A stretch of 64,000 nucleotides of DNA, taken from Vibrio ponticus. Lineage in GTDB: Bacteria; Pseudomonadota; Gammaproteobacteria; Enterobacterales; Vibrionaceae. Made by a program: the position numbers and the translations under genes. Of the stretch, positions 1 through 64,000 are shown piece by piece; position 1 is the first letter of the stretch; every line of letters starts with the position of its first letter. Below the pieces are notes generated by a model that made no database searches, was not told where the DNA came from, and was given only the letters and a program-made list of their open reading frames with translations. Where the stretch lies: NCBI RefSeq assembly GCF_009938225.1, contig NZ_AP019657.1, positions 806,001-870,000 of the forward strand, written 5' to 3'.

Positions 1-135
1 GCTACTACAGCAAATATCCATGTTTATCCTACCCCCCGAAGAGAAGATAGAAGTTATCCTCGTTGGGTGAAACTGAAACCCAAGAAATATGCGACAAATA
101 GAAAAAATGCCAGTCAGCTTAACTGACTGGCATTA
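1..135 (+). mobile_element. Right end of IS4-family element, copy 1 (truncated by window edge)
   Basis: This stretch matches the last 136 bases of the complete element at 62216-63650, except for one missing C. It ends in GGCATTA, the same outer end as the complete copy, followed by unrelated DNA. The perfect 12-base hairpin of the right end is present (106-117 with 123-134). The left end lies outside the window. The expected 12-bp target duplication would be 136-147, but its partner cannot be seen. Confidence 0.93.
2..70 (+). pseudogene. 3' end of IS4-family transposase, frameshifted
   Basis: This is the C-terminal end of the transposase of IS copy 1. The C-run at 32-37 has six C, where copy 2 (63546-63552) has seven. 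The frame shift replaces the normal basic C-terminus, which runs about 36 residues past the C-run in copy 2, with a short tail ending at TGA 68-70. The copy is probably defective for its own transposition. A homopolymer error in the assembly would look the same. Confidence 0.75.
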
Positions 136-136
136 C

Positions 137-262
137 TGCAAAGCGTGGGGCTTTAAGAGCGCTCAGGCTTTAGGCACACCACTGGATCATTGTGCACGTA
201 AAGATAAGCTATTGGGCTGTATTTCTACTCGCTACACACAAATCTATCAGTGCACTAATTAA
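137..262 (+). pseudogene. 3' remnant of a YecR-like gene cut by the IS
   Basis: The frame directly after the IS end stays open for 41 codons to TAA 260-262. It reads like the end of a small cysteine-rich protein: it begins CKAWGFKSAQALG and ends YTQIYQCTN, with four cysteines. The Cys-x-x-Trp-Gly-x-x-x-Ala start and Tyr-Gln-Cys-Thr end resemble the C-terminal half of YecR-like lipoproteins as I remember them. The IS removed the start and the rest of the gene. A terminator follows at 314-340, as expected for a gene end. The family name is tentative; the remnant itself is well supported by its position and frame. Confidence 0.55.
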
Positions 263-280
263 GACTCACTAGTTGAGGAA

Positions 281-304
281 GAAAGAGAACTCTCTTTCTT
301 GCAA
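281..304. repeat. Perfect 10-bp inverted repeat
   Basis: The arms AAGAAAGAGA and TCTCTTTCTT are separated by AC. It lies between the yecR-like stop and the terminator. The two-base loop makes it a weak RNA hairpin unless some pairs open, so its function is unknown. Confidence 0.5.
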
Positions 305-313
305 TAAATTTGA

Positions 314-340
314 ACGCCTGAGCCAAATGCTTGGGCGTTT
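314..340 (+). terminator. Rho-independent terminator
   Basis: The stem starts AACGCC and closes with GGCGTT. It is extended by TGAGC/GCTTG with two G-U pairs around a CAAAT loop and followed by a run of T. It would end the transcript of the disrupted YecR-like gene, upstream of the UspA gene. Confidence 0.75.
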
Positions 341-425
341 TTTATTCAATCCGCGATCACCGATACACAATTTTCTATCAATCAAGGCTATGCTGATTAA
401 AGAGCCGTTAGCTGAGGACATTGAT

Positions 426-848
426 ATGAAATACCAACATATTCTTGTAGCGTTAGATTTATCAGAAGAAAGCAATTTATTGATTGATAAAGCGGTTTAC
501 CATGCCGAATTGGTAAACGCTAAAGTCTCATTTATTCACGTTGATGGTAGCATTGGTGAAATCTACCCAGAGCTTATTGATATCAAGGCAGAGCCCGATC
601 AACGCCCACTTAATCTGCACGCGATGGAAGTGTTGCACAAGTATCAAGAGTATATCGAATACCCTCTTTCGCACTTTTTTGTTGGTACTGGAGATTTGGC
701 AGAAAAGCTTAAAGATCTTTGCCAAGAGCAGAGTATCGATTTGATCATTTTTGGTCATCATCATGACTTGCTAAGTCATTTCATCTCATACTCTCGCCGT
801 CTACTCAATAAAGCCAATGTCGATGTTTTGGTGGTGCCGGTTAAGTAA
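426..848 (+). CDS. Universal stress protein, UspA family
   Basis: A 140-residue cytoplasmic protein of the Usp fold. It opens MKYQHILVALDLSEES, the usual first beta-strand with the conserved Asp. It ends with LIIFGHHHDLLSHF and ANVDVLVVPV, where the family's nucleotide loop and last strand lie. Length matches UspA (about 140). The start at 426 was chosen over an upstream in-frame ATG because it has a GAGG box at the right distance and gives the normal N-terminus; the longer frame would run through the terminator at 314-340. Usp proteins help survival in stationary phase and stress, but the exact role of this paralogue cannot be read from sequence. An imperfect hairpin (872-899) follows. Confidence 0.9.
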   Translation: MKYQHILVALDLSEESNLLIDKAVYHAELVNAKVSFIHVDGSIGEIYPELIDIKAEPDQRPLNLHAMEVLHKYQEYIEYPLSHFFVGTGDLAEKLKDLCQEQSIDLIIFGHHHDLLSHFISYSRRLLNKANVDVLVVPVK

Positions 849-871
849 TTTTAGAAGTAAGTTTAGTTGTG

Positions 872-899
872 TGGCTAGTGCGAGTCTCAGTGCTAGCCA
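872..899 (+). terminator. Hairpin after the usp gene, possible terminator
   Basis: TGGCTAG at 872-878 pairs with CTAGCCA at 893-899. The T tract is poor, so it may be a weak terminator or an mRNA end-protecting hairpin. Confidence 0.4.
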
Positions 900-1080
900 T
901 CGTTACTTTTCCAATAGTGCTAACTCCATCGAAAATAAGCGCCTCCAACATATTTCTCTCAAGCCAAATCGATTAACGCACATTATGCTATTTAGCTATC
1001 GACCATTTGTGCGCAATTCAAAGTGGGGAATGAACTCGCAACTGCGCATTAAACTTCGCATTTCCGAGGATTATTGCGCT

Positions 1081-1632
1081 ATGAAAAAACGCTGGTTTTT
1101 TGTGTCTGTTGGGTTGCCGCTTTTGGCTCTTGTCGGTTGTGAAGATAAAGCCGATTTGTTGCAAAACCCTCCAGCTTACATCGTCGAACAAATCGAACCT
1201 TACTTGCCGATGGCGATTGATTTTGCCAAAGAAAATGAGCGAATAGCGTTATCAGAAGGTGAACCGCTGCTACCTCAATATTTGCAGATAGCGAATCGAG
1301 TCGGGGTTAAGCACCCTGAGAAAATAAGAATTCATTATGTGGATGCTTTGCCCATGCCGAGTAATGAATCTTTGTTGTTACAAATGCAAAGGTTAGGGCT
1401 AGATTCGCCATTTTTGGCGGGTATGACTTACGGATATGGCGTGTGGATCAATAAAAAATCCAGAGGTGACAAGCTATTACTCGCCCATGAATTTATTCAT
1501 GTTAGACAAGCTGAAGAGTTGGGGCTTGAAGAACTGACCAAACAGTATTTTTTACAAATTAAGTTGTTTGGTTATCGCGAAGCACCAATCGAAATCGAAG
1601 CCTATGACAATGCGGCGAAGTATCTTGAGTAA
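1081..1632 (+). CDS. Putative lipoprotein with HExxH metallopeptidase motif
   Basis: A 183-residue protein with a lipoprotein signal peptide (MKKRWFFVSVGLPLLALVGC, Cys20 as lipidation site), so probably anchored in the envelope. A zinc-peptidase-type HEFIH motif lies in the C-terminal half within LLAHEFIHVRQAEELG, followed by acidic residues that could supply the third ligand. I do not recognise a named family; it looks like a small relative of peptidases with a C-terminal HExxH helix. The ATG at 1081 was preferred because it starts a perfect signal peptide and has a GAGG box upstream. It stands alone. The motif makes metal binding likely, but proteolytic activity is inference. Confidence 0.7.
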   Translation: MKKRWFFVSVGLPLLALVGCEDKADLLQNPPAYIVEQIEPYLPMAIDFAKENERIALSEGEPLLPQYLQIANRVGVKHPEKIRIHYVDALPMPSNESLLLQMQRLGLDSPFLAGMTYGYGVWINKKSRGDKLLLAHEFIHVRQAEELGLEELTKQYFLQIKLFGYREAPIEIEAYDNAAKYLE

Positions 1633-2043
1633 CATGTTTAAGCTTAATTCAATAATAGAGGAGTCTGCACATTAAATGGATCAGAATATTATCCCCTATA
1701 ATTTATGGAAGATAAGTTGATACTTGGTTGGTTTTATAAAAAAAGACCTCAGGCGTGACAATAAATAAAGTAAGATTGAATTTCCATTAATTAAATTCTC
1801 AATGGTCATTAATATTTTTTCGAATAAAAATTCAACGCTTGTAAATCTTATCCGTATCATATGGTGAATACCTAACTAAATATTCATCATTTTCTTTTGT
1901 TGTCATCTCGATAAAAACAAATCAGCTAAAAATATGGAAATAATTTCATATTAATCGTTATAGTGCCCCCGATTTGTAACTGGTTGTTTCAAGTGTTACA
2001 AATTATTCATAATTAACAGTCATCGCTCTCGGGGGGGAGAGAA
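1633..2043 (+). promoter_or_regulatory. Long AT-rich intergenic region and chemoreceptor leader
   Basis: No gene was found here. The last 80 bases hold a structured leader. ATTTGTAAC (1972-1980) and GTTACAAAT (1995-2003) form a perfect 9-bp inverted repeat with a 14-base spacer. CCCCCGA (1966-1972) is complementary to TCGGGGG (2029-2035), which overlaps the G-rich ribosome binding site of the downstream MCP. If both are in the mRNA, the fold would hide the ribosome binding site. Alternatively, the 9-bp dyad is an operator. No known riboswitch class was recognised. Confidence 0.5.
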
Positions 2044-3663
2044 ATGTTAAATAATATATCAATTAGATACTTAGTCTTGTTTCCAGCGTTGCTGATGGGG
2101 ATCTGTCTTGCTTCAATGAGCGCATATTCGTTTTACAGCATAAAAAACAATGTTGAATCACTTAATGGGAAATTTGTTGAGGTTTTAGGGGAAGAAGAAC
2201 TTATAGCAAAGGTGATTGAAGATACCTATAAAATTCGTCTTATACTGACTTCTTCGTCATTTGTTCATAACGATAACTATCTTAGTGATGTCGAAAGTTG
2301 GTTCTCAGGAATAAATAAAAGCCTATCTAGTTTACAAAAAATTGATGCGATAAAGAGTTACGTTAGCGAGACAAGTAGTCAGGTTGAAAAGTATGCCTAT
2401 TTTGCGCGTAATTTATATTCTGAAAAAAGTAAATATGAGAGAGGAGATAGTTCTCAAGCTGATTGGCAACGTTTTGATGAGGAAGCGACTGCCGCAGGTA
2501 ACAACATGGTATCCTCAGTTTTTGCGTTAAGTGATTTAATCAAAAAAAGTGCAGAGAATGAGATTGAACATTCTTATGTAGATTTGAATCGAATGATTGT
2601 AATCAGTGTTGGATTGTGTCTTTTCGTATTTTCTTCTATTACTGTAGCAGCCTATTTTCTCTCTAAACAAATAGTAAAACCAATAATCAGTGCGCAATGT
2701 AATATTAACTTGTTAGCTAATGGTAACCTGTCAGATATCGATTTGGATTGTAATGGAACCAATGAAGTTTTTGTTCTGAATAATGATTTGCAAAAGTCGT
2801 GCGTAAATTTGTCATCGACGGTTCAAAGTCTACTTACTGTAAGTGATGAAGTTGCAGCGGCGTCTACGGAGCTATCTACAATTATGGAAGAATCAGAAAA
2901 CAATGCACATAGAGAAAACAATGAGGTTTTGCTAGTAGCCTCTGCGATTAATGAACTATCAAGCACTGCTGATAATGTACGTGATAACGCAGTAGCGGCT
3001 GATGTTAAATCACGCGAAATTGAAGAGATAACAGAAAAAGGCGTGACTATCTTTAATGAAAGTTTCGAAGCAAATAAAGATGTTAGTATGGGGCTATCTG
3101 AGATGGCTGATATCGTACACTCTGTAAAAAATCAGTCTGATAAAATTAGCACTGTGATTGATGTTATTCGTTCAATTTCTGAGCAAACGAATTTACTAGC
3201 ATTGAATGCTGCGATCGAAGCTGCACGAGCTGGTGAGTCTGGTCGTGGTTTTGCTGTTGTCGCTGATGAGGTGCGTATGCTTGCTAAACGAACATCGGAC
3301 TCAACTACTGAAATTCAATCTATTATTGAAGAATTACAACTCCAATCAGAGAGTGCTATGGTTAGCATGGATACCTGCTTGAGTTTAGTAGAGCGTAACC
3401 AGGAGCTTGCTCAAGAAGTAAATTCTGCTCTGTATTCCATTGCAACCTCAATAACTGAGATAACGGAAATTAATACTCTAGTCGCTACCGCTTCAGAGCA
3501 GCAATCTCAGGTTACAATGGAACTGAATAGCAATATTAATAATATTTCCGAAATAATAAATATGAATGCGGCAGGCATAACACAAAGTGTTAGTGCTTCT
3601 CGTCAATTGTCAGAATTGGCAGAATCACAAAAGCAACAACTGTCGTTTTTTAGTGTCAGTTAA
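2044..3663 (+). CDS. Methyl-accepting chemotaxis protein, transmembrane
   Basis: A 539-residue chemoreceptor. The first membrane segment is near residues 8-30. A helical periplasmic sensor region of about 150 residues follows, of the four-helix-bundle type. The second membrane segment is near 185-207, then a HAMP-like linker and a long cytoplasmic coiled coil. The signalling hairpin tip is intact: [20 protein letters not shown], then [12 protein letters not shown], where CheA and CheW bind. The ligand cannot be predicted. The start has an unusual ribosome binding site of seven G followed by AGAG. The gene stands alone and shares a terminator with the convergent lyase gene. Confidence 0.95.
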
Positions 3664-3687
3664 CCTAGAAAAGTTCGATTGTTAAAT

Positions 3688-3712
3688 AAAGCGGAAGTCA
3701 ATCTTCCGCTTT
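3688..3712. terminator. Bidirectional terminator
   Basis: The 10-bp perfect stem AAAGCGGAAG/CTTCCGCTTT has a five-base loop. It lies between the convergent MCP gene (plus) and TPL-like gene (minus), with T-rich flanks on both strands. Confidence 0.85.
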
Positions 3713-3718
3713 ATCTGT

Positions 3719-5104
3719 TTAGGCGTGCTCAAAGCGAGCAGTAAAGAAACGCAGCCATTTGGGCTCGTAGCTGAATTTAAGAGCTGGGATCGACTCGCGC
3801 TGGTGGTAAAGTTCGATGATTTGGTTCGCTATCGTGTCCATATGGGCGTAAGTATAAACTTGGCGTGGAATTGCTAAGCGCACGGTTTCAAGCAATGGTT
3901 GAGCGTGTTCGGTGTTTGGTGCTTTTGTCCCAGCGGAAACAATGCCGCGTTCCATGGCTCGAATACCGGTTTCAATGTAAAGGCTTGCGGTAAGGCTTTG
4001 GGCTGGTAAGTGCTCTGGGCTTAAATGAGAGCAGAAACGGCTCGCGTCAATAAACACCGCATGTCCGCCAATCGGTTCAATCACCGGCACACCTGCAGCT
4101 TGCAGTTGTTCACCAAGGTAGCGCACTTGTTTGACGCGGTGCTCGATGTAATCTTGTTCCATCGAATCACGCAGAGCGACGGCAAGAGACTTACGAATCC
4201 CGTTCAGCATATTTTGTGTATCTTGGTCGACCATCGGCATGCCACCGTAGAGCATAATGATGTCGTTGGCTTCTTCAAACAACGCATCATCATTGAGGCA
4301 CAGAATGCCGCCGCTACTGACTAAGCACTCTTTATTGGTGCCGTTGATAATGCAGCCATCGGCGTAGCTGAACATCTGCTTGAGGATATCTTGAATCGAC
4401 GCGTCACTATAGCCTGCTTCTTGCTCTTGAATGAAAAAAGCATTTTCTACGCAGTGGGTTGCATCAAAGAATAGTTTGATTTTGTGTTGGTCAGCGACTG
4501 CTCGAACAGCAGCAATATTTGCCAACGAAACCGGTTGACCGCCAGCTAGATTAGCGGTTGCAGCCAAGCGAATATAAGCGATGTTTTCTGCGCCTTGCTG
4601 TTCGATAACCTGTTCAAGTTTAGCGATATCAATGTTGCCTTTGAACGGTTTGTTGAGTGCTGGCTGATAGGCGGCTTGGCATATGACATCAATAAAGCGA
4701 CCACCTTGGCTTTCGATATGGAAGCGATGTGAGGTTGAACACATATTACCGACGACACAGCTACCATGTACGACAGTCAGCATCGCGAGAATATTTTCTG
4801 CGCCACGACCTCTGGTGGTAGGAATAACGTGGTTAATACCAAAGGTGGTTTGTAGTGTTTGCTCAAGTTCACAAGGTACATCACTCGCTTGGCTCGATGA
4901 GCCCGCATTCATCATGCTGACCCATTGTCTGGCATTAAGTGAGCTGGTGCCCGAGTCTGTCAGTAGATCAAAATAGACATCTTTGCTCTCTAGCAAGAAG
5001 GTGTTGTAACCCGCTTCCGCCATTTTTTGCGCGCGTGTTTCGCGGTCGAGTTTGGCAACGGTTTCTACCGCTTTGATACGAAAGGGTTCTGCAGGGTAAA
5101 GCAT
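3719..5104 (-). CDS. Tyrosine phenol-lyase-like PLP enzyme with changed active site
   Basis: A 461-residue member of the beta-eliminating lyase family (tyrosine phenol-lyase and tryptophanase, fold type I PLP). The N-terminus YPAEPFRIKAVETV and the C-terminus LRFFTARF resemble tyrosine phenol-lyase; tryptophanase has His in place of the second-last-motif Phe. Kept, by comparison with the Citrobacter enzyme as I remember it: Thr49, Arg100, Asn185, Asp214, the PLP lysine (Lys258 here) and the IPRxVYTYAHMD motif. Changed: Tyr71 to Ser, Phe123 to Ser, Arg217 to His, and the Lys before the PLP lysine to Asn. PLP binding is likely, but classical phenol release is doubtful. No tryptophan or tyrosine permease gene and no TnaC-type leader was seen. 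A GGAGAG box precedes the ATG. Confidence 0.85.
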   Translation of the reverse strand: MLYPAEPFRIKAVETVAKLDRETRAQKMAEAGYNTFLLESKDVYFDLLTDSGTSSLNARQWVSMMNAGSSSQASDVPCELEQTLQTTFGINHVIPTTRGRGAENILAMLTVVHGSCVVGNMCSTSHRFHIESQGGRFIDVICQAAYQPALNKPFKGNIDIAKLEQVIEQQGAENIAYIRLAATANLAGGQPVSLANIAAVRAVADQHKIKLFFDATHCVENAFFIQEQEAGYSDASIQDILKQMFSYADGCIINGTNKECLVSSGGILCLNDDALFEEANDIIMLYGGMPMVDQDTQNMLNGIRKSLAVALRDSMEQDYIEHRVKQVRYLGEQLQAAGVPVIEPIGGHAVFIDASRFCSHLSPEHLPAQSLTASLYIETGIRAMERGIVSAGTKAPNTEHAQPLLETVRLAIPRQVYTYAHMDTIANQIIELYHQRESIPALKFSYEPKWLRFFTARFEHA

Positions 5105-5258
5105 TACTATCTCTCCAATTTATTACTGCGTTTTTGGAAATAATTTTGGAGACATTTTCTATTTTAGCTTTCTCAAAACAAGGCGCTAGGTCATGTAACA
5201 CGATTTTGCTGTTGGCTAACGTTAGTGAAGCATGATCCTAGTCTCACTATTTCGAGGT

Positions 5259-5582
5259 TTAGATGGTCTCTTGGACGCCCTGGATAACATTGTCTACCGC
5301 TTTCACGGCTTTGATTGCCTTGTCGACTAAGTGCTGCACTTGCAGGACATCTTGCTGGGCTTGCTCTGCGCTGCGGACTAATTCTTTTAACGCAATTACT
5401 GTTTCGGTTAGCTCATCATTAGTGCCTGTTAATCTCTCAGAGAGTACCAGGGTAAGTTGTCGATTGAGTTGCGCGCGTTGCAACATCAGTTGTGAATATT
5501 GAGCGTTATCGTTGACAATGGTAGGTAACACCTCATTGATTTCATTAATGGCATCGACAATAGCTTGTCTTACGTTTGGCAT
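5259..5582 (-). CDS. Small helical protein of unknown function
   Basis: A 107-residue protein, almost entirely predicted alpha-helix, with heptad-like spacing (INEINEVLPTIV, LNRQLTLVLSERL, VLQVQHLVDKAIKAV). It has no signal peptide, membrane segment or cysteine. I do not recognise the family. It follows the helical lipoprotein gene at 5646 on the same strand with a 63-bp gap, so the two are probably co-transcribed and may interact. Confidence 0.6.
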   Translation of the reverse strand: MPNVRQAIVDAINEINEVLPTIVNDNAQYSQLMLQRAQLNRQLTLVLSERLTGTNDELTETVIALKELVRSAEQAQQDVLQVQHLVDKAIKAVKAVDNVIQGVQETI

Positions 5583-5645
5583 AGTGCGTTTCCTTATCGC
5601 GAATTAAACAGTTGGGTGGTGGTAGTAGTAAAGTAGTAAGTGTTC

Positions 5646-6731
5646 CTAAGACTTACATATTAAAAATCCCTGCTTGTTTTTGACGATGTTGCCCTGGCAA
5701 CTGGCAAGGAGTGTCTTAAAGCTGTGTAGCTGCTGGTACTCTTTGTTTAGCGCAGAGATCGAGCTGATAATCTCTTTACTTGAGAAGCGATTTTTATTGA
5801 TCTCTTGAGCGATCTCGCGATGGCTGGTGGCGATCTGCTTAAATGCGGTGATCATCTGCTGATCTTTCAGTGCAGCGGCTTGGATCTCTAAATAACGCTG
5901 GTGAAATTCTTGGATGCTCGCTGCGGCTTTGGTGGGTTTTTGAGCTTTCTTAGCTGAGGTTTGATTGTAGCGGCTAATGGCATCGGTCAATGCAGAGCGT
6001 TCAAAAGTTGCCATTGATTGGTGCAGTTGGGCGTACTCCAACTCCGCAATGATCGCGGGTATGAGCTGTTCGATGATCAGCTGAGCTTGGTTGACGATTT
6101 CTTTTAATGCGCTGCGGCGCTTTTGTTCAGTAATGGTTTGAGCAAAGCCAGCAATCGTAGTAGCGATTAACGCTTCATTGTCACGAAAGGCTTGTTGCTT
6201 GGTTAAAATTATGGTCTCACCATTCGCATCGGTTGCGTAGCGCAGATCTAAATATCTATCGTTAAGTGAACTTAGCGCGCCTGTAAGCTCAATGGCGTTT
6301 TGTTGTATTGCTATTTTAGATGATGCGTTGGCAAGCTCTGTTAATGCGACGGAGTAGGCGGAGAGTTGTTGGTTCGCCTCTAAGATAGGCATCTGCTTTC
6401 TCAATAGTGGCGAGGTTGGGTTAACGATTGATCCAAGGTCACTCATTTGCAGCGCAAGATTACATTGAGTTGGGGTGATATCGGCTAAGCCTTGAATCAC
6501 CTCGGTCGCACTGGTTTGACAGGGTTGGTCGTGAGACTGATTTAACGTTAAGTAGGCGAGGGAATCAGCTTGGCTTTGAATGGCTAATTCTCCGAGTTTA
6601 TCGAGATCGCTGTCGATTTGCTGTGATACCTGATTCATCGACATGCCAAATTCGGCGATGCTGTTTATCGGTGTGGTCGCGCAACCACTTAAGTTCACCA
6701 CACACAGTGCCACCCACCAAATATGCTTCAT
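5646..6731 (-). CDS. Helical lipoprotein of unknown function
   Basis: A 361-residue protein with a lipoprotein signal peptide (MKHIWWVALCVVNLSGC, Cys17). The mature part is mostly long amphipathic helices, with many Gln, Ala and Leu residues. A cysteine pair is possible between the conserved-looking CQTSATEV and QCNLALQM segments, and two more cysteines lie near the C-terminus (SCQGN, ICKS). No catalytic motif was recognised. With the small helical protein downstream it forms a likely two-gene unit, lipoprotein first. Confidence 0.7.
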   Translation of the reverse strand: MKHIWWVALCVVNLSGCATTPINSIAEFGMSMNQVSQQIDSDLDKLGELAIQSQADSLAYLTLNQSHDQPCQTSATEVIQGLADITPTQCNLALQMSDLGSIVNPTSPLLRKQMPILEANQQLSAYSVALTELANASSKIAIQQNAIELTGALSSLNDRYLDLRYATDANGETIILTKQQAFRDNEALIATTIAGFAQTITEQKRRSALKEIVNQAQLIIEQLIPAIIAELEYAQLHQSMATFERSALTDAISRYNQTSAKKAQKPTKAAASIQEFHQRYLEIQAAALKDQQMITAFKQIATSHREIAQEINKNRFSSKEIISSISALNKEYQQLHSFKTLLASCQGNIVKNKQGFLICKS

Positions 6732-7008
6732 GCTGTTTTCCTCTCCCTATATTCCTGTTGAGTGGAGTAGGGTAAACAGCGCTTAGATGGATTTCAGGTT
6801 AGGTTTCACACTCAAACTGGTAAAGAGATGTAATTGAAGCCGAGAATCACAGTTGAGGCGAAGTGTGCTGAAGTTCAGTTATTCTGCGAGCAAAGTAGCG
6901 AATTAGTCGGCTAAATTGATCAGTACCAGTTTGCCTAGATGGGATATTCGCTTACACGGTATCAACTTGTTTGGATAACCAGTCCAAAAACAGCTGCAGT
7001 TTCTGTAA

Positions 7009-7941
7009 CTATGGCAAAAATGCAGCGATATTTTTCTCCCAGATTGGGACATCTTTACCAATCATATTTTGTAAGGTCTCTAAAAACAGCTTGGTCTTTA
7101 TTGGCGCATCACGGTGCGGATAGACCGCATAAAAAGTGCCGAAATCATCAAGGTTTAACTCAGGCATGATTGGCACCAGCAGACCATCTCTAAATTCATT
7201 TTGAATCATCTGCGCAGTTACCACGGCTAAGGTATTGCCAGCCACCGCACTTTTTACCACCATCTCAACATCATTAACCTTGTAGGCAGGGTTGAGTTGA
7301 AAGTAGTGCTCCTGCTGCTCGCTATCGAAGTAACGAAACTTATTCAGAAACAAACCTGGTGCAGAGTAGACCGTTGCAGGCAGGGTTTGTAATTGCTCTA
7401 AGCTATCGATCTTGCCATGTCGCTGAATAAATTTCGGTGCCGCGACGATTAACAGCCGACTTCTGGCAATTTTGCGACTGACTAAGCTCGAGTCTTTAGG
7501 TTTGCCGATGCGAAAGCCAATATCAAATCCTTCTTGAACCAAATCAACCAGCTTGTCTTCCAAGCGCAACTCGCAGGTTACTTGCGGATACTCGGCTTGA
7601 AACTGACAAATTGCCTCTTGCACATATTGGCGTCCAAACATCATTGAACTGGTGATTCTGAGTAGCCCTCTCGGTTCGCTGTGGTGGTTTTGCGCCAATC
7701 GATGGGTGTTGTTCAGTAACTCGCGCAGATCTTTCGCTTGTTTGAGTACTTCGTTACCCGCTGTCGTTAATGAGAGTGAGCGAGTGGTGCGGTTGAGTAG
7801 GCGAACACCGAGCTCCTGCTCTAAACGAGTTATCTGTTTTGAAATGACTGAGCGATCGACGTTCTTCTGTGCTGCTACATTAGTAAAGGAGCCGAGCTCA
7901 ATCACCTCAAGTAATAGCAGTAGTCGGCTAGAGAAATCCAT
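7009..7941 (-). CDS. LysR-family transcriptional regulator
   Basis: A 310-residue regulator with an N-terminal winged helix-turn-helix (FTNVAAQKNVDRSVISKQIT, residues about 18-40) and a periplasmic-binding-like effector domain of the CrgA/YhjC type (GLLRITSSMMFGRQYV near residue 93). It is divergent from the enoyl-CoA hydratase gene at 8090. A LysR-type inverted repeat lies between them (7965-7983), so it most likely controls that gene and itself. The inducer is unknown. Confidence 0.92.
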   Translation of the reverse strand: MDFSSRLLLLLEVIELGSFTNVAAQKNVDRSVISKQITRLEQELGVRLLNRTTRSLSLTTAGNEVLKQAKDLRELLNNTHRLAQNHHSEPRGLLRITSSMMFGRQYVQEAICQFQAEYPQVTCELRLEDKLVDLVQEGFDIGFRIGKPKDSSLVSRKIARSRLLIVAAPKFIQRHGKIDSLEQLQTLPATVYSAPGLFLNKFRYFDSEQQEHYFQLNPAYKVNDVEMVVKSAVAGNTLAVVTAQMIQNEFRDGLLVPIMPELNLDDFGTFYAVYPHRDAPIKTKLFLETLQNMIGKDVPIWEKNIAAFLP

Positions 7942-7964
7942 GTTGATTCCTATTGTTGCTTCTA

Positions 7965-7983
7965 TGGCATCAATATTATGCCA
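7965..7983. promoter_or_regulatory. LysR-type operator between divergent genes
   Basis: TGGCAT and ATGCCA form a perfect inverted repeat around CAATATT. The length and the T-N11-A core fit the binding site of a LysR regulator. It lies 24 bp from the regulator start and about 106 bp from the hydratase start, the usual place for autorepression and activation. Confidence 0.55.
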
Positions 7984-8089
7984 ATTGCTGTATTTTTCCC
8001 AGCAAAGCCAGTGATTATAGTAGCACCACTAACCAAGAATACCGTGCTCACCACAAAGTGTTGAGCGCAAAGCAAAGAGGAAACTCATT

Positions 8090-8902
8090 ATGAATAAGCT
8101 AACTATCACTCAAGAAAATGGCATCGCAACAGTTGAGATTAATAATCCACCAGTGAATGTGCTGACTATTGATTTAATCAATGAGATCAATGCATTTCTG
8201 CTTTCTCTACAAGACGACAGAGAGACAAAAGCCGTGGTGTTTAAATCGATGCATGAGTCTTTCTTTTTAGCGCACCTTGATTTGAATGTGATTAATGGCA
8301 CGCAAGGCGGTCAAGCTGCATCGATTGAGTTCAATCATATGATTGCCAATATCAAAAAGATGAAACAGCTTTCGGTTGCGGTTGTTGATGGTGTCGCACG
8401 AGGCGGCGGTAATGAATTTGTTATGGCGTGTGATTTGGCTTATGGCACTGAAAATGCGGCGTTTGCTCAACCAGAAATTCACGTCAATATTCCTACTGGC
8501 GGTCAAGGTGCGGTGCAATTTGCTCGCCGCATGGGCAAAGGTAAAGCATTGCAGGCGCTTTTGATGGGGAATGATTTTACTGCGCAGCAAGCAGAGCAAC
8601 ACAACATCATTACTCAATTTGTACCAAAAGCTGAGTTGGAGGCATTTCTGCAAACCACACTGGCGGTGATTAGTAGTTTAGAAGTGCGTGACATTGTGAT
8701 GTACAAAGAGATCATTGCCGCTTCAATTCAAGATGAAGAAGCAGGCGCAGAGTTAGAGTTGCGTTACTTCTTAGAGCGCGCAAAAGAGCAAAAAACCGCT
8801 GCGATTATTGCTGCGTTTTTGAAACATGGCGGACAAACGGAGCGCGAGGCGAAAGATATTCAAGGCATCTTTGTTGATACAGCAACTGAACTTAGCCAAT
8901 AA
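8090..8902 (+). CDS. Enoyl-CoA hydratase/isomerase family protein
   Basis: A 270-residue crotonase-fold protein. The N-terminal NNPPVNVLTIDLI and the oxyanion-hole segment VAVVDGVARGGGNEFVMACD (about residues 95-114) are typical. The usual catalytic glutamate region reads AQPEIHVNIPTGGQGAVQFARRMG. Many crotonases have Glu in this stretch and here Glu is present. The acyl-CoA substrate cannot be read. A strong ribosome binding site (AGAGGAAAC) precedes the ATG. It is divergent from a LysR gene and ends at its own terminator, so it is probably a single regulated gene. Confidence 0.9.
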   Translation: MNKLTITQENGIATVEINNPPVNVLTIDLINEINAFLLSLQDDRETKAVVFKSMHESFFLAHLDLNVINGTQGGQAASIEFNHMIANIKKMKQLSVAVVDGVARGGGNEFVMACDLAYGTENAAFAQPEIHVNIPTGGQGAVQFARRMGKGKALQALLMGNDFTAQQAEQHNIITQFVPKAELEAFLQTTLAVISSLEVRDIVMYKEIIAASIQDEEAGAELELRYFLERAKEQKTAAIIAAFLKHGGQTEREAKDIQGIFVDTATELSQ

Positions 8903-8940
8903 GCTACTCTTAATTGCCTTAATAGATAAAACACTTTCAT

Positions 8941-8971
8941 ATACCCAGATGGTTGCTAACTCACTGGGTAT
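8941..8971 (+). terminator. Rho-independent terminator
   Basis: ATACCCAG pairs with CTGGGTAT across a 15-base loop, followed by TTTTATATT. It ends the hydratase transcript. Confidence 0.8.
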
Positions 8972-9372
8972 TTTTATATTCCTATTAATATTTTTACTTA
9001 AAACCAATTAATTAATATTCTTTTTTCAATTAGATAGTGGTTGTTCATATTGTTAAATATTGATTTCAAATGTTATTGGTTTTCAATCTGACTTTGATTG
9101 TTTCCAAAATGGCGACAATAAGAGAGTGGGTGAAATGAGGTTTGGTGATAAGTTGTTGTTTTCATGTGATTGTGTCTAGATTTGTAAAACGGCAATCTGT
9201 AAGGCATCACAAAAGTTAAGGTCTTTAAAATGGACGGAATTTTTTAGTTATAGCGTGAATGTTAAATTTGTCTAAGATGTGGGGCACTACAAAGGTTATC
9301 GAATTTGCACCAGATTTTTACTTTATCTAGGTGTTAATCATTAACAAAAATAACTATGTCGTGGACAAAAGA
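8972..9372 (+). promoter_or_regulatory. Upstream region of the lactate operon
   Basis: About 400 bp without a gene, AT-rich, holding the promoter region of lldP. GTTAAT and ATTAAC form a 13-bp palindrome around a C at 9333-9345, resembling an ArcA-type GTTAAT half-site pair. A TGTGATTGTGTCTAGA stretch near 9165 has one good CRP half-site only. No GntR-type (LldR) gene lies nearby, so the regulator must be encoded elsewhere or be the LysR protein at 14250. Confidence 0.35.
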
Positions 9373-10956
9373 ATGCTAAACCTGATTATTTCTACTATTC
9401 CGATTATTTTATTAATCTGGATGATGACCAAGAAAAATGCTTTACCGTCGCACATTGCACTACCTCTGACTGCATTACTGATAGGACTGATTCAACTCTT
9501 CTACTTTGGTGCGGATAGCACCCATTTAATCGCTAATATTATTGCTGGCTCCCTTTCTGCTATTACCCCAATTTCCATTATTGCTGGCGCTATTTTACTT
9601 AACCGCACTATAGCCATTACTGGCGCTGAAACCGTGATTCGTTATTGGCTAGAGAGCATTAGCCGTAACCAAGTGGCGCAGTTGATGATCATCGGCTGGG
9701 CGTTCGCTTTTATGATTGAAGGTGCTTCTGGTTTTGGTACACCGGCGGCGATCGCCGCACCGATTCTGGTTGGATTAGGCTTTCCCGCGCTGCGTGTGGC
9801 GATGTTGGCATTGGTGATGAACTCAGTACCGGTTTCTTTTGGCGCGGTGGGTACGCCGACTTGGTTTGGCTTTGCTGGTCTAGGTTTGGATGAAGCGGCG
9901 CTGCTCAATATCGGTCAGTACTCGGCTATTTTGCATACTGTCGCAGCGTTTGTGATTCCCGTTATTGCGCTGAGTTTTGTGGTGGATTGGCAAGCCATCA
10001 GACGCAACCTGGTCTTTATTCAATTAAGTGTGCTCTCTTGCACTGTACCTTACGTTTTGTTTGCCCAGTGGAACTATGAGTTTCCTGCTCTTGTGGGGGG
10101 CGCAATTGGTTTGGCTCTCTCGGTTGTGCTTGCTCGTTACAATATTGGTATGGAAAAACGTGTTGAGCAGAGCGAGCAACCTAGTGCTCAAGTTACCGTT
10201 GCCCAAGTGTTCAAAGCGATGAGTCCAACACTACTGCTGATCGCCATTTTGATTGTTACCCGTATCCAGCAATTGGGCATCAAAGCTCTGCTTACTGATA
10301 CGACCCCAATGTTTAGCTTGAATCTCGGTTCGCTGGGGGAATTTAGCCTAAGCCATGCGCTGATCATCAAGTTTGCTCATATTCTTGGTACTGATGCTGC
10401 GTGGTCATACAAAACACTTTACGTGCCAGCGCTTATCCCATTTTTGCTGGTGGTGTTTGTTTCGATTTTTATCTTCAGCATGTCGCGCTCGCAAGTCACA
10501 CAAGTGTTTGCCGAGACGGGTAGCCGAATCAAAATTCCATTTATTGCCTTGGTGGGCGCGCTCATCATGGTCAAGTTTATGATGATGGGCGGCAGCAACT
10601 CACCAATCATGACCACAGGTCGCGCATTCTCTGATTTGATGGGCACTAACTGGCAGTTCTTCGCTTCATATCTTGGCGCGCTCGGCGCTTTCTTCTCAGG
10701 CTCAGCGACGGTTTCAAACCTTACCTTTGGTGGTATTCAGCAAACCATCGCACATAACGTTGGCTTGCCAGAGCATTTGGTGTTGGCGCTGCAATCGGTT
10801 GGCGGCGCGATGGGCAATATGGTGTGCATCAATAACATTATCGCGGTTTCCACCATCTTAGGTATTTCTAACCAAGAAGGTTACATCATTAAGCGTACCG
10901 TGGTGCCAATGGTGTTATATGGCGCAATCGTCGCCGTTGTGAGTTTGGCGCTGTAA
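9373..10956 (+). CDS. lldP: L-lactate permease, LctP family
   Basis: A 527-residue inner-membrane transporter with about 13 hydrophobic segments. The LctP motif region MIEGASGFGTPAAIAAPILV is present near residues 112-131, and SGSATVSNLTFGGIQ with NMVCINNIIAVSTILG near the C-terminus. E. coli LldP has 551 residues, so the length fits. The ATG at 9373 gives a natural hydrophobic N-terminus; a GTG at 9331 is in frame but would overlap the 13-bp palindrome. It is followed by lldEFG, which oxidise the imported lactate. Confidence 0.93.
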   Translation: MLNLIISTIPIILLIWMMTKKNALPSHIALPLTALLIGLIQLFYFGADSTHLIANIIAGSLSAITPISIIAGAILLNRTIAITGAETVIRYWLESISRNQVAQLMIIGWAFAFMIEGASGFGTPAAIAAPILVGLGFPALRVAMLALVMNSVPVSFGAVGTPTWFGFAGLGLDEAALLNIGQYSAILHTVAAFVIPVIALSFVVDWQAIRRNLVFIQLSVLSCTVPYVLFAQWNYEFPALVGGAIGLALSVVLARYNIGMEKRVEQSEQPSAQVTVAQVFKAMSPTLLLIAILIVTRIQQLGIKALLTDTTPMFSLNLGSLGEFSLSHALIIKFAHILGTDAAWSYKTLYVPALIPFLLVVFVSIFIFSMSRSQVTQVFAETGSRIKIPFIALVGALIMVKFMMMGGSNSPIMTTGRAFSDLMGTNWQFFASYLGALGAFFSGSATVSNLTFGGIQQTIAHNVGLPEHLVLALQSVGGAMGNMVCINNIIAVSTILGISNQEGYIIKRTVVPMVLYGAIVAVVSLAL

Positions 10957-11005
10957 GTAAAAAAATTGAAATGCGTAGCACTCGAGTTTGTGCAGAGCGC
11001 TACGC

Positions 11006-11042
<37 letters not shown>

Positions 11043-11078
11043 TATATCTATAAAAAATTCCTTAATCGGAGCAATGTT

Positions 11079-11798
11079 ATGAAGATTAACTTCTTTGTCA
11101 CCTGTATTTGCGACACAGTGAAGTCTGAAGTTGCAAAGAAAACCGTGTTACTGCTTGAAGAGCTCGGTTGTGAAATTCTATTCCCTAAAAAGCAGGGTTG
11201 CTGTGGTCAGCCTTCACTCAATAGTGGCTACATCGAGCAGAGCAAACCTGCGATGAAAAACTTGATTGAAGCGTTTGAAGGCAATGACTACCCAATCGTG
11301 ACTCCTGCGGGATCTTGCGCAGCAGCGATCAAGAAATACCCAGAGTATTTAGCCGATGAACCAGAATGGGCAGCGCGAGCACAAAATGTGGCTGACCGTT
11401 TGTATGAGCTCACTCAGTTTATCGTTAATGAACTCGGTGTGACTAACGTTGGCGCTCGTCTTAAAGGTCGTGCGGTGTACCATCCATCATGCAGTTTGAT
11501 CCGTAAACTGGGTGTGCGTGAAGAGCCATTGGCATTGCTAGGCGCGGTTGAAGGCTTAGAAATGTTGCCAATTAAAAACCAAGAAACCTGTTGCGGCTTT
11601 GGCGGTACGTTCTCGGTCAAGATGGCAGAAATCTCTGGCGAGATGGTCAAAGAAAAAGTGCAACACATTAGCGAGGTTGAACCGGACTTTTTGATTGGCG
11701 CTGATAGCAGTTGTCTACTCAATATTGGTGGTCGCATTTCACGTGAAGGCAAGCCAGTTAAAGTAATGCACATTGTTGATGTGCTGCTAAGCCGATAG
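11079..11798 (+). CDS. lldE: L-lactate oxidation Fe-S subunit LldE (LutA type)
   Basis: A 239-residue cytoplasmic protein with two copies of the CCG domain: KQGCCGQPSLNSGY near residue 40 and ETCCGFGGTFSVK near residue 171. These cysteine-rich motifs hold Fe-S clusters in the LutABC/LldEFG L-lactate dehydrogenase complex, which turns L-lactate into pyruvate. A GGAGCAATGTT context precedes the ATG. The downstream subunits follow within 12 bp, so lldEFG is one transcript. Confidence 0.93.
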   Translation: MKINFFVTCICDTVKSEVAKKTVLLLEELGCEILFPKKQGCCGQPSLNSGYIEQSKPAMKNLIEAFEGNDYPIVTPAGSCAAAIKKYPEYLADEPEWAARAQNVADRLYELTQFIVNELGVTNVGARLKGRAVYHPSCSLIRKLGVREEPLALLGAVEGLEMLPIKNQETCCGFGGTFSVKMAEISGEMVKEKVQHISEVEPDFLIGADSSCLLNIGGRISREGKPVKVMHIVDVLLSR

Positions 11799-11810
11799 GA
11801 GTGATTGGTT

Positions 11811-13226
11811 ATGTCGATGAAAACCAGTAACGAAAGTTTTAAGCAGCGTATCGATGTGCATATGAAAGACGACTTTATGCTCAAATCGGTCGCTAATGCT
11901 CAAGAGCGTATGTTCGCCAATCGTCAGATTGCCGCAGATAAGCTCGGTAACTGGGAACAGTGGCGTGAAATGGGGATGGATATTCGCAATCATGTACTGG
12001 AAAATTTGGATTATTACCTGCACCAGTTGAGTGAAAAAGTGCTCGATAATGGCGGGCATGTTTTCTTTGCCAAAACCGCGCAAGATGCGACCGATTATAT
12101 TGAAGGCATCCTCAAGGCGAAAAACGCCAAGAAAGTGGTGAAATCGAAATCGATGGTGACCGAAGAGATCGGTCTGAACCAAATGATTCAGCGTAATGAC
12201 TGTGAAGTGATTGAAACCGACTTGGGCGAATACATTCTGCAAGTTGATGATTGCGATCCACCGTCACACATCGTGGTCCCGGCGCTGCACAAAAACCGTA
12301 CTCAGATTAAAGACATCTTTAAAGACAAGCTTAACTATCAAGGCAGTGATGATCCGGAAGAGATGACGCGCTTTGTGCGCAATCATATTCGCCATGACTT
12401 TTTAGAAGCGGATATTGGTATTACCGGCTGTAACTTTGCCGTTGCTGAGTCAGGTACGGTTGCGCTGGTGACCAACGAAGGTAACGCCCGTCTTGCCACT
12501 AGCTTGCCGAAAACCCACATCGCCGTGATGGGTATGGAGCGCATGGTGCCAACTTTTGAAGAGTTGGATATTGTGATTAGCTTGCTGTGCCGCAGTGCAG
12601 TGGGACTGCCTTTGACTGGTTATGTGACTGCGTTAACCGGACCGCGTGAGAACGATCAGTGTGATGGTCCAGAAGAGTTCCATCTTGTGATTGTTGATAA
12701 TGGTCGCTCCGACATCCTCGGTTCAGAGTTTCGCGATATTTTACGCTGCGTGCGCTGCGCAGCCTGTGTGAATACCTGCCCAGCTTATCGTCATATTGGC
12801 GGTCAGTCTTATGGCTCAATCTACTCCGGTCCAATTGGTGCGGTGCTATCGCCACTGCTTGGCGGCTATGATGACTTTAAAGAATTGCCATACGCGTGCA
12901 GCTTGTGCAAAGCGTGTCACGATGTTTGTCCGGTGAAGATCCCGTTATCCGATTTGTTGCTTAAACACCGTGAAAAAATGGGTGAGCAAGGCATTACACC
13001 GCTAAGCGAACGCGCGGTGGTGAAGGGCTTTACCATTGCTAATGCGACGCCATTGGTGTGGAACCTCGGTGTCAAAGTGGGCGCGGTGATGGGCGGCATG
13101 CTGATTAAAAATGGCAAAATGCCGTTTAATGTTGGCGCGATTGGTAAGTGGTCACAAACTCGTGACTTGCCAGAGCCTGACGGCGAGTCGTTCCGCAGTT
13201 GGTTTGAATCTCGAGACAAGAAATAG
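11811..13226 (+). CDS. lldF: L-lactate oxidation Fe-S subunit LldF (LutB type)
   Basis: A 471-residue protein. The N-terminal part is the LUD domain ([33 protein letters not shown]). The C-terminal part has two 4Fe-4S ferredoxin motifs: [14 protein letters not shown] and [14 protein letters not shown]. This subunit passes electrons from the lactate site. The ATG at 11811 has AGGAG nine bases upstream, better than the in-frame TTG before it. Confidence 0.95.
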
Positions 13227-13237
13227 GAGTGATGGGC

Positions 13238-13993
13238 ATGTCTAATACCACAGATAAAGAGCAGCGTTTGCACAACCGCACTTCATTTCTGGCTAACATT
13301 GCACGCCAGCTTGGGCGTGACAAACCACTGACAGAAGTGAAGCGTCCAGCGCTGCGCCATACTTGCCAAAAAGAGGTTATGGCAAGTTTTAGCCAAGATG
13401 AGCTAAAAGATGAATTGGTACGTTACACCGAAACATCACTCGGTGCGCATGCGGTGGTCACCACCAAAGCGGAACTGGAAGCGACGTTAAAACAGGTGTG
13501 TCTAGATTATTGCAAAGATGAGCTAGGTGAAGCGCTTACAGGTGAGACTATATTGTCAGCCTCGGCAGAGTTGCTTGAGCTAGTCTCACCGCAAGCGCTA
13601 GAAACAGATCAGCATAGCGTGCATGTTTGGGATGCTGCGGCAGGTTTTGAAGCGAATGTAACCATTGCTGAGCGCGCTAAAGTCGGCATTGTGCTTGCAG
13701 AGCAGGCATTGGCAGAGTCCGGTACCATGGTGCTTTATAGCCAAGTGAATCAAGGTCGAGCGGTGAGCTTATTACCAGAAGCCTCGGTCTTTGTGGTGGC
13801 TAAGAGCAATCTGATGCCACGCTTAACCCAAGCAACCGCGCTATTGCATCAAAAAGCTAGCCAAGGTGAACGCGTGCCATCTTGCGTTAACTTCATCTCG
13901 GGTCCAAGTTCCACCGCCGATATCGAGCTAATCAAGGTGGTTGGGGTACACGGTCCAGTATTTGCGACTTATGTGATCATTGATGATATGTGA
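13238..13993 (+). CDS. lldG: L-lactate oxidation subunit LldG (LutC type)
   Basis: A 251-residue LUD-domain protein, third subunit of the LldEFG complex. The typical GTMVLYSQ and FISGPSSTADIELIKVVGVHGP segments are present in the C-terminal half. The start at 13238 has AGGAG eight bases upstream; the earlier in-frame GTG and ATG overlap or touch that box and were rejected. It closes the operon, and a terminator lies at 14129-14160. Confidence 0.92.
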   Translation: MSNTTDKEQRLHNRTSFLANIARQLGRDKPLTEVKRPALRHTCQKEVMASFSQDELKDELVRYTETSLGAHAVVTTKAELEATLKQVCLDYCKDELGEALTGETILSASAELLELVSPQALETDQHSVHVWDAAAGFEANVTIAERAKVGIVLAEQALAESGTMVLYSQVNQGRAVSLLPEASVFVVAKSNLMPRLTQATALLHQKASQGERVPSCVNFISGPSSTADIELIKVVGVHGPVFATYVIIDDM

Positions 13994-14094
13994 TTATCAA
14001 ATCTAGGAAAGTATCAACGCTAGGGAAGTGATGTTAATAAGACGTGATGGTGTAACGTCACGCAGGTAAGAATTTGCTCTTTGGGAACTCTTTA

Positions 14095-14110
14095 CCCATT
14101 ACTCAATGGG
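14095..14110 (+). other. Short hairpin upstream of the operon terminator
   Basis: CCCATT and AATGGG pair around ACTC. It lies between lldG and the terminator and may protect the mRNA 3' end. The function is unproven. Confidence 0.4.
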
Positions 14111-14128
14111 AACAGGAAGTAGAGCAAT

Positions 14129-14160
14129 AAGGCACACTCTATTATTTTAGGGTGTGCCTT
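14129..14160 (+). terminator. Rho-independent terminator of the lld operon
   Basis: AAGGCACAC pairs with GTGTGCCTT and is followed by TTTTTAAT. Confidence 0.85.
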
Positions 14161-14249
14161 TTTAATCGTATCAACGCAATCCAGTTAAGTATTGAAATTA
14201 CTTGGGTGTATAATTGATTCAATGAGTTATTAGGCATAAAGAGCATGTG

Positions 14250-15152
14250 ATGGCACAGATAGATGATCTGGTTTTATTTACCCAAGTTGTAGAGCATGGC
14301 TCTTTTAGTCAAGTTGCACAGGCGAACCACATCACTAAATCGATGGTGAGCAAGCGAGTCAGCAAACTTGAGAGTGATTTAGGTACTCAGTTGCTTTATC
14401 GCACCACCCGTAAGCTGACGCTCACCGAAGCGGGTGAAGTACTCTATTATCGTGCCAAAGACATTAATGCCACAGCGAAAGCGGCATTTGATGCGGTGAC
14501 GGGTTACAACGAAAACCTTTCGGGTCATATTCGTATGTCGGTGCCGACCATTTCAGGTGAGCTATTGCTCGCTGAAGCTATTTCTGATTTTTGTCAGCAA
14601 AATCCAGGTCTAACCGTGGATATGGCGATGGATAATAATTTTGTCGACTTGATAGCAGACAATTACGACCTCGTGATCCGCACTGGTTATCTCGAAGACT
14701 CCAGTTTGATTGCGCGCTTTATCTTCAACTCGCATTGGGCGGTGTGTGCTTCGCCAGACTATCTAGCCACGAATGGCTCGCCTGAGTTACCCAATGATCT
14801 GCGTAAGCACAATTGCCTAGGTTACACCCACGAAAGTGGCGGCACTTTTGAGTGGCAGTTTAAAAACAACAGCGACGTTTATACCGTTAAAGTCAACGGT
14901 AACTTTTCATCCAATAATGCCGCGGCACTGCGTAAGTCGGTACTCGCTGGCAATGGCATCGCTTATTTACCAATGTGTTTGATTTACGATGATATCCAGC
15001 AGGGGAGTTTAGTTGAAGTGCTCAAACCGTATAGCGCCAAAGTGGTTGGTGTTTATGCTGTTTATCCATACACCAGAAAGCCAGCCAAACGTATTCAAGT
15101 GTTGATCGAACATATACGCCAGCGCTATTTGGATATGCAAGAAAGATTCTAG
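14250..15152 (+). CDS. LysR-family transcriptional regulator (CrgA-like)
   Basis: A 300-residue regulator. The N-terminal helix-turn-helix reads FSQVAQANHITKSMVSKRVSKLE. The effector domain opens GHIRMSVPTISGELLLAEAI. It is transcribed in the same direction as lldPEFG but behind a terminator, so it has its own promoter. Its target may be the lactate genes, but no shared operator was found, so this is only a possibility. The start at 14250 follows a GAGC box weakly; the GTG one codon earlier is also possible. Confidence 0.9.
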   Translation: MAQIDDLVLFTQVVEHGSFSQVAQANHITKSMVSKRVSKLESDLGTQLLYRTTRKLTLTEAGEVLYYRAKDINATAKAAFDAVTGYNENLSGHIRMSVPTISGELLLAEAISDFCQQNPGLTVDMAMDNNFVDLIADNYDLVIRTGYLEDSSLIARFIFNSHWAVCASPDYLATNGSPELPNDLRKHNCLGYTHESGGTFEWQFKNNSDVYTVKVNGNFSSNNAAALRKSVLAGNGIAYLPMCLIYDDIQQGSLVEVLKPYSAKVVGVYAVYPYTRKPAKRIQVLIEHIRQRYLDMQERF

Positions 15153-15337
15153 CCCTGCATGAAAATTAATCGAATTGCTACTTTCTGTTTGCGATTTATT
15201 GGTTAGTTCATTATCCGTCTAAAAATAGATTCAATAAGAATAAATGACTAACATTTTATTACACTTTTGCGATAAAATCGTACAGCGTACTGAATGTTGT
15301 TGGTATGTGAATAATAAAAATAAGTCCAGGTTAAGTT

Positions 15338-16633
15338 ATGTTTTTCAGAAAGAAACAAGAGATTAAAAAACCTTCATTTGAAGAGAATTTATACACCGCA
15401 ATATTTAAAAATACCGCATACATCGAGTTCGATAAAAACGGCAACATTCTTACCGCGAGCCATAAGTTTCTAAACTGTGTTGGTTACACACTTGATGAAG
15501 TGCAAAATAAGCACCACCGTATGTTTTGTGAGCCGAGCTATACGCACAGTTCAGAGTACGCAGAGTTTTGGCGTGCGCTGGCTGCGGGAGAGTCCTTTGA
15601 GGGGACTTTTACGCGTATCTGCAAAGATGGTCATTATGTAATTCTATCGGCAACTTATATCCCAGTTATTGATGATCAAGGGCAAGTCGAAAGAGTATTT
15701 AAAATCGCCGCGGATGTTACTCAAGTACATAAAACCGACGCGCAGAAGCAAAGCGTGATTGATGCGCTAAATAAGTCGATGGCGGTGATTGAGTTTTCTA
15801 CCGATGGTACCGTGCTCAGTGCCAACGATAATTTCTTAAATACTCTAAAATATCGCGAGAATGAAATTATTGGTAAACATCATCGCATGTTTTGTTTCGA
15901 TGATTTCTATCGCGAGAATCCAGATTTCTGGGATGATTTAAGAGCGGGTCGTTTTAAATCTGGACAGTTTTTACGTAAAGACGCATTTGGGCGTAATGTA
16001 TGGATTGAAGCTACGTACAACCCAATATTTGATGAACACGGTAATGTAAGTCGTGTGGTTAAGTTTGCATCGGATATTTCTGATCGAGTAGAGCGAAATT
16101 TAGCAATATCACAAGCATCAGAAGTGGCTTACAGTACTTCGGTTGAGACCTCACAGATAGCATTGGAAGGTTCTAAACTGCTGCAAGAATCTGTTGAAGT
16201 GTCGCATGAAATTAGTGACAAAGTGGCTGGTGCTGCGGCTAAAATTGCCGATCTTAATGAGCGTTCGCAGAGTATTTCACAGATTGTTTCAACCATTAAA
16301 GGTATTGCTGAGCAAACCAACTTATTAGCGTTAAATGCTGCAATTGAAGCGGCTCGTGCCGGAGAGCAGGGACGTGGATTTGCCGTGGTTGCAGATGAGG
16401 TGAGAAAACTGGCTTCTAGAACCGCTGAATCCACCGCAGAGATCACTCATGTAGTGGATGAAAACCAAGTTTTAACCGCAGATATTACTCAGTTTATGCA
16501 AGAAGTGGCGACAATTTCTGATTTGGGTAGTGCCAAAATGTCTGAGGTTTCTACCGTAATGGAAGAGATCTACCAAGGGGCTGAGAACGTCTCTAATACC
16601 GTGATGAGTTTGAATGAGCAGAAGTTAGCTTAA
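15338..16633 (+). CDS. Soluble PAS-PAS chemoreceptor
   Basis: A 431-residue cytoplasmic receptor with no membrane segment. Two PAS domains are similar to each other ([21 protein letters not shown] near residue 28; [20 protein letters not shown] near 151), each with a KHHRMFC motif. The MCP signalling domain follows ([36 protein letters not shown]). The signalling domain is shorter than in membrane MCPs. PAS pairs of this type often bind haem or flavin and report redox or oxygen. The bound cofactor cannot be read here, although the His pair in HHRM is notable. Confidence 0.93.
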
Positions 16634-16664
16634 GCACATTGCTTTTCGGATACACTGACTGGGA

Positions 16665-16693
16665 GCCTCGCAGTATGCAAATTACTGCGAGGC
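16665..16693 (+). terminator. Rho-independent terminator
   Basis: GCCTCGCAGTA pairs with TACTGCGAGGC across a seven-base loop, then TTTTTTAT. It ends the PAS-MCP transcript. Confidence 0.92.
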
Positions 16694-16812
16694 TTTTTTA
16701 TCGCTCAAATTTGCTTACGAAATCACTAAATTGAAACGTTTGCGTCGCTTTGATTTATAAGCTCTTCTATGATGCGCGCGAATTTATAATCCTCCTTCAG
16801 AAGAGACATTTC

Positions 16813-18243
16813 ATGCTTAAGCCGACTTTGCTTGCTTCCCTTGTCGCCGTTGCTGTTACAGGCTGTGCGCAGTTCACGCCTAACTACAATGCAGACCTGA
16901 TCATTACTAACGGTGAAGTGCTGACGATTAACCAAACCATGCAGGTGATTGAAGATGGCGTGGTCGTGGTGAAAGACGACAAAATTATCGCCGTTGGTGA
17001 GGCGGATATTGCTGAGCAATACCGCGCGCCAAAAACCATCGATGCTAACGATGGCATTGTGATGCCGGGGATGATTAACACTCATAACCACTTACCGATG
17101 ATTGCATTTCGTGGTTTAGGTGAAGAAGGCATTGCCAATCGCTTGTTTGCTTACTTCTTCCCGTTGGAAGGTGAGAAGCTAAGCCGTGAGCTTATCTATA
17201 ATGCGACTAAGCTTGGCACAATCGACTTGGCGCAAAGTGGCGTGACGACTTACGTTGACATGTATTACCACATGGATGAAATGGCAAAAGCGACCAAAGA
17301 GGTTGGCTTGCGCGCAGTGTTAGGTCAAACCGTGATTAAGTTCCCTGTAGTAGACAGTAAGCAGCCTTATGGCGGTATTGAGTACGCAGAGAGCTTTATT
17401 CAGCAGTACAAAAACGATCCTTTGATCACGCCAGCTTATGCTCCGCATGCGGTGTACACCGTAAGTAAAGATAAGCTGCAAGAGATCAATCGCTTATCTA
17501 AGCAACATGATGTGCCAGTGCTGATCCACGTTGCTGAGTTTCCGAATGAAGAGACGCGCATTAAAGAAGCCCACAGCGCAAATTCACCAGTGGAATATTT
17601 AGCAGAAATTGGCGCTCTTGATGAGCGTGTGGTGTTGGCTCATGGTATCCATTTCTCTGAAAAAGACATTGAGCTAGTCAAAGCTGCGGATGCAGGCGTT
17701 GCTTATAACCCAATGGCGAATGCCAAAGGCGCGACAGGTATGGCGCCAGCGTGGGATATGTACCGTGATGACGTACGTATTGGTTTAGGTACTGATGGAC
17801 CAATGAGTTCTAACCAAGTCGATTTGTGGCGCACACTGAGCTATGCATCGACCATGCAACGCTTAAAGCATGATGACCGTACTATCATGATCCCAGAGCA
17901 AGTGATCGAAATGGCAACCATTGGCGGTGCAAAATCGCTGCATATGGAAGATAAGATCGGTTCACTTGAGGTGGGTAAACAAGCGGATATCATCATCGTT
18001 GAAACCCAATCTGCCAACATGATGCCAAACTACGATCCATACGCGACCTTGGTGTTCCAAGCGAACCCAAGTAACGTCGATACCACCATTGTTAACGGTA
18101 AAGTGGTGATGGAAAATCGCCAAATGCAGACGGTTACCATGGAAGAGATCCGCCCAGAGATTGATGCGATGGAAGCCGATATCAGCGACTTTGCTAAAGA
18201 GCTGGCTAAGAAAGCGATTAAATCGAAGAGCTTGATGGATTGA
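16813..18243 (+). CDS. Lipoprotein amidohydrolase (TRZ/ATZ deaminase type)
   Basis: A 476-residue metal-dependent hydrolase related to the MtaD/SAH-deaminase and TRZ/ATZ group. Metal ligands are visible: the N-terminal NTHNHLPM, His in HAVYTVS, His in LIHVAEF, His in LAHGIH, and Asp in GLGTDGPMSSN. Unusually it has a lipoprotein signal peptide (MLKPTLLASLVAVAVTGC, Cys18), so it acts in the periplasm or outer membrane. The likely substrate is an extracellular aminated ring compound such as a purine, pterin or triazine; this is inference. It stands alone with its own terminator. Confidence 0.88.
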   Translation: MLKPTLLASLVAVAVTGCAQFTPNYNADLIITNGEVLTINQTMQVIEDGVVVVKDDKIIAVGEADIAEQYRAPKTIDANDGIVMPGMINTHNHLPMIAFRGLGEEGIANRLFAYFFPLEGEKLSRELIYNATKLGTIDLAQSGVTTYVDMYYHMDEMAKATKEVGLRAVLGQTVIKFPVVDSKQPYGGIEYAESFIQQYKNDPLITPAYAPHAVYTVSKDKLQEINRLSKQHDVPVLIHVAEFPNEETRIKEAHSANSPVEYLAEIGALDERVVLAHGIHFSEKDIELVKAADAGVAYNPMANAKGATGMAPAWDMYRDDVRIGLGTDGPMSSNQVDLWRTLSYASTMQRLKHDDRTIMIPEQVIEMATIGGAKSLHMEDKIGSLEVGKQADIIIVETQSANMMPNYDPYATLVFQANPSNVDTTIVNGKVVMENRQMQTVTMEEIRPEIDAMEADISDFAKELAKKAIKSKSLMD

Positions 18244-18273
18244 GAATTGAGAGCCAAGATTTGAGAGCTTAGA

Positions 18274-18307
18274 AAAAAGCCCGTGGCTGTGTAAGCACGG
18301 GCTTTTT
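18274..18307. terminator. Bidirectional terminator
   Basis: AAAAAGCCCGTG pairs with CACGGGCTTTTT around a ten-base loop. It serves the amidohydrolase (plus) and the small gene at 18329 (minus). Confidence 0.9.
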
Positions 18308-18328
18308 ACATTGCGGTAGAACAATGGA

Positions 18329-18583
18329 TTAGTGTTTCGGATTAACGCCGTTACGAACCATGTCTTGACCAGTCTTAAAGACTTCTTCACTTACCCAGCG
18401 ACCTAAGATCAGTTGGTGTTTATCATCCAACACCGCTACGAAGTGGCGACCATCAGCATTGCTGGTTGCTAGAGCCACGCCACCGATGTTTTGTAGACCT
18501 AGAATGCCACTTTCTACTGCGGTTAGAAATGCCGCTAATTCATCTAGATTTTCAATTACGCGTTCGTCTTTAATCATTTTCAA
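18329..18583 (-). CDS. Small conserved-looking protein of unknown function
   Basis: An 84-residue cytoplasmic protein without signal peptide or membrane segment. A central GGVALATSNADGRHFVAVLD and ILGRWVSEEVF suggest a compact alpha/beta fold. I do not recognise the family. A second in-frame ATG lies two codons in. It reads towards the shared terminator and stands apart from the dms genes upstream. Confidence 0.65.
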   Translation of the reverse strand: MKMIKDERVIENLDELAAFLTAVESGILGLQNIGGVALATSNADGRHFVAVLDDKHQLILGRWVSEEVFKTGQDMVRNGVNPKH

Positions 18584-18670
18584 ACTCTCGGATTATATGA
18601 ATGGTGCGCGATAGGTTGCACTCAAGTGATTGAGGCGTACTTTACCAGTCTCAATCGCAAAATCCATTTA

Positions 18671-19126
18671 TCAATCAAGAGTTATGGCAAAAAACTCACA
18701 AGCGCTTAAACAATCACCACAACCTGAGCATAGTTCATTATCAATCATTGCGGCTTCACCAGCTTGTACCGAAATGGCTTTGCTACGACACACCTCACTG
18801 CAGGATTTACAGTATTGCGCCAGTTTCGGGTTGCAACGGTAGTCAACCTTAGCCTTGAGCGCTGAATGCGTCAGCGCGCCGGTTGGGCAGGCATGCACGC
18901 ACAAGTAGCAACTATCACAGTTTCCGGATAGCACCGGATAACCGTGCTCTTGGGTGATAGCGTTGCTTGGGCAAGCGTTTGAGCAGCGCATGCATTGATC
19001 GCACATGCGCAAAAACTGTAGCTCTTCTCGCGCTTGCGGAGGGCGAATAAATCCGCTCGACGACTCAACATGCGTTGGTCGAAAACGTTCAAATAACGCC
19101 CTGCGTGATGGGTTGATTACTGTCAT
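18671..19126 (-). CDS. napF: Ferredoxin-type protein NapF-like
   Basis: A 151-residue iron-sulfur protein with cysteine motifs CDQCMRCSNACP, CDSCYLCVHACP and CSGCGDCLSACE, plus an extra CKSCSEVC. These fit three 4Fe-4S clusters as in NapF. The N-terminus INPSRRALFERFRPT is typical of NapF. It is the last gene of the dms operon and overlaps the chaperone stop (TAATG). NapF-like proteins help mature molybdoenzymes in the cytoplasm; here the partner would be the DMSO reductase. Confidence 0.85.
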   Translation of the reverse strand: MTVINPSRRALFERFRPTHVESSSGFIRPPQAREELQFLRMCDQCMRCSNACPSNAITQEHGYPVLSGNCDSCYLCVHACPTGALTHSALKAKVDYRCNPKLAQYCKSCSEVCRSKAISVQAGEAAMIDNELCSGCGDCLSACEFFAITLD

Positions 19127-19716
19127 TATTTATACAGTTTTATAGGTTCAATTGTTAATCCGATTTCAGTTTTAACCTGTTCTAAAAAGAGCTCAGTTAA
19201 TTTAGCTAAGTCTGCGTAAAATGGGCTCTCTTGGTTGCTTTGCAGTAATTCTAGATAGCGACCACTCCAAGGCAGTAGATGCACAGAGAGAAACTCTACT
19301 AGGGCGACCTGGTTGCCTTCTTCGATAAGCAGAGCCAGCGCCCACATCATTAAGCCAAAATGATCCAGTGGTTGATTGTTAATCTCAAACGCAATGCCAG
19401 CACGGTCTAAAAACTGGTAGTAAGCCGCAGTTGAATCGCCCATGACCAGGTTTTCGCGGTTTTGATACACCGAGCCCCATGGCGGTGCCAACATTTCACC
19501 TTGCCCTTCAAACAATACAGAGAAATTGTATTTGTTTGCCGAGTAACGCTCTTGCTTTAGAGAAATGATTAGATGATTGACGGTCTCTAAATCTTGCCAT
19601 TGATAGGCGCTAGCAAGAGATTCGAGGTTATTGAGGGTCGCCAAGTTAATCTGCTCTACCGGTGAGTAGTAGAACAGAGCGCCAAGTGCGCGTGGTAGTA
19701 GGGCTAAGTTGTTCAT
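19126..19716 (-). CDS. dmsD: TorD/DmsD-family molybdoenzyme chaperone
   Basis: A 196-residue all-helical cytoplasmic protein. The PLDHFGLMMWALALLIEEGN stretch matches the E-P-x-D-H motif region of the TorD/DmsD family. It would bind the Tat signal of DmsA and guide cofactor insertion. An upstream TTG gives a longer frame, but it overlaps the end of dmsC and an intercistronic hairpin; the ATG at 19716 with GGGA before it is preferred. Confidence 0.82.
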   Translation of the reverse strand: MNNLALLPRALGALFYYSPVEQINLATLNNLESLASAYQWQDLETVNHLIISLKQERYSANKYNFSVLFEGQGEMLAPPWGSVYQNRENLVMGDSTAAYYQFLDRAGIAFEINNQPLDHFGLMMWALALLIEEGNQVALVEFLSVHLLPWSGRYLELLQSNQESPFYADLAKLTELFLEQVKTEIGLTIEPIKLYK

Positions 19717-19732
19717 TGAAAATCCCAAAATA

Positions 19733-19749
19733 GGGGAGCTAAGCTCCCC
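19733..19749 (-). other. Intercistronic hairpin between dmsC and the chaperone gene
   Basis: GGGGAGC and GCTCCCC pair around three bases directly between the dmsC stop and the chaperone start. There is no T tract, so it is more likely a processing or stability element that lowers downstream expression than a terminator. Confidence 0.55.
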
Positions 19750-19757
19750 ATAATCTA

Positions 19758-20525
19758 TTACATACCGATTTGCCAAAGTTCATAGAAGCCGATTCGACCA
19801 GCGATCTCTGAAGCGGCAACAAACACCACCGCTAAAGAAGCGAACTGTGTGTTGTCTTTTTGTCTGGATGAGAGACTGATAATCGCCAGACCTGCAAACG
19901 CCAGTTTGAGCATCCAGAACAACGCATCTTGACCAAACAAACTTGGTGCGGCTAAGCCGATGTGGGCAAAGTAGCTTGGCATTAATATGATGCCGACTAG
20001 TAAGCTAATCAGCGCAGTGTATTTAAACAAGCGGCAACCACAGATTAGATACACAACTGTTGCACCCATCACAAATGCCGTCAGGATCATGTAGATCGAG
20101 GTATATGCGCTATTCCATGCCGCAACACTTTCAATGGTGTAGATGGTTGGAATGGTATGCACCAACACGATACCAGCAAAGCTAGAGAATAGGCTTACCG
20201 CTTTAACCGTGTTACTGCCTTGACGAACTTTTAAACACACCATGGCTGCAAACAGCAGTCCACCAAACATGATGGTGGCAATGATCTCGTTACTCATCGG
20301 TGATTGCCCAATCGCATTAAGAGCATTAAGTGCTTTAAGTGGTTGACCAAGGTGGGTGAGTGATGCGATGCCACCGAACGCCAATGCCACAAATGCTGCA
20401 TACAACGCTTTCTCATGTTGTTTGCGATTCATCTTGCCAATCAAGAATGCGAGGGTTGATAACACCACAATTCCAACCGCCGTTTGTGCGAGGAAAGTGA
20501 AGAAAACCAAAGATAATTCGTGCAT
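19758..20525 (-). CDS. dmsC: DMSO reductase membrane anchor subunit DmsC
   Basis: A 255-residue inner-membrane protein with about eight hydrophobic helices. MHELSLVFFTFLAQTAVG is typical of the DmsC start, and SLTHLGQPLKALNAL is the conserved first-loop region. It holds the DmsAB dimer on the membrane and oxidises menaquinol. The dmsB stop directly precedes its ATG (TAAATG), so it is translationally linked. Confidence 0.92.
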   Translation of the reverse strand: MHELSLVFFTFLAQTAVGIVVLSTLAFLIGKMNRKQHEKALYAAFVALAFGGIASLTHLGQPLKALNALNAIGQSPMSNEIIATIMFGGLLFAAMVCLKVRQGSNTVKAVSLFSSFAGIVLVHTIPTIYTIESVAAWNSAYTSIYMILTAFVMGATVVYLICGCRLFKYTALISLLVGIILMPSYFAHIGLAAPSLFGQDALFWMLKLAFAGLAIISLSSRQKDNTQFASLAVVFVAASEIAGRIGFYELWQIGM

Positions 20526-21149
20526 TTATTTTACCTCCGCCGGGTTTTGTAGCTCGCCCACATTGCTGTTGTTCGCAACGGCATGGCTATGGGTACGTAC
20601 AATTAAGTTCGGGCTGGTAATACGTGAGTCAGGCAGCGGCGCGACATCACGTTGGTTGCCATATTTGGCGCGCAGCTCATTAATGTCACCAAACTCAATC
20701 GCACGTTGAGGGCATGAGTCGACGCACACAGGGTTAAGCCCTTGCTCTAGGCGGTCAAGGCAACCGTCACACTTTGACATCACCTTTTTCTCTTTGTCAT
20801 ATTGCGGCGCACCGTAAGGGCAGCGCATAGCACAGTAACGACAGCCAATACACTTCTCTTGGTCAACCAGCACTAAGCCATTGTCTTGGCGTTTATGCAT
20901 CGCTTGGGTTGGACACCCTGCGACACAAATTGGATCGTCACAATGGTTACAAGCAACTGATAGGTAGTAAGCGAAGGTTTGGTTTGTCCATGCACCATCG
21001 CTATCTTTTGCCCAAGAGCCGCCGCCGTATTCGTACACGCGACGGAACTTACGACCGACATCAATATCGTTTTTATCTTTGCAACTCACTTGGCAAGTTT
21101 TACAACCTGAGCAGCGAGATGAATCAATATAAAAGCCTAATTGTTTCAT
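20526..21149 (-). CDS. dmsB: DMSO reductase iron-sulfur subunit DmsB
   Basis: A 207-residue electron-transfer protein. Four 4Fe-4S motifs are visible: CSGCKTCQVSC, CNHCDDPICVAGCP, CIGCRYCAMRCPYG and CDGCLDRLEQGLNPVCVDSCP. It moves electrons from DmsC to the molybdenum subunit. It starts five bases after the dmsA stop. Confidence 0.95.
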   Translation of the reverse strand: MKQLGFYIDSSRCSGCKTCQVSCKDKNDIDVGRKFRRVYEYGGGSWAKDSDGAWTNQTFAYYLSVACNHCDDPICVAGCPTQAMHKRQDNGLVLVDQEKCIGCRYCAMRCPYGAPQYDKEKKVMSKCDGCLDRLEQGLNPVCVDSCPQRAIEFGDINELRAKYGNQRDVAPLPDSRITSPNLIVRTHSHAVANNSNVGELQNPAEVK

Positions 21150-21153
21150 TTAG

Positions 21154-23568
21154 TTATGCCTTCTGAATTTCTACTAGGTTGGTATGTTGTGGGTTGCCTT
21201 TAGTGATAGGCGAGAATAGGTGACTGGTCAGGTTGTTGATACAACCACCAATATCGACACCATTTTTCACAACCGACCATGCACCTTGCGGCATTGCGGT
21301 CACGTCAGGCATGACACGGTTAGTCACTTTAGCAGCGATAAGGATCTTGCCGTATTCGTTGAATACATGAACCATATCGCCGTTTTTGATCCCACGTTGC
21401 TCGGCATTGATCGGGTTGATCCAGATTTCATCTGGCACCGCTTCGGCGACAACGCCAACATTGGCATACGTTGAGTGGGTATGACCTTTAGTGTGGAAAC
21501 CCGTCATTTGCAGTGGGTATTGGGCAAACTTCTCCAGATCCATGTGTGAGTTTGGTACTGGCACATACTCAGGAATTGCCGTCATGTAGTGACCTTCAGG
21601 TAGCACCCAAGTATCAACGCGCTCTTGCACCTTAGTGGCGAAGATTTCGAATTTGCCTGAAGGCGTTGTTAATGGATTGGCTGCTGGATCTTGGTAGAAA
21701 TCCGCGAACGGAATGCTGTCTTCTTTCTTCGCGCGTTGCTGGTCGATAACACCGCTGCCGCGTACTTTTGCAAACTCAGGTAGGTAAGTACGTTTGGCGC
21801 GAATATCGTTGTAGTGTTTTTCAATCCACTCGGCTTGACTGCGACCTTCAGTAAAGGTTTGTTTAAAGCCAAGGTGCTCGGCAATGTCCGCACATACGTC
21901 ATAGGTAGAGCGCACTTCCCACATCGGCTCAATGGTGTTTTCCATTGAGATCATAAAGTGGTTAGAGCCTGACGCGTAAGCGTTGTCAACCAAGTCTGAT
22001 GCTTCTAGGTAAGTGGTTTCAGGTAGCAAGATATCAGCGAATTTCGCCGTTGGCGTCATATGGTTATCGACCACGACAATAAACTCACATTTGCTGTCAT
22101 CAGCCAATATTTCACGGGTACGATTTAAGTCACCATGTTGGTTACCCAGCACATTACCTGCTTGGTTGATCATCAGCTTAATGCCGTGCTGTAATTTATC
22201 CGCACCTTTTAAGCCGTGCGTCTCAGGAGTGAAAACTTCTGGGTTGGCTATTGCATCGGTCCAAGAGAACACCGGGATCGACGTTTTGACTGGGTTGGCA
22301 GGGCGAGGCAGTAGTGGCACACCATATTTGGTTGAGTATGCCCAGTTACCCGTGTTGGTGCCTGCGCGACCAAAATGACCTGACACGACACACAGAGATT
22401 GAATCGCGTGCACGCTGTGCTCGCCGTTATGGTGGCGCTGCGCCCCCCAGCCTTGTGCGATGTAACACGCTTTGGCGTTAGCGATTTCACGCGCGAGCTG
22501 TACGATGCGTTTGGCTGGAATGCCCGTAATCGTTGCCGCCCATTGAGGTGTTTTCTCAATGCCATCTTTGCCAGTCCCTAAGATGTAGTCTTTGTAGCTG
22601 CCATTTTGTGCCGCGTTGGCTGGTAGTGTATCGCGTGTAAAGCCGATTGCGTATTTGCGGATCTGTTCTTCATTGAGCAGATCTTCTTTGATCATGGTAT
22701 GAATAAGGGCAGCAACTAGAGCGGCATCCGTGGTTGGTTTGATTGGTAACCACTCAGCATCGCTCACAACCCCAGAGTCAGTGTAACGAGGGTCAATCAG
22801 GATCACTTTCGCGCCCGATTTTTCTAGTGCTCGGCGCATCTCTTCAACCTGACCACCACCTGACATACGCGTCTCAGATAGGTTGAGGCTAAATAGCACC
22901 ACCAAATCTGAATCTTCGATTTCGGTAAAGTGGGTACCGGCATACTTACCCCAAGTGAATGGCGTCATACCGTTGATTTGTGCGGTAGAGTAGGAGTTGA
23001 AGTAGTTGAGGTAGCCACCTGCTTGAGTCAGCATACGTAGCCAAGCTTCACGACCTTGGGTGTGGTAATACGCACCAGTACCGTACTGGAAGTAGACCGC
23101 TTCTGGTCCGTAAGTCTCATAAACGCGGGTGAGTTGATTGGCGATGGTTTGTGTCGCTTCTTGCCAACTGATGCGCTCGAATTTACCTTCACCGCGTTTG
23201 CCAACGCGCTTCATTGGGTATTTTAAACGGTCAGGGTTGTAGATGCGGAATTTGTTTGAGCGACCGCGTAAGCATGGGCGAATTTGGTGCTCGCCAAAAA
23301 CAGCATCGCTGTCTGTATCAGCGGGCTCAACTTGTAGGATGCGCCCATCTTGAACTTTTACTTTTAGCGCGCAGCGTGAGCCACAGTTAACGAGACAGGC
23401 GCTGTACTTAAACTCAGCCGGAGTGGAGGCTGGTGCAGCACTGACTTTTTTGCTCAGTGGTAATGTGGCTAGAGAGCCAGCAACAGCAGCGGTTGCGCTG
23501 AGTTTGCTTGAATACTCGAGTAGCTTACGGCGGGTGGTTTCTATATTTAGAAACGGCAGAGTAGCCAT
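21154..23568 (-). CDS. dmsA: DMSO reductase catalytic subunit DmsA
   Basis: An 804-residue molybdopterin oxidoreductase. It has a Tat signal (TTRRKLLEYSSKLSATAAVAG, with AAPAS cleavage near residue 46), so it is exported folded. The 4Fe-4S motif is YSACLVNCGSRCALKV with a fourth Cys in RPCLRGRSNKFR. The body matches DmsA/YnfE (YNPDRLKYPMKRVGKRGEGK). It reduces DMSO or related S- and N-oxides under anoxia. A strong AAAGGA box precedes the ATG. Confidence 0.94.
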   Translation of the reverse strand: MATLPFLNIETTRRKLLEYSSKLSATAAVAGSLATLPLSKKVSAAPASTPAEFKYSACLVNCGSRCALKVKVQDGRILQVEPADTDSDAVFGEHQIRPCLRGRSNKFRIYNPDRLKYPMKRVGKRGEGKFERISWQEATQTIANQLTRVYETYGPEAVYFQYGTGAYYHTQGREAWLRMLTQAGGYLNYFNSYSTAQINGMTPFTWGKYAGTHFTEIEDSDLVVLFSLNLSETRMSGGGQVEEMRRALEKSGAKVILIDPRYTDSGVVSDAEWLPIKPTTDAALVAALIHTMIKEDLLNEEQIRKYAIGFTRDTLPANAAQNGSYKDYILGTGKDGIEKTPQWAATITGIPAKRIVQLAREIANAKACYIAQGWGAQRHHNGEHSVHAIQSLCVVSGHFGRAGTNTGNWAYSTKYGVPLLPRPANPVKTSIPVFSWTDAIANPEVFTPETHGLKGADKLQHGIKLMINQAGNVLGNQHGDLNRTREILADDSKCEFIVVVDNHMTPTAKFADILLPETTYLEASDLVDNAYASGSNHFMISMENTIEPMWEVRSTYDVCADIAEHLGFKQTFTEGRSQAEWIEKHYNDIRAKRTYLPEFAKVRGSGVIDQQRAKKEDSIPFADFYQDPAANPLTTPSGKFEIFATKVQERVDTWVLPEGHYMTAIPEYVPVPNSHMDLEKFAQYPLQMTGFHTKGHTHSTYANVGVVAEAVPDEIWINPINAEQRGIKNGDMVHVFNEYGKILIAAKVTNRVMPDVTAMPQGAWSVVKNGVDIGGCINNLTSHLFSPITKGNPQHTNLVEIQKA

Positions 23569-24112
23569 AGATATTCCTTTACAGTGTAAGACAAAAATTA
23601 ATTCAAATAGGAATGATTTTTATTTTTATGTCATTGTTCCTATTGGATTTTTTGATGGTTGAGCACTCATCCAGATGAGACCCTAACAACTGTAAGGGTT
23701 TAGCAATAGGGGCTGATTTATCGATATGTGATCTGGTAAAACTTCGACAGAGAGAAGAGTTTGGATTTGTGATATTTACGTGGTTTTTCGAAAATCTTAG
23801 CTGGTGTTCTTGATGAAACTGTGAGTATAACTTTCTGAAATAAATGGTAATTATGTATAGGTGGATGTTCTATTGTTGTGGCGTATGTAACTGACTTGTA
23901 TGGAATGTTTTCGAAGCGTGGGTTTTCAATCAAGTTACTCAATGAGCTATTTTTAAAAACAGGTTAAAGATAACCAACATTACTAGGAAAAAATTCAGGA
24001 TGATCTTTAAGCGGGACATAAACAGCTACACCAAACTGCGACAAATCGACACATGGGGTTAATTCAGAGATAGGAGGCTGGTTGATTACAGCCTCCATTT
24101 ATTTAGTGCGTG
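23569..24112 (-). promoter_or_regulatory. dms promoter region
   Basis: About 540 bp without a convincing gene, AT-rich. TTGATGGTTGAGCA at 23652-23665 resembles one FNR half-site plus a poor second half, about 85 bp from dmsA, where anaerobic control would be expected. A GGAGGCTG/CAGCCTCC hairpin lies at its far end (24073-24096). A 74-codon open frame at 23718-23942 lacks a ribosome binding site and normal composition and was rejected. Confidence 0.35.
24073..24096. terminator. Terminator-like hairpin
   Basis: GGAGGCTG pairs with CAGCCTCC around eight bases. It lies just after the stop of the DMT permease gene (minus strand). T tracts are modest on both sides. Confidence 0.6.
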
Positions 24113-25021
24113 TTAGCTATTGTAGCGAAGCTTTTTGGGTAACAGCTTTTTGCCAAACACGTTGATCAAGGCACCAGTGACAATCAAACCGCCACCCATG
24201 TAAGTCCAGATCGATGGGATTTCACTGAAGATCACCACGCCAAGTAGGGTTGAGAACACGATCTGTACATAAGAGTAGGCTGAGGCTTTGCCCGCTTCTT
24301 GGGTTTGCATCGCTTTGGTTAAGCCATATTGACCAATTTGAGTGAAGATGCCCACCATGACCAATAAGAGCGTGATGGTCAAACTTGGTACGACAAACTC
24401 ATCCCACATTAGGAACGTTGAAACAGGCAGTGCGACTAGCGGGAAGTAGAAAATGATCACCGAGCTATCTTCAGTTTGGCTAAGTTTACGTACGATGACA
24501 TAGGCTATGGAGCTACCAAATGCGCCCAGCAACGCAATCATCACACTGTGAATCGGTAGGGCTTGTGCGGTAATCGAATCCGACATATTTGGCTGCACCA
24601 TAAGCCCAACGCCTAGCAAACACAGTGCGATACAAATCATGGTTGCGCCTTGAATACGTTCTTTGAGAAACAGCACACCAAGTAGGGCAGTAAATACCGG
24701 ATGAACGTATTGCAAAATCGTCGCTTCGGCTAGAGGTAGAGCAGTGACGGCATAGTAGACACACATTAGTGCCAAGGTGCCGACAGTACCACGCAGTAAC
24801 AGCAATTTTTTATTGTTGCCCCAAATGGAGATCTTTTTGCGCTTTACATCAAGGTAGCTAAGGATAAGCGAAACTAGAGCACGGGCAGCGACGATTTCGA
24901 AAACAGGGATGCCATGGACGCTCACGTATTTAACGCAAGCAGACATAAGTGCGAATCCCAGTGCTGACAACAGCATGAAGCGCACCCCTACAGGGATGAT
25001 GTCGTTGAATTTAGAAAGCAT
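24113..25021 (-). CDS. EamA/DMT-superfamily transporter
   Basis: A 302-residue inner-membrane protein with ten predicted helices in two repeated EamA halves (ALPLAEATILQYVHPVFTAL in the first; GQYGLTKAMQTQEAGKASAY in the second). Family members export metabolites or amino acids. The substrate is unknown. It stands alone. Confidence 0.9.
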   Translation of the reverse strand: MLSKFNDIIPVGVRFMLLSALGFALMSACVKYVSVHGIPVFEIVAARALVSLILSYLDVKRKKISIWGNNKKLLLLRGTVGTLALMCVYYAVTALPLAEATILQYVHPVFTALLGVLFLKERIQGATMICIALCLLGVGLMVQPNMSDSITAQALPIHSVMIALLGAFGSSIAYVIVRKLSQTEDSSVIIFYFPLVALPVSTFLMWDEFVVPSLTITLLLVMVGIFTQIGQYGLTKAMQTQEAGKASAYSYVQIVFSTLLGVVIFSEIPSIWTYMGGGLIVTGALINVFGKKLLPKKLRYNS

Positions 25022-25135
25022 GGTTTTTCAAGGTGACGGATTAGAACGATATCATACGTCATCAAAATTCAGAGTGACAGAGACGAACTCAATCTCGGCT
25101 ACTTGGTGTCGTTTAGAATGATTTACGAGCGTAAG

Positions 25136-25435
25136 CTATTTTGTGCTGCTTTGATTTTTCCCGCTCGATTGCTGTGATTTAGCAAAGGTTACCCACTTTA
25201 ATTTGCCGTTGGTTTCATATTGATTGGCATTTTCGCAACGCATTAGATAGCCGCCAACTTCTAACAGGGCACCTTCCGAGTATGCATGATCTTGATAGTA
25301 GCAAATTCTATGGTTGGCTTGCTCACTGTTAACTACGACCGCTGCACGGTGATTGGGTGTGGAGTAGCTCTTTTCTGCGGCGCTGGCAGAAATTGGTAAC
25401 AGGCAAACTAAAAAGAATCCACTTACTCTCATCAT
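25136..25435 (-). CDS. Small periplasmic protein, DUF1496 (YnjH-like)
   Basis: A 99-residue protein with a signal peptide (MMRVSGFFLVCLLPISASAA). The mature part has ICYYQDHAYSEGALLEVGGYLMRC, the DUF1496 pattern with two cysteines that may form a disulfide. The C-terminus is polar and low in complexity. It overlaps the upstream gene by four bases (ATGA), so the two are co-translated. The function is unknown. Confidence 0.75.
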   Translation of the reverse strand: MMRVSGFFLVCLLPISASAAEKSYSTPNHRAAVVVNSEQANHRICYYQDHAYSEGALLEVGGYLMRCENANQYETNGKLKWVTFAKSQQSSGKNQSSTK

Positions 25436-26328
25436 AACTCTCCATATTTACGTTGATAACGCGGCAACATACTGGCATTGCCGAGCAAGCCTCCCTGATG
25501 AATATAGATTAGCTGTTTATCTTGATTTTGCGGATACCATTCAAGCAGGCAACGCCACATCATCGGGTCATAAAGTAATTCAAATTCTACGCCAGTTTGT
25601 TGATTGAGCTGTTGCCAGATCAAATAATCTTGTTGGTAGAGTTTGCCAAAATGATGCTTAGTTTCTAACTCAAGAATTTCTGGATGTGAGCTTTCACCTA
25701 ACTGATTAAATTGTTCCGTGAGGTACTCTTTCCCTCCTACACAAGCACAGGTCAGTACTGGAATGTCATATTGACTTAGGAATTTGTGTAGGAATAGAGC
25801 AGTGGTTCCGGTGCCAGACGGCAGAGCAACAACAAACGCTTGTTTAGGCTGGTTTTGTACCCAGTCTAAGATCTCTTTGCCCAGCTTGGTGACACCATAT
25901 TCAGCTAATTGGCAACGACCACCTTCAGGCACAAATAGGCACGTCTCATCTGGTTGGCGAATGTGAGTAATATACTCTGCTGGGTGCAGGTTACTCTCGG
26001 CGACCGGAATAATCTCTGCTCCTAACTCTAGCGCCGCTTGATAATTGCCAATGGGTGTTTGTTTAAGCCAGTCAGGAATACGGTCGACATAAAATTCGAG
26101 TTGCCAGCCCTTTAGTTGGGCGAGGGCTGCCATGGAATAGAGCGAGTTTGCTTGAGGACTGCCGTAACCAATTAAGGTTTTGATTGATGCGTAGTCGCCG
26201 TCCAGTAGCGCCATAAATTTGCGCGCTTTATTGCCAGAGAACTGCGGGTGGAGTTGATCATCCCGTTTGAGGTAGAACGGGATGTTATTAAACACATGGT
26301 GAGTGATTGCTGTGTTTGCGAGCTTCAT
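25432..26328 (-). CDS. D-cysteine desulfhydrase / ACC deaminase-like PLP enzyme
   Basis: A 298-residue fold type II PLP enzyme. The PLP lysine lies in FSGNKARKF near residue 33. GYGSPQANSLYSMAALA holds the substrate-binding Ser and Gln/Asn. LPSGTGTTALF is the phosphate loop. The family breaks down D-cysteine or 1-aminocyclopropane-1-carboxylate; most Vibrio members are annotated as D-cysteine desulfhydrase, but the substrate is not proven. It is slightly shorter than the usual 325-335 residues. Confidence 0.85.
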   Translation of the reverse strand: MKLANTAITHHVFNNIPFYLKRDDQLHPQFSGNKARKFMALLDGDYASIKTLIGYGSPQANSLYSMAALAQLKGWQLEFYVDRIPDWLKQTPIGNYQAALELGAEIIPVAESNLHPAEYITHIRQPDETCLFVPEGGRCQLAEYGVTKLGKEILDWVQNQPKQAFVVALPSGTGTTALFLHKFLSQYDIPVLTCACVGGKEYLTEQFNQLGESSHPEILELETKHHFGKLYQQDYLIWQQLNQQTGVEFELLYDPMMWRCLLEWYPQNQDKQLIYIHQGGLLGNASMLPRYQRKYGEL

Positions 26329-26365
26329 GGTGATTAGGTAGTGATCATAAGAAAAATCAGCCTAA

Positions 26366-27643
26366 TCATACCTTAGCCGTTGGGTTAAACGCTATGGTCG
26401 CAACACAGCCATTTTCAGCATGATTAGTTAATTGGAATTGCCAACCATAACGGCGACTTAAATCATCAACAATTAATAATCCTAACCCGTGCCCTTCACT
26501 GTTTGGAGCATCTTTTAGCCCAGAGCCTTCGTCGATGATACGGATTCTTTGTTGATTGACTTCAATCGTAATTTTTCCTTCAGGAGTCGCTGCAATAGCA
26601 TTGCGAATCAAGTTACCGATAACCATGTTTAACACAGGTTGGGTTGCTTTTAGAGTAGGGAGTGACTCGATATTGAGTTCGATTTCTAACTGCTTTTCTC
26701 GCGCCTGCATACTGTTATCGGCCACGATCGTTTGAAGTTCTTGCAGGGTAACTTCACGAAGTGGCACATCATCCGCGTTTCTTTCATAGCGAACCAAACC
26801 TAATAAGGCATCGACCATAGTGATCATTTGGCTAGTGGCTCCATCAATTCGTTCGATTTGACGTTGGTTAAACTCGGTTTGCTCTTTGCGTGCGAGTAAC
26901 TTGCTGGCGCCTTTTACCACAGTTAATGGTGTACGAAGCTCGTGGCTGGCATAACGCGCAAAAGCTTGCTCGCGTTTTAACGCTAAGTTTAAATCCGTGC
27001 GATATTGATTGAGACGCTCAGTGAGAATTTGAAACTCCTCTGCGGCTTCTTCTGAGATGGAAAACTCGTTTTCACTATTGCCAGAGTGACTTTCAAGTTG
27101 CTTGGCTATGTCGTTGAGAGGCTCGATTAATCGAATAGATAAACGATATAGGACCGTGCCGAAAATACACATCAAGATAGAGACAATAGTAACAACAATT
27201 AGGCTTGAATAAACAATCTCATCAAGGTCAAACTCGACGTTATCGATGCGAGAAAGCAGGACAATATCGAAGCTTTTCCCATTGTGGCTGTAAGAGCCTT
27301 TGTAAACCATGCGAGAAATGTTGAGGTGATCCATTTCTACCTCACCCAAGAAAGAGTCATGGTTGTTGAGGAATTGGCGGTATTCATCTGGTACTAACGC
27401 GATATCATTGTATGCATCAGTTAGGACATCAACCTTAATTTTACCCTGCTCACCGGCAATAAATCTCTCGATAGCGATATCTCTATCGAGTAAGGCTCTT
27501 CTTTCACCCATGCGGTCTTCAGACCAATGAATGGCTAGTGCAAACACGGTGAAAGAAACCACACCAATAATAATGGAAATGCCGATAAAGAATGCAGCTA
27601 GGCTGTTGGTAAGTGATTGTGTACTGCGTAGCAGGCGTTTCAT
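26366..27643 (-). CDS. Sensor histidine kinase
   Basis: A 425-residue membrane kinase. Membrane segments lie near residues 15-37 and 150-170, with a periplasmic sensor of about 110 residues between them. A HAMP-like linker is followed by HisKA (ASHELRTPLTVVKGASKLL, phospho-His) and HATPase (NLIRNAIAATPEGK, IIDEGSGL, GHGLGLLIVDDLSRRYG). It overlaps the regulator gene by four bases. The pair is divergent from a sugar-transfer operon that it may control. Confidence 0.93.
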   Translation of the reverse strand: MKRLLRSTQSLTNSLAAFFIGISIIIGVVSFTVFALAIHWSEDRMGERRALLDRDIAIERFIAGEQGKIKVDVLTDAYNDIALVPDEYRQFLNNHDSFLGEVEMDHLNISRMVYKGSYSHNGKSFDIVLLSRIDNVEFDLDEIVYSSLIVVTIVSILMCIFGTVLYRLSIRLIEPLNDIAKQLESHSGNSENEFSISEEAAEEFQILTERLNQYRTDLNLALKREQAFARYASHELRTPLTVVKGASKLLARKEQTEFNQRQIERIDGATSQMITMVDALLGLVRYERNADDVPLREVTLQELQTIVADNSMQAREKQLEIELNIESLPTLKATQPVLNMVIGNLIRNAIAATPEGKITIEVNQQRIRIIDEGSGLKDAPNSEGHGLGLLIVDDLSRRYGWQFQLTNHAENGCVATIAFNPTAKV

Positions 27644-28317
27644 GGGGTGATCTCTAAGCGAAAGCCAATTTTAGGTATGGTAACCAGCAATTGTTGCTCA
27701 AATGGTTTATCGAGTTGTCCACGTAATTGATAGATGTGACTGCGTAGGACATCATTATTCGGTTCAGCTTCATCCCACAATTTCTCAGCAATGTCTCTGC
27801 GAGTGACCACTTCGGGAGCGCGCAAGCATAACATTTCTAAAATAGTGTAAGTGGTGGGGTTGAGGGCTAATAACTTATCATCTCGGTATGCTTTGCGCGT
27901 TTTTTGGTCGATGGTGATTGGACCTACATTCAACTTAGTAGCGGCAATCGTGCCACGGTAGCGCTTAATCAATGCGTGCATGCGCGCTTCAAGGATTTCG
28001 AGATCAAAGGGTTTAGTTAGGTAATCGTCAGCACCATGACTGAAACCCGCTAGCATATCATCGCGATTATCTAACGCGGTGAGCATTAACACTGGCGTAG
28101 TATTACCGGCTTCGCGGAGTTTATTGCATACGGTTAGACCATCCATTCTTGGCAGCATTAAATCGAGAATAATCATGTCAAAATTACCCTCTAGAGCGAG
28201 TTGTAGCCCTAGCTCGCCGTTGTCGGCGTAATCTAGTTCCATTTCTAAGCATTCGAAATAATCAAACAGGATTCCTGCGACTTCACGGTTGTCTTCTACG
28301 AGTAATATTTTGTGCAT
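27640..28317 (-). CDS. OmpR-family response regulator
   Basis: A 225-residue regulator. The receiver domain has the acidic pair in LLVEDN, the phospho-Asp in MIILDLMLPRMDG and the Lys in YLTKPF. The C-terminal winged helix ends LRGQLDKPFEQQLLVTIPKIGFRL. The ATG at 28317 gives the canonical MHKILLVEDN start; a GTG twelve codons earlier is possible. It is the first gene of the two-component operon. Confidence 0.93.
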   Translation of the reverse strand: MHKILLVEDNREVAGILFDYFECLEMELDYADNGELGLQLALEGNFDMIILDLMLPRMDGLTVCNKLREAGNTTPVLMLTALDNRDDMLAGFSHGADDYLTKPFDLEILEARMHALIKRYRGTIAATKLNVGPITIDQKTRKAYRDDKLLALNPTTYTILEMLCLRAPEVVTRRDIAEKLWDEAEPNNDVLRSHIYQLRGQLDKPFEQQLLVTIPKIGFRLEITP

Positions 28318-28469
28318 GCGTTGTACCAAAGGAAATCGAGTTTTGACGTCCACTATATAACATCAAATTCGATGTGAAAAAAACGTCAATAACATTCTTT
28401 CCACATACCGTGACATAGATTAGTGGCATAGAGGCACTTTAATAACAGCTAATTAATGATGGCGGCGTT
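28318..28469. promoter_or_regulatory. Divergent promoter region between TCS and sugar-transfer operon
   Basis: 152 bp with promoters for both directions. TTTAAT and ATTAAT lie eight bases apart at about 28439-28458; each fits the PmrA half-site HTTAAK, but the usual spacing is five, so the match is weak. No stronger direct repeat was found. Confidence 0.35.
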
Positions 28470-29474
28470 ATGGATTTAATTTCAATCACTCAAAGACGAT
28501 ATGAATCGGCGATTACTTTATCAGTCATCGTTCCTTATTTTAATGAAGCGGAAGTACTCCCAACACTTCATTCGCGCTTATCGAATGTACTCGATGGCAT
28601 GCCAGAACGTTGCGAAATTATCTATGTGAATGATGGCAGTAGTGATGAAAGCTTACAAATCGTTGAAGGTTTTCGTTCTACCAGCAGCATTGTACGTAGC
28701 ATTTCATTAAGCCGTAACTTTGGTAAAGAGTCGGCAATGAGTGCAGGGCTAGAGTATAGCCGTGGTGAAGCGGTAATTTTGATCGATGCCGACTTGCAAG
28801 ACCCACCTGAGCTTATTCCACAAATGCTGGCTAAATGGCGTGAAGGTTACGATGTAGTGAATATGCAGCGTAAAGAACGCCATGGTGAAACGTGGTTTAA
28901 GCGTCAATCTGCCGCCGTGTTTTATCGCTTGTTAAATCATCTTGCTAAGTCATCAATTCCAGAAAATGTCGGTGATTTTCGTCTGCTCAGTCGTCGAGTT
29001 GTTGAGCAAATCAATCGCATGCCTGAGAGAAATCGCTATATGAAAGGGATTTTTTCATGGCCTGGTTTCAAGCAATACACGATGCAATTTGATCGTGATG
29101 CACGCTTTAGTGGCGAAACGAAGTGGAATTACTTCAAGCTGATTGGTCTTGCAGTCGATGGCATCACTTCTTTCTCGATTCGACCATTGCGACTTGCCAC
29201 AGTATGCGGTGCACTGATAGCGAGTGGCGCTTTTATTTACGGTTTAGTGATTGTCGCTCAGACCTTACTTTGGGGTAATGATGTCACAGGCTATCCATCG
29301 ATGATGGTGGTGCAGTTGGCGCTTGGCGGGATTCAACTACTGTCAATTGGTGTGTTGGGTGAGTATATCGGACGAATTTTTATCGAGTCTAAACAACGTC
29401 CTCTATTTTTGGTCGATTCAGTTAAAGAAAAGCCAGCAGTAATGATTTTTGAGCAGATGGAGAAGCGCGCGTGA
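28470..29474 (+). CDS. GtrB/ArnC-like membrane glycosyltransferase (GT2)
   Basis: A 334-residue GT2 enzyme. VIVPYFNEAEVLPTL opens the fold. Nucleotide-sugar motifs are IIYVNDGSSDESL and VILIDADLQDPPELIPQML, with the DxD-like acidic residues. Two C-terminal membrane helices end the protein (about 228-250 and 262-290). The family makes undecaprenyl- or polyprenyl-phosphate sugars on the cytoplasmic face. It overlaps the next gene by four bases. Confidence 0.9.
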   Translation: MDLISITQRRYESAITLSVIVPYFNEAEVLPTLHSRLSNVLDGMPERCEIIYVNDGSSDESLQIVEGFRSTSSIVRSISLSRNFGKESAMSAGLEYSRGEAVILIDADLQDPPELIPQMLAKWREGYDVVNMQRKERHGETWFKRQSAAVFYRLLNHLAKSSIPENVGDFRLLSRRVVEQINRMPERNRYMKGIFSWPGFKQYTMQFDRDARFSGETKWNYFKLIGLAVDGITSFSIRPLRLATVCGALIASGAFIYGLVIVAQTLLWGNDVTGYPSMMVVQLALGGIQLLSIGVLGEYIGRIFIESKQRPLFLVDSVKEKPAVMIFEQMEKRA

Positions 29475-30871
29475 GTTTTAATCGAGTGCACCTTTGGGCA
29501 ATTTTAGGCGCAGCATTTCTTATTCGTCTTATTTCGCTTGGCGCTTATCCTTTGATGGATACCACCGAAGCTCGCTATGGTGAAATGGCGAGAATCATGA
29601 CAGAAACAGGTAATTGGTTAACCCCGCAGTTTGATTACGGCATCCCTTTTTGGGGCAAGCCCCCCCTGTTTACATGGATGAGTGCTGGTGGGATTGAGTT
29701 ATTCGGTATTAATGAGTTTGCTGTTCGAGTTCCGCATTGGCTAGCCGGGCTTTTGGTTGTGGGATTGATGGCAGGATTTGCCCGTAAGCTCGGCTTTAGT
29801 GGGCTGATTACGGCGGTTGTACTTGCCACTTGTGCGATTTTCGCGATTGCTGCGGGCGCAGTGATGACGGATATGGCGTTAACGCTAGGTATGACTATTG
29901 CCATGGTTGGTTTTTATCGTTGTTGGCAAGGAACTCGTACATGGGGTTATGTCGGCTTTGTTGGCTTAGCAATTGGTTTATTGGCGAAAGGACCGCTAGT
30001 CATTGTGCTGATGGGACTTGCGGTTGTGCCTTGGCTCGTTATCCAGCACGGAGTGGTTGGGGCATTGAAAGTACTGTGGCAACGTTTCCCAATACTTTCC
30101 GGTTTAGGGTTGATGTTAGCTATTGCTTTACCTTGGTATGTGATGGCGGAGCAAGCGACCCCAGGATTTATTGATTACTTTATTGTTGGTGAGCATTTTA
30201 AACGTTTCTTGGTCAGTGGCTGGGAAGGGGATTTATATGGGAGTGCTCATGATGAGCCGCGAGGTACTATTTGGTTATTTTGGCTTTATTCAGCCGCGCC
30301 TTGGTCAATTGTGCTACCAGTGTTGCTATGGAAAAAGCGTCAGCGTCTGAGAGATGGCGAATTACAACAGTCAGGCATTGTGAGTTTTCTTATTTGCTGG
30401 ATGATCGCTCCTCTCGTATTGTTTACCTTCTCAGGCAACATTCTACCTGCTTATGTGTTACCCGGGATTCCCGCTATTGGGCTGTTAGTTTCGATCTTGC
30501 TCTCTGATACTAAACATGATCCTAAGTGGTTTAAACTTTGTGCGGGAGTTATACCGGTATTGCTTGTGATTGCACTTGCGATCATCAATATCAGTGTTGG
30601 TGATAAGAAGAGTGACAAAGTGATTTTTGAGAAAGTAGATCCTTCGTTGCCGACGCTTTATGTAGGGAAAAGACCTTTTTCTGGACAATTTTATAGCCAA
30701 GGTCAAGCGATGCAACTAACGGATCAGGTCAAGTTGTCGACTTATCCTCGTTTTCAACTGATTGGCAGTAAGGATCAAGTCTCTCAGTTGGTCGAGCAAC
30801 AATCATTGAGTTGTGTGGTTGAGTATACAGCCAAAAGCAAGCGAACTCTCTACCGCTGCGTAACATCGTAG
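29471..30871 (+). CDS. ArnT/PMT-like lipid-linked sugar transferase
   Basis: A 466-residue multi-spanning protein with about ten membrane helices. The N-terminal YPLMDTTEARYGEMARIM motif with acidic DTTEARY is the GT-C (ArnT/PMT, GT83) signature, followed by PFWGKPPLFTW. It would move a sugar from the polyprenyl carrier to lipid A or another periplasmic acceptor. The start codon is GTG, inside the stop of the GT2 gene (GTGA). The acceptor and sugar are unknown. Confidence 0.88.
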   Translation: MSFNRVHLWAILGAAFLIRLISLGAYPLMDTTEARYGEMARIMTETGNWLTPQFDYGIPFWGKPPLFTWMSAGGIELFGINEFAVRVPHWLAGLLVVGLMAGFARKLGFSGLITAVVLATCAIFAIAAGAVMTDMALTLGMTIAMVGFYRCWQGTRTWGYVGFVGLAIGLLAKGPLVIVLMGLAVVPWLVIQHGVVGALKVLWQRFPILSGLGLMLAIALPWYVMAEQATPGFIDYFIVGEHFKRFLVSGWEGDLYGSAHDEPRGTIWLFWLYSAAPWSIVLPVLLWKKRQRLRDGELQQSGIVSFLICWMIAPLVLFTFSGNILPAYVLPGIPAIGLLVSILLSDTKHDPKWFKLCAGVIPVLLVIALAIINISVGDKKSDKVIFEKVDPSLPTLYVGKRPFSGQFYSQGQAMQLTDQVKLSTYPRFQLIGSKDQVSQLVEQQSLSCVVEYTAKSKRTLYRCVTS

Positions 30872-30879
30872 GGAGTGAC

Positions 30880-31299
30880 ATGCGAAATTTTGTCTCTAAT
30901 AAGTGGTTTAAGTTCGCTTTAGTCGGAGGTGTTGGCTTTATTGCCGACACCTTAATTTTTATCTCGTGTTTTAAACTGCTTTTATTGCCCCTTTTTCAAG
31001 CGCGACTGATTGCATTTTTCGGTGCTGCTAGCGTCACTTGGTTAGGCAACCGAGTGTTTACGTTTTCCTCTCATACACAAAACAGCGACCATTATTGGCG
31101 AGGATTGGCTACGCAATGGGGGAAGTTTATGAGTAGCGCGACTCTCTCTGCAATACCCAATTTGATTGTTTTCAAATCAATTTTGCTGCTATTTGGCAGC
31201 AATGGATTAATGCCTTATGTGGCGCTTATATGCGGAGTTTTATTCGGTATGGTCAGCAACTTTATTTTGAGTAGCCGTTGGGTGTTTTGCTCACGTTAA
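30880..31299 (+). CDS. GtrA-family flippase-like protein
   Basis: A 139-residue protein with four membrane helices. WFKFALVGGVGFIADTLIFI near residue 8 and WLGNRVFTF are GtrA motifs. GtrA proteins are thought to flip the polyprenyl-phosphate sugar made by GtrB. With the two preceding genes it completes a make-flip-transfer module. The start follows a GGGAGTG box. Confidence 0.9.
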   Translation: MRNFVSNKWFKFALVGGVGFIADTLIFISCFKLLLLPLFQARLIAFFGAASVTWLGNRVFTFSSHTQNSDHYWRGLATQWGKFMSSATLSAIPNLIVFKSILLLFGSNGLMPYVALICGVLFGMVSNFILSSRWVFCSR

Positions 31300-31320
31300 T
31301 CAACATGGATATTGCAGATA

Positions 31321-31490
31321 AAAAAATGCCCAGGGCAAATTGCGCTGGGCTGATACAAACTAATTTGGTAGGAGTTAATTTGGAAAAAGCAGTGTAAATA
31401 ACAGATTCAATTCAGAAAAGTTGACGGCCAGTAAACGTTCAATACTCTGCTATCTACACTTATTAGGACTAGCCATTTCCCATTCAGTTC
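31321..31490 (-). ncRNA. Candidate small RNA on the minus strand
   Basis: GCCCAG/CTGGGC (31328-31333 with 31345-31350) forms a hairpin whose T tract lies only on the minus strand (seven T). No minus-strand gene ends here, so it may end a separate transcript that starts near 31490. An AT-rich TTGAAA-N17-AATTAA promoter-like pair lies just upstream on that strand. The extent is a guess. If the hairpin instead serves the plus-strand GtrA gene, it would lack the T tract. Confidence 0.3.
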
Positions 31491-31623
31491 CCAAAAAAAA
31501 TTAATTTTTTTAATTCTCTTATTTTTCAATGATCTAAATCTAGCTAATTGTCTTAGTTGATAACTCAAATATGAAACTGTGATGTTGCTCAGTTGTTAAT
31601 GGTGTTTGAAGTATGTATATTTT

Positions 31624-31637
31624 CAAACAAGCGTTTA
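31624..31637. promoter_or_regulatory. PsrA-type operator upstream of psrA
   Basis: CAAAC and GTTTA flank AAGC, matching the PsrA box (G/C)AAAC-N2-4-GTTTG/C except for the last base. It ends 15 bp before the psrA start, as expected for autorepression relieved by long-chain fatty acids. Confidence 0.6.
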
Positions 31638-31652
31638 ATACAGGTGATTGAA

Positions 31653-32279
31653 ATGAGTGCAAGGCATAAGACCAAAGAGAAGATTCTAGATGTTGCGGAA
31701 GCTTTGTTTGCTGAGCATGGCTTTAACGATACTTCTTTGCGAACCATAACCAGTAAAGCCGGAGTGAATCTTGCGTCGGTGAATTATCACTTTGGTGACA
31801 AAAAAACCTTAGTACGTGCGGTTTTGGATCGTTACTTAGAAGCGTTTATGCCAGCAGTGTCGGATGCATTGATCACGCTTAATCTCAATAATGACTACAC
31901 GATGAAACAGGTATTTGAGGCGGTGCGAGACCCATTTATGTCGCTGAATCATGTGCGTCCTAATGGTACCAGCCGTTTTATGTTGCTACTTGGCCGTGGT
32001 TATACCGACGTGCAGGGGCATCTTCGCTGGTTTATCACCACGCGATATCAAGAAACGTTAGTTCTGTTTGTTGATTCAGTAATGAAAGCCAATCCGAAGC
32101 TCAGCCGAGAGGAGGTGTTTTGGCGATTGCACTTTACGTTAGGTACTTGTGTTTTCACTATGGCTTCGAGCCAAGCGTTGTCTGAGATTGCCTTTAATGA
32201 CTATGGTCGAAAAATCGACGCACAATGTGTATTAGACCAACTGATTCCATATCTTGCTGCTGGGGTGTCAGCAGAGTAA
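31653..32279 (+). CDS. psrA: TetR-family fatty-acid regulator PsrA
   Basis: A 208-residue TetR regulator. The N-terminal domain LFAEHGFNDTSLRTITSKAGVNLASVNYHFGDKKTLV matches Pseudomonas and Vibrio PsrA closely. PsrA binds acyl-CoA or fatty acid and controls beta-oxidation. The ATG at 31653 follows an AGGTGA box; an upstream in-frame codon would run over the operator. It lies directly upstream of fadE, a known PsrA target in related bacteria. Confidence 0.85.
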   Translation: MSARHKTKEKILDVAEALFAEHGFNDTSLRTITSKAGVNLASVNYHFGDKKTLVRAVLDRYLEAFMPAVSDALITLNLNNDYTMKQVFEAVRDPFMSLNHVRPNGTSRFMLLLGRGYTDVQGHLRWFITTRYQETLVLFVDSVMKANPKLSREEVFWRLHFTLGTCVFTMASSQALSEIAFNDYGRKIDAQCVLDQLIPYLAAGVSAE

Positions 32280-32351
32280 CCAAAAATATAACTACAATTT
32301 TCCAACGACGATTGGATCCAATATAGAAACCGTGAACAAAAGGAACTGGTT

Positions 32352-34637
32352 ATGAGCTCTCTACGAAAAAAATGGGTCAGTGATCCTGCTTTCAAAATGT
32401 TTAAAAAGGTATTACCACCATTATCGGATACAGAAAGAGAAGCAATGGAGGCGGGAAGTGTCTGGTGGGATGGGGAGCTCTTCTCGGGTAGCCCTAACTT
32501 TACAACTTTACATCAATACCCTAAACCTGCGCTAACCGCTGAAGAACAGTCTTTTATGGACAATCAGCTAGAAACCTTGCTGGCGATGTTAGACGATCAA
32601 AAGATCAATAAGGATGATCGCGATCTACCGGAAGAGGTGTGGCAGTACCTACGTAAAGAGCGTTTCTTTTCACTGATCATTTCCAAGCATTATGGTGGTT
32701 TAGAATTTTCTGCGCTAGCAAACTCGACCATCGTTTCACGCATTGCCACGCGCAGTATCAGCGCGGCGGTAACGGTGATGGTACCTAACTCCCTAGGTCC
32801 TGGGGAACTGCTGTCTCACTACGGTACTCAAGAGCAGAAAGATTATTGGTTACCGCGCTTGGCAAACGGTACTGACATTCCATGTTTCGCGTTAACTGGT
32901 CCTGAAGCGGGCTCCGATGCTGGTGGTATTCCTGATGAAGGTATTGTCTGCATGGGCGAGCATCAAGGTGATCAAGTGCTGGGTATTCGTGTGTCATGGA
33001 ATAAGCGTTACATCACGCTGGCACCTGTGGCAACAGTGCTTGGTCTAGCATTTAAAATGAAAGATCCTGATGGTTTGTTAGGCGATAAAGTTGATATTGG
33101 TATTAGCTGTGCGCTGATCCCCGCGGATCACCAAGGGGTTGAGATTGGTGAGCGTCACGATCCGCTTGGCTCAGCCTTCATGAATGGTCCAACGCGTGGT
33201 AAAGACGTATTTATTCCGCTTGATTGGCTAATTGGCGGACAAGAATATGCCGGTAAAGGTTGGCGTATGCTGGTGGAATGTCTCTCAGCAGGGCGCGGTA
33301 TCTCTTTGCCTGCTTTGGGGACCGCTATCGGTCATCTAACGTCCCGTACAACTGGTGCTTATGCTTATGTACGTAAGCAGTTTGGTATGTCGATTGGTAA
33401 GTTTGAAGGGGTTGCGGAGGCGCTAGGTCGCATTGGTGGTTTGACTTATCTGCTTGAAGCGACGCGCACACTAACCACAACGTCACTGGATATGAAAGAA
33501 AAGCCAGGCATTGTTACGGCGATTGCCAAATATCATATGACGGAGATGGCTCGTACCATCTTGAATGACTCGATGGATATTCACGCGGGTCGTGCAATCC
33601 AAGATGGCCCAATGAACTATCTGGCTAAGCATTATTTGGGGATTCCAGTTGCAATAACGGTTGAAGGGGCGAATATCCTGACACGTAACTTGATGATCTT
33701 TGGTCAAGGTGCGACCCGATGCCACCCATACGTTTTGCAAGAGATGGAAGCGGCGGCTAATCCGGATCAAGAAGAAGCAGCAAAACAGTTCGATAAACTC
33801 CTGTTTAAGCATATTGGTCATGCCACTAAAAATACCTTTGGTGCCTTTGGTGCGGCGCTAACTGGTTCGAGCTTTATTAAAGCCAATATTAGCGGTCCGA
33901 CTCAGCCATATTATAAAGACTTAACTCGTATGAGCCGTGCGTTAGCGGTGAGCGCTGACTTTGCTATGTTAACGCTTGGTGGTGAACTAAAACGTAAAGA
34001 GATGATCTCGGCGCGTTTAGGTGATGCGTTGGCTTACCTATACATGGGTTCAGCCGCACTGAAAAAGTACGAAGATGATGGACGCCAGCAAGAAGATCTT
34101 AATTACGTGCATTATGCGGTGCAGCACTGTTTATACCATGCAGCCAAGTCTTTACAGGAAGCGTTTAGTAACTATCCACAAAAGTCAGTAGGTCGTTTGT
34201 TGAAAGTACTGCTCTTCCCAGTGGGGAACCATTTTGAGAAACCGAGTGATGAGCTAACGGTTAAGCTAGCGGAAAGCTTAATGACGCCTGGTGCACATCG
34301 CGATCGTTTAACTCATCTGTGCTATATCGGCAAGCAAGAAGATGACAACGTTGGTTTGATGGAGAATGCATTTTTAGCGATGTATGGCGTTAAGTCGATT
34401 GAGCGCAAACTCATTACAGCAGCGAAAGAGGGCAAAGTGGCGCGTAAAGGCTTACTGAGTGATAGACTTACCCAAGCGAAAGATGCTGGTGTGTTGACCG
34501 AGCAAGAAATCGAACAAGTATTGGCGGCAGAGAAGCTACGTTACAAAGCGATTCAAGTTGACCACTTTAGCCACGACTTTTCTGAAGTGCGAACTCATAG
34601 CGATGAGCGCAAGCCAAAGCTCAATAGCGTGGCGTAA
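32352..34637 (+). CDS. fadE: Acyl-CoA dehydrogenase FadE
   Basis: A 761-residue enzyme for the first step of beta-oxidation. CFALTGPEAGSDAGGIPD is the FadE flavin and substrate-binding loop; DSMDIHAGRAIQDGP and the C-terminal FadE-specific domain follow. E. coli FadE has 814 residues; this one is shorter because it lacks most of the N-terminal hydrophobic extension. A GGAACTGGTT context precedes the ATG. It is 72 bp behind psrA. Confidence 0.94.
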   Translation: MSSLRKKWVSDPAFKMFKKVLPPLSDTEREAMEAGSVWWDGELFSGSPNFTTLHQYPKPALTAEEQSFMDNQLETLLAMLDDQKINKDDRDLPEEVWQYLRKERFFSLIISKHYGGLEFSALANSTIVSRIATRSISAAVTVMVPNSLGPGELLSHYGTQEQKDYWLPRLANGTDIPCFALTGPEAGSDAGGIPDEGIVCMGEHQGDQVLGIRVSWNKRYITLAPVATVLGLAFKMKDPDGLLGDKVDIGISCALIPADHQGVEIGERHDPLGSAFMNGPTRGKDVFIPLDWLIGGQEYAGKGWRMLVECLSAGRGISLPALGTAIGHLTSRTTGAYAYVRKQFGMSIGKFEGVAEALGRIGGLTYLLEATRTLTTTSLDMKEKPGIVTAIAKYHMTEMARTILNDSMDIHAGRAIQDGPMNYLAKHYLGIPVAITVEGANILTRNLMIFGQGATRCHPYVLQEMEAAANPDQEEAAKQFDKLLFKHIGHATKNTFGAFGAALTGSSFIKANISGPTQPYYKDLTRMSRALAVSADFAMLTLGGELKRKEMISARLGDALAYLYMGSAALKKYEDDGRQQEDLNYVHYAVQHCLYHAAKSLQEAFSNYPQKSVGRLLKVLLFPVGNHFEKPSDELTVKLAESLMTPGAHRDRLTHLCYIGKQEDDNVGLMENAFLAMYGVKSIERKLITAAKEGKVARKGLLSDRLTQAKDAGVLTEQEIEQVLAAEKLRYKAIQVDHFSHDFSEVRTHSDERKPKLNSVA

Positions 34638-34664
34638 TCAGCTTAGAATGAAATAGTCTTACCC

Positions 34665-34686
34665 AAGGCACCGAAAGCGGTGCCTT
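34665..34686 (+). terminator. Rho-independent terminator of fadE
   Basis: AAGGCACCG and CGGTGCCTT pair around AAAG, followed by TTTAC. Confidence 0.9.
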
Positions 34687-34831
34687 TTTACATTGTAATA
34701 TTCTTCTCAATGCCAGCTTTTTGCTTGAAACAGCTCCAACCACTTACATTTAGCGGCGATTTTGCAAGAAATTTGGTGAGATTTAGCTTTGAACCTTTTA
34801 TCCTAGCCAAGTTTTTTAAAGGAAGTTGAAT

Positions 34832-36034
34832 ATGATCATCAAACCTAGAATTCGTGGATTTATCTGTACCACAACACACCCAGTGGGTTGTGAAGCTAAC
34901 GTAAAAGAACAAATTGCTTACACCAAAGCACAAGGTCCAATCAAAAACGCACCTAAGCGTGTACTTGTTATTGGTTCTTCAAGTGGCTACGGTCTATCTT
35001 CTCGTATCGCGGCTGCTTTTGGCGGCGGTGCATCAACTATCGGTGTTTTCTTCGAAAAAGAAGGGACTGAGAAGAAGCCGGGAACTGCAGGTTTCTACAA
35101 TGCTGCGGCTTTCGACAAGCTAGCTGGCGAAGCAGGTCTGTATGCGAAAAGCCTAAATGGCGATGCTTTCTCTAATGAAGCAAAACAAAAAGCGATTGAT
35201 CTAATCAAGCAAGATCTTGGTCAAATCGATATGGTGGTTTACTCGCTGGCTTCTCCAGTACGTAAAATGCCTGAATCGGGTGAGCTTATTCGTTCTGCGC
35301 TAAAACCAATCGGTCAGACTTACACATCAACAGCGGTAGATACCAACAAAGATGTGATCATTGAAGCAAGTGTTGAACCTGCAACTGAGCAAGAAATCAA
35401 AGACACAGTGACTGTTATGGGCGGTGAAGACTGGGAACTTTGGGTTAACGCACTTGCTGATGCGGGTGTGCTAGCTGATGGTTGTAAGACAGTTGCGTAC
35501 AGCTACATTGGTACCGAGTTAACTTGGCCAATCTACTGGGATGGCGCACTAGGTAAAGCTAAGATGGACCTAGATCGTGCTGCATCTGCGCTTAACACTA
35601 AACTCGCTGAAAAAGGCGGTAGTGCGAACGTAGCAGTACTTAAATCAGTAGTAACGCAAGCAAGTTCAGCGATTCCAGTTATGCCGTTGTACATTGCGAT
35701 GGTATTTAAGAAGATGCGTGAAGAAGGCGTACACGAAGGTTGTATGGAGCAGATCTTCCGCATGTTTAGCCAACGTCTATACAAAGAAGACGGTAGCGCA
35801 GCGGAAGTTGACGAGCAAAATCGTCTACGTCTAGATGACTGGGAACTGCGTGAAGATATTCAGCAGCACTGTCGTGAGCTTTGGCCACAAATCACAACGG
35901 AGAACCTAAAAGAGCTAACTGACTACGTTGAGTATAAGGAAGAGTTCTTGAAACTGTTTGGTTTCGGCGTTGAAGGCGTAGATTACGAAGCAGAAGTAAA
36001 CCCTGCCGTTGATGCTGGCTTTATCAACATCTAA
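34832..36034 (+). CDS. fabV: Enoyl-ACP reductase FabV
   Basis: A 400-residue NADH-dependent enoyl-ACP reductase of the FabV type, first found in V. cholerae and resistant to triclosan. The NAD loop [20 protein letters not shown] and the active-site pair around [23 protein letters not shown] (Tyr-x8-Lys) are present. It catalyses the last reduction in fatty acid elongation. The ATG at 34832 has AAGGAAG at good spacing; an in-frame TTG two codons earlier was rejected. The high codon-use uniformity fits an essential, highly expressed gene. Confidence 0.97.
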
Positions 36035-36058
36035 GTAAACAATTACTTAGTCAGTTAA

Positions 36059-36086
36059 AAAAACGGAGCATTTTAGCTCCGTTTTT
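36059..36086. terminator. Bidirectional terminator
   Basis: AAAAACGGAGC and GCTCCGTTTTT pair around a six-base loop, between convergent fabV (plus) and the RTX gene (minus). Confidence 0.9.
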
Positions 36087-36105
36087 GTTTAGTGAGACAG
36101 GTTGA

Positions 36106-38940
36106 TTACACTAGGTCGACATTATCAAATGCGACGTTAGAGTAAACACTAACCGAGCTACCATCTTCGTTATCGAAGCTGTACTTATGCACTTGGTCAG
36201 TACTGGTGTCAGTTAAGTAACTCATTACGGTGTCATTGAAGTCAGCCGTTGCGACATCAACCACTTCAGAGCCGCTAAATGAGAAGTTGGCTGAGCTGTA
36301 CTCAAGCGCTTCAATATCGGCTACAAACAGTTCATCGGTATTTTCTGCCACCGAATCGATATCTAATAGCAGGCTATCCACTTGATGCGAGCCAACTAGA
36401 GCTTCAACATTTTGGATTTTAGAGTCACTGGTTAACTCTAACTCTACGGCATGTGGTGAGTTAGCCGTGATCACCACATCGAAGCCTTCGCCACCGTCAA
36501 TAAAGTCGTTACCGTTATCGTAAATGGTGTCATTACCTTCACCACCGCTGACAACGTCCAGACCCCATCCGCCATCGAGAATATCATCGCCTAAACCACC
36601 GACCAGTAGGTCGTCATTTTGATAAGTGACGACAGACTCGACTAAGAAATCGCTTGAGTCTGCGCTAGCAGTAGACGCTGTAATATCGAACACGCCAGGA
36701 GCGGCTGAGAGTTGAATTTCATCAAATGTTGCAGTGCCGATGTCTGCCGGAGAGATCGACAAGCTGCCATTTGATACGCCGTTACCATTTTCGAGAATTT
36801 TAACGTTGTCGACTTCGGGATTAATGCCAAACGTAGCTAAGGTATTGGCATCGAATTCGCCAACAGTAAAGTAACCACGAGCAACTTCGACACCTTGATC
36901 CAAAACTTTCCAGAAACCCACTTCGTTTGTGCCGTCGAATGCTTCATCTTTAAATAGGCGATCGACTGAAATGTCAGCAGCAACAGTATGCTGATCGACA
37001 AATACACATAGAGTCTCCGATAAGCCTTGGACATCACCCACAGCGCCGTTATCTTCAAAACTGTATCCGATTTGTTTTGACACACCGCTCTCGTCGTTAC
37101 CAAGGATACCGTAGCTACCGCCAGAGGTGACGAGTTTGCCCAAAGAGCCGTCTGGGTTCATTGCGACACTTTCATCTAGCGCTTCTGCTTTGCCTTGAGT
37201 CAGTGCTGTTGCTGGAGCGTAATCCCCATACAATACATCATCGCCAGAGCCCCCAATCACCACATCTTTGCCGTAACCGCCAATAAGAAAATCATCACCT
37301 TTTCCGCCATCTAGCCAATCATCGCCTTCTTGAGTCGCTAGAGTAGAGTCGAAATCGATCGTTTTGATCTCTTTAATGAAGTAATCACTTGAATCAAGAG
37401 CGCCACTGCTGTCAAAGTTATATACCCCTTCAGCTGCAGACAATTCGAGTGTATCAAAGCTTAGACCATGCGTGTCTTGTAAAGTGATGTCAAAGTGACC
37501 GCTCTTGTTGTCAGTGCCTTGCAGAACTTTGATGTTATCAGCGAGTGATAGACCATGTTCTGAGAGGGTATTTGGATCAATATCGGTACTGGTAAAGTAG
37601 CCGGATGCAACTTGAACACCATCGCTATAGACGGTCCATTTTCCGACTTCGTTGGCACCATTGCTTGCTTCGTTGGAATACAGACGATCAACGGTTAATC
37701 TAGCAGCACCTTGCGGCTCACCAAATGAGTAAGTGATTGATTCAGATTGACCTTCTTCTGTTGCAGAGTCAAAACTGAAGCCTAATTGCTCTGATGATCC
37801 AGTTTCTTCATTACCCGAAACACCAACCGTGTCATTTTTGCGGCTTAAAGTCGCGCTTGGGTCGTTGGGATTAAACACTCGAGCAGACGCAAGGTCAACT
37901 TCAGTGGCGATATTAAAATCGTATTGATTGTCACCGAAGAGAAAATCGTTGTCATCAACGCCTAGAAGTACATCATCGCCGTTTTCACCCAATAGAAAGT
38001 CTTTGTTGCTCACTGTGGAATCGGAACCAAGTTCGAGCGTTTTTACCTCTTTAACTAAGAAGTCACTCGAATCTAGACCACCACGGCTATTGGAGTAATG
38101 CCCGATCGCTGCTGAAAATTGGATTTCATCAAAAGCAACAAATCCAGTTTCTGTTGGGTCGATGGTGAAGGTTCCGTTGGAGTAGCCATTTCCACCTTCT
38201 AACACTTTAAGATTGTCAGTTGCGGGATCTAAACCGTAAGCGTCTAGTGTTGCTTGATCAAAACTATGAGCGCTGAAGTAACCATGTTGAACTACCACGC
38301 CATCACGTAATAGAGTCCAGACTCCGACTTCATTTATTTGCGTTTTACCGGCGTCCTCGATGCGACCTTCATTGGCATATAAACGGTCAATCGTTACTTG
38401 AGCTGCATAACTATGTTCATCAACGCTAATCGATAAAACTTCGGATGCACCTGCACGGTCACCAGCAGGATCATTTTCTACAAAGCTATAGCCAATTTGT
38501 CCGTTGTCACCTGATTCGGAGTTCCCTTTAACGCCATAGGCAGAGTTCTTGCGATACAACACCGCTTCTGTACCATCAGGATTAAAGACCTGAGCTTTAC
38601 TCAAATCGTTAACAACCGAATCACTGAAATCTAGCGTAACTTCGCCTGTTGTCGGGTCAACACTAAAACCAGTAGCAAAGTTATCGCCGATGACAACGTC
38701 ATTCCCTTCCCCAGCTAAGACCAAATCATCGCCACTTCCTGCGTTGATGAAATCAATCTCATCGCCCGCGATTATTGTGTCATTACCTGGTCCACCATTA
38801 ATCAGATCGGTGGCACTTGAACCGTGTATTTCGTCGTCACCAGCGGTAAAAACAGGGGTGGCATCGCGGGTTCCTGAAAGTTCAGCGGCAATCGTGGCTG
38901 TTAATGCTTCGTTTCGAGTTGTGGATTGATTACTCGTCAT
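36106..38940 (-). CDS. RTX protein secreted by type I, three repeats of an unknown domain
   Basis: A 944-residue acidic protein without an N-terminal signal peptide. RTX calcium-binding nonapeptides (GGxGxDxxx type, e.g. GGPGNDTIIAG, GGSGDDVLYG, GGEGNDTIYD) occur in four clusters near residues 45-90, 315-340, 540-575 and 775-825. Between them an unrecognised domain of about 180 residues occurs three times (about 117-305, 353-530, 590-775), each with RKN or SGGS followed by a GNxESG core, a VDRL segment, an NEVGxW segment, then GYF and DSSDxxVK. The C-terminal region is the likely secretion signal. Cognate ABC and HlyD genes lie upstream on the same strand. An adhesin or matrix protein is likely; no enzyme domain was seen. 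The ATG at 38940 has a GAGGAAA box. Confidence 0.88.
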   Translation of the reverse strand: MTSNQSTTRNEALTATIAAELSGTRDATPVFTAGDDEIHGSSATDLINGGPGNDTIIAGDEIDFINAGSGDDLVLAGEGNDVVIGDNFATGFSVDPTTGEVTLDFSDSVVNDLSKAQVFNPDGTEAVLYRKNSAYGVKGNSESGDNGQIGYSFVENDPAGDRAGASEVLSISVDEHSYAAQVTIDRLYANEGRIEDAGKTQINEVGVWTLLRDGVVVQHGYFSAHSFDQATLDAYGLDPATDNLKVLEGGNGYSNGTFTIDPTETGFVAFDEIQFSAAIGHYSNSRGGLDSSDFLVKEVKTLELGSDSTVSNKDFLLGENGDDVLLGVDDNDFLFGDNQYDFNIATEVDLASARVFNPNDPSATLSRKNDTVGVSGNEETGSSEQLGFSFDSATEEGQSESITYSFGEPQGAARLTVDRLYSNEASNGANEVGKWTVYSDGVQVASGYFTSTDIDPNTLSEHGLSLADNIKVLQGTDNKSGHFDITLQDTHGLSFDTLELSAAEGVYNFDSSGALDSSDYFIKEIKTIDFDSTLATQEGDDWLDGGKGDDFLIGGYGKDVVIGGSGDDVLYGDYAPATALTQGKAEALDESVAMNPDGSLGKLVTSGGSYGILGNDESGVSKQIGYSFEDNGAVGDVQGLSETLCVFVDQHTVAADISVDRLFKDEAFDGTNEVGFWKVLDQGVEVARGYFTVGEFDANTLATFGINPEVDNVKILENGNGVSNGSLSISPADIGTATFDEIQLSAAPGVFDITASTASADSSDFLVESVVTYQNDDLLVGGLGDDILDGGWGLDVVSGGEGNDTIYDNGNDFIDGGEGFDVVITANSPHAVELELTSDSKIQNVEALVGSHQVDSLLLDIDSVAENTDELFVADIEALEYSSANFSFSGSEVVDVATADFNDTVMSYLTDTSTDQVHKYSFDNEDGSSVSVYSNVAFDNVDLV

Positions 38941-38972
38941 GAATGTTTCCTCTATCAATCTGATGATTAATG

Positions 38973-39050
38973 TGAGGCGGCTCAGCTATCTCATTCCTGT
39001 GAGACCTGAAGCTTTCCGTCCTTACTTCACAGTAAGTTTGGCTTTACTCA
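38973..39050 (-). promoter_or_regulatory. Candidate c-di-GMP-I (GEMM-like) riboswitch
   Basis: In the leader of the RTX gene, on its strand. The segment reads AGCCAAAC, then a hairpin CTTACT-GTGA-AGTAAG with a GNRA loop, then GGACGGAAAGC, then GGTCT, a TCTC/GAGA hairpin, and AGATAGCTGAGCCGCC. The GEMM-I pattern as I remember it is GGCAAACc-[GNRA hairpin]-GGACGCAAAGC-..GGuCU-[hairpin]-AGgUAGCcGaGuuGCC, so order, spacing and most key blocks match. The weak points are AGCC for GGC at the 5' end and a G after GACG. The outer pairing is TGAG with CTCA. The CCTC of the 3' arm can also pair with the GAGG ribosome binding site, a plausible switch. Confidence 0.55.
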
Positions 39051-39065
39051 ATTGTTATTGTGTTT

Positions 39066-39100
39066 GAATCCCTTTGGCATTGAATAAGGGCAGGGGATTC
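39066..39100 (-). other. Inverted repeat between the hlyD-like gene and the riboswitch
   Basis: GAATCCC and GGGATTC can pair, and an overlapping AAGGGC/GCCCTT pair is possible. They exclude each other. With no T tract this is a possible partial stop or processing site that separates RTX expression from the transporter genes. Confidence 0.4.
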
Positions 39101-39111
39101 ATCTATCGCCC

Positions 39112-40461
39112 TTAAATTTCTCTCATCGCTCGATAAGCACTCACGGAAAGTGGGCTTAGAATGTAATCAAGTGGCGTCTGCTCACTGAGTAGAATCATGA
39201 CTTCCGCTGGCATGCCGGGGTAGAGGCTAACGCTGTCCAGTTGTTGTAAATCGGCTTGTTCAAGTTTGATTTTTGCTAGATAGGCGGCTTCGCCATTCGC
39301 TTGGTCAACAATCGTGTCGGCTGAGATATGGATCAGTTGCCCACGAATAGGTGGTGTGCGGCGAAAGTTATAGGCAGTGAGCCGAACTTGAGTATCCAGC
39401 CCTTCATAAACGCTATCGATATCTTCAGGTTTGAGCATCGCTTCGATTATGAGGTTGTCTTGTTGAGGTACGATTTCCATGACGGTTTCGCCCGGAGCAA
39501 TAATAGATTGCGGCGAAAATATGGACATGCCCACCACGACTCCAGTTTGAGGTGAACGAATTTCAACACGATCTAGGATTTGCTGCGCTTCAAACATGGC
39601 TTCGCTGGTTTCATTGATCATCTTTTCTAGTTGCTGAATTTCTTCACCAAGTTGTTTGGCATAGTGATATTCAGCATTTTGATCTTGCAACTCTGCTTCA
39701 GTTATCGCGCGAATCGCACGATTGATCTTAGTAATCAGTTCGGCTAAATCACTGTTTAAATTGGAATGTTCTCGCTTCAAATCCAGTAGTTTGGATCGCG
39801 AAGTGTTGCCCGTGATAAGCAACTTTTCATGCATATCGACTTGCTGGTTGAGATAAGCGAGGTTTTGTTTATCCGCTTGATATTGTTGTCGTAACCCTTG
39901 CAGATCATTTCGGGCTTGCGCGACTTTTTCTTTGAGCAGTTTCTTTTCGCCCGCTTGCAGTGCTCGGCGCTTACTAAACAGTTTGGTTTGGGTGGCAAGG
40001 ATAGAATGGACGTGAGTATCCTGTTCTAGTTCGAGGAGGCGAGGATCAAATGCAATGCTCTCTTGTTCGTTAAGTTCGGTTTGTAAACGGTTTAGGCGCG
40101 CGAGATCGCTCTGCCACTGAGATTTTAAGCCTTGATAGCGTGCTTGTGCTTTGGTCGAATCGAGCGTGATAAGAAGCTCACCTTGTTCGACATTTTGACC
40201 ATCAGTGACGTGAATCGCTTTTACTATCCCGCCTTCAAGGTGTTGAACCGGCTTTTTCTTGGACTCGACGATCACCATCCCTCGCGCTATCGCGGCGCTA
40301 GACAATTTCGCCATTGAAGCCCAAGCGACAAAACCGACTAACATCAATAGCACCACTAATAAGGTTAGCTTCACACCTCTCGATGCTTGAAAATTTAGCT
40401 CTCGACCGTCTTGATAAGAGATTTGGTTGTGTTGGATTTGATGAAAGTTTAGGTTAGGCAT
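39112..40461 (-). CDS. HlyD-family membrane fusion protein of type I secretion
   Basis: A 449-residue adaptor. One membrane helix near residues 29-49 is followed by a biotinyl-lipoyl half (GGIVKAIHVTDGQNVEQGELLITLD), long coiled coils (about 115-290), the second half (VEIRSPQTGVVVGMSIFSPQSII) and a beta-barrel domain with the HlyD signature near the end. It links the ABC exporter to a TolC channel, which is not encoded here. The ATG at 40461 has AGGTGG upstream and lies inside the end of the ABC gene, so the two are translationally coupled. Confidence 0.92.
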   Translation of the reverse strand: MPNLNFHQIQHNQISYQDGRELNFQASRGVKLTLLVVLLMLVGFVAWASMAKLSSAAIARGMVIVESKKKPVQHLEGGIVKAIHVTDGQNVEQGELLITLDSTKAQARYQGLKSQWQSDLARLNRLQTELNEQESIAFDPRLLELEQDTHVHSILATQTKLFSKRRALQAGEKKLLKEKVAQARNDLQGLRQQYQADKQNLAYLNQQVDMHEKLLITGNTSRSKLLDLKREHSNLNSDLAELITKINRAIRAITEAELQDQNAEYHYAKQLGEEIQQLEKMINETSEAMFEAQQILDRVEIRSPQTGVVVGMSIFSPQSIIAPGETVMEIVPQQDNLIIEAMLKPEDIDSVYEGLDTQVRLTAYNFRRTPPIRGQLIHISADTIVDQANGEAAYLAKIKLEQADLQQLDSVSLYPGMPAEVMILLSEQTPLDYILSPLSVSAYRAMREI

Positions 40462-42154
40462 TGGCGACCACCTTTTGCACATTCTGAACTCGAGTGATTT
40501 TTTCTGCTTTTTGTGCAGAGGTTATTTGCCCATTGTTGAGTTCAACGACCCAATCAACATGATTGATAAGCTCTTTTTGGTGGGAAGCCATAATCACAGA
40601 GACTTGCTGCTGTTTGAGATGCTCTAATAACCGTTTAAAGCAGTGCATTTTTTCCGCATCAAGGTGAGCCGTCGGCTCGTCGAGAATTAACACTTTAGGT
40701 TGGTAATAGATCGCCCTAGCTAAGCCAATACCATGGTGCAGTCCCATTGCGATGTGATTCGTATTGGCGCAAATGATGGTGTTGTAGCCATCAGCTAAAC
40801 TGATAATTGCTTCGTGTATACCTATTTTCCGTGCGGCGCTAATCACTTGCTGATCAGACATATGCGGATCAAAATGAGCAATGTTTTGTTTAATTGAACC
40901 TGTGGCGAACTCAACTTTTTGCGGTAGGTAACCGATGGTATGTTGGAGTTGTTCTGGCATCCATTGGGTGATGCTCGCACCATCAATCTTTATTGACCCC
41001 GATGTAGGGGCATAAATCCCGGCAACAAGCTTACACAAAGCGGTTTTGCCATTACCTGTTGCCCCCATAACAAGTAGATGATTGCCGGCTTCTAGTTTCA
41101 GGCGTAAGTTTTTTAGTAATGGGACGGTGGAGTTAGGTGTATACCAGGTAAGGTTATCGATATGTAATCTACCATCGATTTGGTCAAACTCGGTTCCTAG
41201 ATCTTGGTCAGGCGTTTGAGCTGCAAAGTGGCGTTGTAAACGACGATCTGCGTCATAGGCAGTTCGCCATCCTTGTAAAGTCGACGTAAGTTGCTCATAG
41301 GGTTGCAGAGCGCGTGACATCAAGATTGATGCTGCAATAATCCCACCCGCTGACATTTCATTATTGACGACCAATAAGGCACTGACTGCCATGATCGCCA
41401 TCTGTAAAGTAAAGCGGATAAACTTTGCATAAGAGGTTAAGGTAGCGGAATTCAACCCCAGTTGCTGTTCATGCCAGATCCTTTCTGCGGTGATATGTTG
41501 ATACTGCTGTGTTAACCCACTAATCAGGTGTTGACTTCGATAACTTTCTTGTTGTGTTTGTGATTCATCATTTGCTTTGCGGCAGGCGATGAGACTCGCT
41601 TGAAGTTGTTGATGTTGCTTTTGTTTGCTTTTGAATGAATAGAGCGAAAAACCACCGACTAAAATGATCGCGCCTAGGCAGAGTGCGCCGATCACTGGAT
41701 GAAGAGCAAACATAACCAAGATAAATATTGGTGTCCAAACAATATCGAATGCACTTGAAAATGATGGCGATACGACAAAAGACTTAATTTCTCTTACATC
41801 ATTTTGACTAGGTAAATTATTGCCAGTAGAAATAGGCAGAGATTTGTATAAGTAACTAGAAAAAATGGCATCTATTTGAACGGATTTTTTAAAAGCGTAG
41901 CGACTTTTTAATATGTCCAGAATAACTTGTGTAGATAATAAAAAAAGTGCAATTGAACTTAAAGCGATTAAAGTATCAATACTACGACTGGTTAATATTC
42001 TATCGAATACTTGTAAACTATAGATAGGAATGACCAGTACTAAAATATTTAGTACTAGACCAATGAGCAGATGATAAGTTACTACTTTCGAATTAAATGG
42101 AGTTAGAGTTTTCCATTCATTTGTACTTATATTCATACTGGTATTTGCACACAT
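40454..42154 (-). CDS. Type I secretion ABC exporter with atypical signature motif
   Basis: A 566-residue PrtD/LapB-type exporter without a C39 peptidase domain. It has six membrane helices in residues about 28-290, then an ATPase domain. Walker A is GATGNGKT (364-371), the D-loop and Walker B read VLILDEPTAHLD, and the H-loop His is in IMASHQ. The signature motif, by ungapped alignment LSGGQRQRIxLARA in the family, reads IAMGLHHGIGLARA here, so the LSGGQ residues are mostly lost. No good ribosome binding site was seen for the ATG; a second ATG lies six codons in. It is the first gene of the RTX secretion operon. Confidence 0.9.
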   Translation of the reverse strand: MCANTSMNISTNEWKTLTPFNSKVVTYHLLIGLVLNILVLVIPIYSLQVFDRILTSRSIDTLIALSSIALFLLSTQVILDILKSRYAFKKSVQIDAIFSSYLYKSLPISTGNNLPSQNDVREIKSFVVSPSFSSAFDIVWTPIFILVMFALHPVIGALCLGAIILVGGFSLYSFKSKQKQHQQLQASLIACRKANDESQTQQESYRSQHLISGLTQQYQHITAERIWHEQQLGLNSATLTSYAKFIRFTLQMAIMAVSALLVVNNEMSAGGIIAASILMSRALQPYEQLTSTLQGWRTAYDADRRLQRHFAAQTPDQDLGTEFDQIDGRLHIDNLTWYTPNSTVPLLKNLRLKLEAGNHLLVMGATGNGKTALCKLVAGIYAPTSGSIKIDGASITQWMPEQLQHTIGYLPQKVEFATGSIKQNIAHFDPHMSDQQVISAARKIGIHEAIISLADGYNTIICANTNHIAMGLHHGIGLARAIYYQPKVLILDEPTAHLDAEKMHCFKRLLEHLKQQQVSVIMASHQKELINHVDWVVELNNGQITSAQKAEKITRVQNVQKVVANA

Positions 42155-42308
42155 TATAAAATTGACGCAATGCTAACACTCAAATATATAGATGTACTAT
42201 GGGGTAGAAAAAAAGATAAAGTGAGTTTAGGAGGTTGTTGACTTATAAAAACTTTTAAAACAGTGGTTTGCAAAGGGTTTCTTATATGTAAGAAACCCGT
42301 AAATAAAA

Positions 42309-43118
42309 TTATAAGTTAAAGGTTGACCAGATTGGTGCATGATCGGATGGTTTATCAATACCACGCAATTCATAGTCAATGTCTGACTCAATACAGTTAT
42401 TTGCTAATTTTGTTGTAGCAAGAATAACATCAATGCGAAGTCCGCGGTTATCGTCAAATCCGCGAGAGCGATAATCAAACCACGAGTATTTTTCACCTAG
42501 ATCTGGATGAATGCTGCGGAAGGTATCTACAAAGCCCCAATCGAGTAAAGTTTGCAGCCATTCTCGCTCTTCTGGCTGAAATGAACATTTGCCTGTTTTT
42601 AACCAGCGTTTGCGGTTTACTTCACCAATGCCAATATCGAGATCGGTTGGGCTTATATTTATATCACCCATAACAATAATATTTTCATCATTACTATGGT
42701 ATTCAGTTAGGTAACCCATTAGATCTTGGTAGAAAGCACGCTTATAAGGAAATTTCGTTTCATGGCTAATATTATCGCCTTGCGGGAAATAACCATTGAG
42801 AACCGTAACTTTTTCGCCATTGTCTGCTTCAAAAGTTGCCATGATCATGCGTTTTTGATGTTCGTCATTGTCAGTTGGGAAACCTTTTTGAATTGAAATC
42901 GGTTCCTTTTTACACAGCATGGCAACACCGTAGTGAGCTTTTTGACCATGGAAATAAACTTTATAACCCATCGCTTCGACATCAGCGACAGGGAAAGCTT
43001 CATCATGAACTTTGATTTCTTGCAGACCAATCACATCCGGTTGATGTTTGTCGATTAGGGCTTGGAGTTGATGGAGGCGAGCTCTTAAACCGTTAATGTT
43101 AAACGATACGACTTTCAT
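42309..43118 (-). CDS. xthA: Exonuclease III
   Basis: A 269-residue AP endonuclease and 3'-5' exonuclease of base-excision repair. The EEP-fold motifs are complete: [20 protein letters not shown] (metal Glu), [20 protein letters not shown] and SDHAPIWS (catalytic Asp-His). The length is that of E. coli XthA. Confidence 0.97.
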
Positions 43119-43168
43119 TATGCGTCCTTTTTGGCTAGGTTTTTCCCAACTAGGTTTGGATTCGATTA

Positions 43169-43220
43169 CTTTGCTGACTTGTTTGGCTGACTTGCTTTGC
43201 TGACTTATTCGGCTGATTTA
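43169..43220. repeat. 13-bp tandem repeat, four imperfect copies
   Basis: Four successive units of the type CTTTGCTGACTTG are found at 43169, 43182, 43195 and 43208. The ybaM stop codon (43205-43207) lies in the third unit. The unit length is not a multiple of three, so a change in copy number could alter the end of the protein. Confidence 0.85.
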
Positions 43221-43381
43221 GCTTGCTGCGCCAACTTAGCTTCAAGATCACTTTTGACGATCTTAATCGCATCGAGTGCGACTTGTGGATCGACTTGATT
43301 ACTTTCTAGTAAATAAATGAGATCGACAGCAAGCTTGATCTCATCTGGTGCGCTGTCAAGGCTAGCGGCTGGTGAAGTCAT
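43205..43381 (-). CDS. ybaM: YbaM-family small protein (DUF2496)
   Basis: A 58-residue protein: its core [18 protein letters not shown], then [16 protein letters not shown], matches E. coli YbaM (53 residues). It starts one base after the priC stop, as in E. coli where ybaM follows priC. The function is not known. The last residues are encoded within a 13-bp tandem repeat. Confidence 0.85.
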
Positions 43382-43382
43382 G

Positions 43383-43931
43383 TTATTGGTTTCTCTCTCG
43401 ATAAGTGATCTGTTTCTCTAATTTTACTTTTGCTGCACGGCAACGCTCGAGTCTTTGCTCTGTCGCAAGCAACGCTTGTTGCGCTTGCTGTTGAGCAAAA
43501 GGAGGAGCGCTGTTTAGCGCGAATTGTTTGTCGCGCACCATTTCCATTAAGCGGCGTTCCCAATCTTGGTGCTGTGCAAGTTCTTGGTACAACACATTAA
43601 TCGGTTTTTGGAAGTGGCTGTGGTGCTTGGGCTCTTTTTTGCGGATGGCTTGGGTAGCAAGCTCGCGCTGGAGGGCAGTGATCTGTGCCAGTAATCTTTC
43701 TGAGAGGTACTCAGCGCGTAATGCGGTTAACTTTCCGTTGTCTTGCTCACGTATTAAGGTATCCAAAGTTGCTTGCGCTTCTTTTACACAAGGGACCAGT
43801 AACCGCGCACTACCGTGAAACAGGCGCTCGTCAAATAGCGCTTGATGATGCTCTCCGCGTGAGCGATCGAGATCAGCCGCTTGTCGTGCAAGCTGTTCTA
43901 AAGTGCTGTTAAGTTGTTTCAATTGACTCAT
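43383..43931 (-). CDS. priC: Primosomal replication protein PriC
   Basis: A 182-residue helical protein (PriC superfamily) that helps load DnaB at stalled forks. It has the conserved QKPINVLYQELAQHQDWERRL stretch near residue 103. The ATG at 43931 overlaps the stop of the TSUP gene by four bases. It is followed at once by ybaM, supporting the assignment. Confidence 0.88.
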   Translation of the reverse strand: MSQLKQLNSTLEQLARQAADLDRSRGEHHQALFDERLFHGSARLLVPCVKEAQATLDTLIREQDNGKLTALRAEYLSERLLAQITALQRELATQAIRKKEPKHHSHFQKPINVLYQELAQHQDWERRLMEMVRDKQFALNSAPPFAQQQAQQALLATEQRLERCRAAKVKLEKQITYRERNQ

Positions 43932-44707
43932 ATTGCAATAAACCAAGCGTCATAGGCTAATTTAATCGCTAAGACACTAACTACAGTAACGAAGATAGGG
44001 CGAATAAAGTTCGCGCCAAATCGGATTGCAGAATGGGCGCCAACAAATGCGCCAGCCATTAAGCAAACACCCATAGTTAAGCCTAGCACCCAATCGATAT
44101 GTCCCAAGATGGCAAAGGTTATCAATGAGGTAAAATTACTGGTGAAGTTCATCGCCTTGGCAACGCCCGAAGCCATGAGGATATTTAAGCGATAGAGCGC
44201 CATGGTGCTGACTGTCCAAAAAGCGCCGGTGCCAGGTCCTGCAACACCATCATAGAAACCGAGAATACTGCCTTGCAGGTACTGCTTTTTATTGAACACT
44301 GCGCAAGCTGGTGGCAGTTCGTTGCTGCTATTTTTTGGGGTTTTATGCCAGATAGAGTAAATCGCAGCCGCTAAGATGATTAGTGGTAACGCTTTTTCTA
44401 GCCACTCTGTGCTAATCCAATCAACGAACAAGGTCCCAAGAGTTGCGCCAATTAACGTTGAGATAAAAGCCCTTTTCCAAAATTGCGGATGAAAGAGCCG
44501 CTTGCGATAGTAAGTGAAAGCCGCAGTTGATGATGCAAAGGTAGCCGCAAGTTTATTGGTTCCTAAGGCAATATGAGGTGGCAAGCCTAGTGATAATAGG
44601 GCAGGGACAGTGAGCATGCCGCCGCCACCGGCGACAGCATCAATAAACCCAGCAATAAAAGCGACCAGCGCGAGTACCAACAACACTGTTGGTTCAAACA
44701 TTTCCAT
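43928..44707 (-). CDS. TSUP-family (TauE/SafE) membrane transporter
   Basis: A 259-residue inner-membrane protein with eight hydrophobic helices. The family motif AGFIDAVAGGGGMLTVPALLSLGLPPHIALGTNKL opens the protein and GFYDGVAGPGTGAFW opens the second half. Family members move sulfite, sulfoacetate or related organic anions. The substrate is unknown. It is co-transcribed with priC. Confidence 0.92.
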   Translation of the reverse strand: MEMFEPTVLLVLALVAFIAGFIDAVAGGGGMLTVPALLSLGLPPHIALGTNKLAATFASSTAAFTYYRKRLFHPQFWKRAFISTLIGATLGTLFVDWISTEWLEKALPLIILAAAIYSIWHKTPKNSSNELPPACAVFNKKQYLQGSILGFYDGVAGPGTGAFWTVSTMALYRLNILMASGVAKAMNFTSNFTSLITFAILGHIDWVLGLTMGVCLMAGAFVGAHSAIRFGANFIRPIFVTVVSVLAIKLAYDAWFIAI

Positions 44708-44757
44708 TGATGATTCTTCTTATTCTGGCTGCTCAATATAGACAGCGAGGTCGTTAG

Positions 44758-46830
44758 TTATTCGATAATGCGTTTGAAAGGCGGTAGTGAATCCAGTAAT
44801 GCACTGCCATAACGTTTGGTTACCAGGCGTCTATCTAAGATGATGACTGTACCAGAATCTCGCTCTTTACGCAGTAAGCGTCCAACCGACTGGATCAGTT
44901 TTTTACTTGCCTCTGGAACCGTGATCTGCATAAACGGGTTGCCGCCTTTGTGCTCAATATATTCAGCATGTGCCTGTTCTACTGGAGAGGTAGGTACGCC
45001 AAACGGAATCTTAGTGATAATTAGATTTTCAAGCAGTTCGCCGGGTAAATCTAATCCTTCTGAAAAGCTTCCTGTACCAAAAAGTACGCTGGTTTTACCG
45101 CATTGCACCAGTGTTTTATGTTTATTTAGAATTTCATTGCGCGACTCTTTACCTTGGATCTGCAGTGCCCAACCTTTTTTGATGAAATCTTTTTCAAGTG
45201 CTTCCGCCACTTGATTCATCTGCCAATAGGAAGAGAATAAAACTAAATTGGCTTGCTTGTCTTTAATTTGATTAGGCAGAATTTCAATAAGATATTCCGT
45301 AAACTCCTTTGCTTGCGGCTCATATTTCATCTTGGGTACACGCAGCTCAGCTTGGTTTTGGTAGTCAAACGGTGATGCGAGCGCTAAGAATCTGGTGCCA
45401 TCTTCTGCTTTGTCACTGATTCCCGCTTGGCGGCAGAAAAAGTTAAATGAATTGAGTGCGCGCATCGTTGCTGATACCAACACCGCACCTAAGCAGCGAC
45501 TCCAAATTTGTTGGTCAAGCTGCCAACCGACTTCGAGAGGGGAAACGTTAACAATAAAGTCGCCTTCACGTTCAGGGCTTATCTCTAACCAGCGAGCGAG
45601 CGGTGCCCCTTTATCACGCGGTGGCTCCGCCATCAGTTGCCAGACTTGCGCCAAGTTATCCATACGTTGGATATAGAAGCCCAATTCAGCTAACGCAGGT
45701 TCGGCTAAACGCGCCGCAACTTCACCGTCTTTTACTCTTTCGGCAATCAGATCAGCGATCTTGGCTGTCGCTTGCGCGCCTTTTTGCGACAGTTGTTTCA
45801 GATCTTTCGATTCCGCTGCTAGCCATTCAGGTAGATCACCATGCTCAAAGCGATAGATATTTTCACTAAAATGCGCGGGGTCAAAGCGTCCTGCCAGCTG
45901 AGTTAGTGAAGGGATTAATTGCTGCACGGCATCTTGCAGTTCGTTACGAAAACGCGCAACACGTTTCTCATCGGCGAGACCTGCAAATTTGGTGACTGAC
46001 TGATTGAGCCTCTCTAACCAAGTAGCGGCACCCTTTAGGCTGGCTGCGGCTGCTGAGTGGTCGCGTGCCACATGCGGGAGGTGATGCGCTTCATCGAAGA
46101 CATAAATGGTTTCTTCCGGCTCTGGTAGAATCACGCCACCGCCCAGATCCGCATCTGCCATAACTAAGCTGTGGTTGGCGATAATCACATCGGCTTTATC
46201 GAGTTCACTGCGTGCTTTTTGAAACGGGCAACCGCGGTGAGAGGGCATACTGTTGTTACAGCTGTGTTTGTCACTTACGATTAACTGCCAAATATGCTCG
46301 TCAATTGATTTTGGCCATGAGTCTCGATCACCATCCCATTTACCTTGCGCAAGTGAACGGTACATGGTTTCAAGCAGTTCGATATCTTTGCGCTTTGGCT
46401 TGGTTTCAAACATCGCCATTTGCTGACCGTCAGCACCGCAAGCGTTGGCGAGTTTTTCTGCACAACAATAGCGTTGACGCCCCTTAGCCAACAAAAAAGA
46501 GAAATTTAGGTCGGTGATGCGTCTAAATAAAGGTAAATCTTTATTGATTAATTGTTCTTGTAGCGCAACCGTCGCGGTAGAGATCACCACTTTGCGTTGG
46601 CTTAAAAACGCCACCGGTATCGCCGCCATAAGATAAGAGAGTGACTTACCAATCCCTGTTCCGGCTTCCGCCACAATCATACGATTTTTTTTATGGTACT
46701 CACCACAGAGGGTTTTAGTGATTTCTGCTACTAAATAGTTTTGTGCACGACGAGGAACGAAGTTTTCTAGTTGTGCTTGCAGGTTTTGGTAGCTGGTACG
46801 AATTGATTGGTGGATTTTTGTGTTGGTCAT
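44758..46830 (-). CDS. dinG: ATP-dependent DNA helicase DinG
   Basis: A 690-residue XPD-like 5'-3' helicase. Walker A reads AEAGTGIGKSLSYL and the DEAH box reads VFDEAHHLPHVARD. Four cysteines for the 4Fe-4S cluster lie in RYCCAEKLANACGAD and SCNNSMPSHRGCPF. C-terminal motifs are FGTGSFSEGLDLPGE and QSVGRLLRKERDSG. It resolves R-loops and other structures. No clear LexA box was seen upstream. Confidence 0.95.
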   Translation of the reverse strand: MTNTKIHQSIRTSYQNLQAQLENFVPRRAQNYLVAEITKTLCGEYHKKNRMIVAEAGTGIGKSLSYLMAAIPVAFLSQRKVVISTATVALQEQLINKDLPLFRRITDLNFSFLLAKGRQRYCCAEKLANACGADGQQMAMFETKPKRKDIELLETMYRSLAQGKWDGDRDSWPKSIDEHIWQLIVSDKHSCNNSMPSHRGCPFQKARSELDKADVIIANHSLVMADADLGGGVILPEPEETIYVFDEAHHLPHVARDHSAAAASLKGAATWLERLNQSVTKFAGLADEKRVARFRNELQDAVQQLIPSLTQLAGRFDPAHFSENIYRFEHGDLPEWLAAESKDLKQLSQKGAQATAKIADLIAERVKDGEVAARLAEPALAELGFYIQRMDNLAQVWQLMAEPPRDKGAPLARWLEISPEREGDFIVNVSPLEVGWQLDQQIWSRCLGAVLVSATMRALNSFNFFCRQAGISDKAEDGTRFLALASPFDYQNQAELRVPKMKYEPQAKEFTEYLIEILPNQIKDKQANLVLFSSYWQMNQVAEALEKDFIKKGWALQIQGKESRNEILNKHKTLVQCGKTSVLFGTGSFSEGLDLPGELLENLIITKIPFGVPTSPVEQAHAEYIEHKGGNPFMQITVPEASKKLIQSVGRLLRKERDSGTVIILDRRLVTKRYGSALLDSLPPFKRIIE

Positions 46831-47341
46831 AACGGCGCCTTTCTAACGATAAGCGATATTAGCACACTTCTCTAACTGTTATGTAGTTCACGATTCTGAA
46901 TGCTTTTTGAATAAATCTAGATCCGCTTCACAAAAAAAACTGAACCTTCAAATAGTTATATTTTTTTCTAAACTCGAAAAATATAAAACCACAACAAATA
47001 GGCTTTGTTGATATTAAATTCTGCTAGTTGTAAATCCTGTGTAAATTTGCAGTGTTTTATGCTGATAGTGCGGCGCATATCAACTATTGATGAAGCTATT
47101 ATCTAGGTTAGAAGTTGGTCGCAAAATTACCTGTTTTACATATAAGTTGTTGTTTTTTATCGTTTTGATGTTTTTTTAGGAGTTGTTTTTATAAGATTTG
47201 ACAGTCCGAACAATCTTCTGCAATCTAGCATCGAAATTTGAAAGCGGCGGTGTCAAGCGGTTTAGTTTGAAACACCTCCAAAAAAATAAAAGGGAACCGG
47301 ACAAGGAATTCCCTAATCTAAGAAAAGGCAGTGGATTAACT
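46831..47341 (+). promoter_or_regulatory. Long AT-rich region upstream of the porin gene
   Basis: About 500 bp without a gene, strongly AT-rich with many A and T tracts, holding the porin promoter and the minus-strand start of dinG. A TTGATA-N17-TAAATC pair near 47008 resembles a sigma-70 promoter and would give a leader of about 300 nt. GGGAA and TTCCC can pair at about 47292-47313, just before the porin ribosome binding site. No binding site could be assigned with confidence. Confidence 0.35.
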
Positions 47342-48370
47342 ATGAAAAAGACTCTAGTAGCTCTTTCAATTCTTGCAGCAGCAACATCTGCTCAAGCAAT
47401 CGAACTATACAACCAAGACGGCGTGACTGTAGACATTCACGGTGATATCGAAGTTACTTACCAAAACTCTTTTACAGAAAGCTCAATGAAACAACAAATC
47501 GAAGACGCTGACTTCGGTTTTGATGTTCGTTACGCACTTAACGATGACCTACAATTTGGTGGCTACTGGGCATTCGACGGTTCAGAAAGCAACAACGCAG
47601 AAGTAACTCGCAGCGGCGACGTATATGTTGCTCTATACTCAAAAACTTACGGTTCTATCAAGTTCGGTCGTCTATGTACTGCTGTCGATGACCTAGGTGG
47701 CATCACTAGCGATTACCAATTTGACGTAAATAAACTTTACGAAGCTGGTTCTGATGACGTAACGTGTGCTGACGAAGCAATCCGTTACGACTACGACAAC
47801 GGCACGTTCTACACTACTCTTGGCTTTATCCAAGACAAACTAGGTCACAGTGACCTATACACTGGTGAAATCGTTGACGACGGTAACGGTAACCCAGTTC
47901 TAGAAAAAGTAAGCGGCAGTGATTTCAACTACTACGATGGTCGCTTTGGTTACCGTGTAGCAGATCTAGATATGTCTGTATTCATCGCTAACCTGAACTT
48001 TGAAGACAATTCAAAAGGTAATGATGAAACAGCTTATGGTTTCGAAGCTAATTACCGTGGTATCGAAAGCATTCGTCTAGGTCTAGGTTACTACGTTGCG
48101 GATATCGACGAAGCTGCTGGCGAAGCTAACCAAGACACTAATGTTATTACTCTAGGTGCTGATTACTACCTAGGTAAGTGGACGTTTGCTACTGCAGTTT
48201 CTACATCTGACCACGATAACGACAAGCTAGATTCTACTAACTGGTTCGTGAACGCAGGTTACAACCTAGCACCAAACACTACTGCATACATCGAATACGC
48301 TGGTCAAGACGTTGATGGCAAGAAAGATAGCGAAGACGCACTAGCTATCGGTGTTAAAGCATCATTCTAA
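47342..48370 (+). CDS. General outer-membrane porin
   Basis: A 342-residue protein with a signal peptide (MKKTLVALSILAAATSAQA) and a mature 16-strand porin. GSIKFGRLCTAVDD and alternating polar/apolar strands are typical; it ends with AIGVKASF, with the C-terminal Phe needed for barrel assembly. It is close to OmpU/OmpN-type Vibrio porins. The codon use is strongly biased towards abundant tRNAs, as in highly expressed genes. The start with the signal peptide at 47342 is certain. Confidence 0.93.
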   Translation: MKKTLVALSILAAATSAQAIELYNQDGVTVDIHGDIEVTYQNSFTESSMKQQIEDADFGFDVRYALNDDLQFGGYWAFDGSESNNAEVTRSGDVYVALYSKTYGSIKFGRLCTAVDDLGGITSDYQFDVNKLYEAGSDDVTCADEAIRYDYDNGTFYTTLGFIQDKLGHSDLYTGEIVDDGNGNPVLEKVSGSDFNYYDGRFGYRVADLDMSVFIANLNFEDNSKGNDETAYGFEANYRGIESIRLGLGYYVADIDEAAGEANQDTNVITLGADYYLGKWTFATAVSTSDHDNDKLDSTNWFVNAGYNLAPNTTAYIEYAGQDVDGKKDSEDALAIGVKASF

Positions 48371-48392
48371 TGATTGCTTAATCAGATATACT

Positions 48393-48414
48393 AAAGCCAC
48401 CTTCGGGTGGCTTT
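48393..48414 (+). terminator. Rho-independent terminator of the porin gene
   Basis: AAAGCCACC and GGTGGCTTT pair around a TTCG tetraloop, followed by TTACTTTC. Confidence 0.93.
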
Positions 48415-48454
48415 TTACTTTCTTATATTATATTGCTGTTTAAGGGGAACTCCT

Positions 48455-49150
48455 TTGAAAATTAAAAGTTTATTTGCCGTGATGGCGGGTGTGTTGGCTT
48501 TTCCGTTGCAAGCTGCGGTTCTTTCTGCGCAAGATGGAGTTTCAATTCTCTACATTAATGGCGAAAAGGCGGAGCAAAGAATTGGTGAGAACCAAATCGA
48601 AGAAGGCTTTGTGCAAGCTTTAGTTCGTTTTGATGACAAGTTGGGGGTGGGTAATAGTGCTAAAGTTTACACCTCTAAGCCGTTCTTTTTAAATTTTGAT
48701 GCTAAAGGTAGTGAGATCGAAATCTTCGCTCCAAAAGTATATAGCGAGATCGAAGCAGACAAAGAGTTTGAAAAAGCCAACCCAGGCTGGAAAGTGTTGG
48801 TTGATGGCAAAGAAGTTCAGTTTGAGCAAGCGGTGCTAAAAGGCAAAGGTGGCTTTATGCCATACGCAGGCATGGAAAACCTAGTCGCTGAGCACAACAA
48901 ACAGCGCGGTATCTACTTTAACAATGGTGAATTGGTTGATGCGCCTGTTGCCGCTGAGTTGGCTCCAGTAGCCGTTGTTACTACATCGGCAGTAGCAACA
49001 GCGAATAGCACTGCAAACAATGCAGCAAAAGCAACGTCTCAAGCGCCAAAAGCAGCAGTGAAGAACGTTGAACAGCTTAAAGCTTGGTACTTGAAAGCAA
49101 GCACAGAAGAGCGTAAAGAATTCCGTCGTTGGATGATTGACCAAGAGTAA
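48455..49150 (+). CDS. Periplasmic DUF2057 (YccT-like) protein
   Basis: A 231-residue protein with a signal peptide (KIKSLFAVMAGVLAFPLQA) and the DUF2057 core VLSAQDGVSILYINGEKAE. The C-terminal third is Ala/Thr-rich and low in complexity, then a helical tail WYLKASTEERKEFRRWM. The start is probably TTG at 48455 behind a GGGGAA box, because an upstream frame would break the signal peptide. The function is unknown. Confidence 0.82.
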   Translation: MKIKSLFAVMAGVLAFPLQAAVLSAQDGVSILYINGEKAEQRIGENQIEEGFVQALVRFDDKLGVGNSAKVYTSKPFFLNFDAKGSEIEIFAPKVYSEIEADKEFEKANPGWKVLVDGKEVQFEQAVLKGKGGFMPYAGMENLVAEHNKQRGIYFNNGELVDAPVAAELAPVAVVTTSAVATANSTANNAAKATSQAPKAAVKNVEQLKAWYLKASTEERKEFRRWMIDQE

Positions 49151-49165
49151 TCATCGAATGATCTG

Positions 49166-49194
49166 AAAAGGGTTGGCATAGTGCCAACCCTTTT
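49166..49194. terminator. Bidirectional terminator
   Basis: AAAAGGGTTGGC and GCCAACCCTTTT pair around ATAGT. It lies between convergent DUF2057 (plus) and bioA (minus). Confidence 0.9.
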
Positions 49195-49215
49195 TGCATT
49201 CTATTGTTTTAGTAT

Positions 49216-50493
49216 TTATTGAAAGCACTCAGGTTTATTGAGCGCGCTCTCTATGGCGGCGACCAGCTTTTCAATATGCTGAGCTTGGCTGATGTACGGC
49301 GGCATCATATAGATAAGTTTACCAAACGGGCGAATCCATACCCCTTGCTCGACAAAGTTCGCTTGGATTTGTTTCATATTGACCGCTTTGTGCGTCTCGA
49401 CCACGCCAATGCCGCCTAACCAGCGCACATCCGCCACCAATGAATGTTCTTGGATTTGTGGTAGTAAGCGAGCAAATTGTTGCTCAATCATTTGGGTTTG
49501 CGCTTGCCACTCGTTGCGCTCGAGCAGTTCCATGCTGGCAGTGGCAACCGCGCAGGCAAGAGGGTTACCCATAAAAGTCGGACCATGCATAAAGCATCCT
49601 GCTTCACCCCCACAAACCGTATTGGCAACGTTACTGGTAGCCAAGGTTGCCGATAAGGTCATATAGCCACTGGTGAGCGCCTTACCCACGCAGAGAATAT
49701 CCGGCTCGATATCGGCATGTTCATAGGCGAACAATTTGCCTGTACGCCCAAAGCCAGTCGCGATTTCATCTAAGATCAACAGCACCTCAAATTGATCGCA
49801 TAGCTCACGTACCTCTTTAAGAAACTCAGGATGATAAATACGCATCCCACCGGCGCCTTGCACAATGGGTTCCAAGATCACGGCGGCGATCTCTTGGTGA
49901 TGATCCGTTAACTTCTGTTTGAAATCATCCAGATCGCTGGGATCCCACACTTGCCAAAAACCGGTTTTCGGCGAGTTAGCGAAGATATGCTCAGGCAAAA
50001 AACCTTTATAAAGCGAGTGCATCGAATTATCAGGATCAGTGACCGACATGGCAGCGAACGTGTCGCCATGATAACCATCTCGCAGAGTCAGAAATTTAGC
50101 CCGCTTTTCTCCTTTCGCATGCCAATACTGCAATGCCATTTTCAGGCTCACTTCTACCGCCACAGAACCAGAATCCGCTAGAAATACGTGCTGTAGTGAA
50201 TCACACGTCATATTAATCAATTTTTTACATAAATTGATTGCGGGTGCATGGGTAAGCCCACCAAACATCACATGTGACACCGTATCAATTTGTTGATGGG
50301 CGGCTTGGTTTAAGTAGGGATGGTTATAGCCATGAATTGCCGACCACCAAGATGACATGCCATCGACGAGTTCTTCACCGCTCTCAAGATAAATATTTAC
50401 ACCGCTTGCTTTGGCTACTGGATAACAAGGCAGGGGATTAAGTGTTGAAGTGTAAGGATGCCAAATATGCTGGCGATCAAAATCTAGATCCAT
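49216..50493 (-). CDS. bioA: Adenosylmethionine-8-amino-7-oxononanoate transaminase
   Basis: A 425-residue PLP aminotransferase of biotin synthesis (KAPA to DAPA with SAM as amino donor). HIWHPYTS is the BioA start, VDGMSSWWSAIHGYNHP the SAM/KAPA region, and DEIATGFGRTG the PLP Asp. The PLP lysine is in LCVGKALTSGYMTLSA. It is divergent from bioBFCD. Confidence 0.96.
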   Translation of the reverse strand: MDLDFDRQHIWHPYTSTLNPLPCYPVAKASGVNIYLESGEELVDGMSSWWSAIHGYNHPYLNQAAHQQIDTVSHVMFGGLTHAPAINLCKKLINMTCDSLQHVFLADSGSVAVEVSLKMALQYWHAKGEKRAKFLTLRDGYHGDTFAAMSVTDPDNSMHSLYKGFLPEHIFANSPKTGFWQVWDPSDLDDFKQKLTDHHQEIAAVILEPIVQGAGGMRIYHPEFLKEVRELCDQFEVLLILDEIATGFGRTGKLFAYEHADIEPDILCVGKALTSGYMTLSATLATSNVANTVCGGEAGCFMHGPTFMGNPLACAVATASMELLERNEWQAQTQMIEQQFARLLPQIQEHSLVADVRWLGGIGVVETHKAVNMKQIQANFVEQGVWIRPFGKLIYMMPPYISQAQHIEKLVAAIESALNKPECFQ

Positions 50494-50523
50494 GATTACT
50501 CGCAAAGATTAAAAATTAACCAA

Positions 50524-50556
50524 TTGTAAACTTGAGTTTTGTTTTGTTGTTGACAG
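50524..50556. promoter_or_regulatory. BirA operator in the bioA-bioB divergent promoter
   Basis: TTGTAAACT and TGTTGACAG are separated by 15 bases. The consensus as I remember it is TTGTAAACC-N15-GGTTTACAA (or GGTTGACAA), so 15 or 16 of 18 bases fit. It sits between bioA and bioB, the classic place for repression by biotinyl-BirA. A second inverted repeat, GTTGACAG/CTGTCAAC, shares its right half. Confidence 0.7.
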
Positions 50557-50718
50557 CTTACTCTGTGGCGATAGACTGTCAACCATAAAACCATCCCGAT
50601 GATTGATTGGTCGTGGATATAAAATCGATTTGCGAAGGTCTTGCGCTTAATTGACCCGCTTGATTGGAGTGCACACTTTTTTGGGCAGACCTAGCGAAGA
50701 ACATAATAAGGAAGAGAT

Positions 50719-51771
50719 GTGGAAGTTCGTCATAACTGGACTCATGATGAAGTCAAACAACTGATGCAAAAGCCGTTCATGGATTTGCTTTTTGAAGCGC
50801 AGTTAGTGCATCGAAAATATCAGCAGCACAACCATGTACAGGTAAGCACTTTGCTCTCAATCAAAACTGGCGCATGCCCAGAAGATTGTAAATATTGTCC
50901 ACAAAGCGCGCGCTATACGACGGACGTAGAGAAAGAGCGTTTGATGGAAGTGGAGCGTGTGCTGGATGCCGCAACCAAGGCGAAAAATGCCGGTTCAACG
51001 CGTTTTTGTATGGGCGCTGCGTGGAAGAACCCAAAACAGCGTGACATGCCACATCTAACGCAAATGATAAAAGGCGTGAAAGATATGGGGCTGGAAACCT
51101 GTATGACGCTCGGCATGCTTACCCCAGAACAAGCGCAGCAACTGGCAGACGCTGGTCTTGACTACTACAACCACAACCTTGATACCTCGCCAGAGTTCTA
51201 CGGCAATATTATTACCACTCGTACTTACCAAGATCGTTTGGATACCTTGTCTCATGTGCGTGATGCGGGCATGAAAATTTGCTCTGGCGGCATTATCGGC
51301 ATGGGTGAGAGCGCCAGCGATCGCGCCGGTTTACTTTGTGAGTTGGCAAACTTGCCGACACACCCAGAAAGTGTGCCAATTAACATGTTGGTGAAAGTCA
51401 AAGGCACGCCACTAGAGAATGTGGATGATGTAGACCCATTTGATTTTATTCGTTTGATCGCTATCGCACGTATCATGATGCCAATGTCGGCGGTTCGTTT
51501 ATCTGCGGGTCGCGAAAATATGAATGAGCAGATGCAAACCTTGTGCTTTATGGCGGGTGCCAACTCTGTCTTTTATGGCTGTAAATTGTTGACCACGCCG
51601 AATCCATCGGAAGATAAAGACATGCAGCTATTCGCAAAGTTGGGCATCAATAGTCAACAGGTCTCGCAACGACCGGATGAGATTGAGGAAAACGAACTGC
51701 TTGATCGCGTGGTTGAGCGAGTTGCCGCCCGTCCAGCGAAAGATGACCTATTTTATGACGCAGGCGTTTAA
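50719..51771 (+). CDS. bioB: Biotin synthase
   Basis: A 350-residue radical-SAM enzyme that inserts sulfur into dethiobiotin. The radical-SAM cluster motif is [11 protein letters not shown]; the auxiliary 2Fe-2S ligands lie in RFCMGAAW and further on (ETCMTLGM, Arg in RLSAGRENM). The start is GTG at 50719 behind AAGGAAGAG. First gene of bioBFCD. Confidence 0.97.
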
Positions 51772-52897
51772 TCAGCGCATTGCTGACAGCCTAGCGTTGC
51801 GTAAGCAACAAGGCTTAAATCGCCAAATTGCGCCAGTGGCGTTGGGCAATCATCCAGTGTTGTCCTATCAACATGCCGAATATAGCAACTTTTCCAGCAA
51901 TGACTATCTTGGTTTAGCTGGGGATAAAGAGTTGGCAAAGGCTTGGCAGCAAGGCATTGATCGCTACGGCAATGGTAGCGGAGCTTCACCGTTGGTAACG
52001 GGGTTTAGCCATGCGCACCAATTATTGGAAGAAAAACTCTGCCAATGGCTGGGGTATTCGCGGGCAATCCTGTTTAGTTCAGGGTTTTCTGCCAATCAAG
52101 CAATGCTATTTAGTTTGCTCGAAAAGGGCGATTTACTGCTGCAAGACAAACTTAATCATGCGTCGTTGATGGAAGCGGGTATGTTGTCACCTGCGACAAT
52201 GAAACGGTTTCAGCATAATGATGTGAGTAGCCTAACTAAGCTGCTGCAATCGAACACCTTAGTGGTCACTGAAGGGGTGTTCAGCATGGATGGCGATACC
52301 GCGCCGCTCGCCCAGATTGATCAAGCGATTGAAGGCAAAGCTTGGCTTGCTGTCGATGATGCGCACGGTATTGGTGTTTTGGGACATCAAGGTCGGGGCA
52401 GCTGCGATGCTGCAGGGATTAAACCGCAACTGTTAGTAGTTACCTTTGGCAAAGCGTTTGGTTTATCTGGAGCGGCAATTATGTGCGACCAAGCGATAGG
52501 CGATTATTTAACTCAGTTTGCTCGCCACCACGTCTATTCGACAGCGATGCCGCCTTCTCAGGCTCATGCTTTGTCTCATGCGGTTGATATGATCACCATG
52601 CAGCAATGGCGTCGAGATAAGTTGAGCGAGCTTTATTATCACTATGATAAGGCACTGCAAGATGTCACCGGTTATCAATACACCGAAACACCGATAAAAC
52701 CGTTTATTGTGGGTCAATCAGATAAAGCCGTGTTGTTGTCGCAGCAACTCAAATCACGAGGTCAGTGGCTAACCGCGATCCGTCCCCCAACGGTAGCGAA
52801 AGGTAAAGCGAGGCTGAGGATCACTTTAACGGCGAATCACTCAGTAAACCAAATCACTCATTTAGCTGATGAGTTAAAAGCATTAATAGAGGGTTAA
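51755..52897 (+). CDS. bioF: 8-amino-7-oxononanoate synthase
   Basis: A 380-residue PLP enzyme that joins pimeloyl-ACP/CoA and L-alanine. [20 protein letters not shown] and [11 protein letters not shown] (PLP Lys) are present. The ATG at 51755 lies inside the end of bioB (17-base overlap), so translation is coupled; an ATG four codons earlier is also possible. Confidence 0.95.
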
Positions 52898-52902
52898 CTC
52901 TG

Positions 52903-53715
52903 ATGAATAATGCGTTATTTGTGAATTCGCAACAGATGGACTTTGCTAATAAACAAGCGATCGCCGATGCGTTTGGTAAAGCAGCGGGAAGCTATGATAA
53001 GCATGCTGCGTTTCAGCGTGAAGTCGGTTCTCGTTTGCTTGATTTATTACCCCAAGATCTTCGCGGTAAACAGGTATTGGATCTTGGTTGCGGAACGGGG
53101 TTCTTTAGTCAGCAGCTATTAGCAAGAGGCGCGCAGGTTGTTTGCTGCGACCTGTCGAGTGAAATGTTACAACAAGCGCAAGCACGTTGTGGTCATCAAG
53201 GAATGCAGTACCAACAAGGTGATGCAGAATCACTGCCGTTTGCTGCTCATCAGTTTGATTATGTTTTCTCAAGTTTAGCGCTGCAGTGGTGTGACGATTT
53301 GTCGGTGCCGTTGGCAGAAATGCGCCGTGTTACTCGGCGAGGGGGGAGCATTGTCTTCTCGACATTACTGGACGGTTCACTAAATGAGCTCAAGCAGGCT
53401 TGGGCAAAAGTTGACTCATATCAACACGTCAACGATTTTATAACTGCCAATCAGGTAAAAATTGCGTTAGCGCAAGCCCAGTGTAAAAACCATCACTTAG
53501 ACTTGCCCACCATAATCGCTTGGTATTCATCCGCATTCTCGTTAATGCGTGATTTGAAAGGCATTGGCGCGAACCATGTTCAAGGTCGCTCTCATGGGTT
53601 GACGAGTCGCCAGTCGCTAAAACGTTTAGAACGTGAGTACCAAAATTTTCAACATAACCATCAGGGGCTTGTTCCCGCAACTTACCAGGTTTGTTTGGGG
53701 AAAATTAATCTATGA
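52903..53715 (+). CDS. bioC: Malonyl-ACP O-methyltransferase
   Basis: A 270-residue SAM methyltransferase that starts pimelate synthesis by masking malonyl-ACP. The SAM motif [15 protein letters not shown] and the BioC-specific [16 protein letters not shown] are present. The pimeloyl-ACP esterase (bioH) is not in this cluster. Confidence 0.93.
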
Positions 53716-54392
53716 TCGACGCATTTTTTATTGCTGGTACGGATACCGATGTAGGCAAAACAGTCGCTTCTAAAGCTATTTTGAACGCTTTAAAAGAGCG
53801 AGGCTTAAACACCATTGGCTATAAACCGGTTGCCGCTGGCAGTGAAAAAACAGAGCAAGGTATGCGTAACTCTGACGCGCTTTATCTACAAGCAGCAGCG
53901 ACGGTAGAAGTGGCATACGATGACGTTAATCCGTATGCGCTTGAACTGCCAGCTTCACCGCACATCGCAGCAAAGCGTGAAGATGTAGTTATTGATTATG
54001 ATGTGTTAAGTGACAAATTGGCGCAGCACAAACAGAACTCAGACATCGTACTCGTTGAAGGTGCGGGTGGTTGGCGTGTGCCTGTTTCAGATACCGATTG
54101 TCTATCAAGCTGGGTGCAGCGTGAAGATTTGCCTGTAGTTTTGGTGGTTGGGATTAAGCTAGGCTGTTTGAGCCATGCGTTACTGACTCTTGATGCGATC
54201 AAAGCTGACGGATTAAAAGTCGCGGGTTGGGTTGCCAATCGCATTAACCCAGGCACCGAGCACTACGCTGAAATTATTGAGATGTTAGAGCAGAAGATCG
54301 ATGCCCCTAAGATTGGTGAAATTCCTTATGTTCCGAGCGTGAAGCGCAAAGAGCTGGCGAAGTACATCGATGTCACCCCGTTAGTGGGCTAA
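53712..54392 (+). CDS. bioD: Dethiobiotin synthetase
   Basis: A 226-residue enzyme that closes the ureido ring of dethiobiotin with CO2 and ATP. The P-loop is [12 protein letters not shown], and YKPVAAGSE and [10 protein letters not shown] are the substrate loops. It overlaps bioC by four bases (ATGA) and ends the operon. Confidence 0.96.
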
Positions 54393-54411
54393 TCGCTTTT
54401 CGAACCAAGAA

Positions 54412-54437
54412 AAAGAGCTGCCAGTTGGCAGCTCTTT
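54412..54437 (+). terminator. Rho-independent terminator of the bio operon
   Basis: AAAGAGCTGCC and GGCAGCTCTTT pair around AGTT. It also fits as the end of the small minus-strand gene at 54453. Confidence 0.85.
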
Positions 54438-54452
54438 CAGTTTCAATTCAGA

Positions 54453-54620
54453 CTATTTGTCACTATTTAAACCCATTAAGGCAGATTGAGTTTCAGCGAC
54501 TCTTTGTTGCATAGCGTGCTCTGACGAGATCCCTAACTGCTGCTTGGCTTCTTCTTCCGAAATACCGAGATGACAACACAACAAATCAATTGCCATTTGG
54601 TAGTTGTTTGTTTCAACCAT
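54453..54620 (-). CDS. Small unknown protein of 55 residues
   Basis: A short gene read by eye: it starts MVETNNYQMAIDLLCCHLG, then ISEEEAKQQLGISSEHAMQQ, and ends ALMGLNSDK. It has a good GGAAGAGCTC box before the ATG, amphipathic helices, and a CC pair. It reads towards the bio terminator, which serves as its own end. It is too regular to be chance, but I do not recognise the family. Confidence 0.6.
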   Translation of the reverse strand: MVETNNYQMAIDLLCCHLGISEEEAKQQLGISSEHAMQQRVAETQSALMGLNSDK

Positions 54621-54945
54621 GAGCTCTTCCTATTTAGACGTTGTTTCGTTCCTGACACTAAATCTAGCATTTTTTTGCATCGTCTCAATTCGACCAAAGT
54701 CTAACGCCTTAGCACTATTTAGCCGGTTAGAGTTTGGTAGACTAGGCGCAAATCCTAGTCAGGTTGAAAACAAGTGTATCAATTTGCTTCTATAACTTGA
54801 GTTTAGTGTGATTCGTCTATATCTATGTGCTAGCCTATGGCTTAGCGAGGTCTAGTTGACTAAAGGCTAAGACCTTTGTACATAAAGGCGATTATGTTGT
54901 CATAATCAAGCCACGAAAAAGAGCTTCCTGTTTCGGAGAAAAGTA
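54621..54945 (+). promoter_or_regulatory. Promoter region upstream of htpX
   Basis: No gene was found. GACTAGG and CCTAGTC pair perfectly around seven bases at 54740-54760 without a T tract. CTTGAG with CTATAT 17 bases further (from 54788) gives a poor sigma-32-like match that could drive htpX. A 63-codon plus-strand frame at 54604-54795 is antisense to the small gene and was rejected. Confidence 0.35.
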
Positions 54946-55818
54946 ATGAAGCGAGTAATGTTATTCCTGGCAACAAACTTAGCAGTTGTTCTTGTGCTAA
55001 GCGTTGTTTTGAATATTGTTTATGCTGTCACTGGTATGCAGCCTGGTAGCCTATCAGGCTTGCTGGTAATGGCGGCTGTGTTTGGTTTTGGTGGTTCATT
55101 TATCTCTTTGATGATGTCAAAGGGTATGGCACTGCGCTCTGTGGGCGGTATGGTTATTGAAAGCCCTCGCAACGAAACAGAGCACTGGTTGCTGGAAACG
55201 GTTCGTCGTCAATCTCAGCAAGTAGGCATTGGTATGCCAACGGTTGCGATTTATGACTCAGCAGATATCAACGCGTTTGCAACGGGGGCAAAACGTGATG
55301 ATTCGCTAGTTGCAGTATCAACAGGTCTGCTACACAACATGACTCGTGACGAAGCTGAAGCAGTGCTTGCGCATGAGGTGAGCCACATTGCTAATGGTGA
55401 CATGGTAACCATGACGCTAATGCAAGGTGTGGTGAACACGTTTGTTATCTTCCTATCACGTTTCATTGCTAACATCGTCTCGTCTAACAACAGTGACGAA
55501 GAGGGTGAAGGCGGCAGCAATATGATGGTTTACTTCGGTGTGTCTATGGTGCTTGAACTGGTGTTCGGTTTCCTAGCGAGCTTTATCACTATGTGGTACA
55601 GCCGCCACCGCGAATTCCATGCCGATGCTGGCGCGGCAAACCTAGTGGGTAAAGAGAAGATGATTGCAGCACTTGAGCGCTTAAAGATGAGCCACGAGTC
55701 GCAGCTTGAAGGTTCGATGATGGCGTTTGGTATCAATGGTAAACGTTCTATGACAGAACTATTGATGAGCCACCCACCACTTGATAAGCGTATCGCAGCT
55801 CTGCGTAGCGGCTTGTAA
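54946..55818 (+). CDS. htpX: Membrane protease HtpX
   Basis: A 290-residue zinc protease of the inner membrane. Two N-terminal helices (about 5-25, 35-55), the catalytic [11 protein letters not shown] near residue 142, two further hydrophobic segments (about 157-180 and 195-215), and a third-ligand region in [13 protein letters not shown]. It degrades damaged membrane proteins with FtsH. GGAGAAAAGTA precedes the ATG. Confidence 0.96.
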
Positions 55819-55873
55819 TTGTTGCTTGGTGGCTAACCATTAGACACCAGAGTTAACACGCTAAATTTGTTAC

Positions 55874-55903
55874 AAAAGGCTTGGATTTTTATCCAAGCCT
55901 TTT
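55874..55903 (+). terminator. Rho-independent terminator of htpX
   Basis: AAAAGGCTTGGA and TCCAAGCCTTTT pair around six bases, then TTGATCC. Confidence 0.9.
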
Positions 55904-55941
55904 TTGATCCAATCTGAAAACCATCCGTAAACTGAAATAAG

Positions 55942-55966
55942 TTATACAAAAAAATAATTTGTACAA
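55942..55966. promoter_or_regulatory. Operator 1 of the CFA-type operon
   Basis: TTATACAAA and TTTGTACAA form an 8/9 inverted repeat around a seven-base AT spacer. The TTGTAC in its right arm can act as a -35 with TAGAGT 17 bases on, so a bound protein would meet the promoter. The sequence resembles operators of MerR-type light or B12-responsive regulators (LitR/CarH family), but this is from memory. Confidence 0.5.
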
Positions 55967-55994
55967 CTTTTTGATATGTTCTAGAGTGAACATG

Positions 55995-56021
55995 TTATAC
56001 AAAAAAAATATTTGTGTACAA
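55995..56021. promoter_or_regulatory. Operator 2 of the CFA-type operon
   Basis: TTATACAAA is repeated here, followed by AT-rich bases and TTTGTGTACAA, the same right arm with an added GT. It lies 54 bp from operator 1 centre to centre, 16 bp before the first gene. Two near-identical sites this close indicate a dedicated regulator. Confidence 0.5.
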
Positions 56022-56037
56022 TTTATCGGAGTTTCTC

Positions 56038-56457
56038 ATGGATGTAGCAACCGTCGGTTCAGTTTATCAACAACTCAATAAGTCTAATCTTCATCTGCTT
56101 AACGATGTTTACCATCCAAACGTAGTGTTCGAAGACGCTGCCCATCGCCTTGAAGGCTGGGGTGAGCTCAAACGCTATTTTGACTCTCTTTATCGCAACG
56201 TCGACCGTTGTCAGTTCAATATTCAAGATCAGCAGCAACAGGGTGATAGCGGTTTTATCACTTGGACGATGGAGCTCAAACATCCGAAACTGCAGAAAGG
56301 CGCAACCATTTTCGTTAATGGCGTTAGCCACCTGAAGTTTTCTGAAGGACGTGTCATCTACCACAGAGACTATTTTGATCTGGGCGAAATGCTCTACGAG
56401 AACCTGCCTTTACTAGGTTCAATCGTAAAAACTATCAAGTCGAGGCTGGGTGAATGA
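56038..56457 (+). CDS. SnoaL-like (NTF2 fold) protein
   Basis: A 139-residue small alpha/beta protein of the nuclear-transport-factor-2 fold: VYHPNVVFEDAAHRLEGWGELKRYF is typical of SnoaL-like proteins. Such proteins bind small hydrophobic compounds, sometimes with isomerase activity. First gene of the eight-gene operon, starting 16 bp behind operator 2 with a GGAG box. It overlaps the SDR gene by four bases. Confidence 0.82.
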   Translation: MDVATVGSVYQQLNKSNLHLLNDVYHPNVVFEDAAHRLEGWGELKRYFDSLYRNVDRCQFNIQDQQQQGDSGFITWTMELKHPKLQKGATIFVNGVSHLKFSEGRVIYHRDYFDLGEMLYENLPLLGSIVKTIKSRLGE

Positions 56458-57179
56458 GTACTGTGCTGATCACAGGGGCTACCTCCGGAATTGGTTTCCA
56501 GCTTGCGCAAGATTACTTGGCAAATGGCGATCAGGTTGTCGTGTGTGGTCGTAACCCTATTGCACTCAAAGATTTTGAGCAACAAGGTACCAATGTTGAG
56601 ACCTTACAGTTTGATATCACAAATGCAGAGGCGACGGGCTTGGCGCTCGAAGGCATGCAGTCCAAACCTAACATTTGGATCTTTAACGCTGGTAATTGTG
56701 AATACATCGAGAGCGGTGAAATCGATAGCGCGTTGATGAAACGAGTGTTTGAAGCCAATTTTCTAGGGTTGGTCAATTCGCTGCAAGCAGCACAGCGCTT
56801 TTTCAAACCGGGAGACCAAGTCATCGTGATTGGTTCTATCTCCAGTGAAGTGGCTTTGCCACGTGCTGAAGCATACGGCGCATCAAAAGCCGCCGTGAGT
56901 TATCTTGCTCGCACGCTACAAATGACACTTAAGCCTAAGCAGATAGATGTGACAGTCGTTTATCCAGGATTTGTTAAAACGCCACTGACCGACAAAAATA
57001 CCTTTGATATGCCGATGATTGTGACCGCGGAAGAGGCGTCGGTTGCTATTCGTCGTGGTATAGAGAAGCGTCAGCCTTATATTTACTTCCCATCTCGTTT
57101 CACATCAATTTTACGTGTGATTGGCTTACTGCCATATCGCTGGCAAAACGCATTAAGTTCCAAGCTATTGAAAGGATAG
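56454..57179 (+). CDS. Short-chain dehydrogenase/reductase
   Basis: A 241-residue NAD(P)-binding enzyme. The cofactor loop TGATSGIGFQLA, NAG in WIFNAGN, and YGASKAAVSYLA (Tyr-x3-Lys) are intact, with Ser in IGSISSE. The substrate is unknown, but the operon context points to lipid modification. The start overlaps the SnoaL stop (ATGA). Confidence 0.92.
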   Translation: MSTVLITGATSGIGFQLAQDYLANGDQVVVCGRNPIALKDFEQQGTNVETLQFDITNAEATGLALEGMQSKPNIWIFNAGNCEYIESGEIDSALMKRVFEANFLGLVNSLQAAQRFFKPGDQVIVIGSISSEVALPRAEAYGASKAAVSYLARTLQMTLKPKQIDVTVVYPGFVKTPLTDKNTFDMPMIVTAEEASVAIRRGIEKRQPYIYFPSRFTSILRVIGLLPYRWQNALSSKLLKG

Positions 57180-57181
57180 TG

Positions 57182-57196
57182 ATGCCCGTGCGGCAT
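57182..57196 (+). other. Short hairpin between SDR and amine-oxidase genes
   Basis: ATGCC and GGCAT pair around CGTGC. There is no T tract; a possible processing element within the operon. Confidence 0.35.
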
Positions 57197-57238
57197 ACTT
57201 AATTACTGATAAAACCCAAGGACAGAGGAACAATAACA

Positions 57239-58531
57239 ATGAAAATCGCAATCGTCGGTACTGGTATATCTGGGTTAACGTGCGGCTATTACTTACACAA
57301 GCAGCATGACATTACACTATTTGAAGCGAACGATTACATTGGGGGTCACACCGCCACTGTTGATGTGGAAGTTGAAGGTAAGAGTTACGCGGTTGATACC
57401 GGTTTTATTGTCTATAACGACAGAACCTACCCTAATTTCATCAGGATGATGAATGAAGTGGGCGTGGAAGGTTTGGCAACCCAAATGAGTTTCTCGGTTT
57501 CAAACAAAACCAATGGTTTGGAATATAACGGTCACACCATTCCCACTTTATTTGCGCAAAAGCGCAATTGGCTTAACCCTAAATTCTACAAGTTCATTCT
57601 TGAGATCTTACGCTTTAACAAACTCGTTAGAGAGCGAGCGGAAAACGACCAACTGTCTGCCAGTGAAGAAGATAAAACCTTGGGCGAATTTTTGACTGAG
57701 CATGGTTTTAGTGATTATTTTAGCGATAACTATATCTTGCCGATGGGCGCAGCGATCTGGTCCTCTACGTTGGCAGACATGCGTGCCTTTCCACTTGGCT
57801 TCTTTGCCCGATTTTTCTTAAATCACGGTTTGCTGGATGTAGTTAATCGACCGCAATGGTATGTGATTAAAGGCGGCTCGAAGCAATATATTCCGGCACT
57901 GACACAGGGCTTTGTCGATCGAATTCAGCTCAATTCGCCAGTTGAGCGTGTGACGCGAGACGCCAGCGGCGTAAACATTACAGTGAATGGTCAAACTCAG
58001 CGTTTTGATCAAGTGATATTCGCCTGTCATAGCGACCAAGCACTGGCTTTGCTTGGTGATGCATCATTTGATGAGCAGAAAGTGTTAGCTCCATTAGCTT
58101 ACCAAAGCAACGAGGTGGTGCTGCACACTGACACGAGCCTATTACCTCAGCGAGAGGCAGCATGGGCGTCTTGGAACTATCGCCTTATCGGCAGTGACAG
58201 CGAACAGCTCGCGCCTCCGACACTGACTTACAATATGAACATCCTGCAACATATCGACAGCCCAGAGACTTTCTGCGTTTCATTGAACAGCGCCGATTTA
58301 ATTGCTAAGGATAAGATTTTACGAACGTTCAATTACAGTCATCCGGTATTTAATACCGAGTCGATGGCTGCACAGCAGCAGCGCGAGTTAATTAATGGCA
58401 AACAAAGCACCTGGTTCTGCGGCGCTTATTGGTATAACGGTTTCCACGAAGATGGTGTGCGTAGTGCTCTGGATGTGGTTGAGGCGCTGAAGTCTGAGCC
58501 TCAAAAACTTGTGATCAAAGGAGCCGCTTAG
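57239..58531 (+). CDS. FAD-dependent amine-oxidase-like oxidoreductase
   Basis: A 430-residue flavoprotein. MKIAIVGTGISGLTCGYYLHK is the dinucleotide fold, with EANDYIGGHTATVDV as the second FAD motif. The C-terminal WFCGAYWYNGFHEDGVRSALD closes the FAD site. It belongs to the group linked with Cfa-type methyltransferases. In the Rhodobacter furan fatty acid pathway, an oxidase and a Cfa-like methylase act together; whether this enzyme does the same is inference. Confidence 0.88.
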   Translation: MKIAIVGTGISGLTCGYYLHKQHDITLFEANDYIGGHTATVDVEVEGKSYAVDTGFIVYNDRTYPNFIRMMNEVGVEGLATQMSFSVSNKTNGLEYNGHTIPTLFAQKRNWLNPKFYKFILEILRFNKLVRERAENDQLSASEEDKTLGEFLTEHGFSDYFSDNYILPMGAAIWSSTLADMRAFPLGFFARFFLNHGLLDVVNRPQWYVIKGGSKQYIPALTQGFVDRIQLNSPVERVTRDASGVNITVNGQTQRFDQVIFACHSDQALALLGDASFDEQKVLAPLAYQSNEVVLHTDTSLLPQREAAWASWNYRLIGSDSEQLAPPTLTYNMNILQHIDSPETFCVSLNSADLIAKDKILRTFNYSHPVFNTESMAAQQQRELINGKQSTWFCGAYWYNGFHEDGVRSALDVVEALKSEPQKLVIKGAA

Positions 58532-59296
58532 ATGAATAGCTCGCTTCTTGTGGGAACAGTGAGGCATCGCCGCTTCTCACCGGTTAAACACTCACTCAAT
58601 TATCCATTGTTTATGCCGTGTCTGGACTTGGACGAGTTAGACACGGTATTTCAAAAAGTATGGGGGCTGGGTGACCAATGGTGGCATTGGGCACGGTTTC
58701 GTCGTGAAGATTACCTAGGTGAAGGAGACTTAAAAACAGCGGTGCTTGAAAAAGTTTTCCAACTGACAGGGGAGCGGTTTCACAACGGTCGTGTTGAAGC
58801 AGTCGTCCATTTACGTTACTTGGGTATCTATTTTAGTCCCGTCAACTTTTACTATGTGTATGACGAGCAACAACAGTGGCGTTATCTGTTAGCTGAGGTG
58901 AGCAATACCCCTTGGAATGAACGTCACTACTACGCTATTCCAGCCAGTGAAGATGGGCGTTTTGAACATCAAAAAGCCTTTCATGTCTCGCCTTTTAACC
59001 CAGTCGAGCAGCGTTATAAGTGGCTGGTGAAACCGTTAACTAAGCGTTTACACGTTCATCTTGAGTGTCATCGTGACAGCAAAGAGTTTGATGCGACACT
59101 TTCAATGCAGAAACAAACGCTTGGTGGATATTCATTGGCGAAAAAACTGATCGCTACCCCAGCGATGGCAGTAAAAGTGACCATAGGAATTTATTGGCAT
59201 GCGCTAAAGTTGTGGGTTAAAGGGGCACCGTTCTACTCACACCCTAAATATCAGCAAAGTTCAGACCAGAGCAGTAATAGCAGCAAAGGAGCATAG
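58532..59296 (+). CDS. DUF1365 protein
   Basis: A 254-residue protein starting directly after the oxidase stop. It has SSLLVGTVRHRRFSPVKHSL at its start and YLGIYFSPVNFYYVYDEQQQW in the middle, typical of DUF1365. It occurs almost always beside Cfa-like genes. No membrane helix stands out apart from a weak one near the C-terminus. The reaction is unknown. Confidence 0.9.
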   Translation: MNSSLLVGTVRHRRFSPVKHSLNYPLFMPCLDLDELDTVFQKVWGLGDQWWHWARFRREDYLGEGDLKTAVLEKVFQLTGERFHNGRVEAVVHLRYLGIYFSPVNFYYVYDEQQQWRYLLAEVSNTPWNERHYYAIPASEDGRFEHQKAFHVSPFNPVEQRYKWLVKPLTKRLHVHLECHRDSKEFDATLSMQKQTLGGYSLAKKLIATPAMAVKVTIGIYWHALKLWVKGAPFYSHPKYQQSSDQSSNSSKGA

Positions 59297-59300
59297 GAAG

Positions 59301-60542
59301 ATGACAACTCAAACTCTAACCCTTCCAAAGCGACTGACATCGGTTGAGAAAACCGCTAGAAGTGTAGTATTCAGTTGTATACATAAGATCGTTATCGGCA
59401 CCTTAACCGTGGTTGAAGAATTTGAAGCCGGTAAGGTAGTGCATCGAGAGAATTTCGGTAGCGGCAATGACTCACAACCTGTTGCGGTGATCATCGTGCG
59501 TAATCCAGCTTTTTATACTCGCCTGCTGAAAGGTGGCAGTATTGCAGCAGCAGAAGCTTATATGGATGGATGGTGGGACAGTCCTGATCTGACAGCATTA
59601 ACTGAAATTATGGCTCGCAACTTGGCGATGTTAGACAACCTAGAGAGTCGCACTAGCTTTCTTACCGATATTATTTATCGCGTCTCCCATTGGTTTAATC
59701 GCAATACGTTGGAAAATTCCGAGAAGAATATTCACGCCCATTACGATTTGAGTAATGATCTTTACCAGACGTTTCTCGATCAAAACATGCTCTATTCTTC
59801 AGCGATATTTAGCAGTGAGACAGATTCTCTTGAACAGGCGCAAATCAACAAGATGGAACGTTTGTGTCAGCAGTTACAACTCAAACCGACTGACCACGTG
59901 ATAGAGATCGGTACAGGCTGGGGCGCGATGGCAATCTATATGGCACAAACCTATGGCTGTCACGTCACAACCACGACTATTTCTGATGCCCAGTTTGATT
60001 ATGCTCAACAGCGAGTAGAAGAGTTGGGGCTCGAGAACCGAATTACATTGCTCAAGCAGGATTATCGCTTATTGGAAGGGGAATACGACAAACTCGTCTC
60101 GATTGAAATGATAGAGGCGGTGGGCAAAGAGTATTTAACCTCTTACATTCAAAAGTGCCAGTCACTACTCAAACCACAAGGTTTGATGGCAATTCAAGCC
60201 ATCACCATTGCCGATCAACGCTATAAGAGTTACAGCAACAGTGTCGACTTTATTCAAAAGTACATTTTCCCGGGAGGATTCTTACCCTCGATTACCGCAT
60301 TAACGCAGACTACAACCAAAAGTAGCGATCTTGTGTTACGCGACTTATTCGATATTGGCGAAGATTACGCTATGACACTTAGTCATTGGCACCAACGTTT
60401 TAATGCGAACCTGGCAAGAGTGGCTGAATTAGGCTTTGATGAACGCTTTGTACGGATGTGGAATTACTACTTCTGTTACTGTGAAGGCGGCTTTAAAGCC
60501 AAAACGATAAGCACCGTACATATGACTTTTCAGCGACCTTAG
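59301..60542 (+). CDS. Cyclopropane-fatty-acyl-phospholipid synthase family methyltransferase
   Basis: A 413-residue SAM methyltransferase of the Cfa family. HYDLSNDLYQTFLDQNMLYSSA, the SAM loop VIEIGTGWGAMAIYMAQ, and SIEMIEAVGKEY are diagnostic; it keeps the Cfa Cys/Glu/His active-site region near QKYIFPGGFLPS. E. coli Cfa has 382 residues. It modifies unsaturated acyl chains in the membrane. In this operon context the product might be a cyclopropane or a methylated (furan-type) acyl chain. Confidence 0.92.
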   Translation: MTTQTLTLPKRLTSVEKTARSVVFSCIHKIVIGTLTVVEEFEAGKVVHRENFGSGNDSQPVAVIIVRNPAFYTRLLKGGSIAAAEAYMDGWWDSPDLTALTEIMARNLAMLDNLESRTSFLTDIIYRVSHWFNRNTLENSEKNIHAHYDLSNDLYQTFLDQNMLYSSAIFSSETDSLEQAQINKMERLCQQLQLKPTDHVIEIGTGWGAMAIYMAQTYGCHVTTTTISDAQFDYAQQRVEELGLENRITLLKQDYRLLEGEYDKLVSIEMIEAVGKEYLTSYIQKCQSLLKPQGLMAIQAITIADQRYKSYSNSVDFIQKYIFPGGFLPSITALTQTTTKSSDLVLRDLFDIGEDYAMTLSHWHQRFNANLARVAELGFDERFVRMWNYYFCYCEGGFKAKTISTVHMTFQRP

Positions 60543-60562
60543 GGTAATGATGTAGGTAATTT

Positions 60563-61090
60563 ATGAGTCAATTAAAGCGCTTACTCATTATCTCGACATT
60601 GTTTCAATTGGTCTGGTTTGCAGCAGTGCTCGGCAAAGAAGCATGGCAGTGGGTTGTCTTGACCGGCGTAACTTGCTTGATTTTAGTGACAGCAGCACGT
60701 GAAGAGTTTACTTGGCGTAATTGGCTTATTCTCACAATGATCGGGATTGTGATCGATAGCGTTAACATTAAATTTGGTTTGATTGCCTTTGATAGTGCCT
60801 TTATTCCCATCTGGCTGGTGGCTTTGTGGGCGGCGTTCTGCTGGTATGCACTCTTTCTTGGCAAAGTATTGAGCCATTACCCATTGTGGGTCGTATCTAT
60901 AGTAGGTGGTCTAGCCGGAGCATTGAGTTATCTGGCGGGTTACAAACTAGGAGCGGTGTCACTTGGGTTTTCGATGCCTGTGGCATTTGTGTTATTTTTT
61001 GTGCAGTGGGTTGCGTTTGTTTTCCTCTGCATGAAAATGATAAATGTTGGGGCAAAGTATCATGAAGGTGAAAAAGATAAAATGGTTTAG
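60563..61090 (+). CDS. DUF2878 membrane protein
   Basis: A 175-residue inner-membrane protein with five or six hydrophobic helices and few polar loops. The GIVIDSVNIKFGLIAF and FSMPVAFVLFFVQWVAF segments fit DUF2878 as remembered from the same operons in other Vibrio. The function is unknown. Confidence 0.82.
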   Translation: MSQLKRLLIISTLFQLVWFAAVLGKEAWQWVVLTGVTCLILVTAAREEFTWRNWLILTMIGIVIDSVNIKFGLIAFDSAFIPIWLVALWAAFCWYALFLGKVLSHYPLWVVSIVGGLAGALSYLAGYKLGAVSLGFSMPVAFVLFFVQWVAFVFLCMKMINVGAKYHEGEKDKMV

Positions 61091-61649
61091 ATTGCTATTG
61101 TTAGGTGTCGTTTTGGTTGCATCACCATATTCGGTAGCGTCTTTATCCTCAGGGAACCAATTAAGTTTTCAACAAACAGATAATTGGCAAAGTTGGCGCA
61201 AAGTTGGTGAGGCACAACTTTCAATTCTGTTTTTCGATATTTACCAATCAAAGTTGCTCTCTCCCACGGGGATATATCAACAGCAGACTTTAGATGTGTC
61301 ACCACACCCACTGGCGCTTTCAATCGAATACCAGCGCAATATTACCCAAGATCAACTGCTCGATGCGACTTATGAGCAATGGTTGAAACTTGGCTACCGT
61401 GAACAAGATGCGAAACGCTGGATAGCGCAGCTGTCAGTTATTTTCCCCAATATTAAGTCAGGACAAAAGCTGACTTATATAACCAACGGTGAGACAGGGC
61501 AATTTGTTTATTCACCGTTACCATCAACCAGTCGACAGATTGGAACCATATCTGACGAGCGACTCAATGATGCCTTTTTGTCCATCTGGCTATCACCGAA
61601 AACGGAATATGCTGATTTAAGGCGACAACTAATAGGGATGAAACGATGA
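61062..61649 (+). CDS. Chalcone-isomerase-like periplasmic protein
   Basis: A 195-residue protein with a signal peptide (KWFRLLLLGVVLVASPYSVA) and the chalcone-isomerase-like core WRKVGEAQLSILFFDIYQSKLLSP. The fold binds fatty acids in related proteins. It starts 29 bases inside the DUF2878 gene, so the start at 61062 relies on the signal peptide. It overlaps the next gene by four bases. Confidence 0.85.
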   Translation: MKVKKIKWFRLLLLGVVLVASPYSVASLSSGNQLSFQQTDNWQSWRKVGEAQLSILFFDIYQSKLLSPTGIYQQQTLDVSPHPLALSIEYQRNITQDQLLDATYEQWLKLGYREQDAKRWIAQLSVIFPNIKSGQKLTYITNGETGQFVYSPLPSTSRQIGTISDERLNDAFLSIWLSPKTEYADLRRQLIGMKR

Positions 61650-62170
61650 AAATGAAATTGCTGGTTATGTTCTCAACATTATTAGCATTGTTTGGTTGTG
61701 GTACACAGCTTGATGATTATAAACAGAGTAGTCCTAATTTCGCGTTATTTGATTATTTCCAAGGCGACGTAAAAGCTTGGGGGATGGTGCAAGATTTTTC
61801 CGGAAAAAAGACGCGAAGCTTTGAAGTGGATATTGTCGGGACCGTTGAGGGAAATAAGCTCACTTTGGTTGAAGACTTTGTATATAGCGATGGTGTTGAA
61901 GAGCAGCGTATTTGGAACATTGAAAGGTTGCAAGATGGTTCATATCAAGGCACAGCGAAAGATATTATTGGTATTGCGACTGGAGCGGAGCAGGGCAACG
62001 CGATGCGTTGGCAATACGACTTTGAACTGCCTTACGATGGATCTACGCTAACTGTGGCAATGGACGATTGGTTGTTTCGCCAAGATGACAAGCACCTGTT
62101 TAATATCACTAAGGTGGAAAAATTTGGTGTGCAGGTCGCCACGGTGACGATTTTTTTTCAGAAGCAGTAA
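61646..62170 (+). CDS. DUF3833 lipoprotein
   Basis: A 174-residue lipoprotein (MKMKLLVMFSTLLALFGC, Cys18 as lipid site). The core GMVQDFSGKKTRSFEVDIVGT and VYSDGVEEQRIWNI fit DUF3833. Last gene of the CFA-type operon; it probably sits in the outer membrane and binds or senses lipids. The function is unknown. Confidence 0.87.
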   Translation: MKMKLLVMFSTLLALFGCGTQLDDYKQSSPNFALFDYFQGDVKAWGMVQDFSGKKTRSFEVDIVGTVEGNKLTLVEDFVYSDGVEEQRIWNIERLQDGSYQGTAKDIIGIATGAEQGNAMRWQYDFELPYDGSTLTVAMDDWLFRQDDKHLFNITKVEKFGVQVATVTIFFQKQ

Positions 62171-62203
62171 TGGCGTTTTAAATTTAAAAACCTAGAAAAA
62201 AGC

Positions 62204-62215
62204 CTCCCAAGGGAG
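62204..62215. repeat. Left target-site duplication of IS copy 2
   Basis: CTCCCAAGGGAG, identical to 63651-63662. It is part of the original terminator hairpin. Confidence 0.95.
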
Positions 62216-62274
62216 TAATGCCGATCAGTTAAGAAATTTGTGAGATCATTTGACCGATCCTCAAAAGGCTTCAA

Positions 62275-62309
62275 AATCCGATATTAGGAAACTAATATCG
62301 GATTTTTTT
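62275..62309 (+). terminator. Terminator hairpin in front of the transposase gene
   Basis: AATCCGATATTAG and CTAATATCGGATT pair perfectly (13 bp) around GAAA, followed directly by five more T and then the transposase ATG at 62310. It would stop transcripts entering from outside; in readthrough RNA it would also hide the ribosome binding site. Confidence 0.8.
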
Positions 62310-63641
62310 ATGTCTTTAGAAAGCCAACTTGCCAATACTTTTCGGTCATGTAATACCTTCCACCACTTTGATAAATACTCTGACATTCTTAGTCCAGAGC
62401 TTATCCAGCAAGGTTTTGAGCAAGCTGGTGTAGCAACCGTTAGAAGAAGACGGTTACCTTTAGAAGCCGTACTTTGGTCCGTTGTTGGAATGAGTCTCTT
62501 TCGTCAACAATCTGTTTGGGATATTGCTAACCAACTCGATATTGTCTTGCCAGACAAACAACGTTTTGTTGCACCAAGTGCAGTTGTTCAAGCGAGACAG
62601 AGATTAGGCGAAGAAGGTGTAAAGCAAGTCTTTAAGAAGATGGCTGCGCATAGCTATCAGTCGTCTAACTTCGAAACTTGGTGTGGACTAAACCTTCTAT
62701 CTGTCGATGGTGTCGTTTGGAGAACGACAGATACACCCGAAAATCATCAAGAGTTTAAAGCGCAGCGCAATCAATCATCTGAGAATATTTACCCTAAGGT
62801 CCGCATGGTTTGCTTGATGGAGCTTACAAGTCATCAGCTAATCGATAGTGCATTCTCTGACTATCGCACCAGCGAAATGCGGCTCGCAGAAGAGCTTATT
62901 GAACAAACGCCAGATCAATCACTGACCATTTTTGACAAAGGATATTACTCTTTAGGGCTGCTTAATCGCTGGAACAAAGTAGGTCAAGAAAGGCATTGGA
63001 TGCTCCCTGTGAGAAAAGACTTTCAGTATGAAGTTGTCCATAAATACAGTCAGAGTGATGCTATCGTTGCTATAAAAACATCACCTCAGGCAAGGAAGAA
63101 GTTCAGTGACCTGCCTGAGATAATAGAAGCAAGGTTGGTATCGAAAGCCATTAAAGGTAAGGAGTATCAGGTTCTTACCTCAATGCGTGATGGGTTGCGC
63201 TTTCCCGGAGAAGACATTGTAGAGCTCTATCGCTATCGTTGGGAAATCGAATTAGGCTATAGAGAAATGAAGCAAACCTTGCTTGATAGTGAGTATACAT
63301 TGCGAAGTAAGCGCCCAGATATGGTTAGACAGGAGCTCTGGGGGATTTTGCTAGCCTATAACCTTATAAGGCAGGTTATGACAAAAGCGGCGAGCAAGTT
63401 AGATAGCGTTTGGCCGAACCAATTAAGCTTTACGAGTAGTGCCATGGCTGTGACTCAATACTTTGCAGCTTTACCTTTAACGAGTCCAGGGAAACTCCCT
63501 AAACACTATGAAGTGCTACTACAGCAAATATCCATGTTTATCCTACCCCCCCGAAGAGAAGATAGAAGTTATCCTCGTTGGGTGAAACTGAAACCCAAGA
63601 AATATGCGACAAATAGAAAAAATGCCAGTCAGCTTAACTGA
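62310..63641 (+). CDS. IS4-family transposase
   Basis: A 443-residue DDE transposase. The acidic triad is visible: Asp in LLSVDGVVW, Asp in TIFDKGYYS and Glu in the block [15 protein letters not shown], which fits Y-(2)-R-(3)-E-(6)-K exactly. The ATG at 62310 is preferred over a TTG at 62250 that lies before the hairpin. The frame is intact, with seven C in the run at 63546-63552, so this copy should be active. Confidence 0.95.
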
Positions 63642-63649
63642 CTGGCATT
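63621..63649 (-). terminator. Right-end hairpin of the IS, minus-strand terminator
   Basis: AATGCCAGTCAG and CTGACTGGCATT pair perfectly around CTTAA. On the minus strand a run of T follows, so transcripts from purB entering the IS should stop here. The right inverted repeat of the IS is one arm of this hairpin. Confidence 0.75.
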
Positions 63650-63650
63650 A

Positions 63651-63662
63651 CTCCCAAGGGAG
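63651..63662. repeat. Right target-site duplication of IS copy 2
   Basis: CTCCCAAGGGAG, identical to 62204-62215. Confidence 0.95.
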
Positions 63663-63690
63663 GCTTCAATAATTAAGTATTTGTAAGCAA

Positions 63691-64000
<310 letters not shown>

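Follow-up and report, generated by a model that had tools for sequence, protein, structure and literature searches.

A c-di-GMP-I aptamer in front of an RTX protein gene of Vibrio ponticus: a probable translational ON switch

Introduction

The closest described systems to the locus considered here are the two c-di-GMP-I (GEMM-I) aptamers of Vibrio cholerae, Vc1 and Vc2. Vc1, which belongs to gbpA, responds positively to c-di-GMP, and its authors describe it as having no apparent terminator or anti-Shine-Dalgarno sequence (PMC4744006). Vc2, which belongs to tfoY (VC1722), has been described as acting on translation, P1 being its key element (PMC9262584), and the title of Inuzuka 2018, as cited in the same paper, presents it as an OFF switch whose masked site lies at a distance. 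The 2016 paper on Vc1 called its mode of action unclear and that of Vc2 similarly unknown (PMC4744006). Homologues of Vc1 and Vc2 have been named in V. parahaemolyticus and V. vulnificus (PMC6366702). On the side of the regulated protein, the cabABC operon of V. vulnificus encodes a secreted calcium-binding protein together with two further genes for secretion, is induced by c-di-GMP and is needed for biofilm maturation (PMC4584020); in the excerpts of two papers on its regulation, riboswitches are named in a general sentence only (PMC6978666, PMC8268162). In V. cholerae, the link between craA and c-di-GMP runs via VpsR (PMC6890996).

The current study concerns the leader that precedes an RTX gene of V. 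ponticus, located in a stretch of 64,000 nucleotides (the window). We consider it likely, with good confidence, that this leader is a c-di-GMP-I riboswitch which turns on translation of the RTX protein. It resembles Vc1, which is of the same aptamer class and has the gene of a secreted surface-binding protein downstream, and this genome also has such an aptamer at a GbpA gene (L002). The RTX locus differs from Vc1 in its masking hairpin, its C-G 21-46 pair, the lack of an 11-nt receptor and its RTX target. Vc2 is again of the same aptamer class, whereas the mask of the RTX locus lies next to the aptamer, is formed with the P1 strand and C92 and would be expected to open when the ligand binds, and the target differs. 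The likeness to cabABC is one of description, and the gene order is different. In our literature search, which had many subscription papers outside its coverage, no report of an RTX gene in Vibrio preceded by a c-di-GMP switch was found, and the RTX target set of the switch looks unreported.

Results and Discussion

The leader of the RTX gene carries a c-di-GMP-I aptamer

By sequence and structure, the leader 5' of the RTX gene (Table 1) is a real c-di-GMP-I aptamer, and it is well conserved. The covariance model RF01051 scored 59.3 bits against a cut-off of 35 (E 4.6e-9, whole window, both strands), and the blocks of the aptamer are therefore far from chance. The preliminary description of this DNA had proposed a GEMM-like (c-di-GMP-I) candidate, and the significance of this match bears it out, as does the presence on the minus strand of the blocks in the order given there: AAAC, a 6-bp hairpin with GTGA loop, GGACGGAAAGC, GGTCT, a second hairpin, AGATAGCTGAGCC and CCTC. 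Three RF01051 matches were found in the genome, at a TfoX-domain gene (74.6 bits), at the GbpA gene (72.5 bits) and at the RTX locus, whose aptamer is the third besides those of the gbpA and tfoY types. The variant family RF03167 (c-di-GMP-I-GGC) scored 57.6 bits at the same place in a lax scan of 38700-39400, slightly lower than RF01051 and just under its cut-off of 59, which was passed by three of the nine loci scanned, all three relatives of the RTX locus (62.4-64.9 bits).

Table 1 Features of the RTX locus, by position in the window
Feature	Position	Strand	Remarks
Type I secretion ABC transporter gene, PrtD-like	40454..42154	-	TIGR01842 415 bits, below cut-off of 510
Gene of HlyD-family type I secretion adaptor, directly upstream	39112..40482	-	TIGR01843
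Spacer behind hlyD, outside the aptamer	39057-39111	-
Full leader of the RTX gene	38938-39056	-	119 nt
c-di-GMP-I aptamer as modelled	38974..39056	-	RF01051 match spans 38973-39052
P1 5' strand GAG	39047..39049	-	short; pairs with CUC 38976-38974
G, Vc2 G20 equivalent (ligand contact)	39042	-	placed by spacing
P2 hairpin	39021..39036	-	6 bp; GUGA loop 39027-39030
GG of the swapped G21-C46 pair of the GEMM consensus	39016..39017	-	pairs with CC 39040-39041
A, Vc2 A47 equivalent (ligand contact)	39015	-	placed by spacing
P3 helix	38979..39013	-	even UCUC/GAGA stem
C, Vc2 C92 equivalent (ligand contact)	38977	-	placed by spacing
CCUC: C92 equivalent (38977), C93, P1 3' strand, anti-Shine-Dalgarno arm	38974..38977	-
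Masking hairpin: CCUC/GAGG 4 bp and AUUAAUC/GAUUGAU 7 bp, loop AUCA	38949..38977	-	-8.5 kcal/mol
Shine-Dalgarno sequence GAGG	38949..38952	-	8 nt 5' of ATG
RTX protein gene	36106..38940	-	944 aa from ATG at 38940; PF00353, four stretches

The preliminary description had also regarded AGCC and GACGG as departures from the consensus that make the aptamer divergent. Both are present, but they amount to one compensatory change: where the consensus reads GGC...GACGC the window reads GCC...GACGG, the two changed bases pair with each other, and the change is therefore a single swap of the 21-46 pair from G-C to C-G. The swap is common to the window and six relatives that were found via the RTX protein (L005-L010), and the exact motif with the swap occurs at a minimum of 117 loci in genome contigs, the hosts among the matches listed including Methylomonas, Sulfurovum, Desulfobulbaceae, Vibrio, Enterovibrio, Grimontia and others. 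Because it is shared in this way, the C-G-swapped aptamer is to be regarded, on its distribution, as a widespread form and not as decay. Multiple or tandem aptamers of the swapped form were seen at L230 (G083), L096 (Idiomarina) and L069. Outside Vibrionaceae the swapped form precedes mixed genes (open reading frames were sought in 83 of the loci, which number at least 117), and no RTX family appeared among the 25 families listed, out of 57, when 46 candidate proteins from the non-Vibrionaceae side were scanned, out of 48, one overlapping start and L086 being left out. Many of these 46 proteins (L064-L142) have signal-like starts, with a PEP-CTERM motif in four, a beta-barrel in three and GGDEF in two.

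Conserved stems and contact bases point to c-di-GMP as the ligand

The stems were evaluated over 12 distinct aptamers (300 cells, 500 shuffles), with slid registers as control. Paired cells made up 93.0% of the 300, compared with 31-44% in the slid registers, and neither the covariation score nor the number of cells with double changes was reached by any of the 500 shuffles. Shuffles reached the number of pairs changed on both sides in 63 cases of the 500 and that of pair types in 263, so that these two measures of covariation do not clearly beat the shuffles. Conservation of the stems in related Vibrio, named as a check in the preliminary description, was found: P2 pairs in all 12 aligned relatives, with 100% of its cells paired, four of its six pairs changed on both sides, and a covarying stem closed by a GNRA loop that is GUGA or GCGA in the 12 rows. 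P1 (GAG/CUC) is paired in 66.7% of cells in the same 12 relatives. P3 lacks the usual 11-nt tetraloop receptor, its consensus CUAA/UAUG being replaced by an invariant UCUC/GAGA helix; the receptor is typical of c-di-GMP-I aptamers and is not counted as required for membership of the class. GUGA and GCGA loops may dock into the UCUC/GAGA helix, as would be expected of such loops.

Numbering and roles of the contact bases G20, A47 and C92 follow Vc2 (PMC4744006). Equivalents of all three are present in the window and invariant in the 12 aligned rows, five of which (L082, L117, L119, L135 and L136) were picked by motif, leaving seven that count for the motif bases. The interhelical pair corresponds to Vc2 C44-G83. 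This Watson-Crick pair is C-G in all 12 rows, and none of the 30 loci obtained with the aptamer model described below has lost the counterparts of G20, A47 and C44. Conservation of the interhelical Watson-Crick pair has been described for the c-di-GMP-I class (PMC4744006).

To judge from these bases, the ligand is very probably c-di-GMP, which would be expected rather than cGAMP because G20 is kept. The GEMM-Ib riboswitches, which sense 3',3'-cGAMP, presumably carry A at position 20, where all 30 loci have G. The preliminary description had left room for an altered ligand such as cGAMP, a suggestion weakened by this count, and cGAMP was rejected as first-choice ligand on the same base. Sensing of 3',3'-cGAMP or another cyclic dinucleotide would accord with the divergence of the aptamer from the consensus, with its score near that of the RF03167 variant and with the description of G20 as a selectivity factor and no hard filter (PMC9262584), but G20A is the change that was used to bind cGAMP (PMC6274999) and the divergence is a base-pair swap that touches no contact base, and we regard a ligand other than c-di-GMP as highly improbable. 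One locus departs from the pattern: L229 (1501-1616, G325) has U in place of C92 and almost no masking hairpin, with G20 kept and an RTX gene downstream, and these differences could reflect lost function or an altered ligand. No match was obtained in the only other genome of that genus.

A conserved hairpin covers the Shine-Dalgarno sequence

Reading from the C92 equivalent, the leader contains CCUC, 21 bases, GAGG, 8 bases and AUG. Pairing of CCTC with a GAGG ribosome-binding site 20 bases on had been anticipated in the preliminary description; the pairing was found, at a spacing of 21 bases, within a hairpin of 11 bp that covers the ribosome-binding site, and the conservation of this hairpin supports the translational switch proposed there. 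In the best fold of 11 of 12 leaders the CCUC arm is paired to the Shine-Dalgarno sequence, L135 folding otherwise. The mean chance of the Shine-Dalgarno site being unpaired is 0.00-0.15 across the 12 leaders (0.01 in the window) and rises to 0.49-0.79 (0.52 in the window) when CCUC is withheld from folding, which mimics the bound aptamer. As a control, every Shine-Dalgarno-like motif was considered at 171 further starts, taken from the window without its own RTX start and from 20 other stretches of this genome. A closed hairpin ending at the Shine-Dalgarno sequence was found at 20 of these starts, and at only one was it as stable as that of the window; overall closure equal to that of the window was predicted at 14.

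The upper helix pairs despite unlike sequences, for instance AUUAAUC/GAUUGAU, AUGUAUC/GAUAUAU, UAUAUC/GAUAUA and UUGCU/AGCAA. The 29 single-aptamer loci introduced below contain 21 distinct hairpins, of which 20 were tested; the upper helix alone beats shuffles at 0.05 in 10 of them, and six of the 10 that fail come from a single genus (g4). The pair adjoining CCUC/GAGG is U-A in 11 of the 29 loci, G-C in three, A-U in two and non-standard in 13. MAFFT fails to align the platform across groups, and the platform pairs were therefore counted hairpin by hairpin; the 80-position RF03167 model stops short of the masking hairpin. A translational riboswitch of this type has bases shared between aptamer and mask, and in 28 of the 29 loci CCUC takes part both in P1/C92 and in the mask.

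We propose a simple mechanism for the RTX locus. Without ligand, CCUC (38977-38974) would pair with GAGG (38952-38949) at the base of the hairpin of 4 + 7 bp and ribosome start would be blocked. With c-di-GMP bound, the C92 equivalent would pair with a guanine of the ligand and the CUC that follows would close P1, removing the base of the hairpin and freeing the Shine-Dalgarno site. High c-di-GMP would thus lead to more RTX protein, next to its likely exporter. Because the CCUC arm starts at C92 and is also the P1 3' strand, ligand binding and masking should be mutually exclusive, and an ON switch is the simplest reading since the masking arm is the very strand that the bound aptamer requires. 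Ligand binding and the direction of control are inferred, and a translational ON switch is the most likely outcome.

Binding of c-di-GMP could also turn the gene off, as at the tfoY-linked Vc2, if the bound form left the mask in place or strengthened it. Vc2 has been called an OFF switch of translation that hinges on P1 (PMC9262584), and the two switches of V. cholerae respond oppositely, which implies that the class alone gives no direction (PMC6366702). At the RTX locus, however, the bound aptamer should break a mask whose arm is the P1 3' strand starting at the C92 equivalent, and no unbound-state fold that frees the site was among the folds computed. We therefore consider an OFF switch very unlikely and retain the ON switch.

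The same layout precedes RTX genes in related bacteria

An aptamer model was built from the 12 aptamers, with rows that end in CCUC and exclude the other arm of the masking hairpin, and was searched against 329 genomes of the family; 76 had a match at the threshold of E 1e-8 or better. Among the best 30 loci, which were examined individually, the aptamer core was in the model for 13 and not in the model for 17. At L230 the aptamers stand in tandem and no start could be assigned, and the remaining 29 are single aptamers. All 29 precede genes with RTX motifs, and 16 of these aptamers are absent from the model. The RTX calls were made by a loose motif in 27 loci and by a stricter motif in two (L222 and L223); the stricter motif was not found in the first 489 residues of L201-L204, and Pfam detected PF00353 in L201 and in the full L083 and L117 proteins, whose leaders are shared with L203 and L204. 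PF00353 was present in all eight relatives tested and in the window protein (9/9). CCTC...GAGG stands 7-9 nt 5' of ATG in 28 of the 29 loci, L229 having TCTC, and in 15 of the 16 whose aptamer was outside the model.

Among the motif-picked loci, at least 117 in number, seven are followed by a minimum of three RTX motifs, and these seven are all from Vibrionaceae (Vibrio, Enterovibrio and Grimontia). CCTC...GAGG before ATG was found in all seven and in no other motif-picked locus, some of which have little downstream DNA. Lower-scoring aptamers of the family behave differently from the best 30: 16 of 20 are without CCUC after the aptamer, and therefore the aptamer itself does not require CUC after C92. 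No RTX motif was found in about 2 kb downstream at 19 of the 20 lower-scoring loci examined; at L234 the platform and RTX motifs are both present and the RTX frame is broken in that assembly. L212 has an RTX frame of only 417 aa and hlyD contains a stop codon in G169 and G212, and these defects are, like that of L234, signs of decay or sequencing error. The repetition of the layout in relatives suggests, at the level of sequence, that c-di-GMP turns the RTX protein on by uncovering the ribosome-binding site.

The switch may lie between an RTX substrate and its exporter

The RTX open reading frame as listed starts with TTG at 38958 (950 aa). The HlyD-family and ABC proteins encoded upstream are likely to be the exporter of the RTX protein, which is itself probably a calcium-dependent matrix or surface protein, and protein and switch may have a role in biofilm. 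The end of hlyD lies 11-100 nt before G20 in 17 of the 29 loci (69 nt in the window). In six loci the distance from the hlyD stop to G20 is 19-22 nt, and there is therefore little room for a separate promoter; it is 11 nt in L229. No HlyD was seen upstream in the other 12 loci, all of which belong to genus g4. When the window HlyD was searched in 14 genomes, its best match adjoined the aptamer in nine Vibrio and in G325, and lay elsewhere in four g4 genomes.

Since the aptamer sits between hlyD and the RTX gene and a further inverted repeat is found at 39062-39103, control of transcription, or of the stability of the RNA, from the exporter genes into the RTX gene could be envisaged. A simple scan of 38900-39300 found no promoter and no terminator-like site with a T run, and transcriptional attenuation was rejected on the absence of the latter; the conserved platform, moreover, masks the Shine-Dalgarno sequence. 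Control of transcription or stability is, in our judgement, very unlikely, and we continue with the translational ON switch. The inverted repeat is situated between the aptamer and hlyD and reads GAATCCC/GGGATTC; it overlaps an AGGGC/GCCCT repeat and is replaced by GATACCC/GGGTATC in L205, L207 and L208; by their sequence, the overlapping repeats look like two competing stem-loops. Rfam CRISPR-repeat matches at 39062-39110 were below their cut-offs and were taken as chance matches to the inverted repeat. Elsewhere in the window, the Vibrio small RNA VrrA (RF01456) has a match at 31320-31457 on the minus strand (58.1 bits, cut-off 50).

Similarity between the RTX protein of the window and those of Grimontia is weak and falls mostly in their repeats, and the switch is therefore common to RTX proteins that are not clear orthologs. 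No relatives of the RTX protein were confirmed in viral contigs and no near DNA matches were found in plasmids. A domain of about 180 aa (36628-37158, minus strand) recurs in these RTX proteins and has no solved relative by sequence, and the L083 and L229 proteins match DUF642 below cut-off. The predicted fold of the repeated domain is beta-rich (mean pLDDT 65.9, residues 1-45 poor). The model had no PDB match at E 0.001; its best matches, near E 0.01, included carbohydrate-binding modules and also unrelated proteins, which is a hint at most. We lean, at a little better than even, towards a natural translational ON switch in which C92 is the first anti-Shine-Dalgarno base, so that ligand and ribosome site would compete for one nucleotide. 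In part of Vibrio this switch may be internal to a type I secretion operon, where c-di-GMP would set the amount of exported RTX substrate independently of the exporter, and it would have been retained at RTX genes whose products resemble each other mostly in their repeats.

Conclusions

The proposed ON platform is, in our assessment, well supported; the class of the aptamer is ordinary and the detail of the platform is interesting. The platform of the RTX locus is simple and conserved and yields an explicit prediction, and the locus could find use where a small, natural sensor that responds to c-di-GMP by turning ON is wanted. If the proposed mechanism is true, c-di-GMP would be tied to RTX exoproteins by RNA, where craA of V. 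cholerae uses VpsR.
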